From NCBI RefSeq assembly GCF_007744075.1, contig NZ_CP036266.1, positions 4,387,748-4,451,747 of the forward strand: a DNA stretch of 64,000 nt, in the 5' to 3' direction. Shown here piece by piece: positions 1 through 64,000 of this stretch; within the stretch, counting starts at the first letter, position 1; each line of letters begins with the position of its first letter. The DNA comes from Gimesia chilikensis (GTDB taxonomy: Bacteria > Planctomycetota > Planctomycetia > Planctomycetales > Planctomycetaceae). Under the pieces are notes generated by a model that was given only the letters and a program-made list of their open reading frames with translations, did not search any database and had not been told where the DNA came from. The position numbers and the translations under genes were made by a program.

Positions 1-1343
1 ACGTCGATCTGGCTGTGACTGCAGCTCGACGTGCGTTTGACGAAGGCGAATGGCGGCGGATGGATGGCCTGGAGCGCGGGCGACTGCTGTTCAAGCTGGC
101 CGAACGGGTGCGGGAATCGGCGGAAGACCTGGCGATGACCGATACGCTCAACATCGGCAAGCCAATTCGGGATACGCTCGGGTTCGATATTCCCTGCGGT
201 GCGGACATGCTGGAAAGCTACGCCGGTCTGCCAGACAAAATTGCCGGCCACTCCTTTGGCGGTCTGGCCGACAACGTAACCATGCAGTTTCGTGAGCCGA
301 TGGGGGTGATCGCGGCGATTGTCCCCTGGAATTATCCGTTGACCAACGCGGCGATCAAGCTGGCCCCGATTCTCGCCTGTGGCAATACGGTTGTGCTGAA
401 GCCCTCTGAAGTCTCTCCCCTGTCGGCGTTGATGCTGGCGAAGCTGGCGGAAGAAGTCGGCTTTCCACCCGGCGTGATCAATGTGATTCACGGAACGGGG
501 GCAGAAGCAGGTGCTGCTCTCGTAAAACATCCCGGGATCAACAAAATCGCTTTCACGGGTCGTCACGAAACCGGTGCCCAGTTGATGGAAGCTGCCAAAG
601 AGGGCATGAAAGGGGTGCTGCTGGAACTGGGTGGCAAGACGCCGAGCGTGGTCTTCCCCGATGCTCCGCTGGATCACGTTGTGAACGGCGTGATCACCGG
701 TATTTTCTGTCACCTGGGACAGATCTGCGTGGCCGGTTCCCGTTTGCTGGTGCATGAGAGCCAGCACGATGAACTGCTGGAACGAATCATTGCCAAAGCC
801 CAGAGTCTGCGGCAGGGAGATCCAACCGATCCGGAAATGCATCTGGGTTGTCTGGCGACGCCCACGCACTGCGACTTCGTACGCAGCCGCGTCGAACAGG
901 CGAAACAGGAAGGGGCCCGCATGGTTTTGTCGGGTGAGATATCAGATGATCCGCTGGACTGCTTCTTCCCGCCCACCATTTTCGACCAGGTCTCTCCGGA
1001 CATGGCGGTGGCGAAGGAAGAAGTCTTTGGACCGGTCTTAAGCGTGATGACCTTCAAGACCGAGGAAGAAGCGATTCGGATTGCCAACGATTCCGACTTT
1101 GGTCTGATGGCCAATATCTGGTCGACCGACGGCACAAGGGCACTGCGGGTCGCACGCGAACTGCAGGCCGGCCGGATTTCCATCAATGGCGGCGGCTACC
1201 TGCGACCGAACGTGCCGATCTATGGATATAAGAAGAGCGGGTTTGGCGCAGAGCTGGGCTTCATCGAAGCGGCGCATGAACTCTGCAATTCCAAATCGGT
1301 GATTTACTCCCTGGCGACTGAGAAATCTCCGTGGCCTGAGTAA
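1..1343 (+). CDS. NAD(P)-dependent aldehyde dehydrogenase, 5' end cut by window edge
   Basis: The protein oxidises an aldehyde to a carboxylic acid with NAD(P). The reading frame is already open at base 3 (VDLAVTAARRAFDEG), a stretch that normally lies some 45-50 residues into betaine-aldehyde-type dehydrogenases, so the true start is outside the window. The GTG at 15 is internal. Visible landmarks are the substrate/cofactor segment PWNYPL, the general-base glutamate in LLELGGK, the catalytic cysteine in GQICVAGSR and the late EEVFGPV motif. About 446 residues are visible, which fits a family of roughly 490. The substrate cannot be read from the sequence. A strong terminator follows at 1371. 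Confidence 0.93.
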   Translation, partial: VDLAVTAARRAFDEGEWRRMDGLERGRLLFKLAERVRESAEDLAMTDTLNIGKPIRDTLGFDIPCGADMLESYAGLPDKIAGHSFGGLADNVTMQFREPMGVIAAIVPWNYPLTNAAIKLAPILACGNTVVLKPSEVSPLSALMLAKLAEEVGFPPGVINVIHGTGAEAGAALVKHPGINKIAFTGRHETGAQLMEAAKEGMKGVLLELGGKTPSVVFPDAPLDHVVNGVITGIFCHLGQICVAGSRLLVHESQHDELLERIIAKAQSLRQGDPTDPEMHLGCLATPTHCDFVRSRVEQAKQEGARMVLSGEISDDPLDCFFPPTIFDQVSPDMAVAKEEVFGPVLSVMTFKTEEEAIRIANDSDFGLMANIWSTDGTRALRVARELQAGRISINGGGYLRPNVPIYGYKKSGFGAELGFIEAAHELCNSKSVIYSLATEKSPWPE

Positions 1344-1370
1344 ACGAACGATTCACTGAGAATGTAGCAG

Positions 1371-1407
1371 GGGCAGGATGCACATAGAGTGTGTCCTGCC
1401 CTTTTTT
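1371..1407 (+). terminator. Rho-independent terminator after the aldehyde dehydrogenase
   Basis: Arms GGGCAGGA (1371-1378) and TCCTGCCC (1394-1401) form a perfect 8-bp stem with a 15-nt loop that can pair further, followed directly by six T residues. It lies 28 bp after the stop codon. Confidence 0.85.
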
Positions 1408-1441
1408 CGTCTGCTTCCCTGTAGATGGCCCCCATTCTCAG

Positions 1442-1502
1442 GATGATCGTTTTCTCTGTCAGTTTCCTGCTCGCTGCGCTCGGCCCGAATTTTATTCGGG
1501 CA
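1442..1502. repeat. Intergenic repeat, copy 1, with perfect hairpin core
   Basis: Bases 1454-1501 are identical to 3169-3216, and weaker similarity extends upstream to 1442. The 3' end is a palindrome, GCCCGAATTTTATTCGGGC, at 1483-1501 with 8-bp arms and a TTT loop. The rest of the gap from 1408 to 1697 shows no gene. The shape resembles a REP-type element, but no transposase is nearby. Confidence 0.8.
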
Positions 1503-1697
1503 CACCCGCTGAATCGTGTTCTAGAGCTGATGGGCACTGTCGGGCAAGCCGACAGATGGCACCCGATAAGCGTTTATTAAATCGTAGACTGGCTTGTGAC
1601 TGTAGGCACTCCCCATTCTGCATTAGTTGTTTGTGCCCTGGTGTGAGTGTAGGATGGGGCTGAACCCGTTTCGAGTCCAGCTATATTGAGAATCCCT

Positions 1698-3074
1698 ATG
1701 CGCTATATCTTTCGTTCCTTTTTATTCCTGATTGCCTGCACGAGCTACGCAGCCGCCCAGGAGAAAACAGAGTCTCCACTCAAATTGACAATGGGGGAGC
1801 CGCATGTGATTGTGCGGGGGATTCGGCCGGAGGAACAGCTTTGGGGGCCGTATCAGTTTCCGCGGCCCTATCGGTTGAAAGACCGGTATGTGGTTTCTGT
1901 GCATGTGAAAAATGACGACATCAGTAACTACGGCTCAACGGCACTCTGGTTTGAAAGCCGCGATAAGGGTAAAACCTGGCAAGAGGTTGATGCATCGGTG
2001 GCGCAGGAGTGCGGTCTGTTGCTGGCGAACGGCGACCGGGTTTACATGCCGCCGGAATCGGGTGTGGATGTAAGCGAGTACAAGCAGATCCCCTGGAACA
2101 AATACACGCCCGCCTATGATTTTTCAAAGCAGGCAAAGGAAGGGACGCTGCCGATCCCGGATGGGATGACCTTCTGGATGGGGGGCACGACGATCAATGC
2201 CTATAACGCAGATCGCCTGCCGCCAAGTCTGTCTAAAAAGGAATGGACGCTATATCGCATCCCCGCGGGTCAAACACAGCCGGTACTGGAACAGGCCGGG
2301 GTGGACTGGCCTTACCTGACGCGGGTGGTTCATGTCAGCCGTAGCGGGAAGAAGGTCTTGAAGTCGATCTTTCCGCGGGGGAATCCGAAGCTGGGGCCGG
2401 ACGGGGCGATCTGGGTGAGCGTGTTTTCGGGAGAGGGGCATCTGAATCCGGAAAATGGTCAATACAGCCCTTACTACTCGGCGGAGCTCTTTCGTTCCGA
2501 GGACAATGGGAAAACGTTTCAGCGACGGTCGCATCTGGAATATGAAGCCAACGGCCACGAGTTCCCCTATAAGAGTGGCGGATTCAGCGACAGCGATTTT
2601 GAGTTTATGCCGGACGGCTCGATTGTCTGGTTCCTGCGGTCGACCTGGTATTCTTCGACCGGCAAGGAATGGGACCCGATGTATATGACGCGTTCGACCG
2701 ATATGGGGCGGACCTGGTCGAAACCGATCAAGTTCGACCGGGTTGGGATTCTGCCGCGATTGTGTCGACTGGAGAACGGCATGACGCTGCTGTGTTATGC
2801 CCGTCCCGGAACATTCGTGCGAGCCGCTCTCAACGACAGTGGCACCAAGTGGACCGAACCTTTGGTGGTAATGACGCCCGGTGATCGAAGCGGGCTGGCT
2901 AATAAGCCGGTGGCAGAGCCGACCTTTCATGACTGGGACGGTTCCTGTAATAATCCGGAGATTGTCCCCTTGGATGATAACAGTGCCCTGCTCTTCTACA
3001 GCGATTTTTACTATCCGGATGAGAATGGTGTGAAACGGAAGACGATTCTGTGCCGGAAGATTACGGTGGAGTGA
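1698..3074 (+). CDS. Exported Asp-box (BNR) sialidase-like glycoside hydrolase
   Basis: This is a probable periplasmic or surface protein of the six-bladed sialidase-type propeller superfamily. Translation from ATG 1698 gives about 458 residues with a signal peptide (RYIFRSFLFLIACTSYAAAQ). The longer frame from TTG 1686 adds only four residues and is less likely. Three Asp-box motifs of the form S-x-D-x-G-x-T-W/F are visible: ESRDKGKTW, RSEDNGKTF and RSTDMGRTW. No assignment to sialic acid is justified, because many planctomycete Asp-box proteins have unknown substrates. Copies of the same repeat lie on both sides of the gene. Confidence 0.85.
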   Translation: MRYIFRSFLFLIACTSYAAAQEKTESPLKLTMGEPHVIVRGIRPEEQLWGPYQFPRPYRLKDRYVVSVHVKNDDISNYGSTALWFESRDKGKTWQEVDASVAQECGLLLANGDRVYMPPESGVDVSEYKQIPWNKYTPAYDFSKQAKEGTLPIPDGMTFWMGGTTINAYNADRLPPSLSKKEWTLYRIPAGQTQPVLEQAGVDWPYLTRVVHVSRSGKKVLKSIFPRGNPKLGPDGAIWVSVFSGEGHLNPENGQYSPYYSAELFRSEDNGKTFQRRSHLEYEANGHEFPYKSGGFSDSDFEFMPDGSIVWFLRSTWYSSTGKEWDPMYMTRSTDMGRTWSKPIKFDRVGILPRLCRLENGMTLLCYARPGTFVRAALNDSGTKWTEPLVVMTPGDRSGLANKPVAEPTFHDWDGSCNNPEIVPLDDNSALLFYSDFYYPDENGVKRKTILCRKITVE

Positions 3075-3156
3075 ACGGGTACAGGCTGTTTTGATCTACT
3101 GATAACTGTAGTTTCAAGGCAAACCTGCAGTTCCACAGATGCATCACTTACTCTGT

Positions 3157-3217
3157 GATGATAGTGTCCTCTGTCAGTTTCCTGCTCGCTGCGCTCGGCC
3201 CGAATTTTATTCGGGCC
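3157..3217. repeat. Intergenic repeat, copy 2, with perfect hairpin core
   Basis: This is a second copy in the same orientation as 1442-1502. Bases 3169-3216 are identical to the first copy, including the palindromic end at 3198-3216. The two copies bracket the Asp-box gene. Confidence 0.8.
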
Positions 3218-3279
3218 CACCCTGAGACGTGCTTTCATTTCCCATTGGTGTGTTTCATTGCTGATGCTACTCGCCAGGC

Positions 3280-3301
3280 GGGCGGACACGCAGGTCCGCC
3301 C
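3280..3301. repeat. Short perfect inverted repeat
   Basis: GGGCGGAC (3280-3287) and GTCCGCCC (3294-3301) form an 8-bp GC-rich stem around a 6-nt loop. It lies just beyond the 3' end of the minus-strand gene at 3305 and has no T-run, so it is not a typical terminator. It may be a dispersed intergenic palindrome. Confidence 0.6.
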
Positions 3302-3304
3302 CTA

Positions 3305-3577
3305 CTATTCTATTAACACAGTTTCTTCACAAGCTATGTCCTGCTTCTGGTGTTCTTGTTTTTCCTGCTTCGAAATGTAACAGGATAGCAATACGGATGT
3401 GGCGATCATTCCCAGCACTGACAGCATCAACTTCAGGTACATGGGCCAGGGATAGATGGGGACCGTAAAAGCTTTTTCACTTGCGTCATAATATTTCAGA
3501 TCAAAGGCCAGCAGCACTACCAACATACTTTGTGGAACCACCAGCATTAACATCATCAACTTATTCTGCAGTTTCAT
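3305..3577 (-). CDS. Small two-helix membrane protein, unknown function
   Basis: The 90-residue product is not recognised. It has hydrophobic segments at about residues 8-26 and 48-67, the second preceded by a Tyr/Pro-rich stretch (VPIYPWPMY), and a charged C-terminal tail with KQEKQEHQKQD. An AGGA sequence lies about 10 bases upstream of the ATG on the minus strand, which supports a real gene. It is isolated, with no operon partner. Confidence 0.6.
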   Translation of the reverse strand: MKLQNKLMMLMLVVPQSMLVVLLAFDLKYYDASEKAFTVPIYPWPMYLKLMLSVLGMIATSVLLSCYISKQEKQEHQKQDIACEETVLIE

Positions 3578-3812
3578 CTTTTCATTCCTGACGGGAAACG
3601 GAGATCGGCTTCTGTGTGGCTGATGGATTTAGCGCTGTTATTGTTGATTCGATTTTACCTGCCCCTCAGAAATGAAAAAAGCACTTTTCCATTTTTCCGC
3701 ATTTTTTCAGACTCGAAATCGCTGTCGGCCCCTGTCATCAGACACTGATCTCTTATTTCGTTTTGTATCCGCGGGCGATCTGATAGAAAATATTGAATTC
3801 ATCGGATTCCGT

Positions 3813-3839
3813 TGTCACAGTCATTCGTAGAATGTGTCT
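3813..3839 (+). promoter_or_regulatory. Predicted ECF promoter of the sigma gene (autoregulation)
   Basis: TGTCACAGTC at 3813-3822 and ATGTGTCT at 3832-3839 are separated by 9 bases. The same two blocks with the same spacing occur at 4800-4826. The geometry suits a -35/-10 pair recognised by an ECF factor. TGTCACA resembles the -35 described for ECF41-type factors. Transcription would start near 3846, downstream of the GTG at 3834 and upstream of ATG 3900. Confidence 0.65.
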
Positions 3840-3899
3840 AATAGTCGGGGACCTCTACGTAGAGGTCGATTCAATAGACCAGATAACGTGGAAGATACG

Positions 3900-4784
3900 A
3901 TGTATAATCCCTTTTTAGAAGCCGATGACGATGCCCGGCAGGATATCGAACTGGTCGAGCGGGCCAGGAACGGAGATCGTGCTGCGCTGGAAGCCCTGAT
4001 TCTCAGACATCAGGCCTGGATTTACAATATCGCGGTGCGGATGGTTTTCCAGCCTCATGATGCCGAAGAAGTCACGCAGGAAGTGCTGCTCAAAGCCATC
4101 ACGCGGTTGAGCACCTTTGAGGGTAAGAGTCAGTTCCGCACGTGGCTCTATCGGATCACGGTCAATCATATTCTGAACATGAAACGTCGTGGTGGTGAAA
4201 CAGAGCCGCATACTTTTTCCAGTTATGCCGCCGCGATCAACAATATTCCCGACCTGGATCTGCCTGATCCCAAGACAGTGCCTGTGGAGATTCCCCTGCT
4301 GGTAGAAGAGGCGAAAATCGCCTGTATGACCGGCATGCTGCTCTGCCTGGATCGCCGACAGCGATTGATTTTCACGCTGGGTGAAATCTTCGGCGTCAGC
4401 GACAGAGTCGGTAGCGAAATCATGGAGATGTCAGCAGACAGTTTTCGGCAGAATCTCTCCCGCGCCCGTCGGGACCTTTACCAGTTCATGCAGAACCAGT
4501 GCGGCCTGGTGAATGAAAAGAATCCCTGTCGTTGCCCGAAAAAAACGAAAGGTTTCATCAACGAAGGCCACGTCGATCCCGAACACCTGTTGTTCGTGCC
4601 TGAGCACTTTGAACGGATCAATGAAGTCGCCTCCGGCACGGTACGCGAAATCGAAGATGCCGTCGACCGGCAATATGCGGCTCTGCAGCGCAGTTATCCG
4701 TTTCTGCAGCCGGACAATCCGGCACGGTGGCTGCAAGAGATTCTGGAACAACCGGGCATCCGCACGGCGCTGCATCTGAACTGA
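3900..4784 (+). CDS. ECF-family RNA polymerase sigma factor with C-terminal extension
   Basis: The protein directs RNA polymerase to a small regulon. Start ATG 3900 is chosen over GTG 3834 because GGAAG lies 7 bases upstream and the predicted promoter would initiate after 3834. The product has about 294 residues. Region sigma-2 spans roughly 30-97 (DAEEVTQEVLLKA, FRTWLYRITVNH) and sigma-4 about 155-195. A C-terminal extension of about 95 residues begins with a Cys cluster (NQCGLVNEKNPCRCPKKT, spacing C-x8-C-x-C). Extensions of this kind occur in several ECF groups and can replace an anti-sigma factor; none is encoded here. A redox or metal role for the cysteines is only a guess. Confidence 0.9.
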   Translation: MYNPFLEADDDARQDIELVERARNGDRAALEALILRHQAWIYNIAVRMVFQPHDAEEVTQEVLLKAITRLSTFEGKSQFRTWLYRITVNHILNMKRRGGETEPHTFSSYAAAINNIPDLDLPDPKTVPVEIPLLVEEAKIACMTGMLLCLDRRQRLIFTLGEIFGVSDRVGSEIMEMSADSFRQNLSRARRDLYQFMQNQCGLVNEKNPCRCPKKTKGFINEGHVDPEHLLFVPEHFERINEVASGTVREIEDAVDRQYAALQRSYPFLQPDNPARWLQEILEQPGIRTALHLN

Positions 4785-4799
4785 TTTTTTGACGATAAC

Positions 4800-4826
4800 T
4801 GTCACAGTCGGCTCCCGCATGTGTCT
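4800..4826 (+). promoter_or_regulatory. Predicted ECF promoter of the short-chain dehydrogenase
   Basis: TGTCACAGTC (4800-4809), nine bases, then ATGTGTCT (4819-4826) match the element upstream of the sigma gene exactly in both blocks and in spacing. It begins 16 bases after the sigma stop codon and ends 47 bases before the dehydrogenase ATG, so the dehydrogenase can be transcribed independently of the sigma gene. Confidence 0.65.
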
Positions 4827-4873
4827 CAGTGGTAGAACAGTCTCTGTCACTTCCAGATACACAAGGAGCAAAC

Positions 4874-5629
4874 ATGTTGAAACTACAGAATCAGGTCGCC
4901 CTGGTGACCGGGGCTTCGAAAGGCATCGGGGCGGGAATCGCCCGGGAACTGGCATCGGCAGGAGCGGTGGTCGTCGTCAATTATGCGACCGACCAGGCTG
5001 GTGCGGAAGCCGTGGTTGAGGAGATCATAAAATCGAAAGGGCGCGCCGTCGCGGTTCAGGGAGATGTGTCAAACGCGGCCGATGCAGCACGCTTATGTAA
5101 AGCGGCGCATGCGATCTCGGGGCGGCTCGATATCCTGGTGAATAACGCCGGCGTCTATCAGCCGATGCCGCTGGAGGAGCTGACTGAGGCCGAGTTCCAG
5201 CGTGAGTTCACCATTAACGTTCTCGGACCTCTGCTGATGATTCGCGAATCGCTGCCGTACTTCAGTTCGGAAGGGGGCAATATCATTAACATCGGATCCG
5301 GTGCATCCCGGATGTGCCCTCCCGGATTTGCGCTCTATTCCGCCAGTAAAAGTGCCGTCGATGCGATTACCGGCGTGCTGTCGAAAGAGCTCGCCGGTCT
5401 GAAGATTCGGGTCAACTCCGTCAATCCCGGAGCCACACTCAGCGAGGGAACGCAGGCAGCCGGGCTGTACGGCACAGGAGCCGATTTCGAGAAGCAACTG
5501 GTGGCCATGACTCCCTTAAACCGAATCGGCACGCCGGAAGACATTGCCAGGGTGGTGGCGTTTCTCGCGTCGGATGATGCCCGCTGGCTGACCGGGGAGG
5601 TCATACTGGCTTCGGGGGGATTGCGTTAA
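4874..5629 (+). CDS. Short-chain dehydrogenase/reductase (SDR), classical type
   Basis: This is a 251-residue NAD(P)-dependent oxidoreductase. The cofactor loop TGASKGIG is at 12-19, NNAG at 90-93 and the catalytic Y155-x3-K159 in YSASK, with a serine in the IGSGAS strand. The C-terminal part ([20 protein letters not shown]) is typical of the 3-oxoacyl-ACP reductase/glucose dehydrogenase-like group. The ATG at 4874 has AGGAG 5 bases upstream; the longer frame from 4829 would start at or before the predicted transcription start. Its own copy of the ECF promoter makes it the likely direct target of the neighbouring sigma factor. The substrate is unknown. Confidence 0.92.
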
Positions 5630-5694
5630 GCAGGAATGGCATAAGACATTTCCTGGAGAGAACTCTTTAAATCAAATTAACAAGGATCAGACAG

Positions 5695-6177
5695 ATGAAA
5701 ACACTTATGGGATTGGCCGTGTTGTCCGGTTTGCTGTCAGTAGTAAACGTAAATAATCTGCAGGCAGAAGAAAAAATAAAACCAGAAGTCAGACAGGCTC
5801 TGCAGACGTTTGCCGGTACGTGGCAGATCAAGTCCGTAGAACCCAAAAGGGCCACGCAAGCTGCCAGGCGACTGGTCTTCCGTAAGGATCTGACTTACGC
5901 AGCTCTGGACGAAAACGGAAAGGAACTCTGGTCGGGAACCTTCGATCTGGACCCGACCGCAAGCCCCGGGATCTGGGATCATCGTTCCCATGAGGCCCGG
6001 AAGAAAGGGGGCGATGCGCTGGGGATCTATGAACTTGACGGTAACCGGTTGAAGGTCTGTTGTGCCGTGGGAACGTGGAACAACAAACAATGGATGGGCA
6101 AACCGCGTCCTACGAAATTTCAATTACCGACGGCAGATGTCGTGCTGCTGCTGGAACGCGTCACGTCAGCTCCTTAG
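5695..6177 (+). CDS. Exported TIGR03067-domain protein
   Basis: The 160-residue product has an N-terminal signal sequence ending near LQAEE. It carries the planctomycete-specific TIGR03067 pattern: [14 protein letters not shown] near the start, [13 protein letters not shown] in the middle, [13 protein letters not shown] and a late RPTKF. This lipocalin-like family has no established function. AAGGA lies about 9 bases before the ATG. It starts 65 bp after the dehydrogenase with no obvious promoter of its own, so it may belong to the same ECF-driven transcript. Confidence 0.85.
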
Positions 6178-6212
6178 CTTCAGGCTGGTTTCACTCTATA
6201 GAATGATGTCTC

Positions 6213-7238
6213 TTATTCGGTTGCTGCTGTCCGCCTGACAGCCTGCAACCGAATTCCCATTTCCCGATTTCCTGACCAGGCGAGCGTTTTGCCATCGGGA
6301 CTGAGAGCGCAACTCAGAACCAGATCGCTCTGATTAAACTGTCGATCAAATATCACCTTTCGCACGGTAAGGTCGATGACCTGGACTGAGTCTTCAAAGC
6401 AGACAGCAAGCAGGTGTCCGTCCTGACTGAAACTGAGCCGACTCTGAAACGCTGCCAACGAATGGAAGCCTGTCGGTGAGATTCGTTTCTCAGCAAAATG
6501 GATAAGCCGTTTCGGTTCCTCAGCGGTTAGATTCCAGATTGACAGACCGGCGACGCCGAGCGTGGCCAGCTGCTGACCATCGTCACTGACTTTAATCCAA
6601 CACTGCTTCAGATCGGGAAGTTGATAACGCAGACTGATATCGCCGTCCCGGTAGTCCCAGACTTCAACGGGACAGCCACCTGCATATGAAACGGCCACCG
6701 GTCCTTCCACCCGATGAGAAGTACTTACCCTGAAGACCGTACCAGCATCACATCCACCAAACTCCCGGGTAGAAGGCTGACCCTCGGGACAGAAGGCCTG
6801 CGTAATGACCGGGGGTTCTTTTGTTGGTTGAAAATCGGCAATCAGACAGGGTGCGACAATCAGTTCATTTTTGTTGAGCAGGCTGAGGGTCCCCTGGGGG
6901 AAGAAGTCACAGGGACAGCCGGAGGTTACTTTCTGCTGCTGCAGGTCGAAGAGATCGATGCGCGACTCATCCAGATTCAGATAGAAGATTTGTGTCCCGG
7001 CAGGACTCCAGATGGCTCCGCTTGCGCCTGTCGGGAGAGAGGTAAGCTGATTCAAGCTTCGCTCAGGAGTCAATTCATAAACGCGGGTGGCGGTGACATT
7101 GTCAAACCTTCCCCCTGCCAGCAGCTTGTCTCCCTGGGGAGAGAACGCGAGACTCCAGGCAGTCCCTGGGGATTTCAGGGGTTCAGCACAGGCCGAGAAC
7201 AACAGGAAGATCAGGAGGAACAAACTTCGGGTGGACAT
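6213..7238 (-). CDS. WD40/PQQ-like beta-propeller lipoprotein
   Basis: This is a predicted lipoprotein of 341 residues, unknown in detail. The signal sequence ends in a lipobox (LFSAC), so the cysteine would be lipidated. The body contains propeller-like repeats: AWSLAFSPQGDKLLAGG near the N-terminus, WIKVSDDGQQLATLG and FSQDGHLLAVCFEDSVQVID later, and CALSPDGKTLAWSG near the end. ATG 7238 is preferred to GTG 7241; AAGGAAA lies 6 bases upstream. Such propellers usually form binding platforms; no enzymatic residues are evident. Confidence 0.8.
   Translation of the reverse strand: MSTRSLFLLIFLLFSACAEPLKSPGTAWSLAFSPQGDKLLAGGRFDNVTATRVYELTPERSLNQLTSLPTGASGAIWSPAGTQIFYLNLDESRIDLFDLQQQKVTSGCPCDFFPQGTLSLLNKNELIVAPCLIADFQPTKEPPVITQAFCPEGQPSTREFGGCDAGTVFRVSTSHRVEGPVAVSYAGGCPVEVWDYRDGDISLRYQLPDLKQCWIKVSDDGQQLATLGVAGLSIWNLTAEEPKRLIHFAEKRISPTGFHSLAAFQSRLSFSQDGHLLAVCFEDSVQVIDLTVRKVIFDRQFNQSDLVLSCALSPDGKTLAWSGNREMGIRLQAVRRTAATE
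6215..6254. terminator. Long hairpin at a convergent gene junction
   Basis: ATTCGGTTGC (6215-6224) pairs perfectly with GCAACCGAAT (6245-6254), and CTGTC (6227-6231) pairs with GACAG (6237-6241) above a 2/3-nt internal loop. It overlaps the last codons of the minus-strand gene and lies 38 bp past the plus-strand stop at 6177. There is no T-run on either side, so termination is likely but not certain. Confidence 0.4.
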
Positions 7239-7337
7239 CACGTTTCCTTTTGACTGACACTGTCTATCAGTATATGCTATCCTGAAGTTTTCTGATACTG
7301 CAGTGAGGGATGGTTATTGCGAAAGGACTTTGCGGGG

Positions 7338-7652
7338 ATGTCGAAACGCCGGAAATCCAGGGTTTCCCAATGCATGGCAGGTACCGTCCTGTTTCTGCTG
7401 CTGGCTTATCTGTTAAGCGTCGGTCCTGTGCTTGCCTTAACGGTCAGGTTTCAGGAATCGGGATACACGCCCCGCTCGATTTGTGAGATTCGCCCCTGGT
7501 GGTCTCATTTTGAATTGTTTGCAGGTCGGAAATACGAATACGCAGACCGCCTGGAGCAATTTTACGCTCCTTTAATCTGGTGTGCAGAGAATAACGACTT
7601 GTTTAAAAGTGGAACTGATCGCTACATCAGCCTATTCAATCGTGGAGATTGA
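7338..7652 (+). CDS. Small membrane-anchored protein, unknown function
   Basis: From ATG 7338 the product has 104 residues, with a basic N-terminus (SKRRKSR), one hydrophobic segment (VLFLLLAYLLSVGPVLAL) and a soluble tail rich in aromatic residues (CEIRPWWSHFELFAGRKY). AAGGA lies about 10 bases upstream. The in-frame TTG at 7317 is less likely. The family is not recognised. The DUF1877 gene follows after 25 bp and may be co-transcribed. Confidence 0.5.
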   Translation: MSKRRKSRVSQCMAGTVLFLLLAYLLSVGPVLALTVRFQESGYTPRSICEIRPWWSHFELFAGRKYEYADRLEQFYAPLIWCAENNDLFKSGTDRYISLFNRGD

Positions 7653-7677
7653 ATACTAAATATGCAAGGAGCCAGAG

Positions 7678-8175
7678 ATGGGTGTGACCAGCGGATTTCG
7701 TCGACTTTCAACAGAAGATCTTTCCCGGCTGACAGAAGATGCTGCCGCGTTTGAATCGGAGTGTCGCAACTATGATACCCCGGATTACCTGGATATGGAC
7801 AAGGCGGGTATCGAGTTGATCTTCATTCTCGATCCGGTGAGTATGGAATTCGATACGACCGAGATTGAGGACACATTTCCCGGCCTGATGGATGTGCTGG
7901 CAGGTGGCGCGCCGGTACACGAGAAGATTGATCTGGGGTATGGCCCTGCCAGGGTGATCCCGGCGGAATCGCTGCGAGAATCGCTGGAGGAAATGGCATC
8001 CCTGACACAGGAGCAGTTTACCGAACTGGCCCTGAGCAATGAGATCCTTTCCGAGATGCTGATGTGCGAACTCGAAGAATCGATGATCCAGGAGTATCAC
8101 TGGCCTTATCTGCAATCGCTGTCTGAATTCCTGCGTGAGTCGCTTGACCAGGGGATGACTGTGATTCGCTATTAA
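7678..8175 (+). CDS. DUF1877 (YfbM-like) protein
   Basis: The 165-residue cytosolic protein shows the DUF1877 pattern: an MGVTSGFRRLS start, YLDMDKAGIELIFIL for the usual LDKAW..IHYLL segment, and LGYGPARVIPAESL for the conserved G-Y-GPAR element. The family has no established biochemical function. AAGGAG lies 6 bases before the ATG. It is followed by a strong bidirectional terminator. Confidence 0.8.
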   Translation: MGVTSGFRRLSTEDLSRLTEDAAAFESECRNYDTPDYLDMDKAGIELIFILDPVSMEFDTTEIEDTFPGLMDVLAGGAPVHEKIDLGYGPARVIPAESLRESLEEMASLTQEQFTELALSNEILSEMLMCELEESMIQEYHWPYLQSLSEFLRESLDQGMTVIRY

Positions 8176-8290
8176 CGTATTCAGTGTGAAGTATGACAGG
8201 CGGTGATCGGACTGTTTTTTGAGAAAAGATTGACAACCTGTTTCAATGGATTATGATCCGCTTGCGAGAAAGCACTAGCATGGCCTCCAG

Positions 8291-8326
8291 AAACAGCCCG
8301 GGCGGCAGGATACGCCCGGGCTGTTT
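8291..8326. terminator. Strong bidirectional hairpin terminator
   Basis: AAACAGCCCGGGCG (8291-8304) and CGCCCGGGCTGTTT (8313-8326) are perfectly complementary over 14 bp around an 8-nt loop. The A-tract at one end and T-tract at the other let it act on both strands. Confidence 0.8.
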
Positions 8327-8407
8327 CCCTTTGTTGCGTCAGGTTCCCTGAGGAATTCTTTGAGAAGACTTCTAGAGCTTTCGGTGCGCTGCGGCTAAAC
8401 TACGGAG

Positions 8408-8755
8408 ATGAAACAGAATCTGCTGACGAATGAGAGGTTTTACCTGACGCTGGTAACGATCGCCGCGGTGATCCTGTTTGTCGTCAGCCTGACTGTGGAG
8501 ACGAAGGCGTTACCGCCAGAAGCTTCACTGTTTTTTCCGGGAATCGCCCTGTTCTGTCTGGGTGAACTGCTCAATGGGCGAGGCGGCGCGGCAACCAGGA
8601 AAACGACGGCGGGCTGCCTGTTCAGCCTGATCGGTTTCCTGCTGATTGTGAGTGGTGCCTGGCTGATGTTCTTTCCCTCACGCCCGATTGAGAAACCACC
8701 CGAGGAGAGTGTGTCATGCCTGATATGCCGAGAAGGTACATACGGCGTTACCTGA
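8408..8755 (+). CDS. Small polytopic membrane protein, unknown function
   Basis: The 115-residue product has three hydrophobic segments (about 13-29, 39-53, 65-88) and a short soluble C-terminus containing CLICREG. No family is recognised. GGAG abuts the ATG directly, which is too close for ideal initiation, so either the start or the gene itself is uncertain. Confidence 0.45.
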   Translation: MKQNLLTNERFYLTLVTIAAVILFVVSLTVETKALPPEASLFFPGIALFCLGELLNGRGGAATRKTTAGCLFSLIGFLLIVSGAWLMFFPSRPIEKPPEESVSCLICREGTYGVT

Positions 8756-9025
8756 TTGATTTCCTGCACTTTCTGCAACCGGCTTCTCTGCCACGTAGCG
8801 TTTCTTAATTCGGATGATATATACCAAAGACGTTTCAACCGGGGCTAACGCCCTGCGGCTAATTTTCTTTTCTGCTGTTGAAGTCCTGAAAACAAGAGTA
8901 ACAGCATACCCTCGGCCACGGTGGATACTGACATAGCTAACGCTGTCGACCTTATGATCACGTAGAAAACTATTAAATAAACGCTACCTAGCTCTTCAGA
9001 CTAGACGTCCTTGGGAAAAAGCTTC

Positions 9026-9559
9026 ATGTCAAGAAGTAATAAAATAATCAGCTGCCGAACCATTGTACTGCCTCTAATCTATTTTCTAATCCTGACAGGG
9101 GCAGCAGTTCTGGTAGCCTGGCGATCCGGTGTCATCCAATTCACCGAAGAAGATTCACGACTCCCGGAAGAGGTCATCAACAGGCTTACGCCGGGGACGG
9201 TAGAACACCTCGAATATCAACTTCATCTTGCCGTGTTAGATCCATTCGAACTGACGGTCAATGGAACTGAGACGAAGATCATCATCAATTCCAGGGACTC
9301 CAGTCCTTCCTATTTCGAAGAGCTCATTTCCAGAGCGATGAGTGCAGTCTGTCAGTCCGGTTATCAGGACTTTGAAACAATATCACTGATTGTCATCCGA
9401 ACTAACACAATGAGTTTCGAGCATAGTGAAAGGCAGATTACGGCTCGTGCAGTATTCTCACATTCTACAATTGATACGATCTGCCGTGATTCATCTTCAA
9501 AACAGAAAATGATAGAACTTGCGGATGAGTTTTCCACACAAAATGATGGTTCAGATTAA
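9026..9559 (+). CDS. Membrane-anchored protein, unknown function
   Basis: From ATG 9026 the product has 177 residues: a basic N-terminus, one transmembrane helix (IVLPLIYFLILTGAAVLVAW) and a soluble domain outside the membrane. The upstream TTG at 9011 adds five residues without better initiation signals. Codon use looks natural, but the family is not recognised. There is no close operon partner. Confidence 0.5.
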   Translation: MSRSNKIISCRTIVLPLIYFLILTGAAVLVAWRSGVIQFTEEDSRLPEEVINRLTPGTVEHLEYQLHLAVLDPFELTVNGTETKIIINSRDSSPSYFEELISRAMSAVCQSGYQDFETISLIVIRTNTMSFEHSERQITARAVFSHSTIDTICRDSSSKQKMIELADEFSTQNDGSD

Positions 9560-9633
9560 TCATGAAGAAACTGGCTGCTCTTCCTGATTCAGCCCAGTGT
9601 ATTATCTAAACAACGGCACGATCCATCTCCGCG

Positions 9634-10026
9634 TCAGGGTTCGAAGCTTGATCGGGGAGGCTCTAATTCCAGTTCTATCAATCGAAACTCAGCCGGATCG
9701 ATCCGCATTGGAATGGGGGCGAAAGGAATGATGGGCATCTGGCCCGGGATGATTACCTGGGGCTCCACGTTTTCCAGGTCTTTGATGACTTCATAAATCT
9801 GATCGGGATCGATCTCCTCCCAGTCTGCGTCCCAGGGATTATTGGGTAAATCCTGCAGATCATCTATGCCAGGAATCATCTCGAAGGTCAGCCCCTCAAG
9901 TTCGCCCGTTGGTAACGGCATAACGTGGGGAACCGGTACGAACAGGGAAGCTGGCGGTTCTTCATTTCGCAAGTGACCGGGTCCGGCGGAGCAGAGTAAC
10001 AGATTTATGATGATGAGTGTTTGCAT
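9634..10026 (-). CDS. Small acidic, proline-rich exported protein, unknown
   Basis: The 130-residue product has a short hydrophobic N-terminus (TLIIINLLLCSAG) that may be a signal sequence or lipoprotein signal. The rest is rich in Pro, Glu and Asp (NPWDADWEEIDPDQIYE). There is no strong Shine-Dalgarno sequence and no recognisable domain. A real gene is possible but not well supported. Confidence 0.4.
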   Translation of the reverse strand: MQTLIIINLLLCSAGPGHLRNEEPPASLFVPVPHVMPLPTGELEGLTFEMIPGIDDLQDLPNNPWDADWEEIDPDQIYEVIKDLENVEPQVIIPGQMPIIPFAPIPMRIDPAEFRLIELELEPPRSSFEP

Positions 10027-10757
10027 ACACGTTAGAGTTCCGCAGCGGTCGGGGAGTTCCCGAATTTTTATTTTTTTTTACTGCCCGGCAGTGATCAATC
10101 TTCAGCTTGGTAGTTGGGGGACGATCCGTACAATCGGTGGATTGTTTTTAGAAAGTATGCAGGATGTTTTTCTACCGTTACCGGCGGTTAGCGCATTGCC
10201 GCTCATTTATTCGAAGGTGTTTTCAAGTAGGTTCTGATTTTGTGGAAGGGCGTGGGGAGGTCAAGAGGATGTTGCGAAATCCTGCTGCTGAATCTGCTCT
10301 GATGTTCCCTGAGTTGTTGTTGAGATGTACTTCAAATGCTCTGAGTGTGCTGCGAAATGCTTTGAAAATGTACGAGACATGTGGCACTGGTTCTGAGTGT
10401 TCTGGTGAAAACCTTCGAAAATCGACGCCGATTCAGGTGCAGTTGACTCACTGGTGGAACAGGTTCCTGTGCACGCATCGTCCGCCTCGCGCGCGAAGCA
10501 GAATTTCACAAAATACGGATCGGGAACTGCGATTCAAGTTCAATTTATTCAGTGAGGTTCACCAGAGTGCACCGGTGTAAAATACGAAGTAGTCAACATG
10601 CTGCTGTTTTGGGGAGAGGCCCCGATCCGAAATGATGATTCTCAAATATGAATTTTGTATAAACGTGGGAGTCGCTTCCTTGTCCCGACAGAACCGATCC
10701 CGACAATTGAGGTCTGAATTTCATCCTTCGACTGAACCTGAAAAACGAGACCTGACT
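10027..10757. other. 730-bp gap without a supported gene
   Basis: An open frame of 138 codons at 10164-10580 has no initiation signal, an arginine- and serine-rich translation and no family resemblance; it is not called. Bases 10261-10400 are rich in TG/GA words on the plus strand. No RNA gene or repeat was recognised. The end of the gap must hold the promoter of the nuclease gene. Confidence 0.5.
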
Positions 10758-11750
10758 GTGAAACGATTTGCGCTACTATCTGTTTTTGTACTGTTCCTGT
10801 TCGTAACAGTTCGACCTGCCCAGGCCTGGAACTATGCGGGGCATCGGATCATCGCTGCGATCGCCTGGAATCAGTTGACGCCGGAACGGCGGACGGAACT
10901 GGTGCAGTTGCTCAAACAGCATCCCCGCTTCGAGCAGGATTTTCAGTCGCGGATGCCACAGATCATCAAGGATGCGACGCCGGAAATCCAGGCTCGCTGG
11001 CTGTTCATGCGGGCAGCGACCTGGCCGGATATTGCCCGGAGTTTCAAGGATGCGGACCGCGAGAAATATCATCATGGGACCTGGCATTACATCAACCAGC
11101 CGATCTATCTGGATGACGCTTCAAAAAACGCATTGAGTACGCAGCTCTCGGCGAACGTGGCGACGTCGATCAAAGCGGGAGACGATGTGCTGGGGTTTAA
11201 TATTATTCAGGCCCTGGAATATTGTGTGGCGCAACTGAAAGACCCGCGTGTGAGTCAGGCGGATAAAGCCGTCTATTTCTGCTGGGTGATGCACCTGGTG
11301 GGTGACAGTCATCAGCCGCTGCATTCTTCGGCCCTGTTCAGCCGACGGATGTTTCCAGAGGGAGACCGGGGAGGCAATGATATTCGGATTGCAAAATCGA
11401 ATCTGCATTCCCAGTGGGACGGCCTGCTGGGAAACAGCTTCAAGGATTCGGAGATTGTCAGCCAGGCGGTGGGGATCGAACGGGACCCCGCGAATAAGCG
11501 ACTCGGCGAGAGCGCTGCCGGGGATTTGAATTATGTGACCTGGATCAATGAAAGCCACGAACTGGCGCGGGAGAAAGGATACAGCGTGGAAATACTGGAA
11601 GCAGCCCGCGTGAGTGAAGCTGAGAGTGGGAAGTTTCAGAAACTGTCATCGCTGCCTCAGAGTTATTATCGGCAGGCAGGTTCGATTGCGGTCAAGCGGG
11701 CGGCCCAGGCGGGCTGGCGACTGGCGGCGGTGCTGGAGGGTGTGAAGTAA
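10758..11750 (+). CDS. Exported S1/P1-family zinc nuclease
   Basis: This is a single-strand-specific nuclease/3'-nucleotidase acting outside the cytoplasm with three zinc ions. Start GTG 10758 is chosen because it yields a clean signal peptide (KRFALLSVFVLFLFV...AQA) whose cleavage exposes Trp24 in WNYAGHR. In this family the mature N-terminal Trp and the His five residues later are zinc ligands. Further ligands are seen in HHGTWHY, HLVGDSHQPLH and NLHSQWDG, with GGND between. The longer frame from 10632 adds an implausible leader. At 330 residues it is near the family norm. It probably scavenges phosphate or nucleotides. Confidence 0.93.
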   Translation: MKRFALLSVFVLFLFVTVRPAQAWNYAGHRIIAAIAWNQLTPERRTELVQLLKQHPRFEQDFQSRMPQIIKDATPEIQARWLFMRAATWPDIARSFKDADREKYHHGTWHYINQPIYLDDASKNALSTQLSANVATSIKAGDDVLGFNIIQALEYCVAQLKDPRVSQADKAVYFCWVMHLVGDSHQPLHSSALFSRRMFPEGDRGGNDIRIAKSNLHSQWDGLLGNSFKDSEIVSQAVGIERDPANKRLGESAAGDLNYVTWINESHELAREKGYSVEILEAARVSEAESGKFQKLSSLPQSYYRQAGSIAVKRAAQAGWRLAAVLEGVK

Positions 11751-11757
11751 GATAGAC

Positions 11758-12213
11758 TCAGAGAGCGGATTCGGTCTGGGGTGGTTTGATTTTCCACCAG
11801 ACGAGTATCAGTGGCGGAAAATTGTCTTCCTGAACGAGTCCCTCGGCGACAAACAGCCGATCTCCCTTGAGGCGGTAGATACAGGGTTGCTGTGTTTTTT
11901 GTTTGAACCCTTTACGCTGTCCGACAAGGACTTCGAGATCATAAAACACGAGTAACCTGACGTCTTCGAGCCGTTGCAGACGGTATTTGACGTTGTGCTG
12001 ATAGATGAGTTCCCCGTTCCGATCGGTAAGTTTGACGACGATGTGTTTGGGAAAGACTTCCTGTTCTATCGTTACCGGCCCGGCTTTGGCGTCCTGGGTT
12101 TGACGAATCCATTTTCCCTGAAGTGCGTCGTAATCTTCCTGGGGAGCGGGATCAGCGGCACAGAGTGGTGCAGTTAGAATGAGGAAGACGAACAGAAACA
12201 GCTGACGGTACAT
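11758..12213 (-). CDS. Exported TIGR03067-like protein
   Basis: The 151-residue product has a signal peptide (LFLFVFLILTAPLCAAD) followed by DYDALQGKWIRQTQD and a C-terminal YRLKGDRLFVAEG element, as in the lipocalin-like TIGR03067/TIGR03066 group. The match is weaker than for the protein at 5695, because the DP..P.ID segment is absent. GGGA lies about 10 bases upstream. Function is unknown. Confidence 0.65.
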   Translation of the reverse strand: MYRQLFLFVFLILTAPLCAADPAPQEDYDALQGKWIRQTQDAKAGPVTIEQEVFPKHIVVKLTDRNGELIYQHNVKYRLQRLEDVRLLVFYDLEVLVGQRKGFKQKTQQPCIYRLKGDRLFVAEGLVQEDNFPPLILVWWKIKPPQTESAL

Positions 12214-12364
12214 GTTCTCGATCCCTGAAACAGTTAATGGAGCGAATACAGTTCAGATATAAAACCGATCAGCAGAGATCTTAGTTAGGATCAGCGGATT
12301 CGCCAATGCGAATTTAATTCATTGGCGTTAGTTTGAAGGGGGGAGAATAACGGAACTTTTTTGC

Positions 12365-12733
12365 TTAACGGAATGCTCTCAAAAATGGCAGAAAGAAGAA
12401 AACCAGCGACAGGAAAGATATCATCAGGAGCAGGTTAAGGCCTATCAAAACCAGGAGGAGCGTGCGACGTTTCGGATAGGGACCATCTGGTATTTCTTTG
12501 GCATCAAGATCTGTCAGGCACCCACAATTGCGACAGCGATAGCCGCCCTGTTTCCACTGTTGGATGGTTTTAGAAGCGGGATGTTGAAAGGGGATCAATG
12601 GTGTGCCGCAGGAAGGACAGCATTTCCCCTGGGCTTGTTTGACCTTGTACAAAAGATAAGCAATCAAGGGGGAGAGCAATATCAGCATTATCAACATCAT
12701 CACGAGGATGGAAGTTACTTCCCTTAGGAGCAT
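12365..12733 (-). CDS. Zinc-ribbon membrane protein (tandem paralogue B)
   Basis: The 122-residue product has an N-terminal helix (about 9-29), a double C-x2-C zinc ribbon (CPSC ... CRNC with GC following) at about 38-72, and a second helix near the C-terminus. It shares FQ-x-P-x3-KT-x2-QW-x2-GGYRC with the next gene upstream, so the two arose by duplication. The function is unknown. Confidence 0.6.
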   Translation of the reverse strand: MLLREVTSILVMMLIMLILLSPLIAYLLYKVKQAQGKCCPSCGTPLIPFQHPASKTIQQWKQGGYRCRNCGCLTDLDAKEIPDGPYPKRRTLLLVLIGLNLLLMISFLSLVFFFLPFLRAFR

Positions 12734-12783
12734 CGTTAGTTTCTGTTCTTTCTTCGCGCGACATGTATCAGTGACATCGGTAA

Positions 12784-13119
12784 TCAGTTACGCATCAGGA
12801 GCATCATGAGAGGAATACAGGTCAGCAACAGGGAGATCACGATACAGAATACAAACAGCCCCATCCCAAGCAGTAAGGTTCCCTGTTCGGGAAGTGTTCT
12901 GGCTGCAACCTGCCTGCCTTTAAGGTCTGTTTCACAACCACAGTTTGGGCAGCGATACCCGCCGACAAGCCACTGACGTCGGGTCTTATTGAAAGGAGAC
13001 TGAAAAACCGGCATCGGGCGGTGACAGGAAGGACAGTTAATACCGCGAGCATGGAGAAACAGGAATGCAAAGAAGAACAGAAAGGGGATGAGGGGCATCA
13101 ACGTTAACGTGAAATCCAT
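12784..13119 (-). CDS. Zinc-ribbon membrane protein (tandem paralogue A)
   Basis: The 111-residue product has the same order as its neighbour at 12365: N-terminal helix (LMPLIPFLFFFAFLFLHA), CPSC...CPNCGC zinc ribbon with WLVGGYRC between, then a C-terminal helix. AGGAG sits 7 bases before the ATG. It is 50 bp upstream of its paralogue, probably on one transcript. The ribbon lies between two helices, on one face of the membrane. Confidence 0.65.
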   Translation of the reverse strand: MDFTLTLMPLIPFLFFFAFLFLHARGINCPSCHRPMPVFQSPFNKTRRQWLVGGYRCPNCGCETDLKGRQVAARTLPEQGTLLLGMGLFVFCIVISLLLTCIPLMMLLMRN

Positions 13120-13291
13120 GGCTCATCTCCTGTGATTGTTCCCGTTTCCGTGTCAAATAGTACAGACTCTCTAGTGAATTATAACGGACAGGCGTTTGAA
13201 ATAGATCAGGGATTGTTGCTTTAAATGTTCATATTTCTAATTTTGGCAGCAGAATGGAATGATAATTACTTATCGACTTGTTGATTTTGCA

Positions 13292-15601
13292 TTATCCCAG
13301 ATTCATCTGCTGCAGAATGCGGACGGTATCCCGGGCCGCTCTGGTTGGTTTGAGGGCGGTGGCGGCGATGCCCGAGACGACGCGGGTGATGTTATGATCG
13401 ACCTGACCCGGCTGTCCCCAGACCGAACCTGGAGGCGAGGTCATGTAGACCGAGAAGGTATGATGGCCGGTACCCGGACGTTCGCCGATGATATGCAGCA
13501 GGGCACGGTTGCCATCCAGTCCGCCGAACAGTGTTTCCCCGATGCGATAGCCTGCCCGGACGCGACCGGACTGCACGAGGATGTTCTGTTCCGCGGGATG
13601 AAAGCCGGCCGTTTTGAGCTGCGAGCGGAGTTCTTTCAGGAATGGTTCGAGCTGGTCTTCGTCCATAATCGAAAGGGCGTTCAAGCCGTCGGAGATCACG
13701 ATCTGCACGTTATACTGCGCGTCGTACTGCTGACGCAGCTGTTTAATGGCAGCCTGCGAGGCGGGCGCGAGTGCTTCGCCGGTGGCGGGGTGCAGAATAT
13801 ATTCGCTACGACTGGTCGACTGGGTTGTGATGGGTACCGAGGCGGGGAGCGTGGCGATGAAAGCGGGAGTCAGTTCGGCCCAGATGCTCTGTTTGGCATC
13901 GTGGTAGATGCGGTCGATCTGCTGTTGAAGATCAGGAGACAGTGCAGATGGTTTCTCGCCATAACCTGTCGCGAGGAAAACGCCGCGCGAACGAACTTCT
14001 GCCAGCTGGCGTCGGCCTTCGTCGAGAATGCGTTCCTCAGGACGACTGTCTCCTTTCTTACGGCGGTACTGCAGATAGACCCAGGTCGGATCGCCGAAGT
14101 GTTTTGTCGGTTTTCCCTGCGCGTCGATCACGCCGAGCTGCTGGAAGAATGCCCACATGGCGTCGTTGACGCGGTAGCCGAACTTCTCGCGGATGCGGAC
14201 ATGGTCCTGAAAACCGGTCGTCAGATAGCCGAGCATCGGATCGATTTTTGTCGGGAGTGCCATCAGGTAGCCGGGGTTGGCGGGCATGATCTGTTCGAGA
14301 CACCAGTCGAGATCGTCGAGCGAGACATCCATGTGCAGGGTCGAGCAGACATCCAGGCCGATCATCAGACCGTGCAGTTTACCCATGACGATATCTTCCA
14401 GGCAGCAGCGGACGAGCTGTTCCCGGGTGCGGAAGACTTCGGGACCGATGAAGCCGGCGACGTCGTTCAAATGGACCCAGGGGGCGGCTGTCTGGCCTGC
14501 CTGCATTTGGGCAAGGGCAACTTCGCGGGTCAAGGCACGAGCGAAGCCATACTTCCGCGATTCGTGCAGGACCATGTCGAAGCCGTGACTGTGCCCGTTG
14601 GTGAAGTCGGCCCCCTGCCCCGTTTCGAAATAGAGCGCATACTTGCCGGTACGGGAACGAGCGTAGTCGCGCATCTTTTTGAGATCGATATCAAACGTCT
14701 GGTTGGCGGCATCACATCCAGCGATACTCTGGAACCAGAGGGCCGTACTTTCAGGCGAACGGCGTTCGACTTCGGCCTGGACGTCGATATGCGACAGCAC
14801 GCAGTGCGGAAGGACATCTGCAATACCGAAGGTCTCGAGGATCTCGCGAAGCTGCAATTCGACCGCCTGCACCGATTCGGGTTCGCTGGAAACCGGATTG
14901 GTGCCGAGAACGACGTCGCCGACCGCATACGACCAGCCATCCAGGACCTGCCAGAAGATGTCGTCCAGATTGTCGGTCGGCGAGTTGGGTTGAATGCGGG
15001 CACCGAGATAGCCTTTCGCACCGAGCTGGCTGCCGGGGAGCGGATTGAAGACTTTCGTGCCGACGGTAATCAGCTCGTCGTTAGACATGAGTTTAACGAC
15101 GCAGCCGATGACATCGCTGGAGAGTGTGCCGGCAATCTGCTTGATCGTCGCTTCACTGCCTTCGAGCAGCAGTTGTTTCAATTCACCGAGCGTCAGGTTG
15201 ACGGGGCGCGAGTCGGCATCCGCCAGATTCTCGTTGATGTAGCGGTTCAGGTCATCTTCGTAGATGGGATGACGTTCCAGGTCGACAATCCGGGTGGCGG
15301 CGAGCAGCTGGCGGGCGTTGTGACGGGATTGGTCATCGACGGCGGCGACGCCGATGAACTGATCGCCTTCCTTGAATTCATTGGCGGCTCCGAGCAGCTG
15401 ACGATAGAACTTGGGATCGTGTTTACCTTTGACCCGCTGGATGTAGTCAAACAGCGTTTCACCTGCATTGACGTCAGGGATGGTGACGCCTGCTGCCGGG
15501 CTTTCAGCTGCGGGGAGGCGCCGAGCCTGGGACAGAGAAACGGTGAGCGCGAAGGGAGCTCCCAGCATAGCCTGTACGAAATCACGACGGTTCCACTGCA
15601 C
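13292..15601 (-). CDS. eutBC: Fused EutB-EutC ethanolamine ammonia-lyase with Tat signal
   Basis: This is the adenosylcobalamin-dependent lyase that converts ethanolamine to acetaldehyde and ammonia. The 769 residues comprise a twin-arginine leader (NRRDFVQ at 4-10, hydrophobic to about 24), a EutB heavy chain (about 40-510), a linker and a EutC light chain (about 590-769). Residues matching the known EutB substrate contacts are present: R202 and Q204 (ARIQP), N235 (GTNPV), E326 (YFETGQG) and D417 (GLDVCS). EutC landmarks are VQIVISDGLNA, GRVRAGYRIGE and IGERPGTG. GTG 15601 has AAAGGA 8 bases upstream. The two chains are normally separate cytosolic proteins; fusion plus an export signal is the oddity. 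It is last in the minus-strand operon. No eutA reactivase or microcompartment gene is seen. Confidence 0.9.
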   Translation of the reverse strand: MQWNRRDFVQAMLGAPFALTVSLSQARRLPAAESPAAGVTIPDVNAGETLFDYIQRVKGKHDPKFYRQLLGAANEFKEGDQFIGVAAVDDQSRHNARQLLAATRIVDLERHPIYEDDLNRYINENLADADSRPVNLTLGELKQLLLEGSEATIKQIAGTLSSDVIGCVVKLMSNDELITVGTKVFNPLPGSQLGAKGYLGARIQPNSPTDNLDDIFWQVLDGWSYAVGDVVLGTNPVSSEPESVQAVELQLREILETFGIADVLPHCVLSHIDVQAEVERRSPESTALWFQSIAGCDAANQTFDIDLKKMRDYARSRTGKYALYFETGQGADFTNGHSHGFDMVLHESRKYGFARALTREVALAQMQAGQTAAPWVHLNDVAGFIGPEVFRTREQLVRCCLEDIVMGKLHGLMIGLDVCSTLHMDVSLDDLDWCLEQIMPANPGYLMALPTKIDPMLGYLTTGFQDHVRIREKFGYRVNDAMWAFFQQLGVIDAQGKPTKHFGDPTWVYLQYRRKKGDSRPEERILDEGRRQLAEVRSRGVFLATGYGEKPSALSPDLQQQIDRIYHDAKQSIWAELTPAFIATLPASVPITTQSTSRSEYILHPATGEALAPASQAAIKQLRQQYDAQYNVQIVISDGLNALSIMDEDQLEPFLKELRSQLKTAGFHPAEQNILVQSGRVRAGYRIGETLFGGLDGNRALLHIIGERPGTGHHTFSVYMTSPPGSVWGQPGQVDHNITRVVSGIAATALKPTRAARDTVRILQQMNLG

Positions 15602-15712
15602 GGTAGTGTCCTTTCAAGTGAAGCCTGGAAGGGGGCTGACGGAGACTGCGCACTCTCGCTTTCATCGATGATACCACCGCTAAAAAACAATTATCAAGCG
15701 GGAATGGCGATC

Positions 15713-17131
15713 TCAAGCCAGAATGTCGTGCACCACGTGACCATGCACGTCCGTCAGACGGCGATCGATGCCGGCGGTGCGGAAGGTGAGGCGGGTGTGA
15801 TCGATCCCCAGCAGATGCAGGATAGTTGCGTGCAGGTCGTAGCAGTAGGTTTTGTTTTCGGCGGTCTGGTAAGCGAGATCGTCACTTTTCCCGTAACTGG
15901 TGCCCGCTTTGACGCCGGCACCGCCGAGCCAGGTGACGAAGGTCCCCCGGTTATGATCGCGGCCTTCGCTCCCCTGGGCAAAGGGGGTGCGTCCGAATTC
16001 GGTGGTCCAGATGACGAGGGTATCTTCCAGCAGGCCGCGGGCTTTGAGATCGCGAAACAGCGCGGCGATCGGCTGGTCGGCACTGCGGGCGATGGCGGGG
16101 AGTTCGGTTTTGATGTTCCCATGATTGTCCCAATTGTTGACGGCGCCTTGAGGACCACTCCAGACTTGAACAAAGCGGGTACCGCGTTCCAGCAGACGGC
16201 GAGCAAGCAGTGCCCGGCGGCCGAAATCTTCCGTTTCTTTCTGGTCCAGACCGTAGGCGGCGTGGGTCTCTTTGGTTTCACGGGAGAGATCGAAGGCTTC
16301 CGGGGCACTGAGCTGCATCTTTGCCGCGAGTTCCCCTGCTGCGATACGGGCTTCGAGTCGGGAGTCATCGGGACGCGTGGTCGCGTGTTGACGATTGAAC
16401 TGCTGCAGCAACGCGAAGGTCACTTTGTCAGCCTTCCCCTGTGCGAACTGGTATTGCGGATCGGCGAAGAGATCGGGAATGGGTGTTTTACTGGTCGCGT
16501 TAACCAGCGTGCCCTGATGTTTTGCGGGGAGGAACCCGCAGCTGAAGTTCCCCTTTTGATTGTAAGGCAGGCCGCGGGTATCGGGAAGGACGACGAACGT
16601 GGGCAGATTGTCGGCCAGATTTCCCAGTGCGTAGGAGATCCAGGCGCCCAGACAGGGAAAGCCCGGAAGCATGAAACCGGTATTCATCATGTAGCTGGCC
16701 GGGCCGTGCACGTTGGTTTTGGTTGTCATCGCCATCAGGAAGGCGAGGTCATCGACAATCTGTGCCTGATGGGGAAAGACCGAGCTGACCCACTGCCCGC
16801 ATTCGCCATGCTGCTTGAATTCAAAGGGGCTCTGCATCACAGCACCGACGGCTCCGGTGAAGCCTTCCGGTTTCTCTTTGGGGCCCAGTTTCTGGCCATG
16901 CAGACGTTTGAGCTCTGGCTTATAGTCGAACGTATCCATCGGGCTGGCGCCGCCGTTCATGAAGAGTTGAACAACGCGTTTCGCTTTCGCACGGTGATGC
17001 AGGCCGCCATTCAAGTCTGGCGCGGAGGCTGCCTGCAGATGCTGTCCCAGCCACCAGGTGAGCGCAGCGGCTCCGAAGCTCCCGCCCGAGCGGGTCAGCA
17101 GTTCGCGTCTGGAGAGAGGTAATTCCAGCAT
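15713..17131 (-). CDS. DUF1501 protein with Tat signal
   Basis: The 472-residue exported protein belongs to the alkaline-phosphatase/sulfatase-like fold group annotated as DUF1501. The leader contains SRRELLTRSGGSFG (Tat). Landmarks include NGGASPMDTFDYKP, MMNTGF, WDNHGNIK, TEFGRTPFAQG followed by GRDHN, and a C-terminal DLHATILHLLGID. DUF1501 proteins nearly always accompany DUF1549/DUF1553 proteins in planctomycetes; their reaction is not established. The gene starts 3 bp after the preceding stop, which implies translational coupling. The next gene, EutBC, follows after 111 bp. Confidence 0.9.
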   Translation of the reverse strand: MLELPLSRRELLTRSGGSFGAAALTWWLGQHLQAASAPDLNGGLHHRAKAKRVVQLFMNGGASPMDTFDYKPELKRLHGQKLGPKEKPEGFTGAVGAVMQSPFEFKQHGECGQWVSSVFPHQAQIVDDLAFLMAMTTKTNVHGPASYMMNTGFMLPGFPCLGAWISYALGNLADNLPTFVVLPDTRGLPYNQKGNFSCGFLPAKHQGTLVNATSKTPIPDLFADPQYQFAQGKADKVTFALLQQFNRQHATTRPDDSRLEARIAAGELAAKMQLSAPEAFDLSRETKETHAAYGLDQKETEDFGRRALLARRLLERGTRFVQVWSGPQGAVNNWDNHGNIKTELPAIARSADQPIAALFRDLKARGLLEDTLVIWTTEFGRTPFAQGSEGRDHNRGTFVTWLGGAGVKAGTSYGKSDDLAYQTAENKTYCYDLHATILHLLGIDHTRLTFRTAGIDRRLTDVHGHVVHDILA

Positions 17132-17134
17132 GGT

Positions 17135-20095
17135 TCACTCCACAAAGAGAAATTCGTTACTGTTCAACATCAGTCGGGCGACGGACTCCAGTCCGTGCGA
17201 TTCCGCAAGCGCGGTTAACTGGCGTTGTTCGTCAGACGTGGGTTCACGCAACCAGGTCCAGAGTGCGATCTGCCTGACCTGGTCTGAAATCACAGGTTTT
17301 GTTTTACGGGCACGCTCGGCCAGTTTCCGGGCATGATGGAGGACGAAGCGATTATTCCATAAGACAAGCGACTGTAGCGGCGAAGCAGAAAAGCCACGCA
17401 CGGGTGAGAGCAGTCCCAGATCCGGGAAGTCGAGGGCATCCATCAACGGATCGGGAATGCCCCGCCAGACGACACGGTAGATGCTCCGCCGGTACGCACC
17501 GGGGCTGTCGAGATCAAACTGATCGTAGTGCAGCACGGGTGTCGCCTGGGGACCGGGAGTCTGGGTAAAGTTCTGTATCCCCGGGCCGCCCATGGTGAGG
17601 TCGAGAGTGCCATTGACGCGGAGGACGGCATCGCGATAACTGTCCGCATCGAGACGCTGCCGTGTCCAGCGGGCGAGGAGGCGATTCTCGGGATCGATCT
17701 TTGACAATTCGGAACGAAATGCAGAGGACTGCTGATAGGTCTGGCTGTTGCAGATCAGTCGATGCAGGTGCTTCAGAGAGCCGTTATGATCACGAAGTTC
17801 GCAGGCGAGCCAGTCGAGCAGTTCGGGATGAGAGGGAGTGCCCCCCATGCGACCAAAATCGTTGGGAGTGTCACAGAGACCTTGCCCGAAATGATAGTGC
17901 CAGACACGGTTGGCGATACTCCGCCAGGTTAAGGGATTCTGTGGATCGGTGAGCCAGTCCGCGAGAGCTGCACGCCGGGCGGATTCGGCATGCGGGTCGG
18001 GCAGATCGAAACGGGCTGGCAGAGAGGGGAGAACAGAGATCGCGCCCGGCGCGACAACGCCACGGGGCTTTTCCAGATTGCCCCGGATCAGCAGGCGGAT
18101 TTCGCGGGGCTGAGTGAATTTTACCATGCCCCGTTCGTTAGCCGCTTCGGCGGCAGCAGCGTAGACTTTCGCCTGCTGTGGTAGTTGAGCCAGTTCCTGT
18201 TCGGCCCGGTACTTCAGGATGACGCCAGCTAACGCGGTCTGTTGTGCGGGTGTACGGTCTTTCGCGGGAATTTTGAGTGCGGCTGCTGCAGCTTCCGGGA
18301 GGGCAATCACATTCAACTGATCGGCAGCGGTGGCACTCAGTTTGAAACGGCCGATGAGATGCGCACCGCCATGCACCTGTTTGAGTGAGACAACCAGTCG
18401 GGTGCCTGGTTTCAGAGTCAGAGGAGACTGCAACTCGAAGACAGCGTAATGTCCCACACCTACCTTGGGATAGATACCCCAGGCGGTTTTGGGATTGCCA
18501 TCCAAAGCGTGCTGTATCGTCCAGCCAGCCTGATCGAAGTCGGCGGTGGCGCGACTGATGGCGAGCTTCTGTCCTGCTTGAGCATCCGGCGGGAACACGC
18601 GGATTTCAACTTCGTTGAGATGCAGATTTCCGTTATGAGCGCGGCCTGGTCCCTGATGGGGAAGCGAGGCATCGGTCAGCAGATCCAGACGTACTGCGGT
18701 GATCGTTTTCAGTTCTGGCTGAACGGTCACCAGAATGGATTCCTGTTCGGGCGCCGGGCCGCTGGCCAGAATCGAATTATCCGGCTGTCGCTTCAGGTCG
18801 GCTCCTCCGTTGGAAACGAAGGTCTCTGGCGGAAGAACCTGCCATTGGGGTTCGGGGCCACGCTGTTGCTCCCACGCGGTGACCAGTTGCGTATATTCCG
18901 GTTGCAACAGGATCGAAGCATTGTTTTCAAGGGCAGCCTGCCGGAGTGCTTCCCATTTTATTCGTTGGGCCGCGACTGCGGAGTCTGCATCAAAGCTGAC
19001 GTCCCCCTTCCCAATACCGGCGAAGACGGCCTGCAGGGCGAAGTAATCAGACTGAGTAATGGGGTCGAACTTGTGCGTATGACAGCGGGCACAGTTGGCG
19101 GTCGTACTGACGAACGCTCCCATGGTCTGCGTGACCAGGTCGTCACGGTCGAGATATTCGAACGATTTGGGCGCGGTGGCCGCGGCACTCTGATCGTAGG
19201 GGCCGGCTCCCAGAAAGCCGAGCGCGACGGTGAGCTCAGACTGTTCGGGATAAAAATAGTCAGCGGCCAATTGTTCCCTGATGAAACGGGTCCAGGAGAT
19301 GTCCTGATTCAAGCGGTCGATGACATAATCGCGGAACCGCCAGGCATGGGGGCGAAAGACATCGTGTTCGAAGCCGTGCGAATCGGCGAAGTGGATCGTA
19401 TCCAGCCAGTGGCGGGCCCAGCGTTCTCCGTAGCGGGGGGAGGCGAGCAGTTGATCGACGAGTCGAGCCCAGGCATCCGGACGCTGGTCCTTGATAAAGG
19501 CTTCCAGTTCTACGGGAGTGGGATGCAGGCCATGGAGATCGTACATCAACCTGCGAAGCAGTGTGCGTTGATCGGCCTGGGGAGCGGGTTTGAGCTGCTG
19601 CTCACTCAGTCGCTCCTGAATAAAGGCATCGATGGGATTTAAATGTCCTGCGCCGGGGACCGCGGGACGGATCAGCGGTTTGAGAGACCACCAGTCGAGT
19701 GCCTGGCTCGTGTCGGCCTGTGGCTGACTGATGCGCGGATCGGGGGCTCCCTGCCCGACCCATTTTGTGAGAATCGCGATCTGCTGATCGGACAGTTTTA
19801 CATCCGGCATTTTCAAATCGGGGTCGGTGTGTCGAATCGCTTTGATCAGCAGACTCTGTTCCGGTTGGCCTGGAACGATGGCGGCCCCGCGCGATCCGCC
19901 TGTCTTCCAGCCACTCTGCCAGTCGAGGGTTAGCTCCCCTTCCATCACACCCGCTGAGTGGGAATGACAGTCGTAGCAGTGTGCTTTCAGAATGGGTTCG
20001 ACAGACTCGCGGAAAAACTGATCGCCGTCAGCCGGGAGTGATTGATGAGTATAGAGCAGGATCAACAGTAGACTCGTGAGTCGAATTCCATTCAT
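17135..20095 (-). CDS. Planctomycete cytochrome-type DUF1549/DUF1553 protein
   Basis: The 986-residue exported protein has a signal peptide, then a PSCyt1-type module with haem motif CYDCH near residue 40 and a MPDVKLSDQQIAILTKWV end. The DUF1549 domain begins at about 145 (PIDAFIQERL, LLRRLMYDLHGL, YGERWARHWLDTIHFADS). A second CARCHTHK motif is near 335, followed by a middle beta-rich domain and a C-terminal DUF1553 (PLTWRSIANRVWHYHFG, FGRMGGTPSHPELLDWLA). A redox role is inferred from the CxxCH motifs. Its ATG overlaps the IclR stop (ATGA), and the DUF1501 gene follows 3 bp later. Confidence 0.92.
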   Translation of the reverse strand: MNGIRLTSLLLILLYTHQSLPADGDQFFRESVEPILKAHCYDCHSHSAGVMEGELTLDWQSGWKTGGSRGAAIVPGQPEQSLLIKAIRHTDPDLKMPDVKLSDQQIAILTKWVGQGAPDPRISQPQADTSQALDWWSLKPLIRPAVPGAGHLNPIDAFIQERLSEQQLKPAPQADQRTLLRRLMYDLHGLHPTPVELEAFIKDQRPDAWARLVDQLLASPRYGERWARHWLDTIHFADSHGFEHDVFRPHAWRFRDYVIDRLNQDISWTRFIREQLAADYFYPEQSELTVALGFLGAGPYDQSAAATAPKSFEYLDRDDLVTQTMGAFVSTTANCARCHTHKFDPITQSDYFALQAVFAGIGKGDVSFDADSAVAAQRIKWEALRQAALENNASILLQPEYTQLVTAWEQQRGPEPQWQVLPPETFVSNGGADLKRQPDNSILASGPAPEQESILVTVQPELKTITAVRLDLLTDASLPHQGPGRAHNGNLHLNEVEIRVFPPDAQAGQKLAISRATADFDQAGWTIQHALDGNPKTAWGIYPKVGVGHYAVFELQSPLTLKPGTRLVVSLKQVHGGAHLIGRFKLSATAADQLNVIALPEAAAAALKIPAKDRTPAQQTALAGVILKYRAEQELAQLPQQAKVYAAAAEAANERGMVKFTQPREIRLLIRGNLEKPRGVVAPGAISVLPSLPARFDLPDPHAESARRAALADWLTDPQNPLTWRSIANRVWHYHFGQGLCDTPNDFGRMGGTPSHPELLDWLACELRDHNGSLKHLHRLICNSQTYQQSSAFRSELSKIDPENRLLARWTRQRLDADSYRDAVLRVNGTLDLTMGGPGIQNFTQTPGPQATPVLHYDQFDLDSPGAYRRSIYRVVWRGIPDPLMDALDFPDLGLLSPVRGFSASPLQSLVLWNNRFVLHHARKLAERARKTKPVISDQVRQIALWTWLREPTSDEQRQLTALAESHGLESVARLMLNSNEFLFVE

Positions 20096-20856
20096 GGCTG
20101 CAGGCCTCCGCTGATCTGTGCGGCACTGTCGATAACTTGAGCTCCCATGCTGGCAAACATGCTTTTGGGCAGGCGTTTCGCTGGAGCCGAGACCCAGAGT
20201 ACGGCGATCAGCTTTCCTTCAGGACCGGTCACGGGAGCGGCGACACAGTGAATGCCTTCGTCTGCCTCTGCATGATCGGTGGCATAACCGCGGTTCAAGA
20301 CCTTCGTGCATTCGGTTTGTAAGGTCGCGGGTTTGGTCAGGGTGCGAGGGGTATCGGCGGTGAGCGGAATCCGGTTCAAAGTCGCTGTCCGCTCACGCGG
20401 CGACTGATTCGCCAGCAGAACTTTACCGGGGGCGTTATTATGCAGGGGAAAGCGGAGCCCGATATCGACGGCAATGCGGAGTGGATGCAGGCCGCTGACC
20501 TGTTCGATAATCACGCCTTCATCGCCGACCTGAATTCCCAGCTGAACGGTTTCCCGTGTGAGGTCGCGGAGCTCACGCATTAGCGGGAGGGCGACTTCCA
20601 CCAGGCTGACATCACCGGCTTGAGGCAAGCCCAGAGAAAGCAGACGGGGAGAGAGTCGGAACTTTTTGGTAAGCGGATCGCGTTCGAGATAGTTGCGGTC
20701 CGTCAGCGTGTGGGTAATGCGAAACACCGCGTTTTTATTCAGCGACAAGCGTGTTGCCAGCTCGCTGATCCCCAGCCCGTCGGGTTCCTGATTCAGCAGT
20801 TCCAGGATATCGAGTCCCCGTTCCAGGGCGGGAACACTCGTGGCAGCAGTACTCAT
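20092..20856 (-). CDS. IclR-family transcriptional regulator
   Basis: The 254-residue protein has an N-terminal winged helix-turn-helix (ALERGLDILELLN, LGISELATRLSLNKNAVFRI) and a C-terminal effector-binding domain (GLRFPLHNNAPGKVLLA, RGYATDHAEADEGIHCVAAPV). IclR proteins typically control catabolic operons in response to a small carbon compound. Being the first gene of the minus-strand operon, and overlapping the next by 4 bp, it probably controls its own transcript and hence the EutBC fusion. A perfect palindrome 69 bp upstream is a candidate operator. The ligand could be ethanolamine or a downstream product, but this is inference. Confidence 0.93.
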   Translation of the reverse strand: MSTAATSVPALERGLDILELLNQEPDGLGISELATRLSLNKNAVFRITHTLTDRNYLERDPLTKKFRLSPRLLSLGLPQAGDVSLVEVALPLMRELRDLTRETVQLGIQVGDEGVIIEQVSGLHPLRIAVDIGLRFPLHNNAPGKVLLANQSPRERTATLNRIPLTADTPRTLTKPATLQTECTKVLNRGYATDHAEADEGIHCVAAPVTGPEGKLIAVLWVSAPAKRLPKSMFASMGAQVIDSAAQISGGLQP

Positions 20857-20884
20857 TGTTGGCCCTCGGTTAACAGCAGACCTT

Positions 20885-20940
20885 CGTTACATATACATAA
20901 CGCGTTCTACCAGAGTAATTCAGATTGATTTGGAAATCAA
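20885..20940 (-). promoter_or_regulatory. Candidate operator region of the IclR-eutBC operon
   Basis: TTGATTTGGAAATCAA (20925-20940) is a perfect palindrome with 7-bp arms and a GG centre. A second, weaker inverted repeat, CGTTA (20885-20889) and TAACG (20898-20902), lies nearer the gene. Both sit in the AT-rich leader of the IclR gene. The E. coli IclR box also centres on a GGAAAT-type palindrome. Confidence 0.45.
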
Positions 20941-21298
20941 ACTAATTATTTCTTTTCCCCTGCTTTACTGCTGGGGTAACCAGGAGAATCTATTCTTAAA
21001 AGCCTGTTTTAAAGCAGACAAATCGATCAATTTAGTGAATATCAACGACGTAAAATGTGTTGAATTCTTTATCAGTGAAGTAATTTGAGATGAGATTGCA
21101 CCTGGGCGCAATTCTGCTGCTTCGTTTTTCATTTCAAGGAAATGGCGTCTCTTTTCTGTGCAGTCTCGTTGCCTGAGTTTGCATTTGATTCACGATGAAG
21201 AATTGCAAATGGGGTTTAAACTTTACCCAGAGTCAAATCAATAACACTTCTCACTTGAATTTGATTTCAGACAACGAACCCTGTCCAAGGAGCACTTC
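20941..21298. other. AT-rich intergenic region
   Basis: This 358-bp AT-rich stretch lies between the divergent IclR operon and the small gene at 21299. It must carry promoters in both directions. No gene, repeat or RNA structure was recognised. Confidence 0.5.
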
Positions 21299-21481
21299 AT
21301 GCATCACTTTCTGATTGAAAAGCTGTCTGAAAAGATCCCAATTGTCCGCAACGAACTCTGGAGTGTGTATGTGGATCATAAGCCACGCTTCACCGGCACA
21401 CTTCAGGAATGTTGTCAATGGGTCGCAGCGACACAAAGCCAGCCGCGCGGTATTTTGAGCTCACTGTTCAGCAGCAGTTGA
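21299..21481 (+). CDS. 60-residue protein, unknown function
   Basis: A very good Shine-Dalgarno sequence (AAGGAGC) lies 5-6 bases before the ATG, which supports translation despite the small size. The product (MHHFLIEKLSEKIPIVRNEL at the start; QECCQWVAATQSQP later) has a Cys-Cys pair and no membrane segment or signal peptide. It is not recognised. It could be a small regulatory or adaptor protein; no partner is evident. Confidence 0.55.
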   Translation: MHHFLIEKLSEKIPIVRNELWSVYVDHKPRFTGTLQECCQWVAATQSQPRGILSSLFSSS

Positions 21482-21622
21482 AGAACTGAAAACGTTTATC
21501 CCATCAGTAACCCTGCACTTCATCAGACCGGGCCTGCAGTAAGACTGATTTTATCTCGGAAATAAAATCTGCACTTCAGCAACGACACTTCAAGAAAACT
21601 GGCCGGAAAGGGGTATTCTGAC

Positions 21623-21910
21623 ATGTATCAGAAAACACTTCGCTTTAATCAGCAGACACCAGAGCATTTACCCATTGAGCTTGTCGCATTGGGAGACAAG
21701 CTGCGGGCGATCAAGCATCCCGAACAGCAGAACCTGCTCGAGAGTTATCATAAAGTCGTGAACTATTCCCGACAACGGGTCAAGATTGTCAACCTGATGT
21801 CGGATACTCTGGCCCAGTTGAGGCTGGATGTGAAATATCTGCTCTTTGATCTGGAGGTCACACAGTCGGAACGGGATTCCGCGATCGCCCAGTTAAAGGA
21901 ACTGCAGTAA
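21623..21910 (+). CDS. Small helical protein, unknown function
   Basis: The 95-residue product is charged and almost entirely helical in character (LESYHKVVNYSRQRVKIVNL; LFDLEVTQSERDSAIAQLKE), consistent with a short coiled coil. AAAGGGG lies about 10 bases before the ATG. It has no signal peptide. The 142-bp spacing from the preceding small gene allows co-transcription. Not recognised. Confidence 0.55.
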   Translation: MYQKTLRFNQQTPEHLPIELVALGDKLRAIKHPEQQNLLESYHKVVNYSRQRVKIVNLMSDTLAQLRLDVKYLLFDLEVTQSERDSAIAQLKELQ

Positions 21911-22749
21911 CAGTTGGAAGGAACGATTCAGACTATCCTCTCGTCTAATTAATCCTGTTCAGGAATTTCAAGCTGATGTCAGGTCGACCGTTAATCTGGA
22001 TCACAGGCATTGATATGCTTTTCTGTTCTGGGGAGGTATATCACTGCCCTGTGCGATCAGTATCAAACCATAAGAGTCTAAATACTTCTACTATTTTGGT
22101 TTGGACAACGCATCAACCCACCAACATGCGACTGGACACAAATATCGTACAGTCGTCAAAGGTGGACTGAATCGGTTGCAGAAAATGAAAGTCTTTTATT
22201 TCTCTGACTGAAAAACCGGATTGTAACGAGATACGTGGTAGAATTGTTTCGTATGTGAATCATGATGTCTGGTGCAGGTGTTAAGATGTATGCCAAAGAC
22301 GAATTGTTGAATTCAGACAAAGACCGGCGACAACTTGCCCCGACTGTAACTTTGGATCTGTGCGTTTTATCCCAGGGTTACAGTCAACTCACCTTTACCG
22401 GAGATCAGATTCAACTGAGCTCTCTGTCCCAGAACTCCTCCAAGATTTTAGCTAAGCTGCAGTTAATGCAACGGATGTTAAAACCTTCTCTCATTCTCAA
22501 GCTCAGTAACATGATTCTATCCAGATGCGGCGCCCTGGTTTCATTTCAGAGACCAGCCGGAAACAGAAGGAACAGGGCCAGCAAAGATTGATCACGTTAT
22601 GAACCATTTCACTGAGAAACCAGACCAGTCGTCTTTATCAGACCGGGATCGTTCCGATTTCAGCCTGAAAGCGCGACAGGTGTGTCTCATTCATCTCGGA
22701 AATGAATGCGGTGAATGTTCGAGTTTGAGAGCTAGAGAGTACACGAGAC
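21911..22749. other. 840-bp region upstream of the response regulator, mostly non-coding
   Basis: The only open frame with any protein-like character is listed separately at 22286. Frames at 21976-22170 and 22599-22784 lack ribosome sites, and the second runs into the response regulator gene in another frame. No RNA gene or repeat was seen. Confidence 0.4.
22286..22591 (+). CDS. Doubtful small ORF
   Basis: From ATG 22286 about 101 codons are open; AGGTG lies about 6 bases upstream. The middle (TLDLCVLSQGYSQLTFTGDQ) could be a folded segment, but the C-terminus is Arg/Asn-rich and no family is recognised. It may be a decayed or spurious frame. Confidence 0.22.
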   Translation: MYAKDELLNSDKDRRQLAPTVTLDLCVLSQGYSQLTFTGDQIQLSSLSQNSSKILAKLQLMQRMLKPSLILKLSNMILSRCGALVSFQRPAGNRRNRASKD

Positions 22750-23442
22750 ATGAAACACCAGTTAGATTTACCAACCGATTATGAGCCTCGCGTCTTCGTA
22801 GTCGATGACGACGAATCCGTGAGTGCCTCCATAGCCGAGCTCATCGGCAGCATGGGCTTCAGAGCGACTACCTATACGTCCGCTGAAGAATTTCTGTCTG
22901 ATACCGATAATCGGATCTGTGGCTGTGTCATCGCAGACCTGCGTCTGATGGGGTGTAACGCCATCGAGATGCTGCGGAAGATGAAAGCAGCCGGCTATGA
23001 AATTCCGCTCATCATTCTTTCCGCCTTTGTGGATGTGACGACGACCGTTTCAGCCATGTCGGAGGGAGCCTTGACGGTTCTCGAAAAACCGTACGCCGAA
23101 CAGGAACTCTGGGACCAGATCATAGCTGCGATCCTGCTGGACTCAGAGCAACGATTCGCCCGGCGCTGGCTGATGGAGTTTCACGAAAAAGAGCATCGCC
23201 TGACCGAGGGAGAAACCGAAGTCATGCGAATGCTGTTGAAGGGGCTTTCCAACAAAACCATCAGTCACCAGCTGGATCTGTCTGCTCGAACTGTGGTCAT
23301 GCGGAGAAAGTCCATTCTCAACAAACTGGAAGTGGATAATGTGATTGATCTGGCCAAGCTGATTACCAAGGCACAGATCATTGAACAGCACCTGACGACG
23401 GATAATGTCGTCTCAGAGATCAAATGCCAGCTGCAGGAGTAG
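22750..23442 (+). CDS. FixJ/NarL-type response regulator
   Basis: The 230-residue two-component regulator has an N-terminal receiver domain with acidic pocket DDD (19-21), phospho-acceptor D63 (VIADLRL), S91 and K113 (LEKPY), followed by a LuxR-type helix-turn-helix (about 155-215: LTEGETEVMRMLLKGLSNKT, TVVMRRKSILNKL). The receiver plus the T-V-x-x-R-R-x HTH places it with FixJ-like regulators. No histidine kinase gene is in the window, so it is an orphan here. Its targets are unknown. Confidence 0.9.
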   Translation: MKHQLDLPTDYEPRVFVVDDDESVSASIAELIGSMGFRATTYTSAEEFLSDTDNRICGCVIADLRLMGCNAIEMLRKMKAAGYEIPLIILSAFVDVTTTVSAMSEGALTVLEKPYAEQELWDQIIAAILLDSEQRFARRWLMEFHEKEHRLTEGETEVMRMLLKGLSNKTISHQLDLSARTVVMRRKSILNKLEVDNVIDLAKLITKAQIIEQHLTTDNVVSEIKCQLQE

Positions 23443-23491
23443 CGTCTGACGCGAGAACAGAGCACCACTCCTGCCGCTGACGGCCTGCTTC

Positions 23492-26400
23492 CTAGTCGTC
23501 AGTAACAGGTTCTTCCCCTTCCTTGATTTTGGGAGCAAACCAGGGATAGATTGCCGGCACCACCATGGATGTCAACAGGGTAGAGGTAATCAGACCTCCA
23601 ATCACCACACTGGCCAGCGGACGCTGCATTTCGGCTCCGTCACTGGTCGAGAGCGCCATCGGCAGAAAGCCGAGGCTGGCCACCAGCGCCGTCATCAGAA
23701 CGGGACGCAATCGTGCCATCGCAGCCTGAAAGGTCGCATCCTGCATCGGAACCCGCTGTTTAAGCCGCAGGTTTTCAGCCGCAGAGACCCATACCAGACC
23801 GTTCAATACCGCCACACCAAACAGCGCGATGAACCCGACCCCGGCAGAGATACTGAAAGGCATCTCACGTAATGCGAGCGCGTAAATTCCGCCGGAAGCT
23901 GCCATGGGAACCGCGAGAAAGATTAACAGCGCCAGTCGAACAGAACGAAACGTCGTATGCAGCAACAGGAAAATCAGCATCAGGACGATGGGGGTAATGA
24001 TCACCAGACGCTTACTGGCTGACTGCAGGTTTTCAAAATCGCCTCCCCAGCGAATCTCGTAGCCATCGGGAAGTTGAACCTGCGTTTCCACAGCATGCTG
24101 GGCATTAGCGACGAAACTGGCCACGTCCACCCCTCTGACATTCGCCTGGATGAAGGTACGTCTGCGGTTAGATTCGTGTTCGACCGTGGGTGGAGTTTCT
24201 TCAAAAGTGATGTCTGCCAGCTCACGCAACGGAACCGGCTTTCCGGTGCCATCGGCGACAGGAATCTGTTCCAGCAGGCTCACCTGTTCCCGCCATTTTT
24301 GAGGAATACGGACGATAATCGGGAATCGGGCACGTCCTTCGAAGATCAAACCGATCGGATGACCTCCCAGTGAGGAGACAACGTCCATCACATCCCGGGC
24401 ATCCATGCCGTAACGTGCCAGCGCATCCCAGCGGGGCTGGATGCTGATCGTGGGCAGGCTGGACTGGATATCGGCTTTGACATCCACAGCGCCAGGAACT
24501 TTTTTCAGAACCCGTTCGATTTCCTTGCCTTTGCTGCTTAGCACCTCCAGCTCATCGCCATAGAGCAGAACCGCGACGTCAGCCTTAACACCTGCCACGA
24601 GTTCATCCACGCGCATTTCGATCGGCTGGGTAAATCCGAATGCTACGCCAGGCACTTGAGAATTCAGCGCATCCGACATTTCTTCGATCAGTTCATCGCG
24701 AGTTTTCGGTTCGGGCCAGTCCAGCGGAGACTTGAGAATCACCCAGACGTCGGTCTGGTGGACCCCCATCACATCGTTAGCGATTTCGGGACGTCCGGTT
24801 TTACAGAAGACTGTTTTGACTTCAGGGAATTTGACCAGTACCTTCTCGATCTGAGTCGACATTTCCACGGAGCCTTCAATGGTGGCACTGGGGAGGCGAA
24901 CGGCTTCGACCAGCAGGTCCCCTTCTTCGAGGCGAGGCATGAATTCCGCTCCCAGATTCCAGCCTACAGGCAGGCTGACCAGAAAGACCAGCAGTGCGAT
25001 CGCCACGGTGAGAATGGGGCGACGAATCGTCCAACTGACCATGGGACGATAGATCCATTTCACCCAGCGGATGAGCCAGATTTCTTTCTCGGACATTTTC
25101 TTCGGCAGAGCCAGTGAAGCCAGGGCTGGCATCAGAGTCAGCGAGAGCACCAGTGATCCCGCCAGGGCGAACAACACCGTCAGTGCCATGGGACGGAACA
25201 GTTTTCCTTCCGTTCCCTGCAGGGCGAGAATCGGCAGATAGACGACGGCAATGATCAGTTCACCAAACATGGTTGGTTTCCGCACTTCAATGGCGGCATC
25301 CCGAATGACTTCCCGGAAGGGCTTGCCTGACTGATTCATCGAGAGTCGGCGAATACAGTTTTCGACCATGATCACGGAACTGTCGACGATCAAACCAAAG
25401 TCGATCGCCCCCAGACTCATCAGGCTGGCAGTAATGCCTGTCGCCGCCATCAGGTTGGTTGCGAACAGCATCGATAGAGGAATCGCCAGTGCCACGATCA
25501 CACCGGCCCGGAAGCTCCCCAGCATGAAGAGCAGAACCACGATCACAAGGATGCCCCCCTCAATGAGGTTCGTGAGCACGGTTTTCAAAGTACGACTGAT
25601 CAGAGCAGATCGGTCGTAGGTAATTTCCAGAGTGACTCCTTTAGGCAGACTTTTCTCAATATCTTCCAGACGTGCCTTGGAGGCAGTAACGACCTCGCGC
25701 GAGTTCTCACCGATCAACATCATTACCAGCCCGGTCACCGCTTCTCCACGTCCATCCCGGGTAACAGCCCCCTGGCGGGTCATCGGAGCAATTTTGACTT
25801 CGGCAATATCGCGTACCAGAATCGGCGTGCTGTTGGGATCGTGCTTGACGACCAGGTTTTCAATATCTTTCTCATTTTTCAGCAGCGCCTGCCCCCGAAT
25901 GAATCGCTGTTCGTGATTGTGCACCACGTAACCGCCGCCGGCGATCATATTGTTATTTTCCAGCCGCTGAAAAAGCTGGGCCATGGAAATCCCATAGCTG
26001 TTCAATCGATCGGGATTGGGTTGGACTTCAAATGTCTTGTAGTACCCGCCGTGGGTGTTGATTTCGGTCACACCCTGCACTTCGCGCATACGGGGTGCGA
26101 TCTCCCATTCCAGCAGGGTGCGGAGCTGCATGGGCGTGTAATCTGCACCGCGGACTTCAAACTGCAGAATCTCGCCCAAAGCTGTTGTCAGCGGGCCCAG
26201 TAAGGGAGTGCCGTAACCTGGAGGAATATCGGCAGCCGCGATTGCGATGCGTTCAGTCACCAGTTGCCGGGCCCAGTAGATGTCGGTTCCTTCTTCGAAG
26301 ACAATGGTGACGACCGAGATGCCGAATTTGGATACACTGCGTACCTCTTCCACAGCGGGCAAGCCCCCCATGGCGATTTCGACCGGATAAGTCACATAGC

Positions 26401-26587
26401 GTTCGACTTCCACCGGCGACAGAAAACCGGCATCGGTGACGACCTGCACCTGCACGTTGGTCATGTCGGGAACAGCGTCGATGGGTAAGTGGATTGCGGA
26501 ATAGATCCCCCCGGCTGCCATCAGTAAGGTCAGCACGAGAATGATAAACCGGTTCTCCAGCGAAAATTCAATCAGGCGGGACAGCAT
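23492..26587 (-). CDS. HME-RND heavy-metal efflux permease (CzcA/CusA type)
   Basis: This inner-membrane proton-driven pump of the tripartite metal efflux class has 1031 residues, the normal length, with twelve predicted helices and two large periplasmic loops. The N-terminus (IEFSLENRFIILVLTLLMAA; LPIDAVPDMTNVQVQV) is diagnostic. The TM4 proton-relay motif reads DFGLIVDSSVIMVEN near residue 395, where the usual text is DFGxxVDGAV; both aspartates are kept. GAGGGAG precedes the ATG. It follows the membrane fusion gene by 61 bp. The metal cannot be decided from sequence. No outer-membrane factor is encoded in the window. Confidence 0.95.
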   Translation of the reverse strand: MLSRLIEFSLENRFIILVLTLLMAAGGIYSAIHLPIDAVPDMTNVQVQVVTDAGFLSPVEVERYVTYPVEIAMGGLPAVEEVRSVSKFGISVVTIVFEEGTDIYWARQLVTERIAIAAADIPPGYGTPLLGPLTTALGEILQFEVRGADYTPMQLRTLLEWEIAPRMREVQGVTEINTHGGYYKTFEVQPNPDRLNSYGISMAQLFQRLENNNMIAGGGYVVHNHEQRFIRGQALLKNEKDIENLVVKHDPNSTPILVRDIAEVKIAPMTRQGAVTRDGRGEAVTGLVMMLIGENSREVVTASKARLEDIEKSLPKGVTLEITYDRSALISRTLKTVLTNLIEGGILVIVVLLFMLGSFRAGVIVALAIPLSMLFATNLMAATGITASLMSLGAIDFGLIVDSSVIMVENCIRRLSMNQSGKPFREVIRDAAIEVRKPTMFGELIIAVVYLPILALQGTEGKLFRPMALTVLFALAGSLVLSLTLMPALASLALPKKMSEKEIWLIRWVKWIYRPMVSWTIRRPILTVAIALLVFLVSLPVGWNLGAEFMPRLEEGDLLVEAVRLPSATIEGSVEMSTQIEKVLVKFPEVKTVFCKTGRPEIANDVMGVHQTDVWVILKSPLDWPEPKTRDELIEEMSDALNSQVPGVAFGFTQPIEMRVDELVAGVKADVAVLLYGDELEVLSSKGKEIERVLKKVPGAVDVKADIQSSLPTISIQPRWDALARYGMDARDVMDVVSSLGGHPIGLIFEGRARFPIIVRIPQKWREQVSLLEQIPVADGTGKPVPLRELADITFEETPPTVEHESNRRRTFIQANVRGVDVASFVANAQHAVETQVQLPDGYEIRWGGDFENLQSASKRLVIITPIVLMLIFLLLHTTFRSVRLALLIFLAVPMAASGGIYALALREMPFSISAGVGFIALFGVAVLNGLVWVSAAENLRLKQRVPMQDATFQAAMARLRPVLMTALVASLGFLPMALSTSDGAEMQRPLASVVIGGLITSTLLTSMVVPAIYPWFAPKIKEGEEPVTDD

Positions 26588-26648
26588 TCAGAAACTCCCT
26601 CAACGAAAAACTTAGATGGTAGATGAAAGTGTGATGAGCGCGGGAGTG

Positions 26649-28109
26649 TTATTCTTCCCGTTCCAGCAGCAGTTCGGACTTGAGGGTAAACGCCCCCTCA
26701 TCCACAACCTGCTCACCTTCCGTAAGACCATTCTGAACTTCCACCCAGTCTTCTGTTTTCAAGCCCGACTGAATATCAACACGTCGAAATGAACGATCGG
26801 ATGTTTTGACGAAGACAAATTCCTGTTGCGCGTCATCCAGAACTGCCCGGGCCGGGACTGTAATCACATCGGACTTCTGCTTGCCGGGAATCAGAACATG
26901 AACGAACATGCCGGGACGCAGTTTGCCATCCGGATTTTTGATCTCTGCGATCAACGGAACCGAATTGGTCACCGGTGAAACCGAACGTCCCAGGTAGTAC
27001 AGTCGCGCCGGGAATGTCTCATCGGGATACGAATTGACTTTCACCTGCAGTTCCTGGCTGCCCGTCAGTGAAATCGCTGCCCAGTCTGATTCACGGATGT
27101 CGGCGGCCACCCAGAGAGTGTCGGTCTGGGCCAGTGTAAACAGTGCATCGGACCGATTCACCCGTTCGGACTTGCTGAAAGTACGGTCCTCAATGGTTCC
27201 ACTGAAGGGGGCGATGACTTCCAGCCGGGAGAGCTTCTCTGCTGCTTTGAGCTCTTTACTACCGAGATTCACGGACGATCCCATCAGGGCTTCCAGGTTC
27301 TGACGACTGATGGTCATGCGATGTTCGGCATCGTTGACGCGTGCCTGTTCTCGATCGCGTTCCAGTTTGACATCGTAGATCGACTGTTCGCACAGAGATT
27401 TCAGATCGGCCCGTGCATCCTGCATTTCAGTTTCGCGCCGCTTCAGTGACTGCAGAGAAATTGCTCCTGATTTCGCCAGGGGAGCGGATTTCGAATTGAT
27501 CATTTCAGCCAGCAGGTAGCGTGAATAAGCGGGGAGCAGTTGGGACCGGTAGTCTCCCAGTTTCTCGTTTGCAAACTCTTTTTCGATCTCCGGCATAGGC
27601 TGCTTACTGAGTAGAGCATCGACCAGTTTCTGCACATTGCTCTGAATTTCATTTTTCCAGCCGAACTGTTTCTGGGCCAGTTCGTACTCAGCTGTCCGCT
27701 GCAACAGGTCGGCTCGCGCGGTTCCAATTTCGGGACTGTTCAGGACTGCCAGCACCTGACCTTCCTTGACCTTATCTCCGGTTTTCACACGAACTTCCAC
27801 CAGCACACCATCAGCGGGTGCTTTGACTGAAACATGTTTGCGGTCGTCATACTGCAACCGCCCGGGAACCATGCGAATCTGACTCAGTGGCTGTCGTTTC
27901 ACAGGGGCCACAGTCAGTTGAATGTTTTTCATCTTCTCTTCAGAGAGGGCCACTTCCGAGGGCGCCTCCTCGTTTGCAGTTTCGACTGCAGAACCGATGT
28001 CAGGAGCAGTTGTTTCTGCCACTGTGTTTGACTGATTTTGTTTCCAGTAAATTCCGATCCCGGCGAACAGAATCAGAATGACCATGATGGTAATAACTCG
28101 CGATTTCAT
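26649..28109 (-). CDS. Membrane fusion protein of the RND metal efflux system
   Basis: The 486-residue periplasmic adaptor (HlyD/CusB class) has one N-terminal anchor helix (ITIMVILILFAGIGIYW). A first barrel/lipoyl half (VSVKAPADGVLVEVRVKTGD) is followed by a long helical hairpin (about 135-280), a second lipoyl half (EVIAPFSGTIEDR) and a C-terminal beta-barrel with GKLRPGMFVHVLIP and TEGEQVVDEGAF. GGGAGA lies about 8 bases upstream of the start. It links the permease to an outer-membrane channel that must be encoded elsewhere. Confidence 0.93.
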   Translation of the reverse strand: MKSRVITIMVILILFAGIGIYWKQNQSNTVAETTAPDIGSAVETANEEAPSEVALSEEKMKNIQLTVAPVKRQPLSQIRMVPGRLQYDDRKHVSVKAPADGVLVEVRVKTGDKVKEGQVLAVLNSPEIGTARADLLQRTAEYELAQKQFGWKNEIQSNVQKLVDALLSKQPMPEIEKEFANEKLGDYRSQLLPAYSRYLLAEMINSKSAPLAKSGAISLQSLKRRETEMQDARADLKSLCEQSIYDVKLERDREQARVNDAEHRMTISRQNLEALMGSSVNLGSKELKAAEKLSRLEVIAPFSGTIEDRTFSKSERVNRSDALFTLAQTDTLWVAADIRESDWAAISLTGSQELQVKVNSYPDETFPARLYYLGRSVSPVTNSVPLIAEIKNPDGKLRPGMFVHVLIPGKQKSDVITVPARAVLDDAQQEFVFVKTSDRSFRRVDIQSGLKTEDWVEVQNGLTEGEQVVDEGAFTLKSELLLEREE

Positions 28110-28233
28110 GAATTTTTCTCCCGAATCGTCGGAAATGAGAGAGGAGAATCATGCGCAGCGCAGTTTCAAACTGCATTCAACTGTGCATAACCCTGAGCGC
28201 AAAACGAAACTCGTTCACACAGGGAGCACAAAC

Positions 28234-28683
28234 TCAGCAGCGCGAAACGCAGGTCAGGTCGCGAGGAGATCCCGTAGAGCAGGCCTGGGAGACAGGGGGA
28301 CCATATTGCTGGTCACCAGTCCCGGCGGGGGTCATCCGGAGGGAGCAGGAGTTAGCGGAAAAGGCAGCACAAATCAGGAATTGTTCGACAGCACTCAGTG
28401 TCCCTGATTTCCCGGCAGAAGATGTGCTGGCGGTTTCGATGAGAATCAGTTGATTCTGCTGCGAGGGCAGGTTCTGTTTCAGCGGATCTTCGCTTTGCTC
28501 TCTGCCCAGATAAACGAAGTGCAGATGCCAGCCGGTTTCGGGTGATTCCAGACCATCGTGAAATTGATTCAGGTGAGCGGGCAGTTGTGCGCTGCTGCTC
28601 TCTGCGGCGGCATAAGCTTCGTGATTGTGCAGCCAGGGAAATGGCAAATTCCACAACGACAGCAGCAGGCAGGCACGGATCAT
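28234..28683 (-). CDS. Exported His-containing protein upstream of the metal efflux genes
   Basis: The N-terminus (MIRACLLLSLWNLPFPWLHN) looks like a signal sequence running into HNHEA, followed by LPAHLNQFHDG and GWHLHFVY, so several His pairs lie in the first 80 residues of the mature part. This suggests metal binding in the periplasm ahead of the pump. Family membership is uncertain. The start is also uncertain: ATG 28683 lacks a ribosome site, and an in-frame GTG at 28743 gives a longer leader. It sits 124 bp upstream of the membrane fusion gene on the same strand. Confidence 0.5.
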   Translation of the reverse strand: MIRACLLLSLWNLPFPWLHNHEAYAAAESSSAQLPAHLNQFHDGLESPETGWHLHFVYLGREQSEDPLKQNLPSQQNQLILIETASTSSAGKSGTLSAVEQFLICAAFSANSCSLRMTPAGTGDQQYGPPVSQACSTGSPRDLTCVSRC

Positions 28684-29151
28684 AACACGTGCTGTCCAAT
28701 GCAGTTGTGATTCATATTCGATGAATGTGGAATGAATTTGCACAGGTCGGAGCCCACTCAGGCATTAAAATACGAACAGGACTACAGGCGGGAAATTGTC
28801 CGTAAACAACTCTATGAGTATTATTTACCCCTACGTGTGAAAGTGTCAAGGACTTATTCCTGGAGACTTCCCAAGTTCTTTAACTCGACATCAGATCTCA
28901 GATAGAGCTGAGATTGTATCTCGCCGGTCTGTAGTTAAACGTTTCTGTATGTGGTCTCTGACCAGAGTCGGTGCCCTCCCAGGCATACTTGACGGTCTCA
29001 TCCAGATGCGCATTCCTGTCCAGACTACCGGATCACACCTTGCCCTGGCCCCCTCTCAGTTACTAAACTGTGCCGCGAAAGCGCAATCCCTGACTGGGAT
29101 TGAAACTCCTCAGCTAATTCGAATTGATTCAAAAAAGAAAATAGACGTCTC
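28684..29151. other. Divergent intergenic region
   Basis: This region lies between the metal efflux operon and the MscS gene. A perfect inverted repeat, ATCTCAG (28895-28901) and CTGAGAT (28908-28914) with a 6-nt loop, is the only structure noted. An open frame at 28949-29209 overlaps the channel gene and is rejected. No binding site of a known metal regulator was recognised. Confidence 0.4.
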
Positions 29152-32100
29152 ATGTTCTGTCGTTCTCGTTTGCGGACATCCTGCCTGCCTGTTGCCATCG
29201 TTCTGTTAGTGCTGACTGGATTTATCTCCAGTTCCTATTCCCAGGTGCCCAAGAAACCGGCTCCTGCCAATGGCAGCGACACCCCCACTACGACCGAAAC
29301 CCCACAGATCACCAGTGAGTCGATCCAGAAACGGATCGACCAGATCAAAAATATCAAAGATCTGACGGAAGATAACCAGAAAAAAGCCGGGGACTTCTAC
29401 AGCCAGGCACTGGCGAACCTCAAAAAAACAGAGGAACTCAAGGGGAATACTGCGCGCTACGAAGAAGATGCCAAGAATGCGATGCAGCGGTTGGAGCAGG
29501 TCAAGCAGCAGATTGACAACCTCAATAAACTACCCGCAGCTTCGTTTGATCACATGCAGGATTTGCCTAAGCTGCAGCAAACGCTGGTGGAAGAGGAAGC
29601 CAATCTTGAGCAGTTCAAACAGCAACAGTCCAACTGGGATGAACAGATTACCGGCCGAGTGAATCGGCAGAAAGAGATTCTGACCCGGATCGCAGAGATC
29701 GATAACAAGGTCAGCGATCTGGATAAACAGTTGGCGCTCCCCGCACCAGCGGACGAACCAGCTGTTGTGACTGACGCCCGCAAAACAGAGCTGAAGACGC
29801 GGATCAGTCTGTTGAAAACCGAAAAGCCGGCATTGAGAAGCGAGCTGAATTCCTATGAGGCTGAGGAAGCCGTTGGTTATCCCCGCGTCAGGCAGGACTT
29901 TCTGAAACTGCAGACTCAGAAGCAATCTGAAAAAGTAGAGGCCCTCAAGAAACAGATTGCCAAACGCCGCAACATCGAATCGGAAATGCGTGTACAGGAA
30001 GCCCGGGATGAAGTCTTCGCGACCAATCCGTTGCTGCAACCCCTGGCCGAAAAGAACCAGCAGTATGCCGAAGCCATTCAGGCCCTGAATCACAAAATTC
30101 AGTCGGCCGATCAGAAATACTCCCAGACCAGTAAAATACTGGATGAGCTCAAAAAGCAGTTTACCCAAACCAAGGAGAAAGAAACATCCATCGGTCTGAC
30201 CGGACCGATTGGGTTACTCCTGCGAAACCAGCAGTCTTCCCTGCCCGATATAGAGACGCGGAAACTGAGCATCGAGAAGCGCGCCAAGGAAATCGACGAA
30301 GTTCACCTGCGGCTGTTTGAGCTGGATGATGAATGGTCAGAATTTCCCTCTGCTGAAACCGTCACAGACAACATCATCAAGGACAGCAAGCGAAAGCTGT
30401 CTGATATCGAAAAAGCGAATCTCAAGAGCATTGTCGAAGAAACACTGGGCAAACAGAAAGAATACCTGGATACGCTGATTCGCAGCAATAACGCGTATTT
30501 CAACAAACTGATGGACCTCGACGTTGCAGAAACGCAACTGGTCAAGCAGACGGAAGAATATGCAGATTACATCCAGGAACGTGTCTTCTGGATCAAAAGT
30601 TCGCCTCCGATCTCGTTTGCCGAAGCGAAACAGATTCCGAACTCCCTGAGCTGGTTACTTTCCCCCACACACTGGAAGCAGTTACTCGAAGCCATCCAGC
30701 AGGATATCATCACCAATCCCATCATCTACGTGACCGGGATTTTCTGTTTTATGAGCCTGCTTTATCTGGCTTATAATGTGCGACAGCAGTTGCGGATCAT
30801 CAATAAGGAAATCATTCGCAGCAGTTTTCGCAAGTTTGGAATCACCGCGCGCGTCGCATTCCTGACCTTGTTCATCGCGATCGTCTGGCCGGGATTCATC
30901 TGGTTTTTCGCCTGGCGTCTGGGAAGTGGCCTCGAGACGCCCCCCTTTGTCAAAGCAGTGGATTCCAGCTTGCGGCAGGTCGCCTGGCTGCTGTTTTTCT
31001 GGGAATTGATCCGCCAGATCTGTCGTCCACTGGGACTGGGAGAATCGCACTTTGGCTGGTATAAGCAGACCGTGCTCTATGTCAGGAAAAATATTCGCTG
31101 GGTGATTCCCATCTCTGTTCCGCTCCTGTTTGTGACGCTGGTCCTGCATGGCAAAGAAGTCGATCGCACTCAGGATCTGCTGGAGCGGCTGTTCTTCGTC
31201 GCGTTACTGGTAACGTATACAATCTTTGCCCGCCGGGTATTCCATCCCCGCTCCGGTCTCTTCCAGTCGATTATGAACTACAATCAGGAAGTCTGGTATG
31301 ACCGACTGAAATATCTGGTCTATTTCCTGGCGCTGGCCGTTCCCTGCGGCCTGATCATTTTATCTCTGATCGGCTTCTATTTTACGGCGATGAGCCTGTT
31401 CCATCTGATCTTCCTGACGCTCTGGCTCTTCCTGGGCGTGATCCTGTTCCGCGCGATCCTGTTGCGCTGGATCCTGATCCATCATCGCCAGTTAAGCCAC
31501 AAGCTGAATCAGGAACGACTGGAAGCACTGCGTAAGGAGAACCAGGAATCCTCGACGCCCGAGTCCAACATTGCCGGGATTACAACCGAAGAAGAAAACC
31601 CGGCCGACCTGACGAAGATTTCCGCTCAGATCAAGCGACTGGTCAATGCATGTATGCTGGTGATTCTGCTGCTGGGTGCCTTCGGGATCTGGGGGGACGT
31701 AATGCCCGCCTTCAATCGTCTCGACTCGTTCAAGCTCTGGTCCACCCAGGTCCAGACCGAAGAGGAAGTCAAAGATGCCGACGGTAATGTCACAACGAAA
31801 GTCACAGAACGACTGGAACCGGTCACCTATCTGGATATCGCCCTGGCACTGATATATGCTCTGTTTGCCGTGATCGCCACCCGGAACATTCCGGGACTTT
31901 TGGAGTTCCTGGTGCTGCAAAGGCTCCCCCTGGACTCCTCTGTGAAATATGCGACGACAAGTCTGGCCCGCTACGTCGTGGCGTTGATCGGTATTTTTGT
32001 TGTCTTCAACGCACTCGGCCTGGGCTGGTCGAAACTGCAATGGCTGGCGACTGCCCTGACCTTCGGCCTAGGTTTTGGTCTGCAGGAAATCTTCGCCAAC

Positions 32101-32667
32101 TTTGTTTCGGGTTTGATTCTGCTGATCGAGCGGCCGATTCGAGTGGGTGATATTATCACCGTGGATGAGATTACGGGCATCGTTTCTCGAATCCGCATGC
32201 GTGCGACCACCATTACCAACTGGGACCGCAAGGAATACATCGTACCCAACCGGGACTTCATTACCGGCAAACTCCTGAACTGGACCCTGACCGATTCTGT
32301 CAACCGTGTGACCATTACCGTCGGGGTCGCCTACGGTACCGATACGAACCAGGCCACCGATCTGGCTATGAAGATTCTGATGGATCATCCACAGATCCTG
32401 GAGGATCCAGCTCCGAGTATCACCTTTGAATCATTCGGCGACAGTACGCTGAATCTGATCCTGAGAGCCTACCTGCCTGACCTTGATAACAGGCTGCTGG
32501 CGATTCACCAGATTCATACCGCCATCCACGAGCAGTTCAATGCCGCCGACATTGAAATCGCCTTCCCACAACGGGACGTGCATCTGTTCTACGGTGATAA
32601 ACCGGTGATGATTCCTCCGCCGGAATTACCGGGTCCTGAAACCACTGAGAACACGGAAACCAGCTGA
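29152..32667 (+). CDS. Large MscS-family mechanosensitive channel (MscK-like)
   Basis: This 1171-residue inner-membrane channel relieves osmotic stress. It has a signal peptide (LPVAIVLLVLTGFISSSYSQ), a long periplasmic coiled-coil region (about 60-470, rich in Gln/Lys/Glu heptads) and several transmembrane helices from about 522 onward. The MscS pore and beta domain follow at about 960-1140 (GLGFGLQEIFANFVSGLILL, RVGDIITVDEITGIV, VPNRDFITGKLLNW). A charged cytoplasmic loop lies at about 775-825. This architecture matches MscK/KefA-type channels. It is a single gene, convergent with the next gene 6 bp away. Confidence 0.95.
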   Translation: MFCRSRLRTSCLPVAIVLLVLTGFISSSYSQVPKKPAPANGSDTPTTTETPQITSESIQKRIDQIKNIKDLTEDNQKKAGDFYSQALANLKKTEELKGNTARYEEDAKNAMQRLEQVKQQIDNLNKLPAASFDHMQDLPKLQQTLVEEEANLEQFKQQQSNWDEQITGRVNRQKEILTRIAEIDNKVSDLDKQLALPAPADEPAVVTDARKTELKTRISLLKTEKPALRSELNSYEAEEAVGYPRVRQDFLKLQTQKQSEKVEALKKQIAKRRNIESEMRVQEARDEVFATNPLLQPLAEKNQQYAEAIQALNHKIQSADQKYSQTSKILDELKKQFTQTKEKETSIGLTGPIGLLLRNQQSSLPDIETRKLSIEKRAKEIDEVHLRLFELDDEWSEFPSAETVTDNIIKDSKRKLSDIEKANLKSIVEETLGKQKEYLDTLIRSNNAYFNKLMDLDVAETQLVKQTEEYADYIQERVFWIKSSPPISFAEAKQIPNSLSWLLSPTHWKQLLEAIQQDIITNPIIYVTGIFCFMSLLYLAYNVRQQLRIINKEIIRSSFRKFGITARVAFLTLFIAIVWPGFIWFFAWRLGSGLETPPFVKAVDSSLRQVAWLLFFWELIRQICRPLGLGESHFGWYKQTVLYVRKNIRWVIPISVPLLFVTLVLHGKEVDRTQDLLERLFFVALLVTYTIFARRVFHPRSGLFQSIMNYNQEVWYDRLKYLVYFLALAVPCGLIILSLIGFYFTAMSLFHLIFLTLWLFLGVILFRAILLRWILIHHRQLSHKLNQERLEALRKENQESSTPESNIAGITTEEENPADLTKISAQIKRLVNACMLVILLLGAFGIWGDVMPAFNRLDSFKLWSTQVQTEEEVKDADGNVTTKVTERLEPVTYLDIALALIYALFAVIATRNIPGLLEFLVLQRLPLDSSVKYATTSLARYVVALIGIFVVFNALGLGWSKLQWLATALTFGLGFGLQEIFANFVSGLILLIERPIRVGDIITVDEITGIVSRIRMRATTITNWDRKEYIVPNRDFITGKLLNWTLTDSVNRVTITVGVAYGTDTNQATDLAMKILMDHPQILEDPAPSITFESFGDSTLNLILRAYLPDLDNRLLAIHQIHTAIHEQFNAADIEIAFPQRDVHLFYGDKPVMIPPPELPGPETTENTETS

Positions 32668-32673
32668 TCGGTT

Positions 32674-33135
32674 TCAGAAGTCTGACAATTCCCGAATGAC
32701 GAAGTTCCCCTTAATGGTCGCGGCAACCTTGCCGTTGACCATTACCTGGGGGTTAAGTTCTATCCGGGCTCTGCCTTTCCGTTGCAGAGACGCCAGGAAT
32801 GTTTCCCATACGGGCTCCTCCGGGAACAGGCAGGTCCCTTCAAAGTCGGCCTCGATGGGGCGCTGGAACTCGATTTCGCTTTTGTGAATCACGATTTTAT
32901 ATCTGCGTTCAGAACTATGCAGACGCAGATGGATCAGCGTCCAGCCGGCCAGGATTCCGAGACTGGCAATGCTGCCTCCAAAGGCGGTCTCCTGGTGATT
33001 CAGGTTCGGCTTCAACCGGGCCGTTAGTCGCAGGCGATCCGGTTCAGGAGGCATGACTTCCAGCTGCATGGCGCGGGTGATTGGAATATGCTCATGCAAA
33101 TAAACGGTCACTTCCTCAGCATCATAGTCAAGCAT
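32674..33135 (-). CDS. YiiD-C-type thioesterase-like hotdog protein
   Basis: The 153-residue cytosolic protein resembles the stand-alone thioesterase domain found at the C-terminus of YiiD. Landmarks are the early LHEHIPITRAMQLEV, LNHQETAFGGSIASLGILAG for the central hotdog helix, and a late RARIELNPQVMVNGKVAA strand. Its substrate is unknown. AGGAACGGGAAG lies just upstream of the ATG at 33135. Confidence 0.8.
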   Translation of the reverse strand: MLDYDAEEVTVYLHEHIPITRAMQLEVMPPEPDRLRLTARLKPNLNHQETAFGGSIASLGILAGWTLIHLRLHSSERRYKIVIHKSEIEFQRPIEADFEGTCLFPEEPVWETFLASLQRKGRARIELNPQVMVNGKVAATIKGNFVIRELSDF

Positions 33136-33245
33136 ACTTCCCGTTCCTGATTAAACGTCACGTCAGTCAGGAACATGTTGACGCATCCTCTCCGAAAAGA
33201 CAAGTGGCTGAAAATACACATCCACTCTGGCTGAAGTGCAGATCC

Positions 33246-34037
33246 TTATTCCGGCATCGGCAGTGGTGGCAGAAATTCGGGTCCTTCCAGAGCCGGTGGC
33301 GTGGACTTCTGCTGCGGAGCAGGAAACACCGGTGCGGTCTTGCGAGACGGCTTCCAGTCGGAATCGCGCTCTGGCTGACGTGGCTGGAGCGGTTGGGACC
33401 GCTGCGGTGTCCGGTTGGCAGGAAACTCAGATTGCAGGTCTGAATCGGTTCCCGGCACCGGCGCCGGAAACGTCCGTTTCCCCGGCACCGAAACAGGAGG
33501 TGCATAATGAGCCTGTAACTGTCGAATTGAAAACTGCATCCCCTGCAAGGTTCCGTAGACTTCATTGAGACTCTGTTCCGGAATCATCTGGTAAGGAAAT
33601 CCCTGACAGCGAAAACAGGGATCCGGGTACCCGTTACCGCCATAGAAGACATATCCGTTCGGTCCGGTCGGCTTGATTACCGGACTGGTCAAGACCGGTA
33701 ACCGGGCCGATTTCAGCGTCTGCTCCAGATCCGTAACCAGCAGTTCCAGATCGACCAATGCCTGATCCATCCCCTGGACCGGTGCCTTCAGAATGATCAT
33801 CCGCTGAATATCATCCGCCAGCGCATGAATCTCACGTGCCTTCGAATAGTACACGCGCTGCCCACGAATCCCCTGAAACCGACTGCGGATCTCCCTGCAG
33901 AGCTGAAACGAATCACGATTCAACTGGCTTCCCAACACTTCCGGCCCCGGCGACTGGGCATACAGGCCCCTCTCCTGCATGAACCACAGTCCCAGTAAGA
34001 GAACGATCAGGCCGAATTGTCTGGTGCGCTGAAACAT
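33246..34037 (-). CDS. Exported protein with proline-rich tail, unknown
   Basis: Start ATG 34037 has AGGAG 7 bases upstream; the frame extends further but without signals. The 263-residue product has a signal peptide (LIVLLLGLWFMQERGLYAQ), a helical middle (about 30-110: QLCREIRSRFQGIRG, VDLELLVTDLEQTLK), a Gly/Tyr patch with CFRC, and a C-terminal third rich in Pro, Arg and Gln. The low-complexity tail suggests a wall-spanning or surface role. The family is not recognised. Confidence 0.7.
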   Translation of the reverse strand: MFQRTRQFGLIVLLLGLWFMQERGLYAQSPGPEVLGSQLNRDSFQLCREIRSRFQGIRGQRVYYSKAREIHALADDIQRMIILKAPVQGMDQALVDLELLVTDLEQTLKSARLPVLTSPVIKPTGPNGYVFYGGNGYPDPCFRCQGFPYQMIPEQSLNEVYGTLQGMQFSIRQLQAHYAPPVSVPGKRTFPAPVPGTDSDLQSEFPANRTPQRSQPLQPRQPERDSDWKPSRKTAPVFPAPQQKSTPPALEGPEFLPPLPMPE

Positions 34038-34393
34038 CGTGATTCTCCTTCGCTCAGATGCCAGAGAGTCTGATCCCCTGGCATACTCCTGCATCAATCA
34101 GTGTGCGTGCCTCAAGAAGGTCGCAAACCATGTTCCAGAATGAGCTGAGAAGCTTCAGAACTGCAGTAACTCTTGAATTATCAGGGTTTTAATCAAACCC
34201 GTTTCTTTGAGAGCTCATCACAGCCGCTACCAGCTGACGACAGAGTGGCGCGGTTTCGATGACAATCGCCACAAATTGATTCAGACGGCTGGCTGCGCGA
34301 TTGATAAAATGGCTCTGCGCAGACACAATCAGTGCTGTAAATCAATAACTCATAACTCTTTTAGCGTTTTCATACTGAATCGACGGTAATCTC
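34038..34393. other. Intergenic region without recognised features
   Basis: This region separates two divergent genes. The frame at 34207-34389 is Arg/His/Cys-rich without a ribosome site and is not called. No repeat or RNA was recognised. Confidence 0.4.
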
Positions 34394-35134
34394 ATGGCTC
34401 TCACAACTCGTACCTTCGGTCCTCTCAGCTGCCAGATCTATGATCAACTTCCCGCTGAGACGAAACCTCAAATCATCGCGGTCGTCTCACACGGATTTGG
34501 TGCCCCCGGCGACGACCTGGTTCCCCTGGGTCCGGAAATTCTTCGACAGAATGCGGAACTCGCGGACAAAGTTCAATTCGTCTTTCCCGCAGCCCCCCTC
34601 TCTCTGATTGAGATGGGAATCCCCGGTGGACGTGCCTGGTGGATGCTGGATGTCGCCGCTTTGAATGAAGCAATCGCAACCGGAAAAATCCGGGATCAGC
34701 GCGGTCAGACTCCAGATGGACTGCTGGAAGCGGGTCAACAGTATCGTGCGATGCTCGATGCACTGCTGCAGGAAACAGGCGTCCCACTGTCTCAGTGTGT
34801 GCTTGCCGGGTTTTCACAGGGTTCCATGGTATCCACTGAAGTGGCTCTGCAGTTACCCGAGCCCCCAGCCGCACTGGCGATCTGGTCAGGCACTCTGCTT
34901 TGTGAAGAACGCTGGGGTGCCCTGGCGGATCAATCAGCCCGGTTTCCGGTTCAGCAGAGTCATGGCACTCAGGACCCGATTCTGCCTTTCGATGGGGCGA
35001 TCTGGCTGAAAGAGCTGCTGGAACAACGGGATTATGCGGTCGATTTCACGGAATTCGTGGGTCCCCACACCATCCCACAGCCCGCACTGGACAAATTCGG
35101 CAGTCTACTTGCTGATCTGACGAGCAGTCTTTGA
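34394..35134 (+). CDS. Carboxylesterase/phospholipase-type alpha/beta hydrolase (YpfH-like)
   Basis: The 246-residue cytosolic serine hydrolase belongs to the Abhydrolase_2 group. The oxyanion region SHGFGAPGDDL is near the N-terminus, nucleophile Ser is in LAGFSQGSM, the Asp in GTQDPILPF and the His in VGPHTIP. FPAAPLSLIEMGIPGGRAWW is the typical segment before the catalytic serine. It has no signal peptide. The substrate is probably a small ester or lysophospholipid, by family only. Confidence 0.9.
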   Translation: MALTTRTFGPLSCQIYDQLPAETKPQIIAVVSHGFGAPGDDLVPLGPEILRQNAELADKVQFVFPAAPLSLIEMGIPGGRAWWMLDVAALNEAIATGKIRDQRGQTPDGLLEAGQQYRAMLDALLQETGVPLSQCVLAGFSQGSMVSTEVALQLPEPPAALAIWSGTLLCEERWGALADQSARFPVQQSHGTQDPILPFDGAIWLKELLEQRDYAVDFTEFVGPHTIPQPALDKFGSLLADLTSSL

Positions 35135-35335
35135 GTGAAGATCAGGTTAATCCGCGGAAACCCTTTATTTGTCAAGGCCTTGTATTGAGACTGATCTCCA
35201 CTCAGGACATAATAACAACAGCGAATTCACGTGATACATTCCATTTGACTTTTGAGTTCTTCAGATGACTCAAATCCATTACCAGAACTGTTTTCGGGCC
35301 TCTGTCCCGGCTTCCGGGGACAGAATTAAGATAGC

Positions 35336-37657
35336 ATGAAATCACCTCTCGTATTCCGAACCCCACTCATTTCCATGCTGCTGTTACTGCTGTTCTGGGC
35401 ACAGCCTTCCCTGTCGCCTGCAGCGGAACAGTCTGGTGCTGTTGAAGTCGAGCAGGTCCAGGTCGGTTTTGGCGGCATCTACAAGGTAGGACGCTGGGTT
35501 CCCGTGACACTCAAAGTCGCGACGAAAGAAGCCACCAGTCTGCAATTCACAGTTACCGCCCTCTCCCCGGACGGAAACCCCACGGAAGTCCCCTCGCAGG
35601 TCTTTGAATGTCCGCAACCAGGTGAGTACCAGTTACGCTCCCTGTTCAAAGCAGGTCTGCTGGACTGCCCCTTACGGATCCGATTGAAAGAAGCGAAATC
35701 ACAGGCGGTTCTGCAGGAGTTCGCTTACACGCCCCGGTCTGCCCAAAATCAGTTCGCAGGCATGGGAATCAAACAGTCAGTGGAACTCTGGGCGACCATC
35801 GGTGAGGTAGCCGGTTACGATACGATTTCAGAATCAGAACTGGAGACACTCGACCCGAATCTGGATCAGTACAGCGTTCAGATTTCCGATCAGGCACTCT
35901 TGCCCGAAGACGCCTATGGCTACGACACGCTTGACACTCTGATTGTCGACAGCGACTACAGTGTGAGTGGGGTGAAAAACAGAGCGATTCGAGACTGGGT
36001 CGCCAGCGGCGGTCACCTCGTGATCTGCGTGGGTACTGACCAGGAGGCGTACCAGCAGAGTGATTTCGCCAAATGGATTCCAGTCAAGATTCTGGGAACC
36101 AGCCGCGTACGTGAGCTGAGCAGCCTTGAACTGTATGCAACTGTCCGCTCGCGAATTCGCGGAGTCGCCACTGCTTCTCGCATTCAAATTGACGCCGGCG
36201 AAGTGCTGGCCACCTCTCTGGATGGCCCGCTGCTCGTCCGTGTTCCTTACGGACTGGGTGTGGTCACATTCCTGGCACTGGATCTGAATACCAGCCCGCT
36301 GTCTGGCTGGGACGGACTGGAAAACCTTTGCCCCAAACTGGCACTCCGTGGAAATCAGGTCACCGCCACGCGCAGCAAAAATGCCGAGCTGGGTAAACGG
36401 ATTTCACAGACCGGAATTTCCGAACTCGAAACACAGATGTTTCATTCACAGCAGAATTTCCTGGGTGTCAAACGTGCTTCACACTGGTGGGTCATGGGAT
36501 TGATCCTGGTCTATCTGCTGATCATCGGCCCCCTCGATTACCTGGTCGTGCATCGGATCCTGAAGAAACCGCATATCACCTGGTTCACTTTTCCCACAAT
36601 GGTCCTGCTGGCTGCCGGCTGGGGTGTGTTGACCGCCAAACAGAACAACGGCTCCCAGTTGCATTCGACTCAATTGAATCTGACAGACTACGATGCCACC
36701 ACCGGGCAACTCCGCGGGCGGTTTTACCTGAATCTCTACAGCCCGGAAACGCGGCGTTACCAGGTTCAGGTGATGTCTGAAATTCCCACAACCACAGCCC
36801 AGTCTGACAAGTTTCCAACACACCTCTGCTGGAATGGCCTGCCGGAAACCACGTTTGCCGGCATGTATCGCTCTGCCGAAGGAACGATTACGGGACCCAC
36901 GTATGCGTTCACGCCGGATTCCACCGAAATCAAAAATCTGCCTCTGCTGAAATGGGGCACCAAGAGTCTGCTGGGAGACTGGTCACAGCAGCAGCCTGAG
37001 CTGCTCACTTCGAATCTGACAGGGAACAGCCTGGGACAGCTCTCCGGGAATCTGACGCAGCATTTTTCCGGTCCTCTGAAAGACTGGGTGCTGGCGTATG
37101 GCAACCGGATTTATCTGCCTCTCGTCAATCCGGAGCAGCTGGAAGACTCGTACATTCCCGCCGACGAGGCTTGGGACATCAACGGTCCATTGGTCGAATC
37201 GCGTAACATCAAAGGTTATCTTACTGGTTCGGTTTCGCGACGGATCGCCGCCCGCGGCGCGAATGCGGGCAATGTCGTTACCGAACAGACAGAATACGAT
37301 GCCTTCTCCAAAAACGCTTACCAGATCCTGAAGATTCTGACATTCCATGAAAGCTCAGGGGGCTTCGGCTATACAGGACTCTCCAATATTGCAGCCGAGC
37401 AACTGGATCTCACCGAACAATTGCGGCTGGGACGAGCCGTGCTGTTCGCTCGACTGGATCAGCCCCTCAGCCAGGTAAAGCTGGACGACACCGAGTTGCC
37501 CCAGGATCAGCAGGACACCTATCTGCGTGTCGTAATCCCCGTGAAACGCTCGCGGGAGATTCAATACGAGTTACCTTCGCTGGACGAAAAAGAGAACAAA
37601 GAAAAAGAAGAACTGCCCCAGCAGCAGGACACACCTACCGGGAGTGATCAAGAGTGA
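35336..37657 (+). CDS. Large exported/membrane protein coupled to an ABC ATPase
   Basis: The 773-residue protein has a signal peptide (LISMLLLLLFWAQPSLSPA) and a beta-rich N-terminal domain (VGRWVPVTLKVATKE). A Rossmann-like segment follows, with a DTLIVDSDYSV strand and WVASGGHLVICVG, as in glutamine-amidotransferase-like surface proteins. Two helices (about 383-403 and 418-433) frame IIGPLDYLVVHRILKKP, and a second extracytoplasmic part follows. Its last four bases overlap the ABC ATPase start (GTGA), so the two are translationally coupled. It may be the membrane partner of that ATPase, although it does not resemble a known permease. Confidence 0.75.
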   Translation: MKSPLVFRTPLISMLLLLLFWAQPSLSPAAEQSGAVEVEQVQVGFGGIYKVGRWVPVTLKVATKEATSLQFTVTALSPDGNPTEVPSQVFECPQPGEYQLRSLFKAGLLDCPLRIRLKEAKSQAVLQEFAYTPRSAQNQFAGMGIKQSVELWATIGEVAGYDTISESELETLDPNLDQYSVQISDQALLPEDAYGYDTLDTLIVDSDYSVSGVKNRAIRDWVASGGHLVICVGTDQEAYQQSDFAKWIPVKILGTSRVRELSSLELYATVRSRIRGVATASRIQIDAGEVLATSLDGPLLVRVPYGLGVVTFLALDLNTSPLSGWDGLENLCPKLALRGNQVTATRSKNAELGKRISQTGISELETQMFHSQQNFLGVKRASHWWVMGLILVYLLIIGPLDYLVVHRILKKPHITWFTFPTMVLLAAGWGVLTAKQNNGSQLHSTQLNLTDYDATTGQLRGRFYLNLYSPETRRYQVQVMSEIPTTTAQSDKFPTHLCWNGLPETTFAGMYRSAEGTITGPTYAFTPDSTEIKNLPLLKWGTKSLLGDWSQQQPELLTSNLTGNSLGQLSGNLTQHFSGPLKDWVLAYGNRIYLPLVNPEQLEDSYIPADEAWDINGPLVESRNIKGYLTGSVSRRIAARGANAGNVVTEQTEYDAFSKNAYQILKILTFHESSGGFGYTGLSNIAAEQLDLTEQLRLGRAVLFARLDQPLSQVKLDDTELPQDQQDTYLRVVIPVKRSREIQYELPSLDEKENKEKEELPQQQDTPTGSDQE

Positions 37658-38580
37658 TTGAAACACGTAATTTAACCAAACGCTACGGTAACCTGGTTGC
37701 CGTGAATAATATCAATCTGAACCTGGGTGAAGGTGATGTCTTCGGTTTTATCGGCCCCAACGGTTCGGGCAAGACCACGACCATGCGGATGATCGCCACG
37801 CTGCTCAGTCCGGACTATGGCGAAGCCTATGTCTGCGGGAAATCGATCTACACGCATCCCGAAGAAATCCGTCGTCTGGTCGGCTTCATGCCCGACTTCT
37901 TCGGCGTCTATGACGACATGACCGTGATCGAATACCTCGAGTTTTTCGCCTCGGCTTATCGCATCAAAGGGCCGCAGCGCCGTAAGGTCTGCGAAGAGAA
38001 ACTGGAACTGGTCGATATGACCTTCAAACGGGACGCCATGGTCAATCAGCTGTCCCGCGGCCAGACTCAGCGAATCGGGCTGGCACGTGTGCTGCTGCAT
38101 GAACCGCAGGTGCTGCTCCTCGACGAACCTGCCAGCGGTCTCGACCCCCGTGCCCGTATCGAGATCCGTAACCTGCTCAAACGACTGGGGGAAATGAAGA
38201 AGACCGTGATCGTATCCAGTCACATTCTCCCCGAACTGGCAGACGTCTGTACGCGGGTCGGCATGATCGAAAAAGGAAACCTGATCGTCGATGACAACGT
38301 CGATGAGGTCATGAAGAAGGCACGTCAGCGGATCCTGCTGCATGTTGCGGTGACTGAGAACACCGACAAGGCAGCAGCCCTGCTGGAAAAGAATCCCCAG
38401 GTTTCCCAGCTGGAAATCAAGAAAGATGAGATGCTGGTGACGCTGCAGAATGATGTGAAGGATTACACCTTCATTCCCTCTCTGCTGATCGGAGAAGGCT
38501 TCCAGCTCAAGTTGTTCCGCGAAGAGGAAATCAACCTGGAAACCGCCTTTATGGAACTGACCAAAGGTCTCGTTCAATAA
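37654..38580 (+). CDS. ABC transporter ATP-binding protein (ABC-2 exporter type)
   Basis: The 308-residue ATPase has Walker A GPNGSGKTT (about 34-42), signature LSRGQTQRIG, Walker B VLLLDEPASGLDP and the switch His in VSSHILPEL, followed by a C-terminal regulatory extension of about 90 residues. The GTG start overlaps the upstream stop by 4 bp. No ABC-2 permease gene is adjacent on either side, which is unusual for this class. The transported substrate is unknown. Confidence 0.92.
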   Translation: MIETRNLTKRYGNLVAVNNINLNLGEGDVFGFIGPNGSGKTTTMRMIATLLSPDYGEAYVCGKSIYTHPEEIRRLVGFMPDFFGVYDDMTVIEYLEFFASAYRIKGPQRRKVCEEKLELVDMTFKRDAMVNQLSRGQTQRIGLARVLLHEPQVLLLDEPASGLDPRARIEIRNLLKRLGEMKKTVIVSSHILPELADVCTRVGMIEKGNLIVDDNVDEVMKKARQRILLHVAVTENTDKAAALLEKNPQVSQLEIKKDEMLVTLQNDVKDYTFIPSLLIGEGFQLKLFREEEINLETAFMELTKGLVQ

Positions 38581-38646
38581 ATCATTTGTTTCAGCGGTCA
38601 GGTTGACGCAGCAGTCTACGTCAACCTGATTCACTGATCGTGATGA

Positions 38647-39453
38647 CTACTTCTTCTTTTTCGCTGCTTCACGCTTTGCTTTGCGTTCTGCTTCTGCTTT
38701 GGCTTCCGCGGCTCTGACTTCCTTTTCGGGTTTGCGTTTCTGCTTCAGCAGCCATTCGTAAACCTCGGGGTTGTTGTAGGTTTCCGTCCAGGAATCGTGA
38801 CCGGCTTCCGGATAGATCGTAAACGAAACATCGGCCTTTTCTTTCTTGAGCACGTCGACCAGCGTCTGCGAACGATCCAGTGGCACAGCGCCGTCTTTCG
38901 CTCCGTGGAAAACCCAGATGGGAACGTGTTTGATTTTCTTGACCCAGAACTTTTCGCCACCGCCGCAAATCGGCACCAGGGCGGCGAAGCGGTAAGGCGT
39001 ATACGCGGCCAGGGACCAGGTACCGAAGCCTCCCATACTCAAGCCGGTTACATAAATCCGGTCTTTGTCGACCTTGTAGTTCTTTTCAATGTCATTCAAC
39101 AGAGCCGTCAGTTCCACCGGCTGCCAGAGTTGCTCTTTGGGACACTGGGGAGAAACCACGATGAAGGGGAACTGCTTTCCGTTCTTGATCAGCTTGGGAG
39201 GACCGTGGACTGTCACCAGATCCAGATTATCTCCCCGCTCTCCGGCACCGTGCAGAAACAGCATTAAGGGCCACTTTTCTTTCTCGTCGTAATTCTCGGG
39301 CAGATAGATCAGGTAATCCATGTTGACTGGAATCGTGGTTTTGAGCTCTGCAGCACCCTGCTTGCCCGACTGTGCTTTCTCTTCCGCCTGGATGGAAGCC
39401 CCGCTCATCAGCATGAGCAGTGCCAGAGTACCTGGTAACATTTTTCGCAACAT
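38647..39453 (-). CDS. Exported alpha/beta hydrolase (esterase/depolymerase-like)
   Basis: From ATG 39453, with GGAGAG about 12 bases upstream, the product has 268 residues with a signal peptide (KMLPGTLALLMLMSGASIQA). Catalytic elements are FLHGAGERGDNL (oxyanion), nucleophile in GLSMGGFG, Asp in GAKDGAVPLD and His in EAGHDSW. The group includes phospholipase/carboxylesterase and PHB-depolymerase-like enzymes. The C-terminus is a Lys/Ala/Glu-rich helix ending in four lysines, which could bind anionic polymers. The longer frame to 39582 lacks initiation signals. Confidence 0.88.
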   Translation of the reverse strand: MLRKMLPGTLALLMLMSGASIQAEEKAQSGKQGAAELKTTIPVNMDYLIYLPENYDEKEKWPLMLFLHGAGERGDNLDLVTVHGPPKLIKNGKQFPFIVVSPQCPKEQLWQPVELTALLNDIEKNYKVDKDRIYVTGLSMGGFGTWSLAAYTPYRFAALVPICGGGEKFWVKKIKHVPIWVFHGAKDGAVPLDRSQTLVDVLKKEKADVSFTIYPEAGHDSWTETYNNPEVYEWLLKQKRKPEKEVRAAEAKAEAERKAKREAAKKKK

Positions 39454-39789
39454 AGGTCTTTTCTCTCCATATCCTGATTTGTGGTTCTGTGAAGTTAAGC
39501 AAGATAGATCCTGAGCATGACATACCCGCAGTCTCTCCGCAAGCGAAGCATGGACGCGAAATAGAGACTCCCCCGTCGTCAACCCAGGGAATATACACAG
39601 CTTTCACAAACAGCCACTCATCCCATTTTAACAATCTGAGCTCCACGAACAGCGACCTACGCAGCCATCAATGTATGGAGACTGCTCTTCACCTAAATTC
39701 AGTCATCTGTTATTGTTCGGTCCACAACTCCCGCTTCTGTTCCAGAAGTGAATCGTACTCACATCCCAACCTACCGATCTGTTTCGCGC
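39454..39789. other. Divergent promoter region
   Basis: This lies between the minus-strand hydrolase and the plus-strand HEAT-repeat lipoprotein. No gene is called. In-frame extensions of both flanking genes run into it but lack ribosome sites. Confidence 0.4.
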
Positions 39790-42621
39790 ATGAAATCTGC
39801 TTCCCCCTGCGGAATCAATTTAGCCCGAGTGTCAGAGGTTCGTCGAAGTCATCAAAAATGGCTGTCGTGGACTCTCCCTCTTCTGGTCTGCGCTGCACTC
39901 TCTGGATGTCAGAAAAGTCTGTTACAAAACGTCAGCGAAACGCCGGTCGTGACTGCCTTCAAAGAAGTAGAAACCTTCAAACCAGAGATCCCCGCCGAGC
40001 TGGAAGGTTTAAACGTTTATCTCTCCCAGGATCTGTGGGTCAAAAACCATCACTGGTCTCCGTATGACGAATGGAAAACACTTCGCGATTTGAAAACAAC
40101 GGAGCTCTCTGCCCCACAAAACCATCGCTGGCTGTTTGGTGTCAAACAAGACAGCTCTCCCCTGCAACAGGTCACGCAATCTGTCAAAACGACTGACAAG
40201 TCAGCACAAGCAGAACAGGTCGCAGACGATACCACACCAGAGAAATCAACTGGGACTGAGAAACCGACTGCTCCTGACAACAAGTCAGCTACAGAGAGTT
40301 GGTCATTCAATGCCCTGCATGACTTCTTCCACCGGGAAGAAGATAGCGAACCAACGCATAAGTCACAGAAAATTGCCGCCCTGCAACAACTGGCCGCACA
40401 TGATACCCTGGCCGGCTGGAACGCAACCATCCTCTGGGCCACCTTGGCCCCCCGGACTGCAGCCGACACCATTCCGACGCTGGAGAAGCTGGTCTGTGAA
40501 GCGGATAAGCGTTCGGACTCCGAATCAAAATCTGACAAGAAACAGAAAGCCAGCATTTCGCCAGGCATACGACTGGCTGCACTCAATGGTCTCTCACTGG
40601 TACTGGCACATGCAGATGCGCTGCCTATTGAGACTAAGCAACGCCTGACCCAACTGCTTTCGCGTCCTGATATTTCCTTCAAGCTGCGAGGGGAACTCTA
40701 CCGCAGCCTGTCACGTTTCATGCCGCCAGCTCAAATCACATCCATGAACCAGTCGATGGATATCACTGACAGCAGCGCGTTGCCACCGAAGGAACTTCGC
40801 CGGGCGGCCCTGGAAGGCTGTATCATGCATGGCCTCTGGTTTTATGCGGAACCGGATCAGTTTTCCCATCGCACTGCAGCCTCACAACAACCGCGTCCTT
40901 ACCAGTCTTCTGCCTGGCCTGAGAATATCATGCAGGTTCGCTGGGATCCGGATGCCATCATCCGTTGGAACTTCGGCTACTGGGCGGCCGTGGTTCGTCA
41001 TCCCGACGCCGAAGCCATCCTGATCGCACAACTCAAAGACGCTGATCTGCTGGTGCAGAACAATGCAATCAGAAACCTGGGACTGCTGGGCAGCGATACC
41101 GCACTCCGCATGTTGAAACAGCAATCCACCCGCCCCCAGGAAACAGTACGTGTCGCCGCTGCGACGGGCCTGAGTTCATGGGGTCCTGTCTACCTGGCTG
41201 GCCTGGGAGATGACAGCTCCTCTGCCGTACGCCTGGCGGTCGCCGAAGGCCTGGGACAGTCTCCCACGCCTGATGCCGCTTTGCAACTGAAGTCCCTGAT
41301 CAACGACCGCAGCACCGAAGTGCAACTCACCGTGATTGAATCGATCCGACACTGGCCAGACGAACTGGCAATCCCCCTCCTGCTGGAAGGGATTAAGGAA
41401 GGCGTCTTCAAAACACGCCGCGCCAGTGTGCTGCAGCTGACCGAACGGACGGGTGTCGGCGGGATCATCTCCATCGAAGCCTCACGTGAAGAACGGACAG
41501 CCGCCATCCAGTCACTGGTACAGTCGGGACAACTTCCCGGCGGATTCTGGACGCAGTTGATGCAGCAGGGAATCCATCAGGAATCCCGCGTGAATCAGGG
41601 ACGTGTCGCGGAACTGCAGGCTTACTTCCAACAGTTGCTCAACCAGAGCCCTGACGCTCCCGGCTGGCAACACGCTTTCCAGGAGTTGTCCCAGTTGACT
41701 CCCGAAGAAGTCAATCAGCTGGAGAAGATGATTCTGGAGACATCGGTTGCCATCCCGGATGAGGTATACAGCGACCTGCTTCCCAAACTCGATACAAATT
41801 ACGCCGCACTCCAGCAGTTGAACAGTTCGCATGTCACCGACCGGCGTCAGGCGGCCCAGCAACTGTTTATGAGCTCACAGAAATCTTCGCTCAATCCGGT
41901 GATCGTCAAACGTCTGCGTACCATGATGTCCCGGGAACAGGACCGGCTCGTCTGGCGGATTGTGATGGAATCGATCTCCCGAGACAGCTATGAAGAGGCC
42001 GCTCAGCTTGCCCTGCTGGCAATCAATCACAACTGGCCTGACATTCGGGTGCTGGGCTGCGAGTATTTTGGTGCTCACGGAATTCCCCAGTATGCCCCCT
42101 GGGTCTTACCCCTGTTGAATGACAGCAACCACTCCGTGCAACTGGCGGCAATCCGTACCCTGGGACAATGCCATAATCCCATCGCCATTAACGGTGTCCA
42201 GACGGACGAACAAAATCCGTCGCGACCGGCATCGCTACGGAACCTGCTAACCCATTCGAATCAACGTGTCCGCTTTGAAACTGTGGTCGCTTTGAGTCAC
42301 CTGGGCGACTTCCAGGGTATGCAGGAACTGGTGCGTCTCTCCAACGACACCCGCAGTGCGGTCAGACGGGACGCCGTACGGGAAATGGGAGAATCGGGCC
42401 AGACGCGGTTCGTAGAACCACTGATCCAGATGGCCTGGACCGAACGTAACTCGTCCACCCTGGAAGAGATTCTGAGCAGCCTGGGCAGACTGGTTCCCCC
42501 ATCCGATCGACCAGCGGAATTGAAGACGGTTTCCAGCCCCAGCGAGCAGGCGAAAATCTGGATGAACTGGTGGCAAACTCAGCACTCAGGGTCCAGTTCT
42601 CGGCTGTTTACAGGGAGTTAA
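39790..42621 (+). CDS. HEAT-repeat lipoprotein
   Basis: From ATG 39790 the product has 943 residues. A long basic N-terminus precedes a hydrophobic segment ending in lipobox ALSGC (C40), so it is a predicted lipoprotein. The low-complexity region at about 130-195 is Thr/Ser/Lys-rich. The remainder is helical HEAT/PBS-lyase-type repeats (for example DADLLVQNNAIRNLGLLGSD, SSSAVRLAVAEGLGQS, TRSAVRRDAVREMGESGQ). Such scaffolds mediate protein-protein contacts; no catalytic residues are evident. The partner is unknown. Confidence 0.85.
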   Translation: MKSASPCGINLARVSEVRRSHQKWLSWTLPLLVCAALSGCQKSLLQNVSETPVVTAFKEVETFKPEIPAELEGLNVYLSQDLWVKNHHWSPYDEWKTLRDLKTTELSAPQNHRWLFGVKQDSSPLQQVTQSVKTTDKSAQAEQVADDTTPEKSTGTEKPTAPDNKSATESWSFNALHDFFHREEDSEPTHKSQKIAALQQLAAHDTLAGWNATILWATLAPRTAADTIPTLEKLVCEADKRSDSESKSDKKQKASISPGIRLAALNGLSLVLAHADALPIETKQRLTQLLSRPDISFKLRGELYRSLSRFMPPAQITSMNQSMDITDSSALPPKELRRAALEGCIMHGLWFYAEPDQFSHRTAASQQPRPYQSSAWPENIMQVRWDPDAIIRWNFGYWAAVVRHPDAEAILIAQLKDADLLVQNNAIRNLGLLGSDTALRMLKQQSTRPQETVRVAAATGLSSWGPVYLAGLGDDSSSAVRLAVAEGLGQSPTPDAALQLKSLINDRSTEVQLTVIESIRHWPDELAIPLLLEGIKEGVFKTRRASVLQLTERTGVGGIISIEASREERTAAIQSLVQSGQLPGGFWTQLMQQGIHQESRVNQGRVAELQAYFQQLLNQSPDAPGWQHAFQELSQLTPEEVNQLEKMILETSVAIPDEVYSDLLPKLDTNYAALQQLNSSHVTDRRQAAQQLFMSSQKSSLNPVIVKRLRTMMSREQDRLVWRIVMESISRDSYEEAAQLALLAINHNWPDIRVLGCEYFGAHGIPQYAPWVLPLLNDSNHSVQLAAIRTLGQCHNPIAINGVQTDEQNPSRPASLRNLLTHSNQRVRFETVVALSHLGDFQGMQELVRLSNDTRSAVRRDAVREMGESGQTRFVEPLIQMAWTERNSSTLEEILSSLGRLVPPSDRPAELKTVSSPSEQAKIWMNWWQTQHSGSSSRLFTGS

Positions 42622-42745
42622 GTGTGAAATCTCGTTTTTGGGCCTCTAGTAGCCTGTTCTCGCCTCGGTGTTCACAGTATTATGGGCTGTAATTGCACTC
42701 ATTTTCAGTATCCAGAGAATCACATCTTCACCGCGGAACGACTTC

Positions 42746-43111
42746 ATGACGAACTACCACGACGATTTTCAATTGGAATGGCATGGAAACACGGTTGTAA
42801 TCATTCCGGCGAGCAACGTGGAATCCATGAGCTGGGACCTGATCGAACAGGCCGCTGATATCGTCATGGCACCACTGCAGGAAGTTGAAATTCCCATGGT
42901 TGTTTTTGACCTGAGTGATGTGAGTTACTTTGGCTCGGTCTTCCTGGCCCTGCTGCTGCGATGCCACAAACATGTCCGCAGTCGTGGAGGCGAACTGGTA
43001 CTGTGCGGTGCCAGTAAAATGGCCAGCGAATTACTCCGCATTACGGCGTTAGACACTCTCTGGGCCATATACGAAACCAGGGACGAAGCCCTCGATGCCC
43101 TGATGGGTTAA
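42746..43111 (+). CDS. STAS-domain protein (anti-sigma factor antagonist-like)
   Basis: Start ATG 42746 gives a 121-residue single STAS domain. The usual phosphorylatable Ser position is S64 in [16 protein letters not shown], with the preceding strand [20 protein letters not shown] forms the following strand and turn. Members act as switch proteins in partner-switching cascades with kinases and phosphatases; no such partner is adjacent. The open frame extends to 42668 but would add a hydrophobic leader without a ribosome site. Confidence 0.85.
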
Positions 43112-43163
43112 CAACTGTTACCAGCCTTCATCTCGACCAGCTACATTAAAGGATTAATTGATC

Positions 43164-44234
43164 ATGTCGAGGAAATATCGAAAAACCCGCCCCCGCGTTT
43201 CAGAGTCTGACGTACTGCCAACGGAACACTGTACCGAGCTGTATCCGCACGAATCGATTATCGCCAGTATCAAAGACACAGCCGACAAACTCAAGCAGGA
43301 CCAGGCAACGCGCGGCGACCTCAAGATTCTCGACCGAGCTCTCAAAGAACTGCGCTACGCCTTCAAGGTTTTCACACCTTACCGCAAGCAGCGAAAAGTG
43401 ACCGTCTTCGGTTCAGCTCGAACTCTGCCCGACGATCCCGCTTACCAGCAGGCCCTGCACTTCGGTCGCAGAATGGCGGAAGAAAAATGGATGACTGTTA
43501 CCGGCGCCGGCCCGGGGATCATGGAAGCCGCCCACGTCGGTGCCGGGACCGATATGTCGATGGGCGTCAACATCATGCTTCCGTTCGAGCAGGAGCCCAA
43601 TTACGTCATCCATAAAGACGAAAAACTGGTCAACCTGAATTACTTCTTCACTCGCAAGCTGCTGTTTGTGAAAGAGGTCCACGCGATTGTCTGTTGTGCG
43701 GGTGGGTTCGGCACCCAGGACGAAGCCTTCGAAACCCTGACGCTGGTTCAGACCGGCAAACGGGATCCGATGCCCATCGTCTTGCTGGAAGCGCCGGGAG
43801 GCACGTACTGGAGTGACTGGAAAACCTACATTGAAAACAATCTGCTGAAGCATGAACTGATCTCTCCGGAAGACTTGTCACTGTTTCATATCACCGATGA
43901 CATCGAAGATGCCGTCGACGAGATCATCGGATTTTACAGCGTCTATAACAGTATGCGGTACGTCAACGGACGCCTGGTTCTGCGTCTGCACGTCGAGCCC
44001 AGCAATGAATTCGTGGAACAGCTCAACATTGAATTCAAAGACATTCTGGAATCAGGCATCATTACCAAGGTCGATGCCCACGATCTGGAAATGGACGACG
44101 AACACCTCGTCGACCTGCCTCGCATTTCGCTGCTGTTCAACCGCAAAAACCTGGGACGTTTACGGCAGATGATTGACCGCATCAACTCGGAACTGGCTCC
44201 CGCTCCTGGCGAAGAGGAGGAGGAAGAAGAATAG
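43164..44234 (+). CDS. LOG-family (TIGR00730/lysine-decarboxylase-like) protein
   Basis: The 356-residue cytosolic protein has a Rossmann-type nucleotide-binding domain. [10 protein letters not shown] at about 81-90 and [17 protein letters not shown] at 111-127 are typical, TRK at 163-165 includes the catalytic arginine, and [10 protein letters not shown] at 178-187 is the PGGxGTxxE signature with Ala in place of Pro. LOG enzymes cleave nucleoside 5'-monophosphates to base and ribose phosphate. Extra N- and C-terminal domains make this longer than the 190-residue minimal form. The C-terminus is a run of seven glutamates. ATG 43164 is preferred over TTG 43158; GGA lies 10 bases upstream. Confidence 0.85.
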
Positions 44235-44861
44235 TCAGCCTCCCAGCAGACTTTTAAATTCATCTTCCTGTTTAAGCTGCTCCTGCAGCTTCGCCATCGC
44301 ACGGCTGACGAGCACCCGCACAGCGACATCTGATTTACCCAGTTGGTCAGCAATTTCACTCGAATTGAGCCCTTCGACATATTTGAGTCGAATAGCCTCG
44401 CGACTTTCCTCGGGAAGTGACTCCAGTGCGGTCAGAAGTTTCATTTCCCGGGCACCGCGAGAGAACGCCTGGCTGGGGCTGGTCATACTGGCTACCAGCA
44501 GATCCATAAAACCCTGCCCTGCTCCATCACCGCCAGCCGGCTGACGAATCTCCCGTCCAGCAGCCCGCTTCTGCACCTGGAAGTATTTGCGATGATTATC
44601 AATAATCCGGCGTTCTGCAAGATGACAGAGCCAGTTGAAGGGCGTTTTCTTTTCAAAATCAAATTCAGAAAATGTTGAGACGGCATTCAGCGAGACTTCC
44701 TGCAGAATGTCGTTCGCTTCCACTTTGGATTTCAGCGCATCACTCATGTTCTTGTTAATGAACGCCAGCAAAGGGGCGCGATGAATTTCGAGAAATTCCA
44801 GCAGCGCGGGTTCGCTGCCTTGCTGAATCCGTTGGATCAATTCTTCAATATCTGCCGCCAT
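44235..44861 (-). CDS. ECF-type sigma factor paired with a Ser/Thr kinase
   Basis: From ATG 44861 (AGGAAG upstream) the product has 208 residues. Sigma-2 spans about 22-92 (VEANDILQEVSLNAV, FNWLCHLAERRIIDNHRKYF) and sigma-4 about 143-195 (LPEESREAIRLKYVEGLNSS, VRVLVSRAMAKLQ). The kinase gene starts 197 bp away on the opposite strand, a recurrent planctomycete arrangement in which the kinase is thought to control the sigma factor. Its stop codon directly abuts that of the convergent LOG-family gene with no intervening base. Confidence 0.9.
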   Translation of the reverse strand: MAADIEELIQRIQQGSEPALLEFLEIHRAPLLAFINKNMSDALKSKVEANDILQEVSLNAVSTFSEFDFEKKTPFNWLCHLAERRIIDNHRKYFQVQKRAAGREIRQPAGGDGAGQGFMDLLVASMTSPSQAFSRGAREMKLLTALESLPEESREAIRLKYVEGLNSSEIADQLGKSDVAVRVLVSRAMAKLQEQLKQEDEFKSLLGG

Positions 44862-45057
44862 GCCGCTTCTTACTTCCTGCCTGAGTTCAACCATTTACGC
44901 ACAGCATTCTGCTTTCATCGCCGTGCAGGATTGATTACCATGTGGACTGTATTACCGAAGACATTGACATTTTATAGCACGTCCAGCGCCTGTCAGCCAC
45001 ATAAACCTGCTCGATTCCAGGTCTGAATCCGCCAAACCATTACCCGGGAGTTCACTG

Positions 45058-47319
45058 TTGTCCGAAGCTACGCCAGGTCTTGAATCAACAGAGAGCCAGC
45101 TTGCGCTTGATGCATTGACTGAAGCCATGGAACAGTTTGTTTCCGACTGGGAGTCTGCAGAAGAACCGCCCGAGTTACGTGCTTATCTTTCACAAACGCA
45201 GCCGGCTCCGGTTTTTCTGTTGAGCGAGTTGATCAAAATCGACCTCGAATATCGCTGGCAGCGTTTTAACTTCCCTAAACGCCTGCAGGAATACCTGGAG
45301 GAATTCCCCGAACTGCAGACCGCGAGCCTGCCCTTTGACCTGCTCTATGAAGAATATCATCTCCGGCGGCAGAACGGTTTTGATGTCGATCCCGACGAAT
45401 ACCTGGGCTACCTCCCCACGGGTAGTCCACAACTGCAGCAACTCTTCGATCTGGATCATGCCTACCAGACCACCAGTCTATTCCACAAGACCCGACCTCA
45501 GACATGGCATCAGTTTCAGCCCGGACAGACGGTAGATGATTTTGATCTGCTGACCCTGCTCGGTCAGGGTGCATTTGCCCGTGTCTTCCAGGCACGCCAG
45601 AATTCGATGCAGCGTCTGGTCGCTTTGAAAATCTCGGAGGATTCCAGCGACGAACCACAGACCCTGGCTCAGTTCGACCACGAAAATATCGTGCGAGTGT
45701 TTGACCAGCGCATCCTTCCCGATGAAAAACTGCGTCTGTTGTATATGCAATATCTGCCGGGAGGCACTCTGCAGTCGGTGATTGAACTGATTCGCAAAAC
45801 CGCGCCCGCAGAACGTTCGGGCAGCCTGCTGGTTTCCGCCCTGAATCAGTCACTGGAATTACGGGGAGAAAGCCGACCGACCGAATCGGTCACCTACCAG
45901 ACCCTGAATTCACTCACCTGGCCCGAGACGATCTGCTGGATCGGCATCCGGCTGGCCAAAGCGCTGGACTATGCCCATCAGAAAGGGGTCCTGCACCGCG
46001 ACATCAAGCCTGCGAATGTGCTGCTGACTGCGGAGGGGGTTCCCAAACTGGCCGACTTTAATATCAGCTTCAGCTCGCATGTGACAGGGACGACGCCCGC
46101 CGCCTATTTCGGGGGCAGCCTGGCTTACATGTCGCCCGAACAGCTGGAAGCCTATGATCCCACGCATACACGTCTGCCCGAAAGCCTGGATGAGCGCAGC
46201 GATCTCTTTTCGCTGGGGCTGATGCTGGCCGAGTTGCTGACCGGAAAACGCCCCTTTGATAATCCTGCGATGACCGACAGCTGGTCCAGCCTACTCAGTC
46301 AGATGATCGAACAACGTAAAGCCGGTCAGAGTCTGCAGGCAGCTCCTCAGCACCTGCCCCCCGATTGCCCCGAGCATCTGATTACCGTGCTTCAGAAATG
46401 CCTGGCTCCCGATCCTGCAGAGCGGTGGAGCTCGGGCCAGGAACTGGCCAGCCAGCTCGAATTATGCCTGAATCCACGTGCCCAGCAGATCCTGTTTCCT
46501 TCATCGAAAAGCTGGTTTACCCGTTGCACCGGTTGTGAAGTGCTGATCGTGATTTTGATTGTCGCGATACCGAATATCCTGGCGGGACTGTTTAACTTTT
46601 TCCACAACCAGAAGCACATCATCGAGCAACTCAAAAATTCGCAGGATGCCTTCTGGAATATCCAGACCGCGATCAATTTGATCGCCTACCCGACCGGCCT
46701 CGGTCTAATGGGCTGGCTTACCTGGACACTGGTCAGAGAACGCCCCCCGAAAGGAGCTCCTGCGCAGCCCGCTGTGCCACCAGATACGATGTTGCAGAAA
46801 CGTTGCCTGCGGCTCGGGCACTATGCGGCCCTGATCTGTACGACGCTCTGGATCATTGCAGGGATCGCCTACCCGGTGAGCATGCATTACGCCATCGGTT
46901 CGCTGCCGGTCTCTGCGTATCTGCATTTCCTGGGATCGCTGCTGCTCTGCGGTTTGATTGCCGCCAGTTATCCGTTTTTTGGCGTCACGTATTTCAGCCT
47001 GCATACGATTTATCCGCAGCTGATCGAACGGGCTGATTTCAGTCAGCAATCTCCTGAGCCGCTGGAGCGACTCAAGAAATTGAGCTGGGTCTATCTGATC
47101 CTGGCGTTCCTGGTGCCGATGCTCAGTATCGCCGCCCTGGCGATATTAAACCTGGATGACAAACTCGCCATCGTGCTGATTACGGTCGCAGGCACACTGG
47201 GAGCGGTCAGTATCTTTCGCGTCTTCCAGTCGCTTCAGGCTGACCTGGATGCGCTCATCACGCTTTACTCCCGAAACCAGCGCGGTCCACAGTCGGCTTC
47301 GCTCTCCGGAATCAACTGA
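45058..47319 (+). CDS. Membrane Ser/Thr protein kinase (planctomycete type)
   Basis: The 753-residue kinase has an N-terminal region of about 160 residues (LLYEEYHLRR, PDEYLGYLP) typical of planctomycete kinases, then the kinase domain at about 162-480. The glycine loop is LGQGAFARVF, ATP lysine K191, HRDIKPAN at 313-320 and the metal loop is D333-F334-N335 instead of DFG. The alpha-C helix region is shortened (DEPQTLAQFDHENIVRV). Hydrophobic segments between about 495 and 745 anchor it. TTG 45058 is the start, with GGAG 7 bases upstream. It is divergent from the sigma gene at 44861. Confidence 0.9.
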   Translation: MSEATPGLESTESQLALDALTEAMEQFVSDWESAEEPPELRAYLSQTQPAPVFLLSELIKIDLEYRWQRFNFPKRLQEYLEEFPELQTASLPFDLLYEEYHLRRQNGFDVDPDEYLGYLPTGSPQLQQLFDLDHAYQTTSLFHKTRPQTWHQFQPGQTVDDFDLLTLLGQGAFARVFQARQNSMQRLVALKISEDSSDEPQTLAQFDHENIVRVFDQRILPDEKLRLLYMQYLPGGTLQSVIELIRKTAPAERSGSLLVSALNQSLELRGESRPTESVTYQTLNSLTWPETICWIGIRLAKALDYAHQKGVLHRDIKPANVLLTAEGVPKLADFNISFSSHVTGTTPAAYFGGSLAYMSPEQLEAYDPTHTRLPESLDERSDLFSLGLMLAELLTGKRPFDNPAMTDSWSSLLSQMIEQRKAGQSLQAAPQHLPPDCPEHLITVLQKCLAPDPAERWSSGQELASQLELCLNPRAQQILFPSSKSWFTRCTGCEVLIVILIVAIPNILAGLFNFFHNQKHIIEQLKNSQDAFWNIQTAINLIAYPTGLGLMGWLTWTLVRERPPKGAPAQPAVPPDTMLQKRCLRLGHYAALICTTLWIIAGIAYPVSMHYAIGSLPVSAYLHFLGSLLLCGLIAASYPFFGVTYFSLHTIYPQLIERADFSQQSPEPLERLKKLSWVYLILAFLVPMLSIAALAILNLDDKLAIVLITVAGTLGAVSIFRVFQSLQADLDALITLYSRNQRGPQSASLSGIN

Positions 47320-47328
47320 AAGACCTGC

Positions 47329-48696
47329 TTACCGCTGCAGACTGGAGAAGATTCCGCCTCCATGGTAGGGAGCCCGATCCGCCAGCAGTTCTTCGAGTCG
47401 CAGCAGCTGGTTGTATTTGGCCAGGCGTTCGCTACGTCCCACGGAGCCCACCTTCAGCTGACCGGCACCGGTCGCCACGACCAGGTCGGCGATAGTGGTA
47501 TCTTCGGTTTCTCCACTGCGTGCTGAGACGACGGGCCAGTAACCGTGATCGATGGCCATCCGCAGGGTTTCCAGCGTTTCGGTCAGAGTGCCGATCTGGT
47601 TAAGTTTGACCAGCACACTGTTCGCAGTCTGACTGGAGATACCCTGCTGCAGCCGCTGCCGATTGGTCACGAACAGATCGTCGCCAATCAACTGCACGCG
47701 ATGCCCCAGGCGTTCGGTGAGTTTCTTCCAGCCTTCCCAGTCATCTTCGGCCAGGCCGTCTTCGATACTGACGATTGGATAGGTGTCGACCCAGCGTTCC
47801 AGCATGTTAATCACATCGTCGGCTGAGAGTGCTTCCTCACCCGTCGCATTCAGGTGATAGGTGTTACTCTCCGCGTCATAGAAGTGCGTACTCGCGACAT
47901 CCAGACCGATGGCGACATCATCGCCCGGTGTCAGGCCGGCGGCTTCAATGGCCCCGACCACGTACTTGACCGCTTCACTGTTGCAGGAGAGTTTGGGACC
48001 GTAGCCCCCCTCATCGCCGATGAGGGTGCCTTCGTGTCCGGTCTTGTTGAGGATCTGTCCCAATCGACGGTAGATGGTCACGATCCATTCAAAGGCCTGA
48101 CGATACGAGGTCGCTCCGACCGGCAGAATCAGAAAGTCCTGAAAATCGAGATTGCGACCTGCGTGCAGTCCTCCCGAGATCATGTTGACCATCGGAAGCG
48201 GCAGGGACATCGACTTTGCGAGAAGGGAAGTCCGCGCCCGCTGTATCGGTTCGACACCGGTCTGCGACTCAAGATACTCCGACCAGATTTCCGCAAACCG
48301 TTCTACAGGGCTCTGCTGTTGTGCCTCGGCAGAAGCGTAGGCCGCAGCCAGAGAGGCTCCCAGAATTGCGTTTGCCCCCAGTCGTGATTTGTTTTCTGTT
48401 CCGTCCAGTTCGAGAAGCCGATCATCGATGGCCCGCTGGTCAGCCGCATCCTGACCGATCAGTGCATCCGCTATTTCGCGGCGGACATTCTCGACAGCGC
48501 GGGTCACTCCCAGTCCGTCAAAGCGATCGGGATCTTCATCTCGCAGTTCGACGGCTTCAAACTTTCCGGTACTGGCGCCACTGGGAACGATGGCCCGTCC
48601 CGGACGACAATTGGCACAACAGATTTCGACCTCCACCGTGGGATTACCCCGACTGTCAAATACTTCGCGTGCTTGAACATACTCGATTTGTGTCAT
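47329..48696 (-). CDS. Enolase paralogue with altered active site
   Basis: The 455-residue enolase-superfamily protein preserves SRGNPTVE, VPSGASTGK, H178 (GGLHAG), E229 (GDEGG), the metal ligands D266, E312 and D339, the base K364 (VKLNQIGT) and K415. Two catalytic positions differ from canonical enolase: the loop S-H-R-S-G-E-T-E-D reads S-A-R (A392, codon GCA), and the Glu of IQEFMI is Asp (D187 in FQDFLILP). About 25 extra residues (130-160) replace the usual LPLYRYLGG region. GGGAGAG lies upstream of the ATG. It could be a weak glycolytic enolase or act on another substrate; a canonical eno should exist elsewhere in the genome. Confidence 0.88.
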   Translation of the reverse strand: MTQIEYVQAREVFDSRGNPTVEVEICCANCRPGRAIVPSGASTGKFEAVELRDEDPDRFDGLGVTRAVENVRREIADALIGQDAADQRAIDDRLLELDGTENKSRLGANAILGASLAAAYASAEAQQQSPVERFAEIWSEYLESQTGVEPIQRARTSLLAKSMSLPLPMVNMISGGLHAGRNLDFQDFLILPVGATSYRQAFEWIVTIYRRLGQILNKTGHEGTLIGDEGGYGPKLSCNSEAVKYVVGAIEAAGLTPGDDVAIGLDVASTHFYDAESNTYHLNATGEEALSADDVINMLERWVDTYPIVSIEDGLAEDDWEGWKKLTERLGHRVQLIGDDLFVTNRQRLQQGISSQTANSVLVKLNQIGTLTETLETLRMAIDHGYWPVVSARSGETEDTTIADLVVATGAGQLKVGSVGRSERLAKYNQLLRLEELLADRAPYHGGGIFSSLQR

Positions 48697-48808
48697 GACA
48701 GAATACTCTCCCGTCTGCCTTTGTAGTTCCGAATTATTGTCTGAAGCTCTCAGACAGTTCCTTATTTAAACATAACAGGATTCTCGGGCCGCGTCACCCG
48801 AGCGTCCC

Positions 48809-49852
48809 TCAGGAGGTCAGCATCTCCCGTAGTCTTTGAAACGCCTGCGGCAGGGAAGCCGGTGCGTCCAGAATCAGCGATAGTGCGAAAGATCGAACCT
48901 GATCCTGCTGTGCGCTGGAGAGGTAATCGACAGTACTCTTACCATCGACGCGGGCCAGCATGCAGGCTGCCAGATGTTTGATGGTCCGCTGTCCGATCTG
49001 CGGTTCTTCCATTTTAGCAGTCTCTGGTCCCGACTTCAGAGGCGCGACGACCTCAGTGCTGAGGTAGGACTCCCAGAATGTTTCTGACAACTCAATACAG
49101 TGAGTTCCCTCTGTCTGAAAATGAATGGCCTTGAGCAGGAGATGACTCAGAAAGAATCCCAGGTCAAAAGCCGGATCACCAAAATGGGCTGTTTCAAAAT
49201 CGACCAGATGGATCTGCTCGTCGGTGATCAGGATATTCTTGGGACTGAAGTCTGCCAGCACCAGACAGAGCCGATGCGCGGACATTTCCTCGATCAGTTC
49301 TGCAACCCACTCTTTGATTTCCGGATGTGAGCGAACAATGAACCGGTAAAAAGGATCGATGCGCAGCTGGTCAAAGATCTCCCAGTCCCCCCACCGCTGC
49401 TGATAGCCTTCCTGAAGGAACGACTTTCTGTGGATGGCGCTCAGATATTTCCCCAGTTCGCGGGCCACCGTTTGATTAACCCGGCCATCCAGCAGTTCTG
49501 CCTTCCAGACCCTGTGATCGGCGGCGATCGCTTCCATGGCGAACAGGTAGTTGTCCCGATCCTCGAACAGCACCCGCGGGACCACCCCCGCGGGTAACAG
49601 TTGCTCCAGTTCCTGCATCACTTCCAGTTCGCGCCAGATCCGCTCCAGCTGACTGAACCACTCGGCCTGGGTCCGCAGCTGCTTGCGGGACTGCTTGATC
49701 ACAAAATCGGCGTCGGCTGCCCGATCTATACGAATGACGATATTGGAGACCCCCCAGGCCAATGCCTCGGCGTCAGCCTGCTCATCAGGTTCCAGCTGTC
49801 CCTGTTCCCTGAGATACTCAATCACGTTCTCCGCAGTGATCTCCCGCTCCAT
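48809..49852 (-). CDS. Phosphotransferase of the APH/choline-kinase-like fold
   Basis: The 347-residue small-molecule kinase has ATP-site K53 (DFVIKQSRK), catalytic loop LADFSPKNIL with D201 and N206 (the His of the usual HxD is absent) and metal-binding D218 (HLVDFET), followed by GDPAFDLGFFLSHLLL. The layout recalls aminoglycoside phosphotransferase and methylthioribose kinase families. GGGAAGA lies upstream of the ATG. It is 112 bp upstream of the enolase paralogue on the same strand and may share its transcript. The substrate is unknown; antibiotic resistance is not implied. Confidence 0.85.
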   Translation of the reverse strand: MEREITAENVIEYLREQGQLEPDEQADAEALAWGVSNIVIRIDRAADADFVIKQSRKQLRTQAEWFSQLERIWRELEVMQELEQLLPAGVVPRVLFEDRDNYLFAMEAIAADHRVWKAELLDGRVNQTVARELGKYLSAIHRKSFLQEGYQQRWGDWEIFDQLRIDPFYRFIVRSHPEIKEWVAELIEEMSAHRLCLVLADFSPKNILITDEQIHLVDFETAHFGDPAFDLGFFLSHLLLKAIHFQTEGTHCIELSETFWESYLSTEVVAPLKSGPETAKMEEPQIGQRTIKHLAACMLARVDGKSTVDYLSSAQQDQVRSFALSLILDAPASLPQAFQRLREMLTS

Positions 49853-50239
49853 GTTTTCTTCCCATAAGTTGATAACTGGTAAGCGTTAATCCTATTTTGA
49901 CCGCTTCATCATAATCTGAGATTCCTTCTCTTAACAGGCTTAGAATGCGCTTCCCCGGAGGAAATCAGCAGGCGGTGTGCTCTAGGCGCTTTCCTCACCA
50001 GCCGCATAACCTGCATAATCCGCTGCTACGCAGGAATTACCTGACCGGTTTGACTTTAACAGCCGGCAGGTTGAGTTGTGAAAAACTTGGTTTACCAGCA
50101 ACTTTTTGTTGCCAGAACCAATTTGTATGCTGTAAGATGATAATGTTGGGTTAGTTGTAATAAATAGCTGATTCAGCGACTTTTCGTCTTACACCACATG
50201 AAAGTGGTATTTTCTCCGTGAACCACAGGAACGTTTTCT
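49853..50239. other. Divergent promoter region
   Basis: This region separates the kinase-fold gene on the minus strand from the glycine-rich protein gene. Frames at 49945 and inside have no ribosome sites. Nothing else was recognised. Confidence 0.4.
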
Positions 50240-51133
50240 ATGTTGTCCACAAAAACCGTGTCCCGATTTTTGACAATTCTGACCGCTGGCTGCCTGGCTC
50301 TGTGCCTGAGCACAAACGTGGAGGCCGGCAAAAAATCGATCCGTCCGCAAAAATATGATCCCTCTGCAGAAAAGGTAGACGATCTGTTTGACGCCATGGA
50401 ATCCGGTCTGGTCGATGTCGAAATCATCGCGAAGAGTTCCAAAGGTGGCAACGTTCTGATTACGAACAATAACGATAAACCGTTGAACGTAAAATTGCCG
50501 GAAACATTCCTGGCAGTTCAGGTTCTTAAGCAGGGTGCCCTTGGCGGTGGTCTGGGTGGCGGCGGTCTGGGCGGTGGCTTAGGCGGCGGACTCGGTGGCG
50601 GCCAGGGTGGTCAGGCACAGACAGCCGGCGGTGGTGCCGGTGGTGGTCTGGGCGGCGGGCTCGGTGGTGGATTAGGGGGAGCCGGTGGCGGTGGTGCCGG
50701 CGGTGGTTTCTTCTCTGTTCCTCCTGAAAAAACAGTTTACGTCCCTTACACTTCGGTCTGTCTCGAACACGGTAAAAAAGAGCCATCCTCACGGATGGAA
50801 TACCGGATGGTCAAAACCGAAGACATGGTCAAAGATCCTGCTCTGCAGGAACTGCTGAAGCTGGTCGCAACCGGCCGGGTGAACCAGCAGGCAGGTCAGG
50901 CAGCAGCCTGGCACCTCGCCAACAAGATGAGCTGGCAGGAACTCGCTTCAAAATCAATCAAACACGTTGGTGGCCTGCCACCTTCGCCTTACTTCAATCC
51001 TGCTGAACTGCAGTTCGCCGTTCAACTGGTTGGCATTTCTCATGAACGTGCCCGCAACCGGAAAGACATCGACAAAACTGAAGAAGCCCCTGCCCGGGCT
51101 CAGACAGAAACTGTTCGCAGCTTTTCCAAGTAA
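50240..51133 (+). CDS. Exported glycine-rich protein
   Basis: The 297-residue product has a signal peptide (FLTILTAGCLALCLSTNVEA), a short conserved-looking N-terminal domain (DDLFDAMESGLVDVEIIAKS), a Gly-rich block at 99-156 built from GGGL and GGAG units, and a C-terminal helical domain (LQELLKLVATGRVNQQAGQA). The Gly block separates two folded halves. AGGAACG lies about 11 bases before the ATG. A strong terminator follows. The function is unknown; an exported structural or scaffold protein is plausible. Confidence 0.85.
   Translation: MLSTKTVSRFLTILTAGCLALCLSTNVEAGKKSIRPQKYDPSAEKVDDLFDAMESGLVDVEIIAKSSKGGNVLITNNNDKPLNVKLPETFLAVQVLKQGALGGGLGGGGLGGGLGGGLGGGQGGQAQTAGGGAGGGLGGGLGGGLGGAGGGGAGGGFFSVPPEKTVYVPYTSVCLEHGKKEPSSRMEYRMVKTEDMVKDPALQELLKLVATGRVNQQAGQAAAWHLANKMSWQELASKSIKHVGGLPPSPYFNPAELQFAVQLVGISHERARNRKDIDKTEEAPARAQTETVRSFSK
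50534..50707 (+). repeat. Imperfect tandem repeat encoding GGGL/GGAG units
   Basis: Short GGC/GGT-rich units of about 12 bases, encoding Gly-Gly-Gly-Leu or Gly-Gly-Ala-Gly, recur through the central part of the glycine-rich protein gene. Synonymous codons vary among units, so the repeat is under protein-level rather than DNA-level constraint. Confidence 0.7.
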
Positions 51134-51151
51134 AGCAATGCAAGACATCAC

Positions 51152-51179
51152 AAGGCTCGCTTCGGCGAGCCTTTTTTTA
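51152..51179 (+). terminator. UUCG-capped rho-independent terminator
   Basis: AAGGCTCGC (51152-51160), TTCG loop, GCGAGCCTT (51165-51173), then further T residues. It is a perfect 9-bp stem with the stable UUCG tetraloop, 18 bp after the glycine-rich gene. Confidence 0.92.
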
Positions 51180-51269
51180 TGCGCCACACTACCATCTGGT
51201 CAAGCTGTCCGGTATTTTGGATACATGTCTCAACATTGATCTGAATCCCCCCAACCGGAGCTCTCGACC

Positions 51270-52208
51270 ATGATGCTGCTACTGCGAAACGTCATCTCCC
51301 CCCTGTTACTCCTGGCCTGCCCCCTGCTGATTCTCCCCTCCGCGCTCTCTGCTGCAGACAACGAACCGCTGCGCATCATCTGCTTTGGAGCGCATCCGGA
51401 TGATGCGGAATATAAAAACGGAGGCACCGCAGCCTTGTGGGCCGAACAGGGACATAAAGTCAAACTGGTATCAGTCACGAATGGTGACATCGGTCACTTT
51501 GAAATGGCCGGCGGCACGCTGGCACAGCGTCGTAGCGCAGAAGTCAAAGCCGCGGGTAAGATCCTGGGAGTGGAAACAGAAGTTCTGGATATCCACGATG
51601 GCGAACTGCTGCCGACTTTAGAGAACCGAAAAAAGATCGTCAAACTGATCCGGGAATGGAAAGCGGATCTGGTCATTTCGCATCGTCCGTGGGACTACCA
51701 TCCCGACCATCGTTATGTGGGTGTGCTTGTCCAGGACGCCGCGTTCATGGTGACGGTTCCCTACTTCTGCCCCGATGTACCGCGGCTGAAAAAGAACCCC
51801 GTCTTCATGTACTCGAGTGACGGTTTTCAGAAACCCTATCCATTCCGTCCAGATGTCGTTGTCGCTTTAGACAATGTGTTTGAAAAGAAACTGAAAGCAG
51901 TTGCCCAACTGGTATCTCAGTCTCTGGAAGGGGGCGCTGGTGGCAGCCCGGAACGCGCCGCCAAAGTTCCTCCCGCGAATCCCCCGGAACTGCGGGTTGA
52001 ACATCTCCGCCCTTCCTGGACACGACGTCAGTCGAACGAAGCCAACAAGTACCGTACAGAGCTGATTAACATTTACGGTGAAGACGTTGGTAAGCAGGTC
52101 AAATACGCCGAATCGTTCGAACTCTGCGAATACGGTTCACGCCCCAACAAGCAGGCGTTACTCAAACTGTTTCCGATTGAAGCATCGATCCCCAAGACAG
52201 ATGAATAA
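51270..52208 (+). CDS. Exported PIG-L family deacetylase
   Basis: The 312-residue zinc-dependent N-deacetylase (LmbE-like) has a signal peptide (SPLLLLACPLLILPSALSAA). The zinc/catalytic motif GAHPDDAE is near residues 45-52, VTNGDIGHF follows, and the second zinc site is in SHRPWDYHPDHR. Family members remove acetyl groups from N-acetylglucosamine conjugates. A C-terminal helical part (RRQSNEANKYRTELINIYGE) ends the protein. GGAG lies upstream of the ATG. It is followed by a terminator, so it is a single-gene unit. Confidence 0.92.
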   Translation: MMLLLRNVISPLLLLACPLLILPSALSAADNEPLRIICFGAHPDDAEYKNGGTAALWAEQGHKVKLVSVTNGDIGHFEMAGGTLAQRRSAEVKAAGKILGVETEVLDIHDGELLPTLENRKKIVKLIREWKADLVISHRPWDYHPDHRYVGVLVQDAAFMVTVPYFCPDVPRLKKNPVFMYSSDGFQKPYPFRPDVVVALDNVFEKKLKAVAQLVSQSLEGGAGGSPERAAKVPPANPPELRVEHLRPSWTRRQSNEANKYRTELINIYGEDVGKQVKYAESFELCEYGSRPNKQALLKLFPIEASIPKTDE

Positions 52209-52264
52209 CCTGCGGCCAATCATCTGCGATTCCGTTGCCTGAACAGCGGATAATCACCAATCAG

Positions 52265-52303
52265 ACCTTGAGAGATGAGATTTGCTCTTCTCTCAAGGTT
52301 TTT
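52265..52303 (+). terminator. Rho-independent terminator after the PIG-L gene
   Basis: ACCTTGAGAGA (52265-52275) and TCTCTCAAGGT (52289-52299) form an 11-bp stem with a 13-nt loop, followed by T residues to 52303. Confidence 0.85.
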
Positions 52304-52494
52304 CGCGTTATGGTCTGGTCAGAGGCACACGCGGTGAGAATAATTGACAATAGTAGTCTGATCCGATTACTATTATCTGTAACAGCGATCATCAAGGGGA
52401 CTCACCTGTTCTCCCATGTTGCGATGGCGTAGCATTGACCTTCCAGAGACGCACCCGGATCGTTGCATTGCCTGATAACAATGAGGGCAAGTCT

Positions 52495-55400
52495 ATGAAA
52501 TTCGGTCTACTCACATTTACCGGTTCCCTGTTTCTGCTCTCCTCATCGCTGCTTCCGCCTGCGATGCTCTCTGCGAATGAAAAATCAGAGAAGGCAGCGG
52601 CTGTCGATTTCCAGAAACAGATCCGCCCACTCTTCCAGGCCAAATGCTTTTCCTGCCATGGAAGTGAAGTTCAGGAGGGGGGATTCCGCCTCGATCTGAA
52701 AAGCCGCGCCCTGGAAGGGGGCGACAGCGGCATCGCTATTAAACCGGGACACAGTCACGAGAGCGAGCTCTATCATCGCCTCGCCGGCACTGGGGATGGG
52801 GATAAAATGCCCCCCGAAGGTGAAGGCACCCCGCTGACGAAAGAGGAACTGGCTCTGGTTGAAACCTGGATCAAACAGGGTGCCGTCTGGCCTGAAGTCG
52901 CGGGGCAGAACAAGACGCCAGGATCTGACCACTGGTCATTCCAGCCCATCAAAGACGTACAGCCTCCCCAGGTCAAGCAGTCAGACTGGGTCAAAAATGG
53001 TATCGATGCCTTTATCCTGCGAAAGCTGGAACAGGAAAATGTAACGCCTGCACCCGAGGCAGATCGCAGCACACTCATTCGCCGCGCGTATCTGGATCTC
53101 ACCGGTCTCCCCCCTTCCGTGGAAGAGTGGAAACGCTGGAGTTCCGAACCGAGTCCACAGTGGTATGAAAACATGGTCGATCAACTGCTGGAATCGCCGC
53201 ATTACGGAGAACGCTGGGCCCGGCACTGGCTGGACCTGGCTCGGTATGCAGACAGTGACGGCTATGAAAAAGACAGCAAGCGTCCGCATGCGTGGCGCTG
53301 GCGTACGTGGGTCATCAACGCACTCAATGATGACATGCCTTTCGATCAGTTCTCCATTGAGCAGATTGCCGGCGATCTGCTGCCGAATCCGGACACGCGG
53401 CAACTGGTGGCAACCGGCTTTCATCGTAACACGCTGATTAACCGTGAAGGGGGTACTGACCCGGAAGAGGATCGCGTCAAACGCACCGTGGACCGAACCA
53501 ACACCCTGGGCTCTGTCTGGCTGGGCGTGACCGTGGAATGTGCGCAGTGTCACACGCATAAATACGATCCGCTCACTCAACGGGAATATTATCGGCTATA
53601 TGCGTTTTTTAATTCGCTGACCGAGCCGGATATCGGCGCACCACTTCCCGAAGAACAGGCGGCGTTTGAGAAAGCCAACCAGGTCTACCTCAAAGCACAC
53701 GCGCCGCTGGTCAAAGCAGTTCAGGAATACGAACAGCATAAACTGGTCGGCTCGATGGAAAAATGGGAACAACAGAAACCGGACCAGAGTCCGGTCTGGA
53801 ACATCCTGCAACCTGAGTCTCTCCAGGCAAAACAGAACACCACCCTCAGCGTGCTGCCGGACCGTTCTATTCTGGCATCCGGAGAAAACCCAGGACGGGC
53901 AGAAATTTATACGCTGACCTTTAAAACCAACCTGCAGAACATCAATGGTATTCGACTGGAAGCCCTGCCCGATCCGAGTTTGCCTCGCCAGGGACCGGGA
54001 CGCAGTCCGACCGGCGATTTTGAACTGACAATGCTGACACTCAAGGCAGCACCGTTGAATGCGCCCGATAAAGCGACAGAAATCGATCTGGAGAAAGCTC
54101 AAGCCAGCTTCGAGATGGCGGGCTTTAAGGTCGACCGCGTGATTAACAACAGCCCGCACACAGGCTGGTCAATCAGTCCTCAACAGGGGAAAAAACAGAT
54201 CGCCACCTTTGAAACCAAAGAGAGCTTTGGCAATGAAAAAGGGATGTTGCTCACCGTCACGCTGCAGCAGTCGACTACCCGTAAGCTGTATCACAATCTG
54301 GGCCGGTTTCGCCTGTCGCTGACCACCGGCAAAAAGCCGCTCCCCCTGACCGGGATGACGGACCTGATCGCCGAGACGCTCAATACGCCCGTTGATCAGC
54401 GAACCGAGGTCCAGAAACAGGAACTTCGCGAATACTATCGCATGATCGATCCCGAACTGAAGAAGCTGAAAGACCAGGAACTGGCCCACAGGAAAAAGGC
54501 GCCCCAGGATCCATCTGAGACCACGAAAGCTCAGGTCGTCGATCATCTGAAGACGCCACGCAAGACACGCCTGCTGGTCCGGGGTGACTTCCTGAATCCT
54601 GCGGATGAAGTTCAACCGAATACCCCCGCAGTGCTGCCTCCGTTGGAGTCAGAACAACCATCGCGTCTGGATCTGGCCCGCTGGTTGTTCAATCCACAGC
54701 ATCCGCTGACGGCCCGAGTAACAGTCAACCGGATCTGGAGTCGCTATTTCGGACGAGGTCTGGTTCCCACGATCAACGACTTCGGCACACAGGGGGAGCC
54801 CCCCTCGCATCCCGAGTTGCTGGACTGGCTGGCGACCCGGTTTCGCGAACAGAACTGGAGCATGAAACAGCTGCACCGGCTGATTGTGACCTCCGCCACT
54901 TATCGCCAGTCTTCCGAAAAACGTCCGGAACTGGCGGAACGCGACCCTTACAATGCCTGGTTGTCACATCAGAACCGTTTGCGGGTCGAGGCGGAAATCA
55001 TCCGCGATGAGGCCCTCTCGGTCAGTGGTCTGCTCAAGCATAAGGTCGGCGGCCGGAGTGTGAACCCGCCACAACCTGAGGGGATCGCCAGTCTGGGATA
55101 TGCGAATTCCGTCAAATGGCCGACCAGTAAAGGTGACGACCGTTATCGGCGGGGGCTTTACACATTCTTCCAGCGAACCGTGCCCTACCCGATGCTGATG
55201 ACTTTCGATTCGCCTGATTCCAACCTGAGCTGCACCCGTCGCGAGCGTTCCAATACGCCGCTGCAGGCGTTGACGATCTGGAACGATCCGGTCTTTTTTG
55301 AGTGTTCCCAGGCTCTCGGCCCGCGGATTGTGAGTGAGACTCAGGGAAAAGACAGCAGCCTGGAGCAGCGGATTCAGCATGCGTTTGAACTCTGCCTGAC

Positions 55401-55605
55401 CCGGGAACCTGCGGAGTCAGAAGTCGAAATCATCAAACAGCTCTACCAGGAACAGACCCGACTGTTAAAGTCCGATCCCAAACTGGTAAGCGAATTGACC
55501 AGCAAACAGACGATTCCCGCGGGAAGTACTCCCCAGGAAGTCGCGGCCTGGATCATCATCGGCCGGGTGCTGCTGAACCTCGATGAGTTCGTCACCCGCA
55601 GCTAG
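52495..55605 (+). CDS. Planctomycete cytochrome-type DUF1549/DUF1553 protein
   Basis: The 1036-residue exported protein begins at ATG 52495 (GAGGG upstream), with a signal peptide to about 27, PSCyt1 module with CFSCH (51-55) and KMPPEGEGTPLTKEEL. The DUF1549 domain follows (IDAFILRKLEQENV, LIRRAYLDLTGLPP, YGERWARHWLDLARYADS), with CAQCHTHKYDPLTQ near 352. A beta-rich middle domain (SLPRQGPGRSPTGDFEL) and DUF1553 (HPLTARVTVNRIWSRYFGRG, DFGTQGEPPSHPELLDWLA) complete it. It has the same architecture as the protein at 17135. It precedes a DUF1501 gene by 56 bp. Confidence 0.92.
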   Translation: MKFGLLTFTGSLFLLSSSLLPPAMLSANEKSEKAAAVDFQKQIRPLFQAKCFSCHGSEVQEGGFRLDLKSRALEGGDSGIAIKPGHSHESELYHRLAGTGDGDKMPPEGEGTPLTKEELALVETWIKQGAVWPEVAGQNKTPGSDHWSFQPIKDVQPPQVKQSDWVKNGIDAFILRKLEQENVTPAPEADRSTLIRRAYLDLTGLPPSVEEWKRWSSEPSPQWYENMVDQLLESPHYGERWARHWLDLARYADSDGYEKDSKRPHAWRWRTWVINALNDDMPFDQFSIEQIAGDLLPNPDTRQLVATGFHRNTLINREGGTDPEEDRVKRTVDRTNTLGSVWLGVTVECAQCHTHKYDPLTQREYYRLYAFFNSLTEPDIGAPLPEEQAAFEKANQVYLKAHAPLVKAVQEYEQHKLVGSMEKWEQQKPDQSPVWNILQPESLQAKQNTTLSVLPDRSILASGENPGRAEIYTLTFKTNLQNINGIRLEALPDPSLPRQGPGRSPTGDFELTMLTLKAAPLNAPDKATEIDLEKAQASFEMAGFKVDRVINNSPHTGWSISPQQGKKQIATFETKESFGNEKGMLLTVTLQQSTTRKLYHNLGRFRLSLTTGKKPLPLTGMTDLIAETLNTPVDQRTEVQKQELREYYRMIDPELKKLKDQELAHRKKAPQDPSETTKAQVVDHLKTPRKTRLLVRGDFLNPADEVQPNTPAVLPPLESEQPSRLDLARWLFNPQHPLTARVTVNRIWSRYFGRGLVPTINDFGTQGEPPSHPELLDWLATRFREQNWSMKQLHRLIVTSATYRQSSEKRPELAERDPYNAWLSHQNRLRVEAEIIRDEALSVSGLLKHKVGGRSVNPPQPEGIASLGYANSVKWPTSKGDDRYRRGLYTFFQRTVPYPMLMTFDSPDSNLSCTRRERSNTPLQALTIWNDPVFFECSQALGPRIVSETQGKDSSLEQRIQHAFELCLTREPAESEVEIIKQLYQEQTRLLKSDPKLVSELTSKQTIPAGSTPQEVAAWIIIGRVLLNLDEFVTRS

Positions 55606-55661
55606 TTTTCTTCTGACAGCAAACATTATTTGAAATCATTTATTGAGTCTGGATCATTGCC

Positions 55662-57149
55662 ATGTTGAATCCTCCCACTGAATCGTTGAATCTGGCCCGA
55701 CGTCGGTTTCTGATGAATTCATCCTGCAGTGTTGCCGGTTATGCCCTGGCTACCATGATGCAGAAAGAAGGACTGCTGGCCGGGGAAGACTCAGTCAGCC
55801 TGGCGAATCCCCTGGCTCCGAAAGATGCCCATTTTCCCGGGACCGCGAAGAACTGCATATTCATTTTCCTCGCCGGCGGTCCGAGCCAGATCGATCTGTA
55901 TGACCCGAAACCCAAGCTGCAGGAATTGAACGGTCAGCCGCTGCCCAAGGAGCTGACAGAGAAAGTCCGGTTTGCGTTCATTAATAAAGAATCAGCGACG
56001 CTGAGCGGCAGTTCGCGCAAGTTCAAGAAGTACGGGGAATGTGGGACCGAGTTCTCGGATGTCCTGCCCCACATTGGCTCCTGTGCAGATGATATCGCGC
56101 TGGTTCGCTCCATGTATACGGAACAGTTCAACCATCATCCGGCGCAGCTGATGATGAATACCGGAGTAGGCCGGTTCGGGAGACCCAGTGTCGGGTCGTG
56201 GTTGACCTACGGACTGGGAAGTCAGTCCAACAACCTGCCCGGTTATGTCGTCTTGACGGCGGGGCGTGGTGCCAGCGGCGGGGCTTCGCTCTGGTCGAGT
56301 GGCTCGCTGCCTTCGACGTATGCGGGCGTACTGTTTCGTAATCAGGGCGAACCGGTATTGAATCTGAATAACCCACCGGGAATCAATTCGGCGATTCAGA
56401 AATCGGGTCTGGAAGCCATCAAGCAGTTGAACCAGGAACAACTGCAGCGTACGGGTGACGATGAAATTGCGAGTCGGATTGCGAGCTACGAACTTGCGTT
56501 CCAGATGCAGTCCTCGGCCCCCGAACTGATTGATCTCTCCAGTGAAACAAAAGAGACGCAGGAAGCCTACGGGGTGAATCGCAAGGGGAATACCAAGGAA
56601 GGCAAACGGGGAGGTGGTTCGGATACAGAAGCCGCCTTCGGACGTAACTGCCTGCTGGCACGTCGACTGGTCGAGCGTGGTGTTCGCTTTGTGAATCTGT
56701 ATCACGCTTCCTGGGATCATCACAGTGGTCTGGACGCAGGAATCGAGCGGAACGCCGGAATCGTGGATCAACCCGTGGCTGCTCTATTGAAAGACCTTAA
56801 ACAACGCGGTCTCCTGGATTCCACACTGGTCGTGATGGCCGGGGAATTTGGTAGAACGCCTCTCGGTGAAAACCGAACGGGTTCTAAAGCGGTTACCGGA
56901 CGCGACCACCATCCCAGTGCCTTCAGTCTCTGGATGGCCGGCGGAGGCGTAAAAGGGGGACAGGTTATCGGGAAGACCACCGAACTGGGCTGGTCGGTGG
57001 AAGAGGATCCCGTACACATCAACGATTTTCACGCGACCCTGCTGCACCTGTTCGGTTTAAACCACCTTAAACTGGCACAGAAATTCGGTGGTCTGGATAT
57101 CCGACTGACCAATGTGGGTGGTAAAGTCGTAGATAAACTGATCGCTTAA
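55662..57149 (+). CDS. DUF1501 protein with Tat signal
   Basis: The 495-residue exported protein is a partner of the preceding DUF1549/DUF1553 protein. The leader has the twin-arginine motif ARRRFLMN. Landmarks are FIFLAGGPSQIDLYDPKP, MMNTGVG, GEFGRTPLGENRTG followed by GRDHHPSAF, and DFHATLLHLFGLNH. It has a short Lys/Gly-rich insert (KGNTKEGKRGGG) that the paralogue at 15713 lacks. The ribosome site is weak (GGATCAT), which fits coupling to the upstream gene. Confidence 0.9.
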   Translation: MLNPPTESLNLARRRFLMNSSCSVAGYALATMMQKEGLLAGEDSVSLANPLAPKDAHFPGTAKNCIFIFLAGGPSQIDLYDPKPKLQELNGQPLPKELTEKVRFAFINKESATLSGSSRKFKKYGECGTEFSDVLPHIGSCADDIALVRSMYTEQFNHHPAQLMMNTGVGRFGRPSVGSWLTYGLGSQSNNLPGYVVLTAGRGASGGASLWSSGSLPSTYAGVLFRNQGEPVLNLNNPPGINSAIQKSGLEAIKQLNQEQLQRTGDDEIASRIASYELAFQMQSSAPELIDLSSETKETQEAYGVNRKGNTKEGKRGGGSDTEAAFGRNCLLARRLVERGVRFVNLYHASWDHHSGLDAGIERNAGIVDQPVAALLKDLKQRGLLDSTLVVMAGEFGRTPLGENRTGSKAVTGRDHHPSAFSLWMAGGGVKGGQVIGKTTELGWSVEEDPVHINDFHATLLHLFGLNHLKLAQKFGGLDIRLTNVGGKVVDKLIA

Positions 57150-57187
57150 TCTACAGTGCTGAACCACAACGGACTCAGCAGCTTCGC

Positions 57188-58549
57188 TTACGGCCAACGG
57201 ATTTCGCCACCCAGCACAAGACCGTGCAGCTTGTAACTGTCCAGGCTGTCCTGTGCCTGCAGGGAGACGTTGCTGACTGTGCTGCTGTTGTAATAGACAA
57301 TCGTGCCGGGACGGGCAATCTGATTGGCCCACAGGAAGTTATACCCCACGTTGAAGGTGAACCACTGGTTCAAATGGAACCGGGCATTTACGCCGAATTC
57401 AAAGGTGGGAGAGAAACGTGTCTGTGAGATCTGCGTGAGATGTGTGGGATCGGTCGGTCCTAGGAACTGATCGGTCAGCACACTCCCTTTGTAATGGTTC
57501 ACACCGAAACCGACTTTAGGTTCAGCAGAGATCGTGAACCAGGGATGCACAAACTCCATGCGAATACCAGCCTGTGGAACATACAGTTTGTTATTGGTGG
57601 ACGATTCAATTGTCGTTGTGAACAGTGGAACTGCAGGGGTTGTATTGAGTTCTTCAAAGTCCCCGGTAATGTTCATGTCTTCGGCAATTTTCAGATAGCG
57701 GAAACCAAACAGAGGACGCATCTGAAATCCACCAGCACCGTAGATTGTTTTGAAAAACAGTCTGTCAGTATTGACGACATAATTACTTTCCGCCCCCCAT
57801 GCCTGTGAGCGATAATTGACGGCAAATTTCTCATTGAAGTTTCTACCGGCAATTCCAATCTGCCCATCGAGCAGGGTATTAATCGTAATCAAGTCCGTCT
57901 GACCAAAGTTCGGCCCCAGCAGATCTGCCTGACCGTAGGAGACAGAACTGACATCGGATTGAGTTCCGAAGAAGATCGCTTCGACAGTACCGCTTTCGAA
58001 GTCGATACCAAACGTTCCACGCAGACCGTTGGTTCCCTGGGTACCGATGGAACTCAGATCCACTTCCTTGGTCGATAAAGTACCAAAGCCATCGAAGTCG
58101 GCGGTTGTATAGGGCAGACGCGGGTCATTTCCCGATGGAATTGGAGCACCAATCAGCTGATTACCCGGAGGGGATTTCACCAGCATATATTCGACGCGCA
58201 ACCAGCTGTTTTCAGCCAGATTCTTAAAGAAGCCATCCCAGGGATGATCGTAGGCCCAGCCCCGGTCTTCCGGAAGCACCTGCATCACAGTCCCTGAGTT
58301 ACTCGTGCCGTAATAATCGGGTGCGTAATACTCTGAAGCATACTGATCGGGAGATGCATAATATTCTGGCGCCGGTTCATAAACCATGCCACCTTTGTGA
58401 CCACCACCGTAGGACGCAGTCGCGTACGGATTCCCCTGTGCGCCGGGTTGCCCCATGGCAGGAGAATATTGAGCCTGTGCAGTACGGAAGCCCACTCCCG
58501 ACAGGAGAACAATCATCCCAATCATTAAACGATAGGCCGGATTAACCAT
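57188..58549 (-). CDS. BBP7-type outer-membrane beta-barrel protein
   Basis: From ATG 58549 the product has 453 residues: a signal peptide (LMIGMIVLLSGVGFRTAQAQ), a Tyr/Gly/Pro-rich linker (YGGGHKGGMVYEPAPEYYAS) and a C-terminal barrel of alternating amphipathic strands (RVEYMLVK, FGIDFESGTVEAIFFG, FRYLKIAED, FEFGVNARFHLNQWFTFNVG). This is the planctomycete BBP7 pattern. An upstream in-frame ATG at 58567 adds six residues without a ribosome site. It is convergent with the DUF1501 gene 38 bp away. It is likely to be a surface protein. Confidence 0.78.
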   Translation of the reverse strand: MVNPAYRLMIGMIVLLSGVGFRTAQAQYSPAMGQPGAQGNPYATASYGGGHKGGMVYEPAPEYYASPDQYASEYYAPDYYGTSNSGTVMQVLPEDRGWAYDHPWDGFFKNLAENSWLRVEYMLVKSPPGNQLIGAPIPSGNDPRLPYTTADFDGFGTLSTKEVDLSSIGTQGTNGLRGTFGIDFESGTVEAIFFGTQSDVSSVSYGQADLLGPNFGQTDLITINTLLDGQIGIAGRNFNEKFAVNYRSQAWGAESNYVVNTDRLFFKTIYGAGGFQMRPLFGFRYLKIAEDMNITGDFEELNTTPAVPLFTTTIESSTNNKLYVPQAGIRMEFVHPWFTISAEPKVGFGVNHYKGSVLTDQFLGPTDPTHLTQISQTRFSPTFEFGVNARFHLNQWFTFNVGYNFLWANQIARPGTIVYYNSSTVSNVSLQAQDSLDSYKLHGLVLGGEIRWP

Positions 58550-58854
58550 GTTGTACTTCAATCTCATTATAAAGAAGTCGACAAGCCGGATACTCTACGA
58601 AACCGCCCTGAAACACGGGACAGTTCAGTAAATCCCCCCCCTCTCGCGCAGGATTTCCTGCGTGATGGGTATTAGATATATCAAAGGTATCGGTTATGAG
58701 GGTTATTCGACTTGTAGGAATCCTGCGTTCTTGGGCAGAAAGTTCGGAAGCCGAATGCGAGAACGCACCACATTAGGAAATATAGGAAGAGATGGTAGCG
58801 CGTAATACGATCCGGTAAATCCGAGAGATCGGGGAGATCACTGCAGGGGGAGGC

Positions 58855-59409
58855 TCAGGCGTTTTTCCAGGCCTGTTTGAGTCTCGCTTTTCTTCCGGAG
58901 CGATACAAGGTGAAGAGGGGGACGATTCCGGCCAGCAGCATGAGTGCTCCAAAGACGGGGCGCGCGACCATCCAGACGGCTGAAATCAGGATCAGCGTCA
59001 GGCTTAATGAGCTGAGCAAAGCGAAGACCGTGATACCGCGTCCGACGAAATTGGCGATCAAGGGGATCTTTTCAACGAGTACGACCAGTGGTTTAAAGAG
59101 TGTCGCCAGCCCCAGAAACAGAATCACACAGCCCCCGAGGCGTAAGGCCCAGCGAAAGGGAGTGGTGACCTGAGTATCCTGGGGAGCAGACTTTGTTTCT
59201 GCCCCTGATTCTGCATCGGCGCTGGCTTCAGAGAGAACTGCCTCTGCTTGTGTGATACTCTGTTCCCGTTCCAGAATTCTGCTTTCGTTATGCCAGAGCA
59301 GAAACAACCCCGCAATCAGGAACACAATTCCGATCCCCAGGTTTTTCAACGCCGTTTTAAAACGAGTGCCAAATGTCGGATCTGTAGATTGTTCAGTCTG
59401 CTCACTCAT
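58855..59409 (-). CDS. Miniature TMEM43-like membrane protein
   Basis: The 184-residue product resembles the two ends of the TMEM43 family. An N-terminal helix (GIVFLIAGLFLLWHNESRIL) with the typical W-x-N-E/S-R follows the family start, and the C-terminal half has RWALRLGGCVILFLGLATLF, IPLIANFVGRGITVFALLSS and WMVARPVFG. The roughly 200-residue extracytoplasmic domain that normally separates them is replaced by about 40 Ala/Glu/Ser-rich residues. The frame is intact, so this looks like a stable short form rather than a pseudogene. The function is unknown. Confidence 0.7.
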   Translation of the reverse strand: MSEQTEQSTDPTFGTRFKTALKNLGIGIVFLIAGLFLLWHNESRILEREQSITQAEAVLSEASADAESGAETKSAPQDTQVTTPFRWALRLGGCVILFLGLATLFKPLVVLVEKIPLIANFVGRGITVFALLSSLSLTLILISAVWMVARPVFGALMLLAGIVPLFTLYRSGRKARLKQAWKNA

Positions 59410-59457
59410 GAAATTCTGCTAACTATTGAAAGAGGGGACCTGAGTCCTGATTCGGTA

Positions 59458-60483
59458 TCAGTTCGACGGGGGTTGACTGGACAGACTTTCCAGCACTTCC
59501 TGAGTGCGCACTACCTGTTCTGGCTTGACGGTCAGGAAATAATGTTTGCCTGATTTTTCTGTATGGTGTTCCAGTTTTCCAGATTCATTGATCTTCAGCT
59601 GTCCTGGTGCCGACTTGCCAAAGTAGCCGCGATCGGGACGTACTGCATACAGCACACTGGTCAGGTCATAGGTAGGCCGGTCGTAAGGCATTTTGTGCCA
59701 GTATTCATAACCCAGCTTGACTGGATGATATTTCACATAGTTATAGTCATTGAGAATGCTGGTTGACCGGTTCTGAATTGCTCTGCCAATTTCCCAGCCG
59801 CTGGCTACCACGGGAACATTTTCCGGCCACAGTTCAAACAGGGTACGAGCCGCGGGTACGTCTTCCCTGACATTATATTCGTGGAAGGAGGCTGGCTTGC
59901 CGGGTTCGAAGCGTCCAATCATCTGTGAAAGCAGTTTTACTTTCTGGCTGACCAGTTCTTTTCCAGTCAGCGGACTGATGTCATCTGCAGGTGACTTGAG
60001 CAGGCGGGCGATGTTCGTGGAAAAACCGACTACGACCAGGGCCACCGAATGATCGGGTTGAGCGGCCAGGGTCTTGCGGAGCAGGCTGACGGCTTCCGGC
60101 AGTTGATCCGCGGAGTCATACTGCCGCGGAAACACAGGCTTTCCCTCGGGGGCGTATTCGACAACCTTCCTTACATAGGATCCGTCTTTGGGAGTTTTCC
60201 CCTGCTCCACGCGTCCCAGTGGGATTTCAGGGCGACCGTAAAACGTATTTACGACATCGCAGTAAAGCGTCGAATACGGATTGTCCTTACTGCTCGTGAC
60301 GGCCAGCAGTTCGCACTCTCCCCGGCTCTGTAGTGCATGGATGACAGCCAGTGCCAGGGCGTCATCGATGTCGTTTCCGATATCGGTGTCGAAGATCAGT
60401 TTGACCGGTTCAGCTGCGAAGGCGTTATTCTGAGTGAGACCGCAGGCGGCGATAATGAGAAAAAGTAGCGATAGCGCTTTCAT
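59458..60483 (-). CDS. Exported nucleoside hydrolase (IUNH family)
   Basis: The 341-residue enzyme hydrolyses the N-glycosidic bond of ribonucleosides. A signal peptide (LSLLFLIIAACGLTQNNAFA) precedes the calcium-binding motif FDTDIGNDIDDALALAV. Further elements are VVVGFSTNIARLL and YDLTSVLYAVRPD, with the active-site Asp in the last. Bacterial IUNH enzymes are mostly cytosolic, so the signal peptide is notable and fits exported planctomycete relatives. It is divergent from the rhamnulokinase gene with 222 bp between. Confidence 0.9.
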   Translation of the reverse strand: MKALSLLFLIIAACGLTQNNAFAAEPVKLIFDTDIGNDIDDALALAVIHALQSRGECELLAVTSSKDNPYSTLYCDVVNTFYGRPEIPLGRVEQGKTPKDGSYVRKVVEYAPEGKPVFPRQYDSADQLPEAVSLLRKTLAAQPDHSVALVVVGFSTNIARLLKSPADDISPLTGKELVSQKVKLLSQMIGRFEPGKPASFHEYNVREDVPAARTLFELWPENVPVVASGWEIGRAIQNRSTSILNDYNYVKYHPVKLGYEYWHKMPYDRPTYDLTSVLYAVRPDRGYFGKSAPGQLKINESGKLEHHTEKSGKHYFLTVKPEQVVRTQEVLESLSSQPPSN

Positions 60484-60705
60484 AGTCGTTGTCTCTCAGT
60501 CGTATCAGTCAATGTGAGTCCAGCCCGGGATGTCCCGGCATTCAGAATGTTTTCAGTTGTCAGGCTTATGATCGAGAATTCTTTCAGCAGGGACAACCGG
60601 TAGCCAATGAAATTCCCGCGAACTTTTTGTAATATGCAGTTTCAATCACGAAGCATTAAATTCTAGTTTATCAACACCGCTTTTTAGAATCAAAAGGGCT
60701 GATCC

Positions 60706-62199
60706 ATGCCATCACAGTGTTTTTTGGGAGTCGATCTGGGGGCAGAAAGTGGACGTGTGCTGGCAGGCATTCTGGAGAACCAGCAGATTCGCCTCGAAGA
60801 GATTTACCGGTTCAGCAATGGGCCGGTTACGGTTGCCGGTACGAAACGCTGGAACGTCATCGGGCTGTGGTCTTCGATCCTCAAGGGCCTGTCACTGGCT
60901 GCACAGAAATACGGAGATCAGATCATCTCCGTCGGAGTGGATACGTGGGGCGTTGACTATGCCCTGCTCTCAGAGAAACAGGAACTCCTGGGACAGCCTT
61001 ATCATTATCGAGATCCGCGCACAGAAGGCATGTTGAACCTGGCCATCTCCCGGGTGCCCCAGCAGGAGATTTTCGATGCCACCGGCGTGCAGTTCATGGA
61101 AATCAACACACTTTACCAGTTGCTGGCGATGCAGCAGAGCGATCCGGAACTGCTGAACCAGGCAAACGTGTTACTGCTCATGCCGGACTTTTTCCACTGG
61201 CTGCTCTCGGGAAGCCAGGTCGTTGAGTTTACCAATGCGACCACAACCCAGTGCCTCAACCCTGTGACAGGCGACTGGTCGTATGAACTGTTGCGTCAAC
61301 TGGAGATCCCCACCGCAATGCTTCCCAAGCTGGTTCAACCTGGAACAAAGCTGGGGACCTTACGGGAAGAAGTGATGCGGCAGACCGGTCTCTCTAAAAT
61401 TGAGGTAGTTGCCCCCGCGACCCACGATACGGCTTCCGCGGTCGCTGCGATTCCCACTGCCAATACAGGCAACCCCGACTGGGCGTATATCAGTTCAGGA
61501 ACCTGGTCCCTGATGGGGGTCGAAGTCAATCAGGCGGTTCTCGGCAAAAGGGCCTTCGAATTGAATTTCACGAATGAAGGGGGCATTGATGGAACGTATC
61601 GTCTGCTGAAAAACATCATGGGACTCTGGCTCGTGCAGGAATGCAAGCGGTGCTATGAGCGGGAGGGAACCGAACTCGATTACACAGCACTGACCACGGC
61701 TGCCACAGAGGCAGAGCCATTCCGGTCCCTGGTGGATCCCGATGATCCCCGGTTCCTGAGCCCGGTAGACATGCGTGAAGAAATCAAAGGCTACTGTCAG
61801 GAGACCAACCAGCCGGTCCCCGAAACTCCGGGACAGTTTGTGCGTTGTGCACTGGAGAGCCTGGCTCTGAAATATCACAAGGTGCTCGACTGGCTGGAAG
61901 AACTGACGGGAACCCCCATTACCGTTCTACATATAGTCGGCGGTGGAACCAAGAATGAGCTGCTCAACCAGTTTACCGCGAATTCCTGTCAGATCCCGGT
62001 CATCACGGGACCTGTGGAGGCGACCGGGCTGGGTAATGTGTTGGTCCAGGCTCGTGCGGCAGGCGCTGTCAGTTCGCTGGCTGAAATTCGTGAGATCGTA
62101 AGAAATTCGACGGAAACGACAACATATGAACCTCAGGATCAGGCTGTCTGGTCAGAGGCGATGCAGCGGTTCAATCAGCTGCTGGATGCCGCTGGTTAG
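60706..62199 (+). CDS. rhaB: Rhamnulokinase (FGGY family)
   Basis: The 497-residue enzyme phosphorylates L-rhamnulose to rhamnulose 1-phosphate. The N-terminal phosphate loop [10 protein letters not shown] is rhamnulokinase-type, [12 protein letters not shown] is the substrate-side signature and [10 protein letters not shown] the second ATP motif. [17 protein letters not shown] is the C-terminal FGGY signature. AAGGG lies upstream of the ATG. It stands alone here; rhaA and rhaD are not in the window, so the catabolic genes are dispersed. Confidence 0.93.
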
Positions 62200-62317
62200 C
62201 AACCATTCCCCCCTTTAAAAGTGAGTAACTTGCCGTCTGTTCCGCTACACTATATTATCCCAGTCGGTAAACACATTTGATTCATAGCTAAGTATCATCC
62301 AGTAAGAAAGTATAACA

Positions 62318-63256
62318 ATGGGTCTGTTTGACCGCTTGAAACGTGGTTTAGAGAAAACCAAAGATGTCCTGCGCACCGATGTACGCGACCTGTTCAAGGC
62401 GGGGGAGATTCTGGATGATCAGAAAATTGAAGAATTTGAAGCACGACTGATTAAGACGGATATGGGCGTTGTCTCTTCGGCAGCCATCTGTGATGAAATC
62501 CGCAAGAAACATGGTGGTCGTACCGTGATCCTGGATGAAATTCAGGAAACCGTGAAGGAAAAGATCCGGACGCTGCTGGAAGGAGAAGGTGATACCCGCT
62601 GGGACCTGAATGATCCCCTGTCCCCGCTGAAACACAATCCGGATGGTGTGACAGTCATTCTGGTCGCCGGTGTCAACGGGGTCGGGAAGACAACTTCGAT
62701 CGCCAAACTGGCAAACCTGATTCTTAAACAGAAGAAAACGGTCCTGCTGGCTGCCGGTGATACATTCCGTGCGGCCGCTGTGGAACAGCTGACCATGTGG
62801 GCCAGCCGCCTGGGTTGTGAAATTGTGACCCGTCCTGACGGCACCGACCCGGCCAGTGTTGCTTACTCCGGTTGTGAACGAGCCCTGGAAACCGGCGTTG
62901 ACTATTTAATTATTGATACTGCGGGCCGTCTGCAGACACATACCAACCTTATGGAAGAGCTGGAAAAGATCAAACGTGTCGTAGATAAGAAGATCCCGGG
63001 TGCACCACACGAGAACCTGCTGGTTCTGGATGCAACGACTGGGCAAAATGGTCTGAGTCAGGCAGAACATTTCTCGAACGCAATCGAGTGTTCTGGAATA
63101 ATTTTAGCAAAATTAGATGGTACAGCCCGGGGTGGAGTGACCGTTGCAATCCGCCAGAAGATGGGGATACCGGTCAAATATATAGGCGTTGGAGAGCAGA
63201 TTGACGACCTTGAACTCTTTAATCCACAAGGTTTTGTCGACGCTTTATTCGCCTGA
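62318..63256 (+). CDS. ftsY: Signal recognition particle receptor FtsY
   Basis: The 312-residue SRP GTPase at the inner membrane has an N domain (about 1-90: LEKTKDVLRTDVRDLF) and a G domain with G1 GVNGVGKTT, DTFRAAAVEQL (I-box), G3 DTAGR, LDATTGQNG and G4 AKLDGTARGG, ending with YIGVGEQIDDLELFNPQGFV. The acidic A domain is absent, as in many bacteria. The stop at 63256 is followed by a long leader of the next gene. Confidence 0.96.
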   Translation: MGLFDRLKRGLEKTKDVLRTDVRDLFKAGEILDDQKIEEFEARLIKTDMGVVSSAAICDEIRKKHGGRTVILDEIQETVKEKIRTLLEGEGDTRWDLNDPLSPLKHNPDGVTVILVAGVNGVGKTTSIAKLANLILKQKKTVLLAAGDTFRAAAVEQLTMWASRLGCEIVTRPDGTDPASVAYSGCERALETGVDYLIIDTAGRLQTHTNLMEELEKIKRVVDKKIPGAPHENLLVLDATTGQNGLSQAEHFSNAIECSGIILAKLDGTARGGVTVAIRQKMGIPVKYIGVGEQIDDLELFNPQGFVDALFA

Positions 63257-63677
63257 TGCCTGTTAATTAGTCTGCATACAAACTCTTATATTCCCATTAC
63301 TTTATATGAGTATTGCGGGTTACTGCGCGCTCGTTGCATAATATTCGCGCAAGTTTAACATTCTTCAGCAACTGTTAAACTATTCCGGCTCCGCAATCTG
63401 GCGACAAAAGCCAGACCCTCCCGATCAGTCAGAATATTCTTGACGTATCTCTTTTGATCAAAAGCACTACTGAGAATTCCGATATTCCGAGTTAGAGCCA
63501 TCGTTAAGTTAGCGCTCAATTTGTGGACCGTAACTGGTTCTCTTAATCTAACGATGGGAAATTGATTTGAACCGTCAGTATGGCTTCTACCAAACTATAT
63601 TACCGGAAAGCATGCGCGCTTCCCTTCTGACGGTATGGAGACCAAGCACCCAAGAAGGTGTACTCAGGAGTTAAAAT
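63257..63677 (+). promoter_or_regulatory. 421-bp leader upstream of the Cys-rich protein gene
   Basis: No gene is seen. Near the 3' end ACCGTCAG (63571-63578) is complementary to CTGACGGT (63627-63634). Inside this, a smaller stem pairs GGAAAGC with GCTTCC with one bulge, so a structured 5' leader ending 43 bases before the ATG is possible. It does not match a riboswitch class that I can name. Confidence 0.35.
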
Positions 63678-64000
63678 ATGCGAAAACTGAAGGAATTGAA
63701 ACGAAAAGCCAGACTGACTGGGCTCCTGCTGAGCGGGCTGGGTCTCATGGCTGTTTCGCCAGCATTTGGTGGTGATGCCGGATGTGCTCCCTCGTGCGTC
63801 CCCGCATCAAACCCTTGCTGCACGAAAGTGTTCGAGGATGCTGGTGACAAGCTGGCTGTAGAACTTGAGCGGTTAACCGCTGAATGTTGTGCCCCTAAAA
63901 CCTGTGCCCCTACCTGCACGACAGATGGCTGCACCGATCCCAACACATGTTGTGGTGAAGAAGCCGGTGATGATGGAGACTGCTGCAGCGGACGCCTGAC
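63678..64000 (+). CDS. Cysteine-rich exported protein, 3' end cut by window edge
   Basis: ATG 63678 has a perfect AGGAG 8 bases upstream, and no stop follows before the edge. The first 107 residues show a signal peptide (LTGLLLSGLGLMAVSPAFGG) and then a region with many cysteines in CC and C-x3-C arrangements: CAPSC, CC, ECCAP, CAP, CTTDGC, TCC, DCC. A helical spacer (KVFEDAGDKLAVELERLTAE) lies between. Cys-rich exported proteins are known from planctomycete cell walls; the family of this one was not identified. Confidence 0.75.
   Translation, partial: MRKLKELKRKARLTGLLLSGLGLMAVSPAFGGDAGCAPSCVPASNPCCTKVFEDAGDKLAVELERLTAECCAPKTCAPTCTTDGCTDPNTCCGEEAGDDGDCCSGRL

Follow-up and report, generated by a model that had tools for sequence, protein, structure and literature searches.

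A divergent EutB-EutC fusion with a Tat-type leader in Gimesia chilikensis and a widespread family of probably exported relatives

We analyzed a window of 64,000 nucleotides from the Gimesia chilikensis contig NZ_CP036266.1, in which a single open frame on the reverse strand encodes both halves of an ethanolamine ammonia-lyase (EAL) (Table 1). The Pfam profiles for EutB and EutC matched the translated frame with 451.5 bits (cut-off 25) and 111.9 bits (cut-off 25.8), respectively, in agreement with the original prediction that the two subunits are fused in one frame of 769 codons. The NCBIfam EutB profile scored 594.8 bits (cut-off 554), and the EutC equivalog NF003971 reached only 82.9 bits against a cut-off of 230, which implies that the EutC half is divergent. 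When a structure model was compared with the E. coli structures PDB 3abo and 5ysr, both the EutB and the EutC folds were found to be present, at identities to the E. coli proteins of 32% for EutB and 23% for EutC. Profile search of the 8.29 Mb genome returned this fusion as its sole EutB match. In comparisons with six same-genus relatives that yielded a finite dS, dN/dS was ∼0.06 to 0.14 in the leader and the mature part alike, values that are rough as some dS exceeded 1.5, and leader dN was at most 2.5 times mature dN. The low dN/dS in both parts implied that the fused frame is not a product of chance. A plus-strand ORF of 1287 aa (13259-17122), antisense to eutBC and to the DUF1501 gene, was judged to be a spurious shadow frame, and a scan for promoters and terminators gave nothing above chance.

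The protein begins with MQWNRRDFVQ (residues 1-10), followed by the uncharged stretch AMLGAPFALTVSLSQA and then ARR. Judged by rule and by eye rather than by a trained predictor, the twin arginine ahead of an uncharged h-region makes this a Tat-type leader, as had been predicted from NRRDFVQ and the hydrophobic stretch, and TatC is encoded in the genome (204 bits). R5 is nearly invariant in a 35-row alignment (A1), and residues 1-4 and 13-35 have pLDDT <50 in the structure model. Our guess is that the leader would be cleaved after SQA-26. At the level of sequence, the analysis confirmed that a Tat-type leader, a complete EutB, and a complete EutC are predicted on one chain.

Table 1. Features of the eutBC fusion gene and its cluster, in window coordinates
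Feature	Position	Strand	Basis
eutBC fusion gene, 769 aa, GTG start	13292..15601	-	ORF list, Pfam/NCBIfam profiles, purifying selection
Ribosome-binding-like AAAGGA upstream of the GTG, ending 7 nt before the start	15609..15614	-	By eye
Export leader, residues 1-26	15524..15601	-	Sequence, leader rules
Twin arginine, residues 5-6, within NRRDFVQ	15584..15589	-	Sequence
EutB domain, residues 67-500, containing substrate residues R202, Q204, N235, E326, F384, and D417	14102..15403	-	Pfam
Stretch joining EutB and EutC, residues 501-557, where a free EutC N terminus would otherwise be	13931..14101	-	Pfam limits, structure model
EutC domain, residues 558-766; R680, V681, and E707 correspond to E. 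coli EutC R206, V207, and E228	13304..13930	-	Pfam, alignment, model
DUF1501 protein bearing a twin-arginine leader (SRRELL) of its own	15713..17131	-	Pfam; low-confidence model
PSCyt1/DUF1549/DUF1553 protein, same cluster	17135..20095	-	Pfam
IclR-family regulator, first gene of cluster; best NCBIfam match BhcR, far under cut-off	20092..20856	-	Pfam, NCBIfam

The order iclR-psd1-duf1501-eutBC was kept in seven of nine same-genus relatives, L002 and L005 being the exceptions; L004 and L007 have a DUF1501/PSD1 pair on the opposite strand (40-43% and about 33% identity). The model of the DUF1501 neighbor, which is of low confidence, resembles the alkaline phosphatase superfamily fold, and as a guess this exported protein might, within the window's genus, release an amino alcohol from an ester. 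Given this incomplete conservation of gene order and the 99 DUF1501 matches in the window genome, 97 of them over the cut-off, we did not take the DUF1501/DUF1549 neighbors as dedicated partners of eutBC. Pfam search of nine neighboring window genes found no EutA, TonB receptor, or aldehyde dehydrogenase, and EutA was not found in the window genome either. Full-length EutA occurred in 2/30 genomes with an exported fusion (both Rhizobiaceae) and in 2/10 genomes with canonical EutB, all other matches being short and weak. Since the remaining 8/10 canonical genomes also lack it, the absence of EutA does not discriminate and was dropped as a mark of the exported branch. Likewise, a cobalamin riboswitch was rejected as the regulator of the fusion: none was found in the 64-kb window, none reached the gathering score in 20 relative loci, and the one RF00174 match in the genome, among the 150/589 candidates scored, lies 2.3 Mb away. 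Two small membrane-type proteins that resemble each other, contain cysteine pairs, and match no Pfam family are encoded downstream of eutBC (12365-12733 and 12784-13119), and an S1/P1 nuclease (10632-11750) and an AcrB-type transporter (23492-26587) are also nearby.

To place the fusion among its relatives, we used one similarity scan of 84,980 species genomes, which returned 121 stretches, of which 96 were confirmed as relatives and the best 80 were kept (51-78% identity). An export-type leader lay ahead of the EutB domain in 80/80 of these best 80 of 96 relatives, with some labels set by eye: there were 48 RR and 5 RK leaders, a further 4 RR and 10 RK leaders that carry a lipobox, and 13 Sec-like leaders. 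The complete fusion was visible in 76/80 loci; L073, L076, and L079 reach a contig edge, and L077 ends at an internal stop after ∼684 codons. Tat-type leaders were found in planctomycetes, acidobacteria, rhizobia, and some Bacteroidota. Leaders from Bacteroidota are Tat- or lipoprotein-like, and the RK-type leaders there may be Sec or lipoprotein signals instead of Tat signals. The idea of a Tat signal on such fusions held here and in rhizobia, but not in Geobacter, Desulfobacterales, and Riflebacteria, where the fused protein carries Sec-type leaders. Among the isolates in the set are Echinicola, Algoriphagus, Jiulongibacter, Poritiphilus, Ensifer, Rhizobium, and Sinorhizobium; the remaining loci come largely from metagenome bins, whose names are doubtful in some cases, and L011 and L013 are labeled Bacteroidetes yet placed among planctomycetes in a quick tree. 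Leader-bearing EutBC fusions are hence spread over several very different bacterial groups. Among plasmids, 149 of 72,556 records matched, and the best 25 of the 149, from Sinorhizobium, Ensifer, and Pararhizobium, had 96-99% query cover at 53-55% identity. The fused protein of Sinorhizobium meliloti has a clear Tat-type leader, starting with MSKRLFSRQRDGLTRRDLLLMAGATATLASYSHAAKSA. Strains ml56 (pSymA), where it is annotated simply as EutB, and BL225C (pSINMEB01) encode the identical protein.

As for how the labels were set, 14 rows gave no anchor under the first automatic rule for leaders, which also labeled L104 Sec-like; L104 was afterwards counted as leaderless. Under the second rule, 20 rows were relabeled by eye, comprising 13 fused rows (among them L024, with a weak hydrophobic part), 4 canonical rows, and 3 rows renamed cytosolic fusions. 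The leader of L169 was changed from Tat to Sec and is still marked T in the quick tree, where the window gene (L001) and the L074 gene (L123) bear no leader label.

Genome surveys, which overlap the 80-locus set (e.g., L007 is L107 and L078 is L106), gave a broader view of where such fusions occur. In Planctomycetota, EutB was present in 29/392 genomes, 12 canonical and 17 low-scoring fusions. A leader was found in 13 of these 17, so that the predicted conservation of the leader, complete among the best 80 of 96 relatives, failed in four fusions of this survey (L100, L103, L104, and L108). Within the window's genus, all nine sampled genomes, the window genome included, carry the leader-bearing fusion. 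In Bacteroidota, EutB was found in 13/395 genomes, 11 canonical and 2 leader-bearing fusions, one of which belongs to the centre genome. The phylum of the Geobacter genome G406 had EutB in 26/297 genomes with 27 matches: 12 scored as canonical, three of which (L154-L156) are leaderless fusions, and 15 were low-scoring fusions, 14 with a leader and one, L171, without. In the order of the Ensifer genome G404, EutB occurred in 80/297 genomes and was nearly always canonical by score (30 loci fetched); the low-scoring full-length matches were those of the centre genome and of G1338, the latter a leaderless fusion of another kind. The exported fusion was the only EutB in 19/19 genomes carrying one (L039 left out). 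The EutB profile matched 1 of 14 control genomes, that of E. coli. As for canonical EutB controls, the rule detected no hydrophobic stretch in 59 rows (including E. coli EutB and the misframed L175), and L180, L184, L186, and L187, in which such a stretch exists only upstream of the sole plausible ATG, were leaderless by eye.

Trees were built on rows thinned at 96% identity, with L175 left out. In the quick tree (142 rows), the 94 leader-bearing rows formed one side of a branch with an SH-aLRT of 99, distant from canonical EutB. In a careful tree of 49 chosen rows, all leader-bearing rows together with the leaderless L104 and L108 fell into one branch with support of 100/100. The stem between the leader-bearing family and canonical EutB amounts to ∼1.5 changes per column, plus more. 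On a single origin of the leader the two trees differ: L104 and L108 lie outside all leader-bearing rows in the quick tree and are nested inside in the careful tree, and such nesting makes leader loss in both likelier. Both trees carry a warning that L171 and L100/L103, with their very long branches, are of unsure placement. Sec-type labels imply at least three changes on well-supported branches of the careful tree: leaders of Geobacter and Desulfobacterales are Sec-like, those of a rhizobial group and the nearby L160 are Tat-like, and Riflebacteria L025 is Sec-like within a Tat-like group. The trees show that the predicted leader is retained across most of the divergent branch while its type shifts between Tat-like, lipoprotein-like, and Sec-like. 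That the same protein keeps a leader but changes its type argues for selection on place, not on route.

This pattern bears on whether the leader works at all. Were it non-functional or inefficient, the enzyme would be cytoplasmic and the fusion a plain cytosolic EAL. Such a reading would account for the leaderless relatives L104 and L108, nested among leader-bearing rows in the careful tree, and the distant L171; the leaderless fusions as a whole (4/17 in the planctomycete survey plus L171) count against the export that we favor. It would also have company. According to the accessible part of PMC9426561, the EAL of Acinetobacter baumannii, which is encoded by eutBC genes with no N-terminal signal predicted on EutC, works without a metabolosome shell or EutA and appeared membrane-associated in micrographs, and the authors who described EutBC fusions in Pelobacter carbinolicus proposed ethanolamine uptake (PMC3543383, in part). 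We nevertheless consider a purely cytoplasmic enzyme very unlikely, given leaders of chemically distinct types in all of the best 80 of 96 relatives, the purifying selection on the leader, and the leaderless state of the canonical controls.

Other fusions deserve mention. L154, L155, and L156 are leaderless EutBC fusions of ∼705 aa; their EutB part has a canonical-level score (654-660 bits) and clusters with canonical EutB, suggesting that a separate fusion event is likely. In L100 and L103 the position of E. coli D362 is alanine, as it is by eye in L204, a leaderless fusion with a EutA gene (229 bits) directly upstream (L204:2135-5840). These three form a second, leaderless EutBC fusion lineage and are probably cytosolic EAL relatives with an altered substrate. 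Genome G881 holds two EutBC fusions, L165 with a Sec-like leader and L171, which is leaderless and very divergent.

We then asked what the alignments say about function. R202, Q204, N235, E326, F384, and D417 of the window protein align with E. coli EutB R160, Q162, N193, E287, F329, and D362, which we take from the structural literature to be substrate contacts; the original prediction had named all of these but F384, and they are intact. Each of the six is invariant in 94/94 leader-bearing and 57/57 canonical rows, and R680, V681, and E707 of the EutC half are each found in 102/102 leader-bearing rows. The aligned EutB and EutC residues presumably serve the substrate and cobalamin contacts described in that literature. 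Other positions have moved. Canonical rows conserve 122 EutB columns at ≥95%; in leader-bearing rows, 66 of these hold the same residue at ≥95% and 56 are less conserved, which counts against our preferred reading. Substitutions include E. coli EutB S295 to Thr in 92/94 leader-bearing rows and, in EutC, R141 to Glu in 102/102, D211 to Tyr in 102, and N261 to Gly in 94; these three EutC positions are invariant or nearly so in canonical proteins, and their change likewise weighs against it. The leader-bearing family has gained or kept four almost invariant cysteines (residues 167, 399, 400, and 434; window 14300-15103; 80-92 of 94 rows) that none of 57 canonical proteins has, and it lacks other cysteines of the canonical proteins. 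C399 (91/94 leader-bearing rows) and C434 (92/94), found in 0/57 canonical rows, were considered as a possible disulfide that would mark a periplasmic location independently of the leader; they are lost singly, and the leaderless L104 and L108 have them. Compared with canonical E. coli EutB and EutC, the window protein thus shares the fold, the substrate residues, and EutC R206/E228, but differs in being one chain rather than two, in its export leader, and in an EutC score under the equivalog cut-off.

The altered EutC positions, the S295 to Thr change, and the long branch to canonical EutB would suit a protein that is exported but no longer an AdoCbl-dependent ethanolamine lyase, acting instead on another amino alcohol or in the capture or sensing of corrinoids or amines. 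Invariance of all six substrate residues and of EutC R206/E228 would be needless in a plain binder, and this leads us to regard such a change of function as unlikely. Gene neighborhoods speak to the same question. Downstream of the fusion at the Geobacter locus L058 come a 260-aa hydrophobic protein that no Pfam profile matched, an ABC ATPase, a Peripla_BP_2 protein, and a FecCD permease, with a substrate-binding protein and a Gcw_chp protein upstream. The best NCBIfam matches, all under curated cut-offs, were a corrinoid ABC ATPase for the ATPase and BtuC for the permease, and the families of these neighbors recur in five to seven other Geobacter-like loci. Corrinoid-type importer genes so close to the fusion would fit corrinoid capture. 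P. carbinolicus argues the other way: its strains split ethanolamine, and the accessible text names such fusions and no other EAL in it (PMC3543383).

That 2012 account, as far as its accessible part goes, describes growth of the strains on ethanolamine, a pair of EutBC fusions, and the absence of eutA (PMC3543383). The fusion itself is therefore already in print, and to call EutB and EutC known separate subunits, as the original prediction did, was an overstatement; what is apparently new is the predicted export. The P. carbinolicus eutBC2 locus resembles L058 in its corrinoid-related ABC transporter, VWFA proteins, and ATPase 3′ of the gene, and both have a periplasmic substrate-binding protein and a multitransmembrane protein alongside the fusion. 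This matching gene order suggests that the P. carbinolicus fusions may belong to the same branch; export or a leader on the lyase is not mentioned in the accessible part of that account (PMC3543383). In Salmonella, the free EutC N terminus carries a microcompartment signal (PMC9426561, in part), and, unlike Salmonella EutC, the window fusion has no such free N terminus.

For loci outside Geobacter, no consistent partner or common ethanolamine pathway was found among 20 neighbor proteins scanned. In rhizobia (L202:3600-8836; L066, L081, and L055), a large gene of GH94 type, annotated as a glycosyl transferase, precedes the exported fusion; a glucoamylase-like gene sits between the two in L066, L081, and L202, and a phosphoketolase gene is further up in L202. 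In the related bins L011 (L011:3642-5486), L012, and L013, the fusion follows genes for a Peripla_BP_6 binding protein and a member of the GPR1/FUN34/yaaH family, which we take to act in acetate transport; this arrangement would suit uptake of an acetate-like product.

How an exported lyase would obtain its cofactor depends on the route. The Tat-type leaders of planctomycetes, acidobacteria, rhizobia, and part of Bacteroidota would allow cobalamin to be inserted in the cytoplasm before export, at least in these members, a possibility that concerns the loading step and is compatible with export. Corrinoid reductive dehalogenases are a precedent for cobamide enzymes carried out of the cytoplasm by Tat; they differ from the window protein in fold and in chemistry (Fe-S reduction versus an adenosyl-radical lyase). 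Sec passes unfolded chains, so any cobalamin in the Sec-type relatives from Geobacter, Desulfobacterales, and Riflebacteria would be bound after membrane crossing. The fold hence does not require loading beforehand, and cobalamin pre-loading, put forward in the original proposal, cannot as a general rule explain the use of Tat. Pre-loading is possible for the window protein, and we are rather doubtful of it as the mode of the Tat-type members. Since the Sec-type relatives would fold after export, loading outside the cytoplasm is the likelier common mode.

Taken together, the fused domains, the retained substrate residues, and the conserved but interchangeable leader indicate that the window protein is a real, widespread, and divergent variant of the known EAL, very probably exported and apparently undescribed; no report of an exported EAL was found among the open-licence titles and abstracts listed. 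We judge its export very likely and AdoCbl-dependent EAL chemistry likely. We put the probability that a single-chain EAL crosses the cytoplasmic membrane and works outside the cytoplasm at about 0.6. After export, the leader would be removed or would tether the protein, and the joined EutB and EutC halves would bind adenosylcobalamin at their interface. Ethanolamine outside the cytoplasm would then be converted to ammonia and acetaldehyde, which would enter the cell. Fusion would hold the halves together in a place where neither their ratio nor their concentration can be controlled. Nothing in the literature that we read establishes AdoCbl outside the cytoplasm, which counts against this reading; so do the low EutC equivalog score, the lack of EutA, a TonB receptor, and an aldehyde dehydrogenase among the nine neighboring window genes scanned, the lack of a riboswitch in the window, and the lack of a common pathway among the 20 neighbor proteins scanned outside Geobacter.

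To our knowledge, AdoCbl radical enzymes are treated as cytoplasmic, with the cofactor made and repaired there at the expense of ATP. The broader proposal, that such enzymes are widespread outside the cytoplasm and draw their cofactor from periplasmic cobamide after export, deaminating ethanolamine there with neither a microcompartment nor an ATP-driven reactivase, is a tentative one to which we give slightly less than even odds. With a conserved leader-bearing branch in which leader types have switched repeatedly, one can test directly whether enzymes of B12 radical chemistry are able to load and operate beyond the cytoplasm, and S. meliloti, with its Tat-leader copy on a megaplasmid, offers a tractable host. 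The same branch would also allow acetaldehyde handling without a shell, and periplasmic cobamide as a working cofactor pool, to be put to the test.
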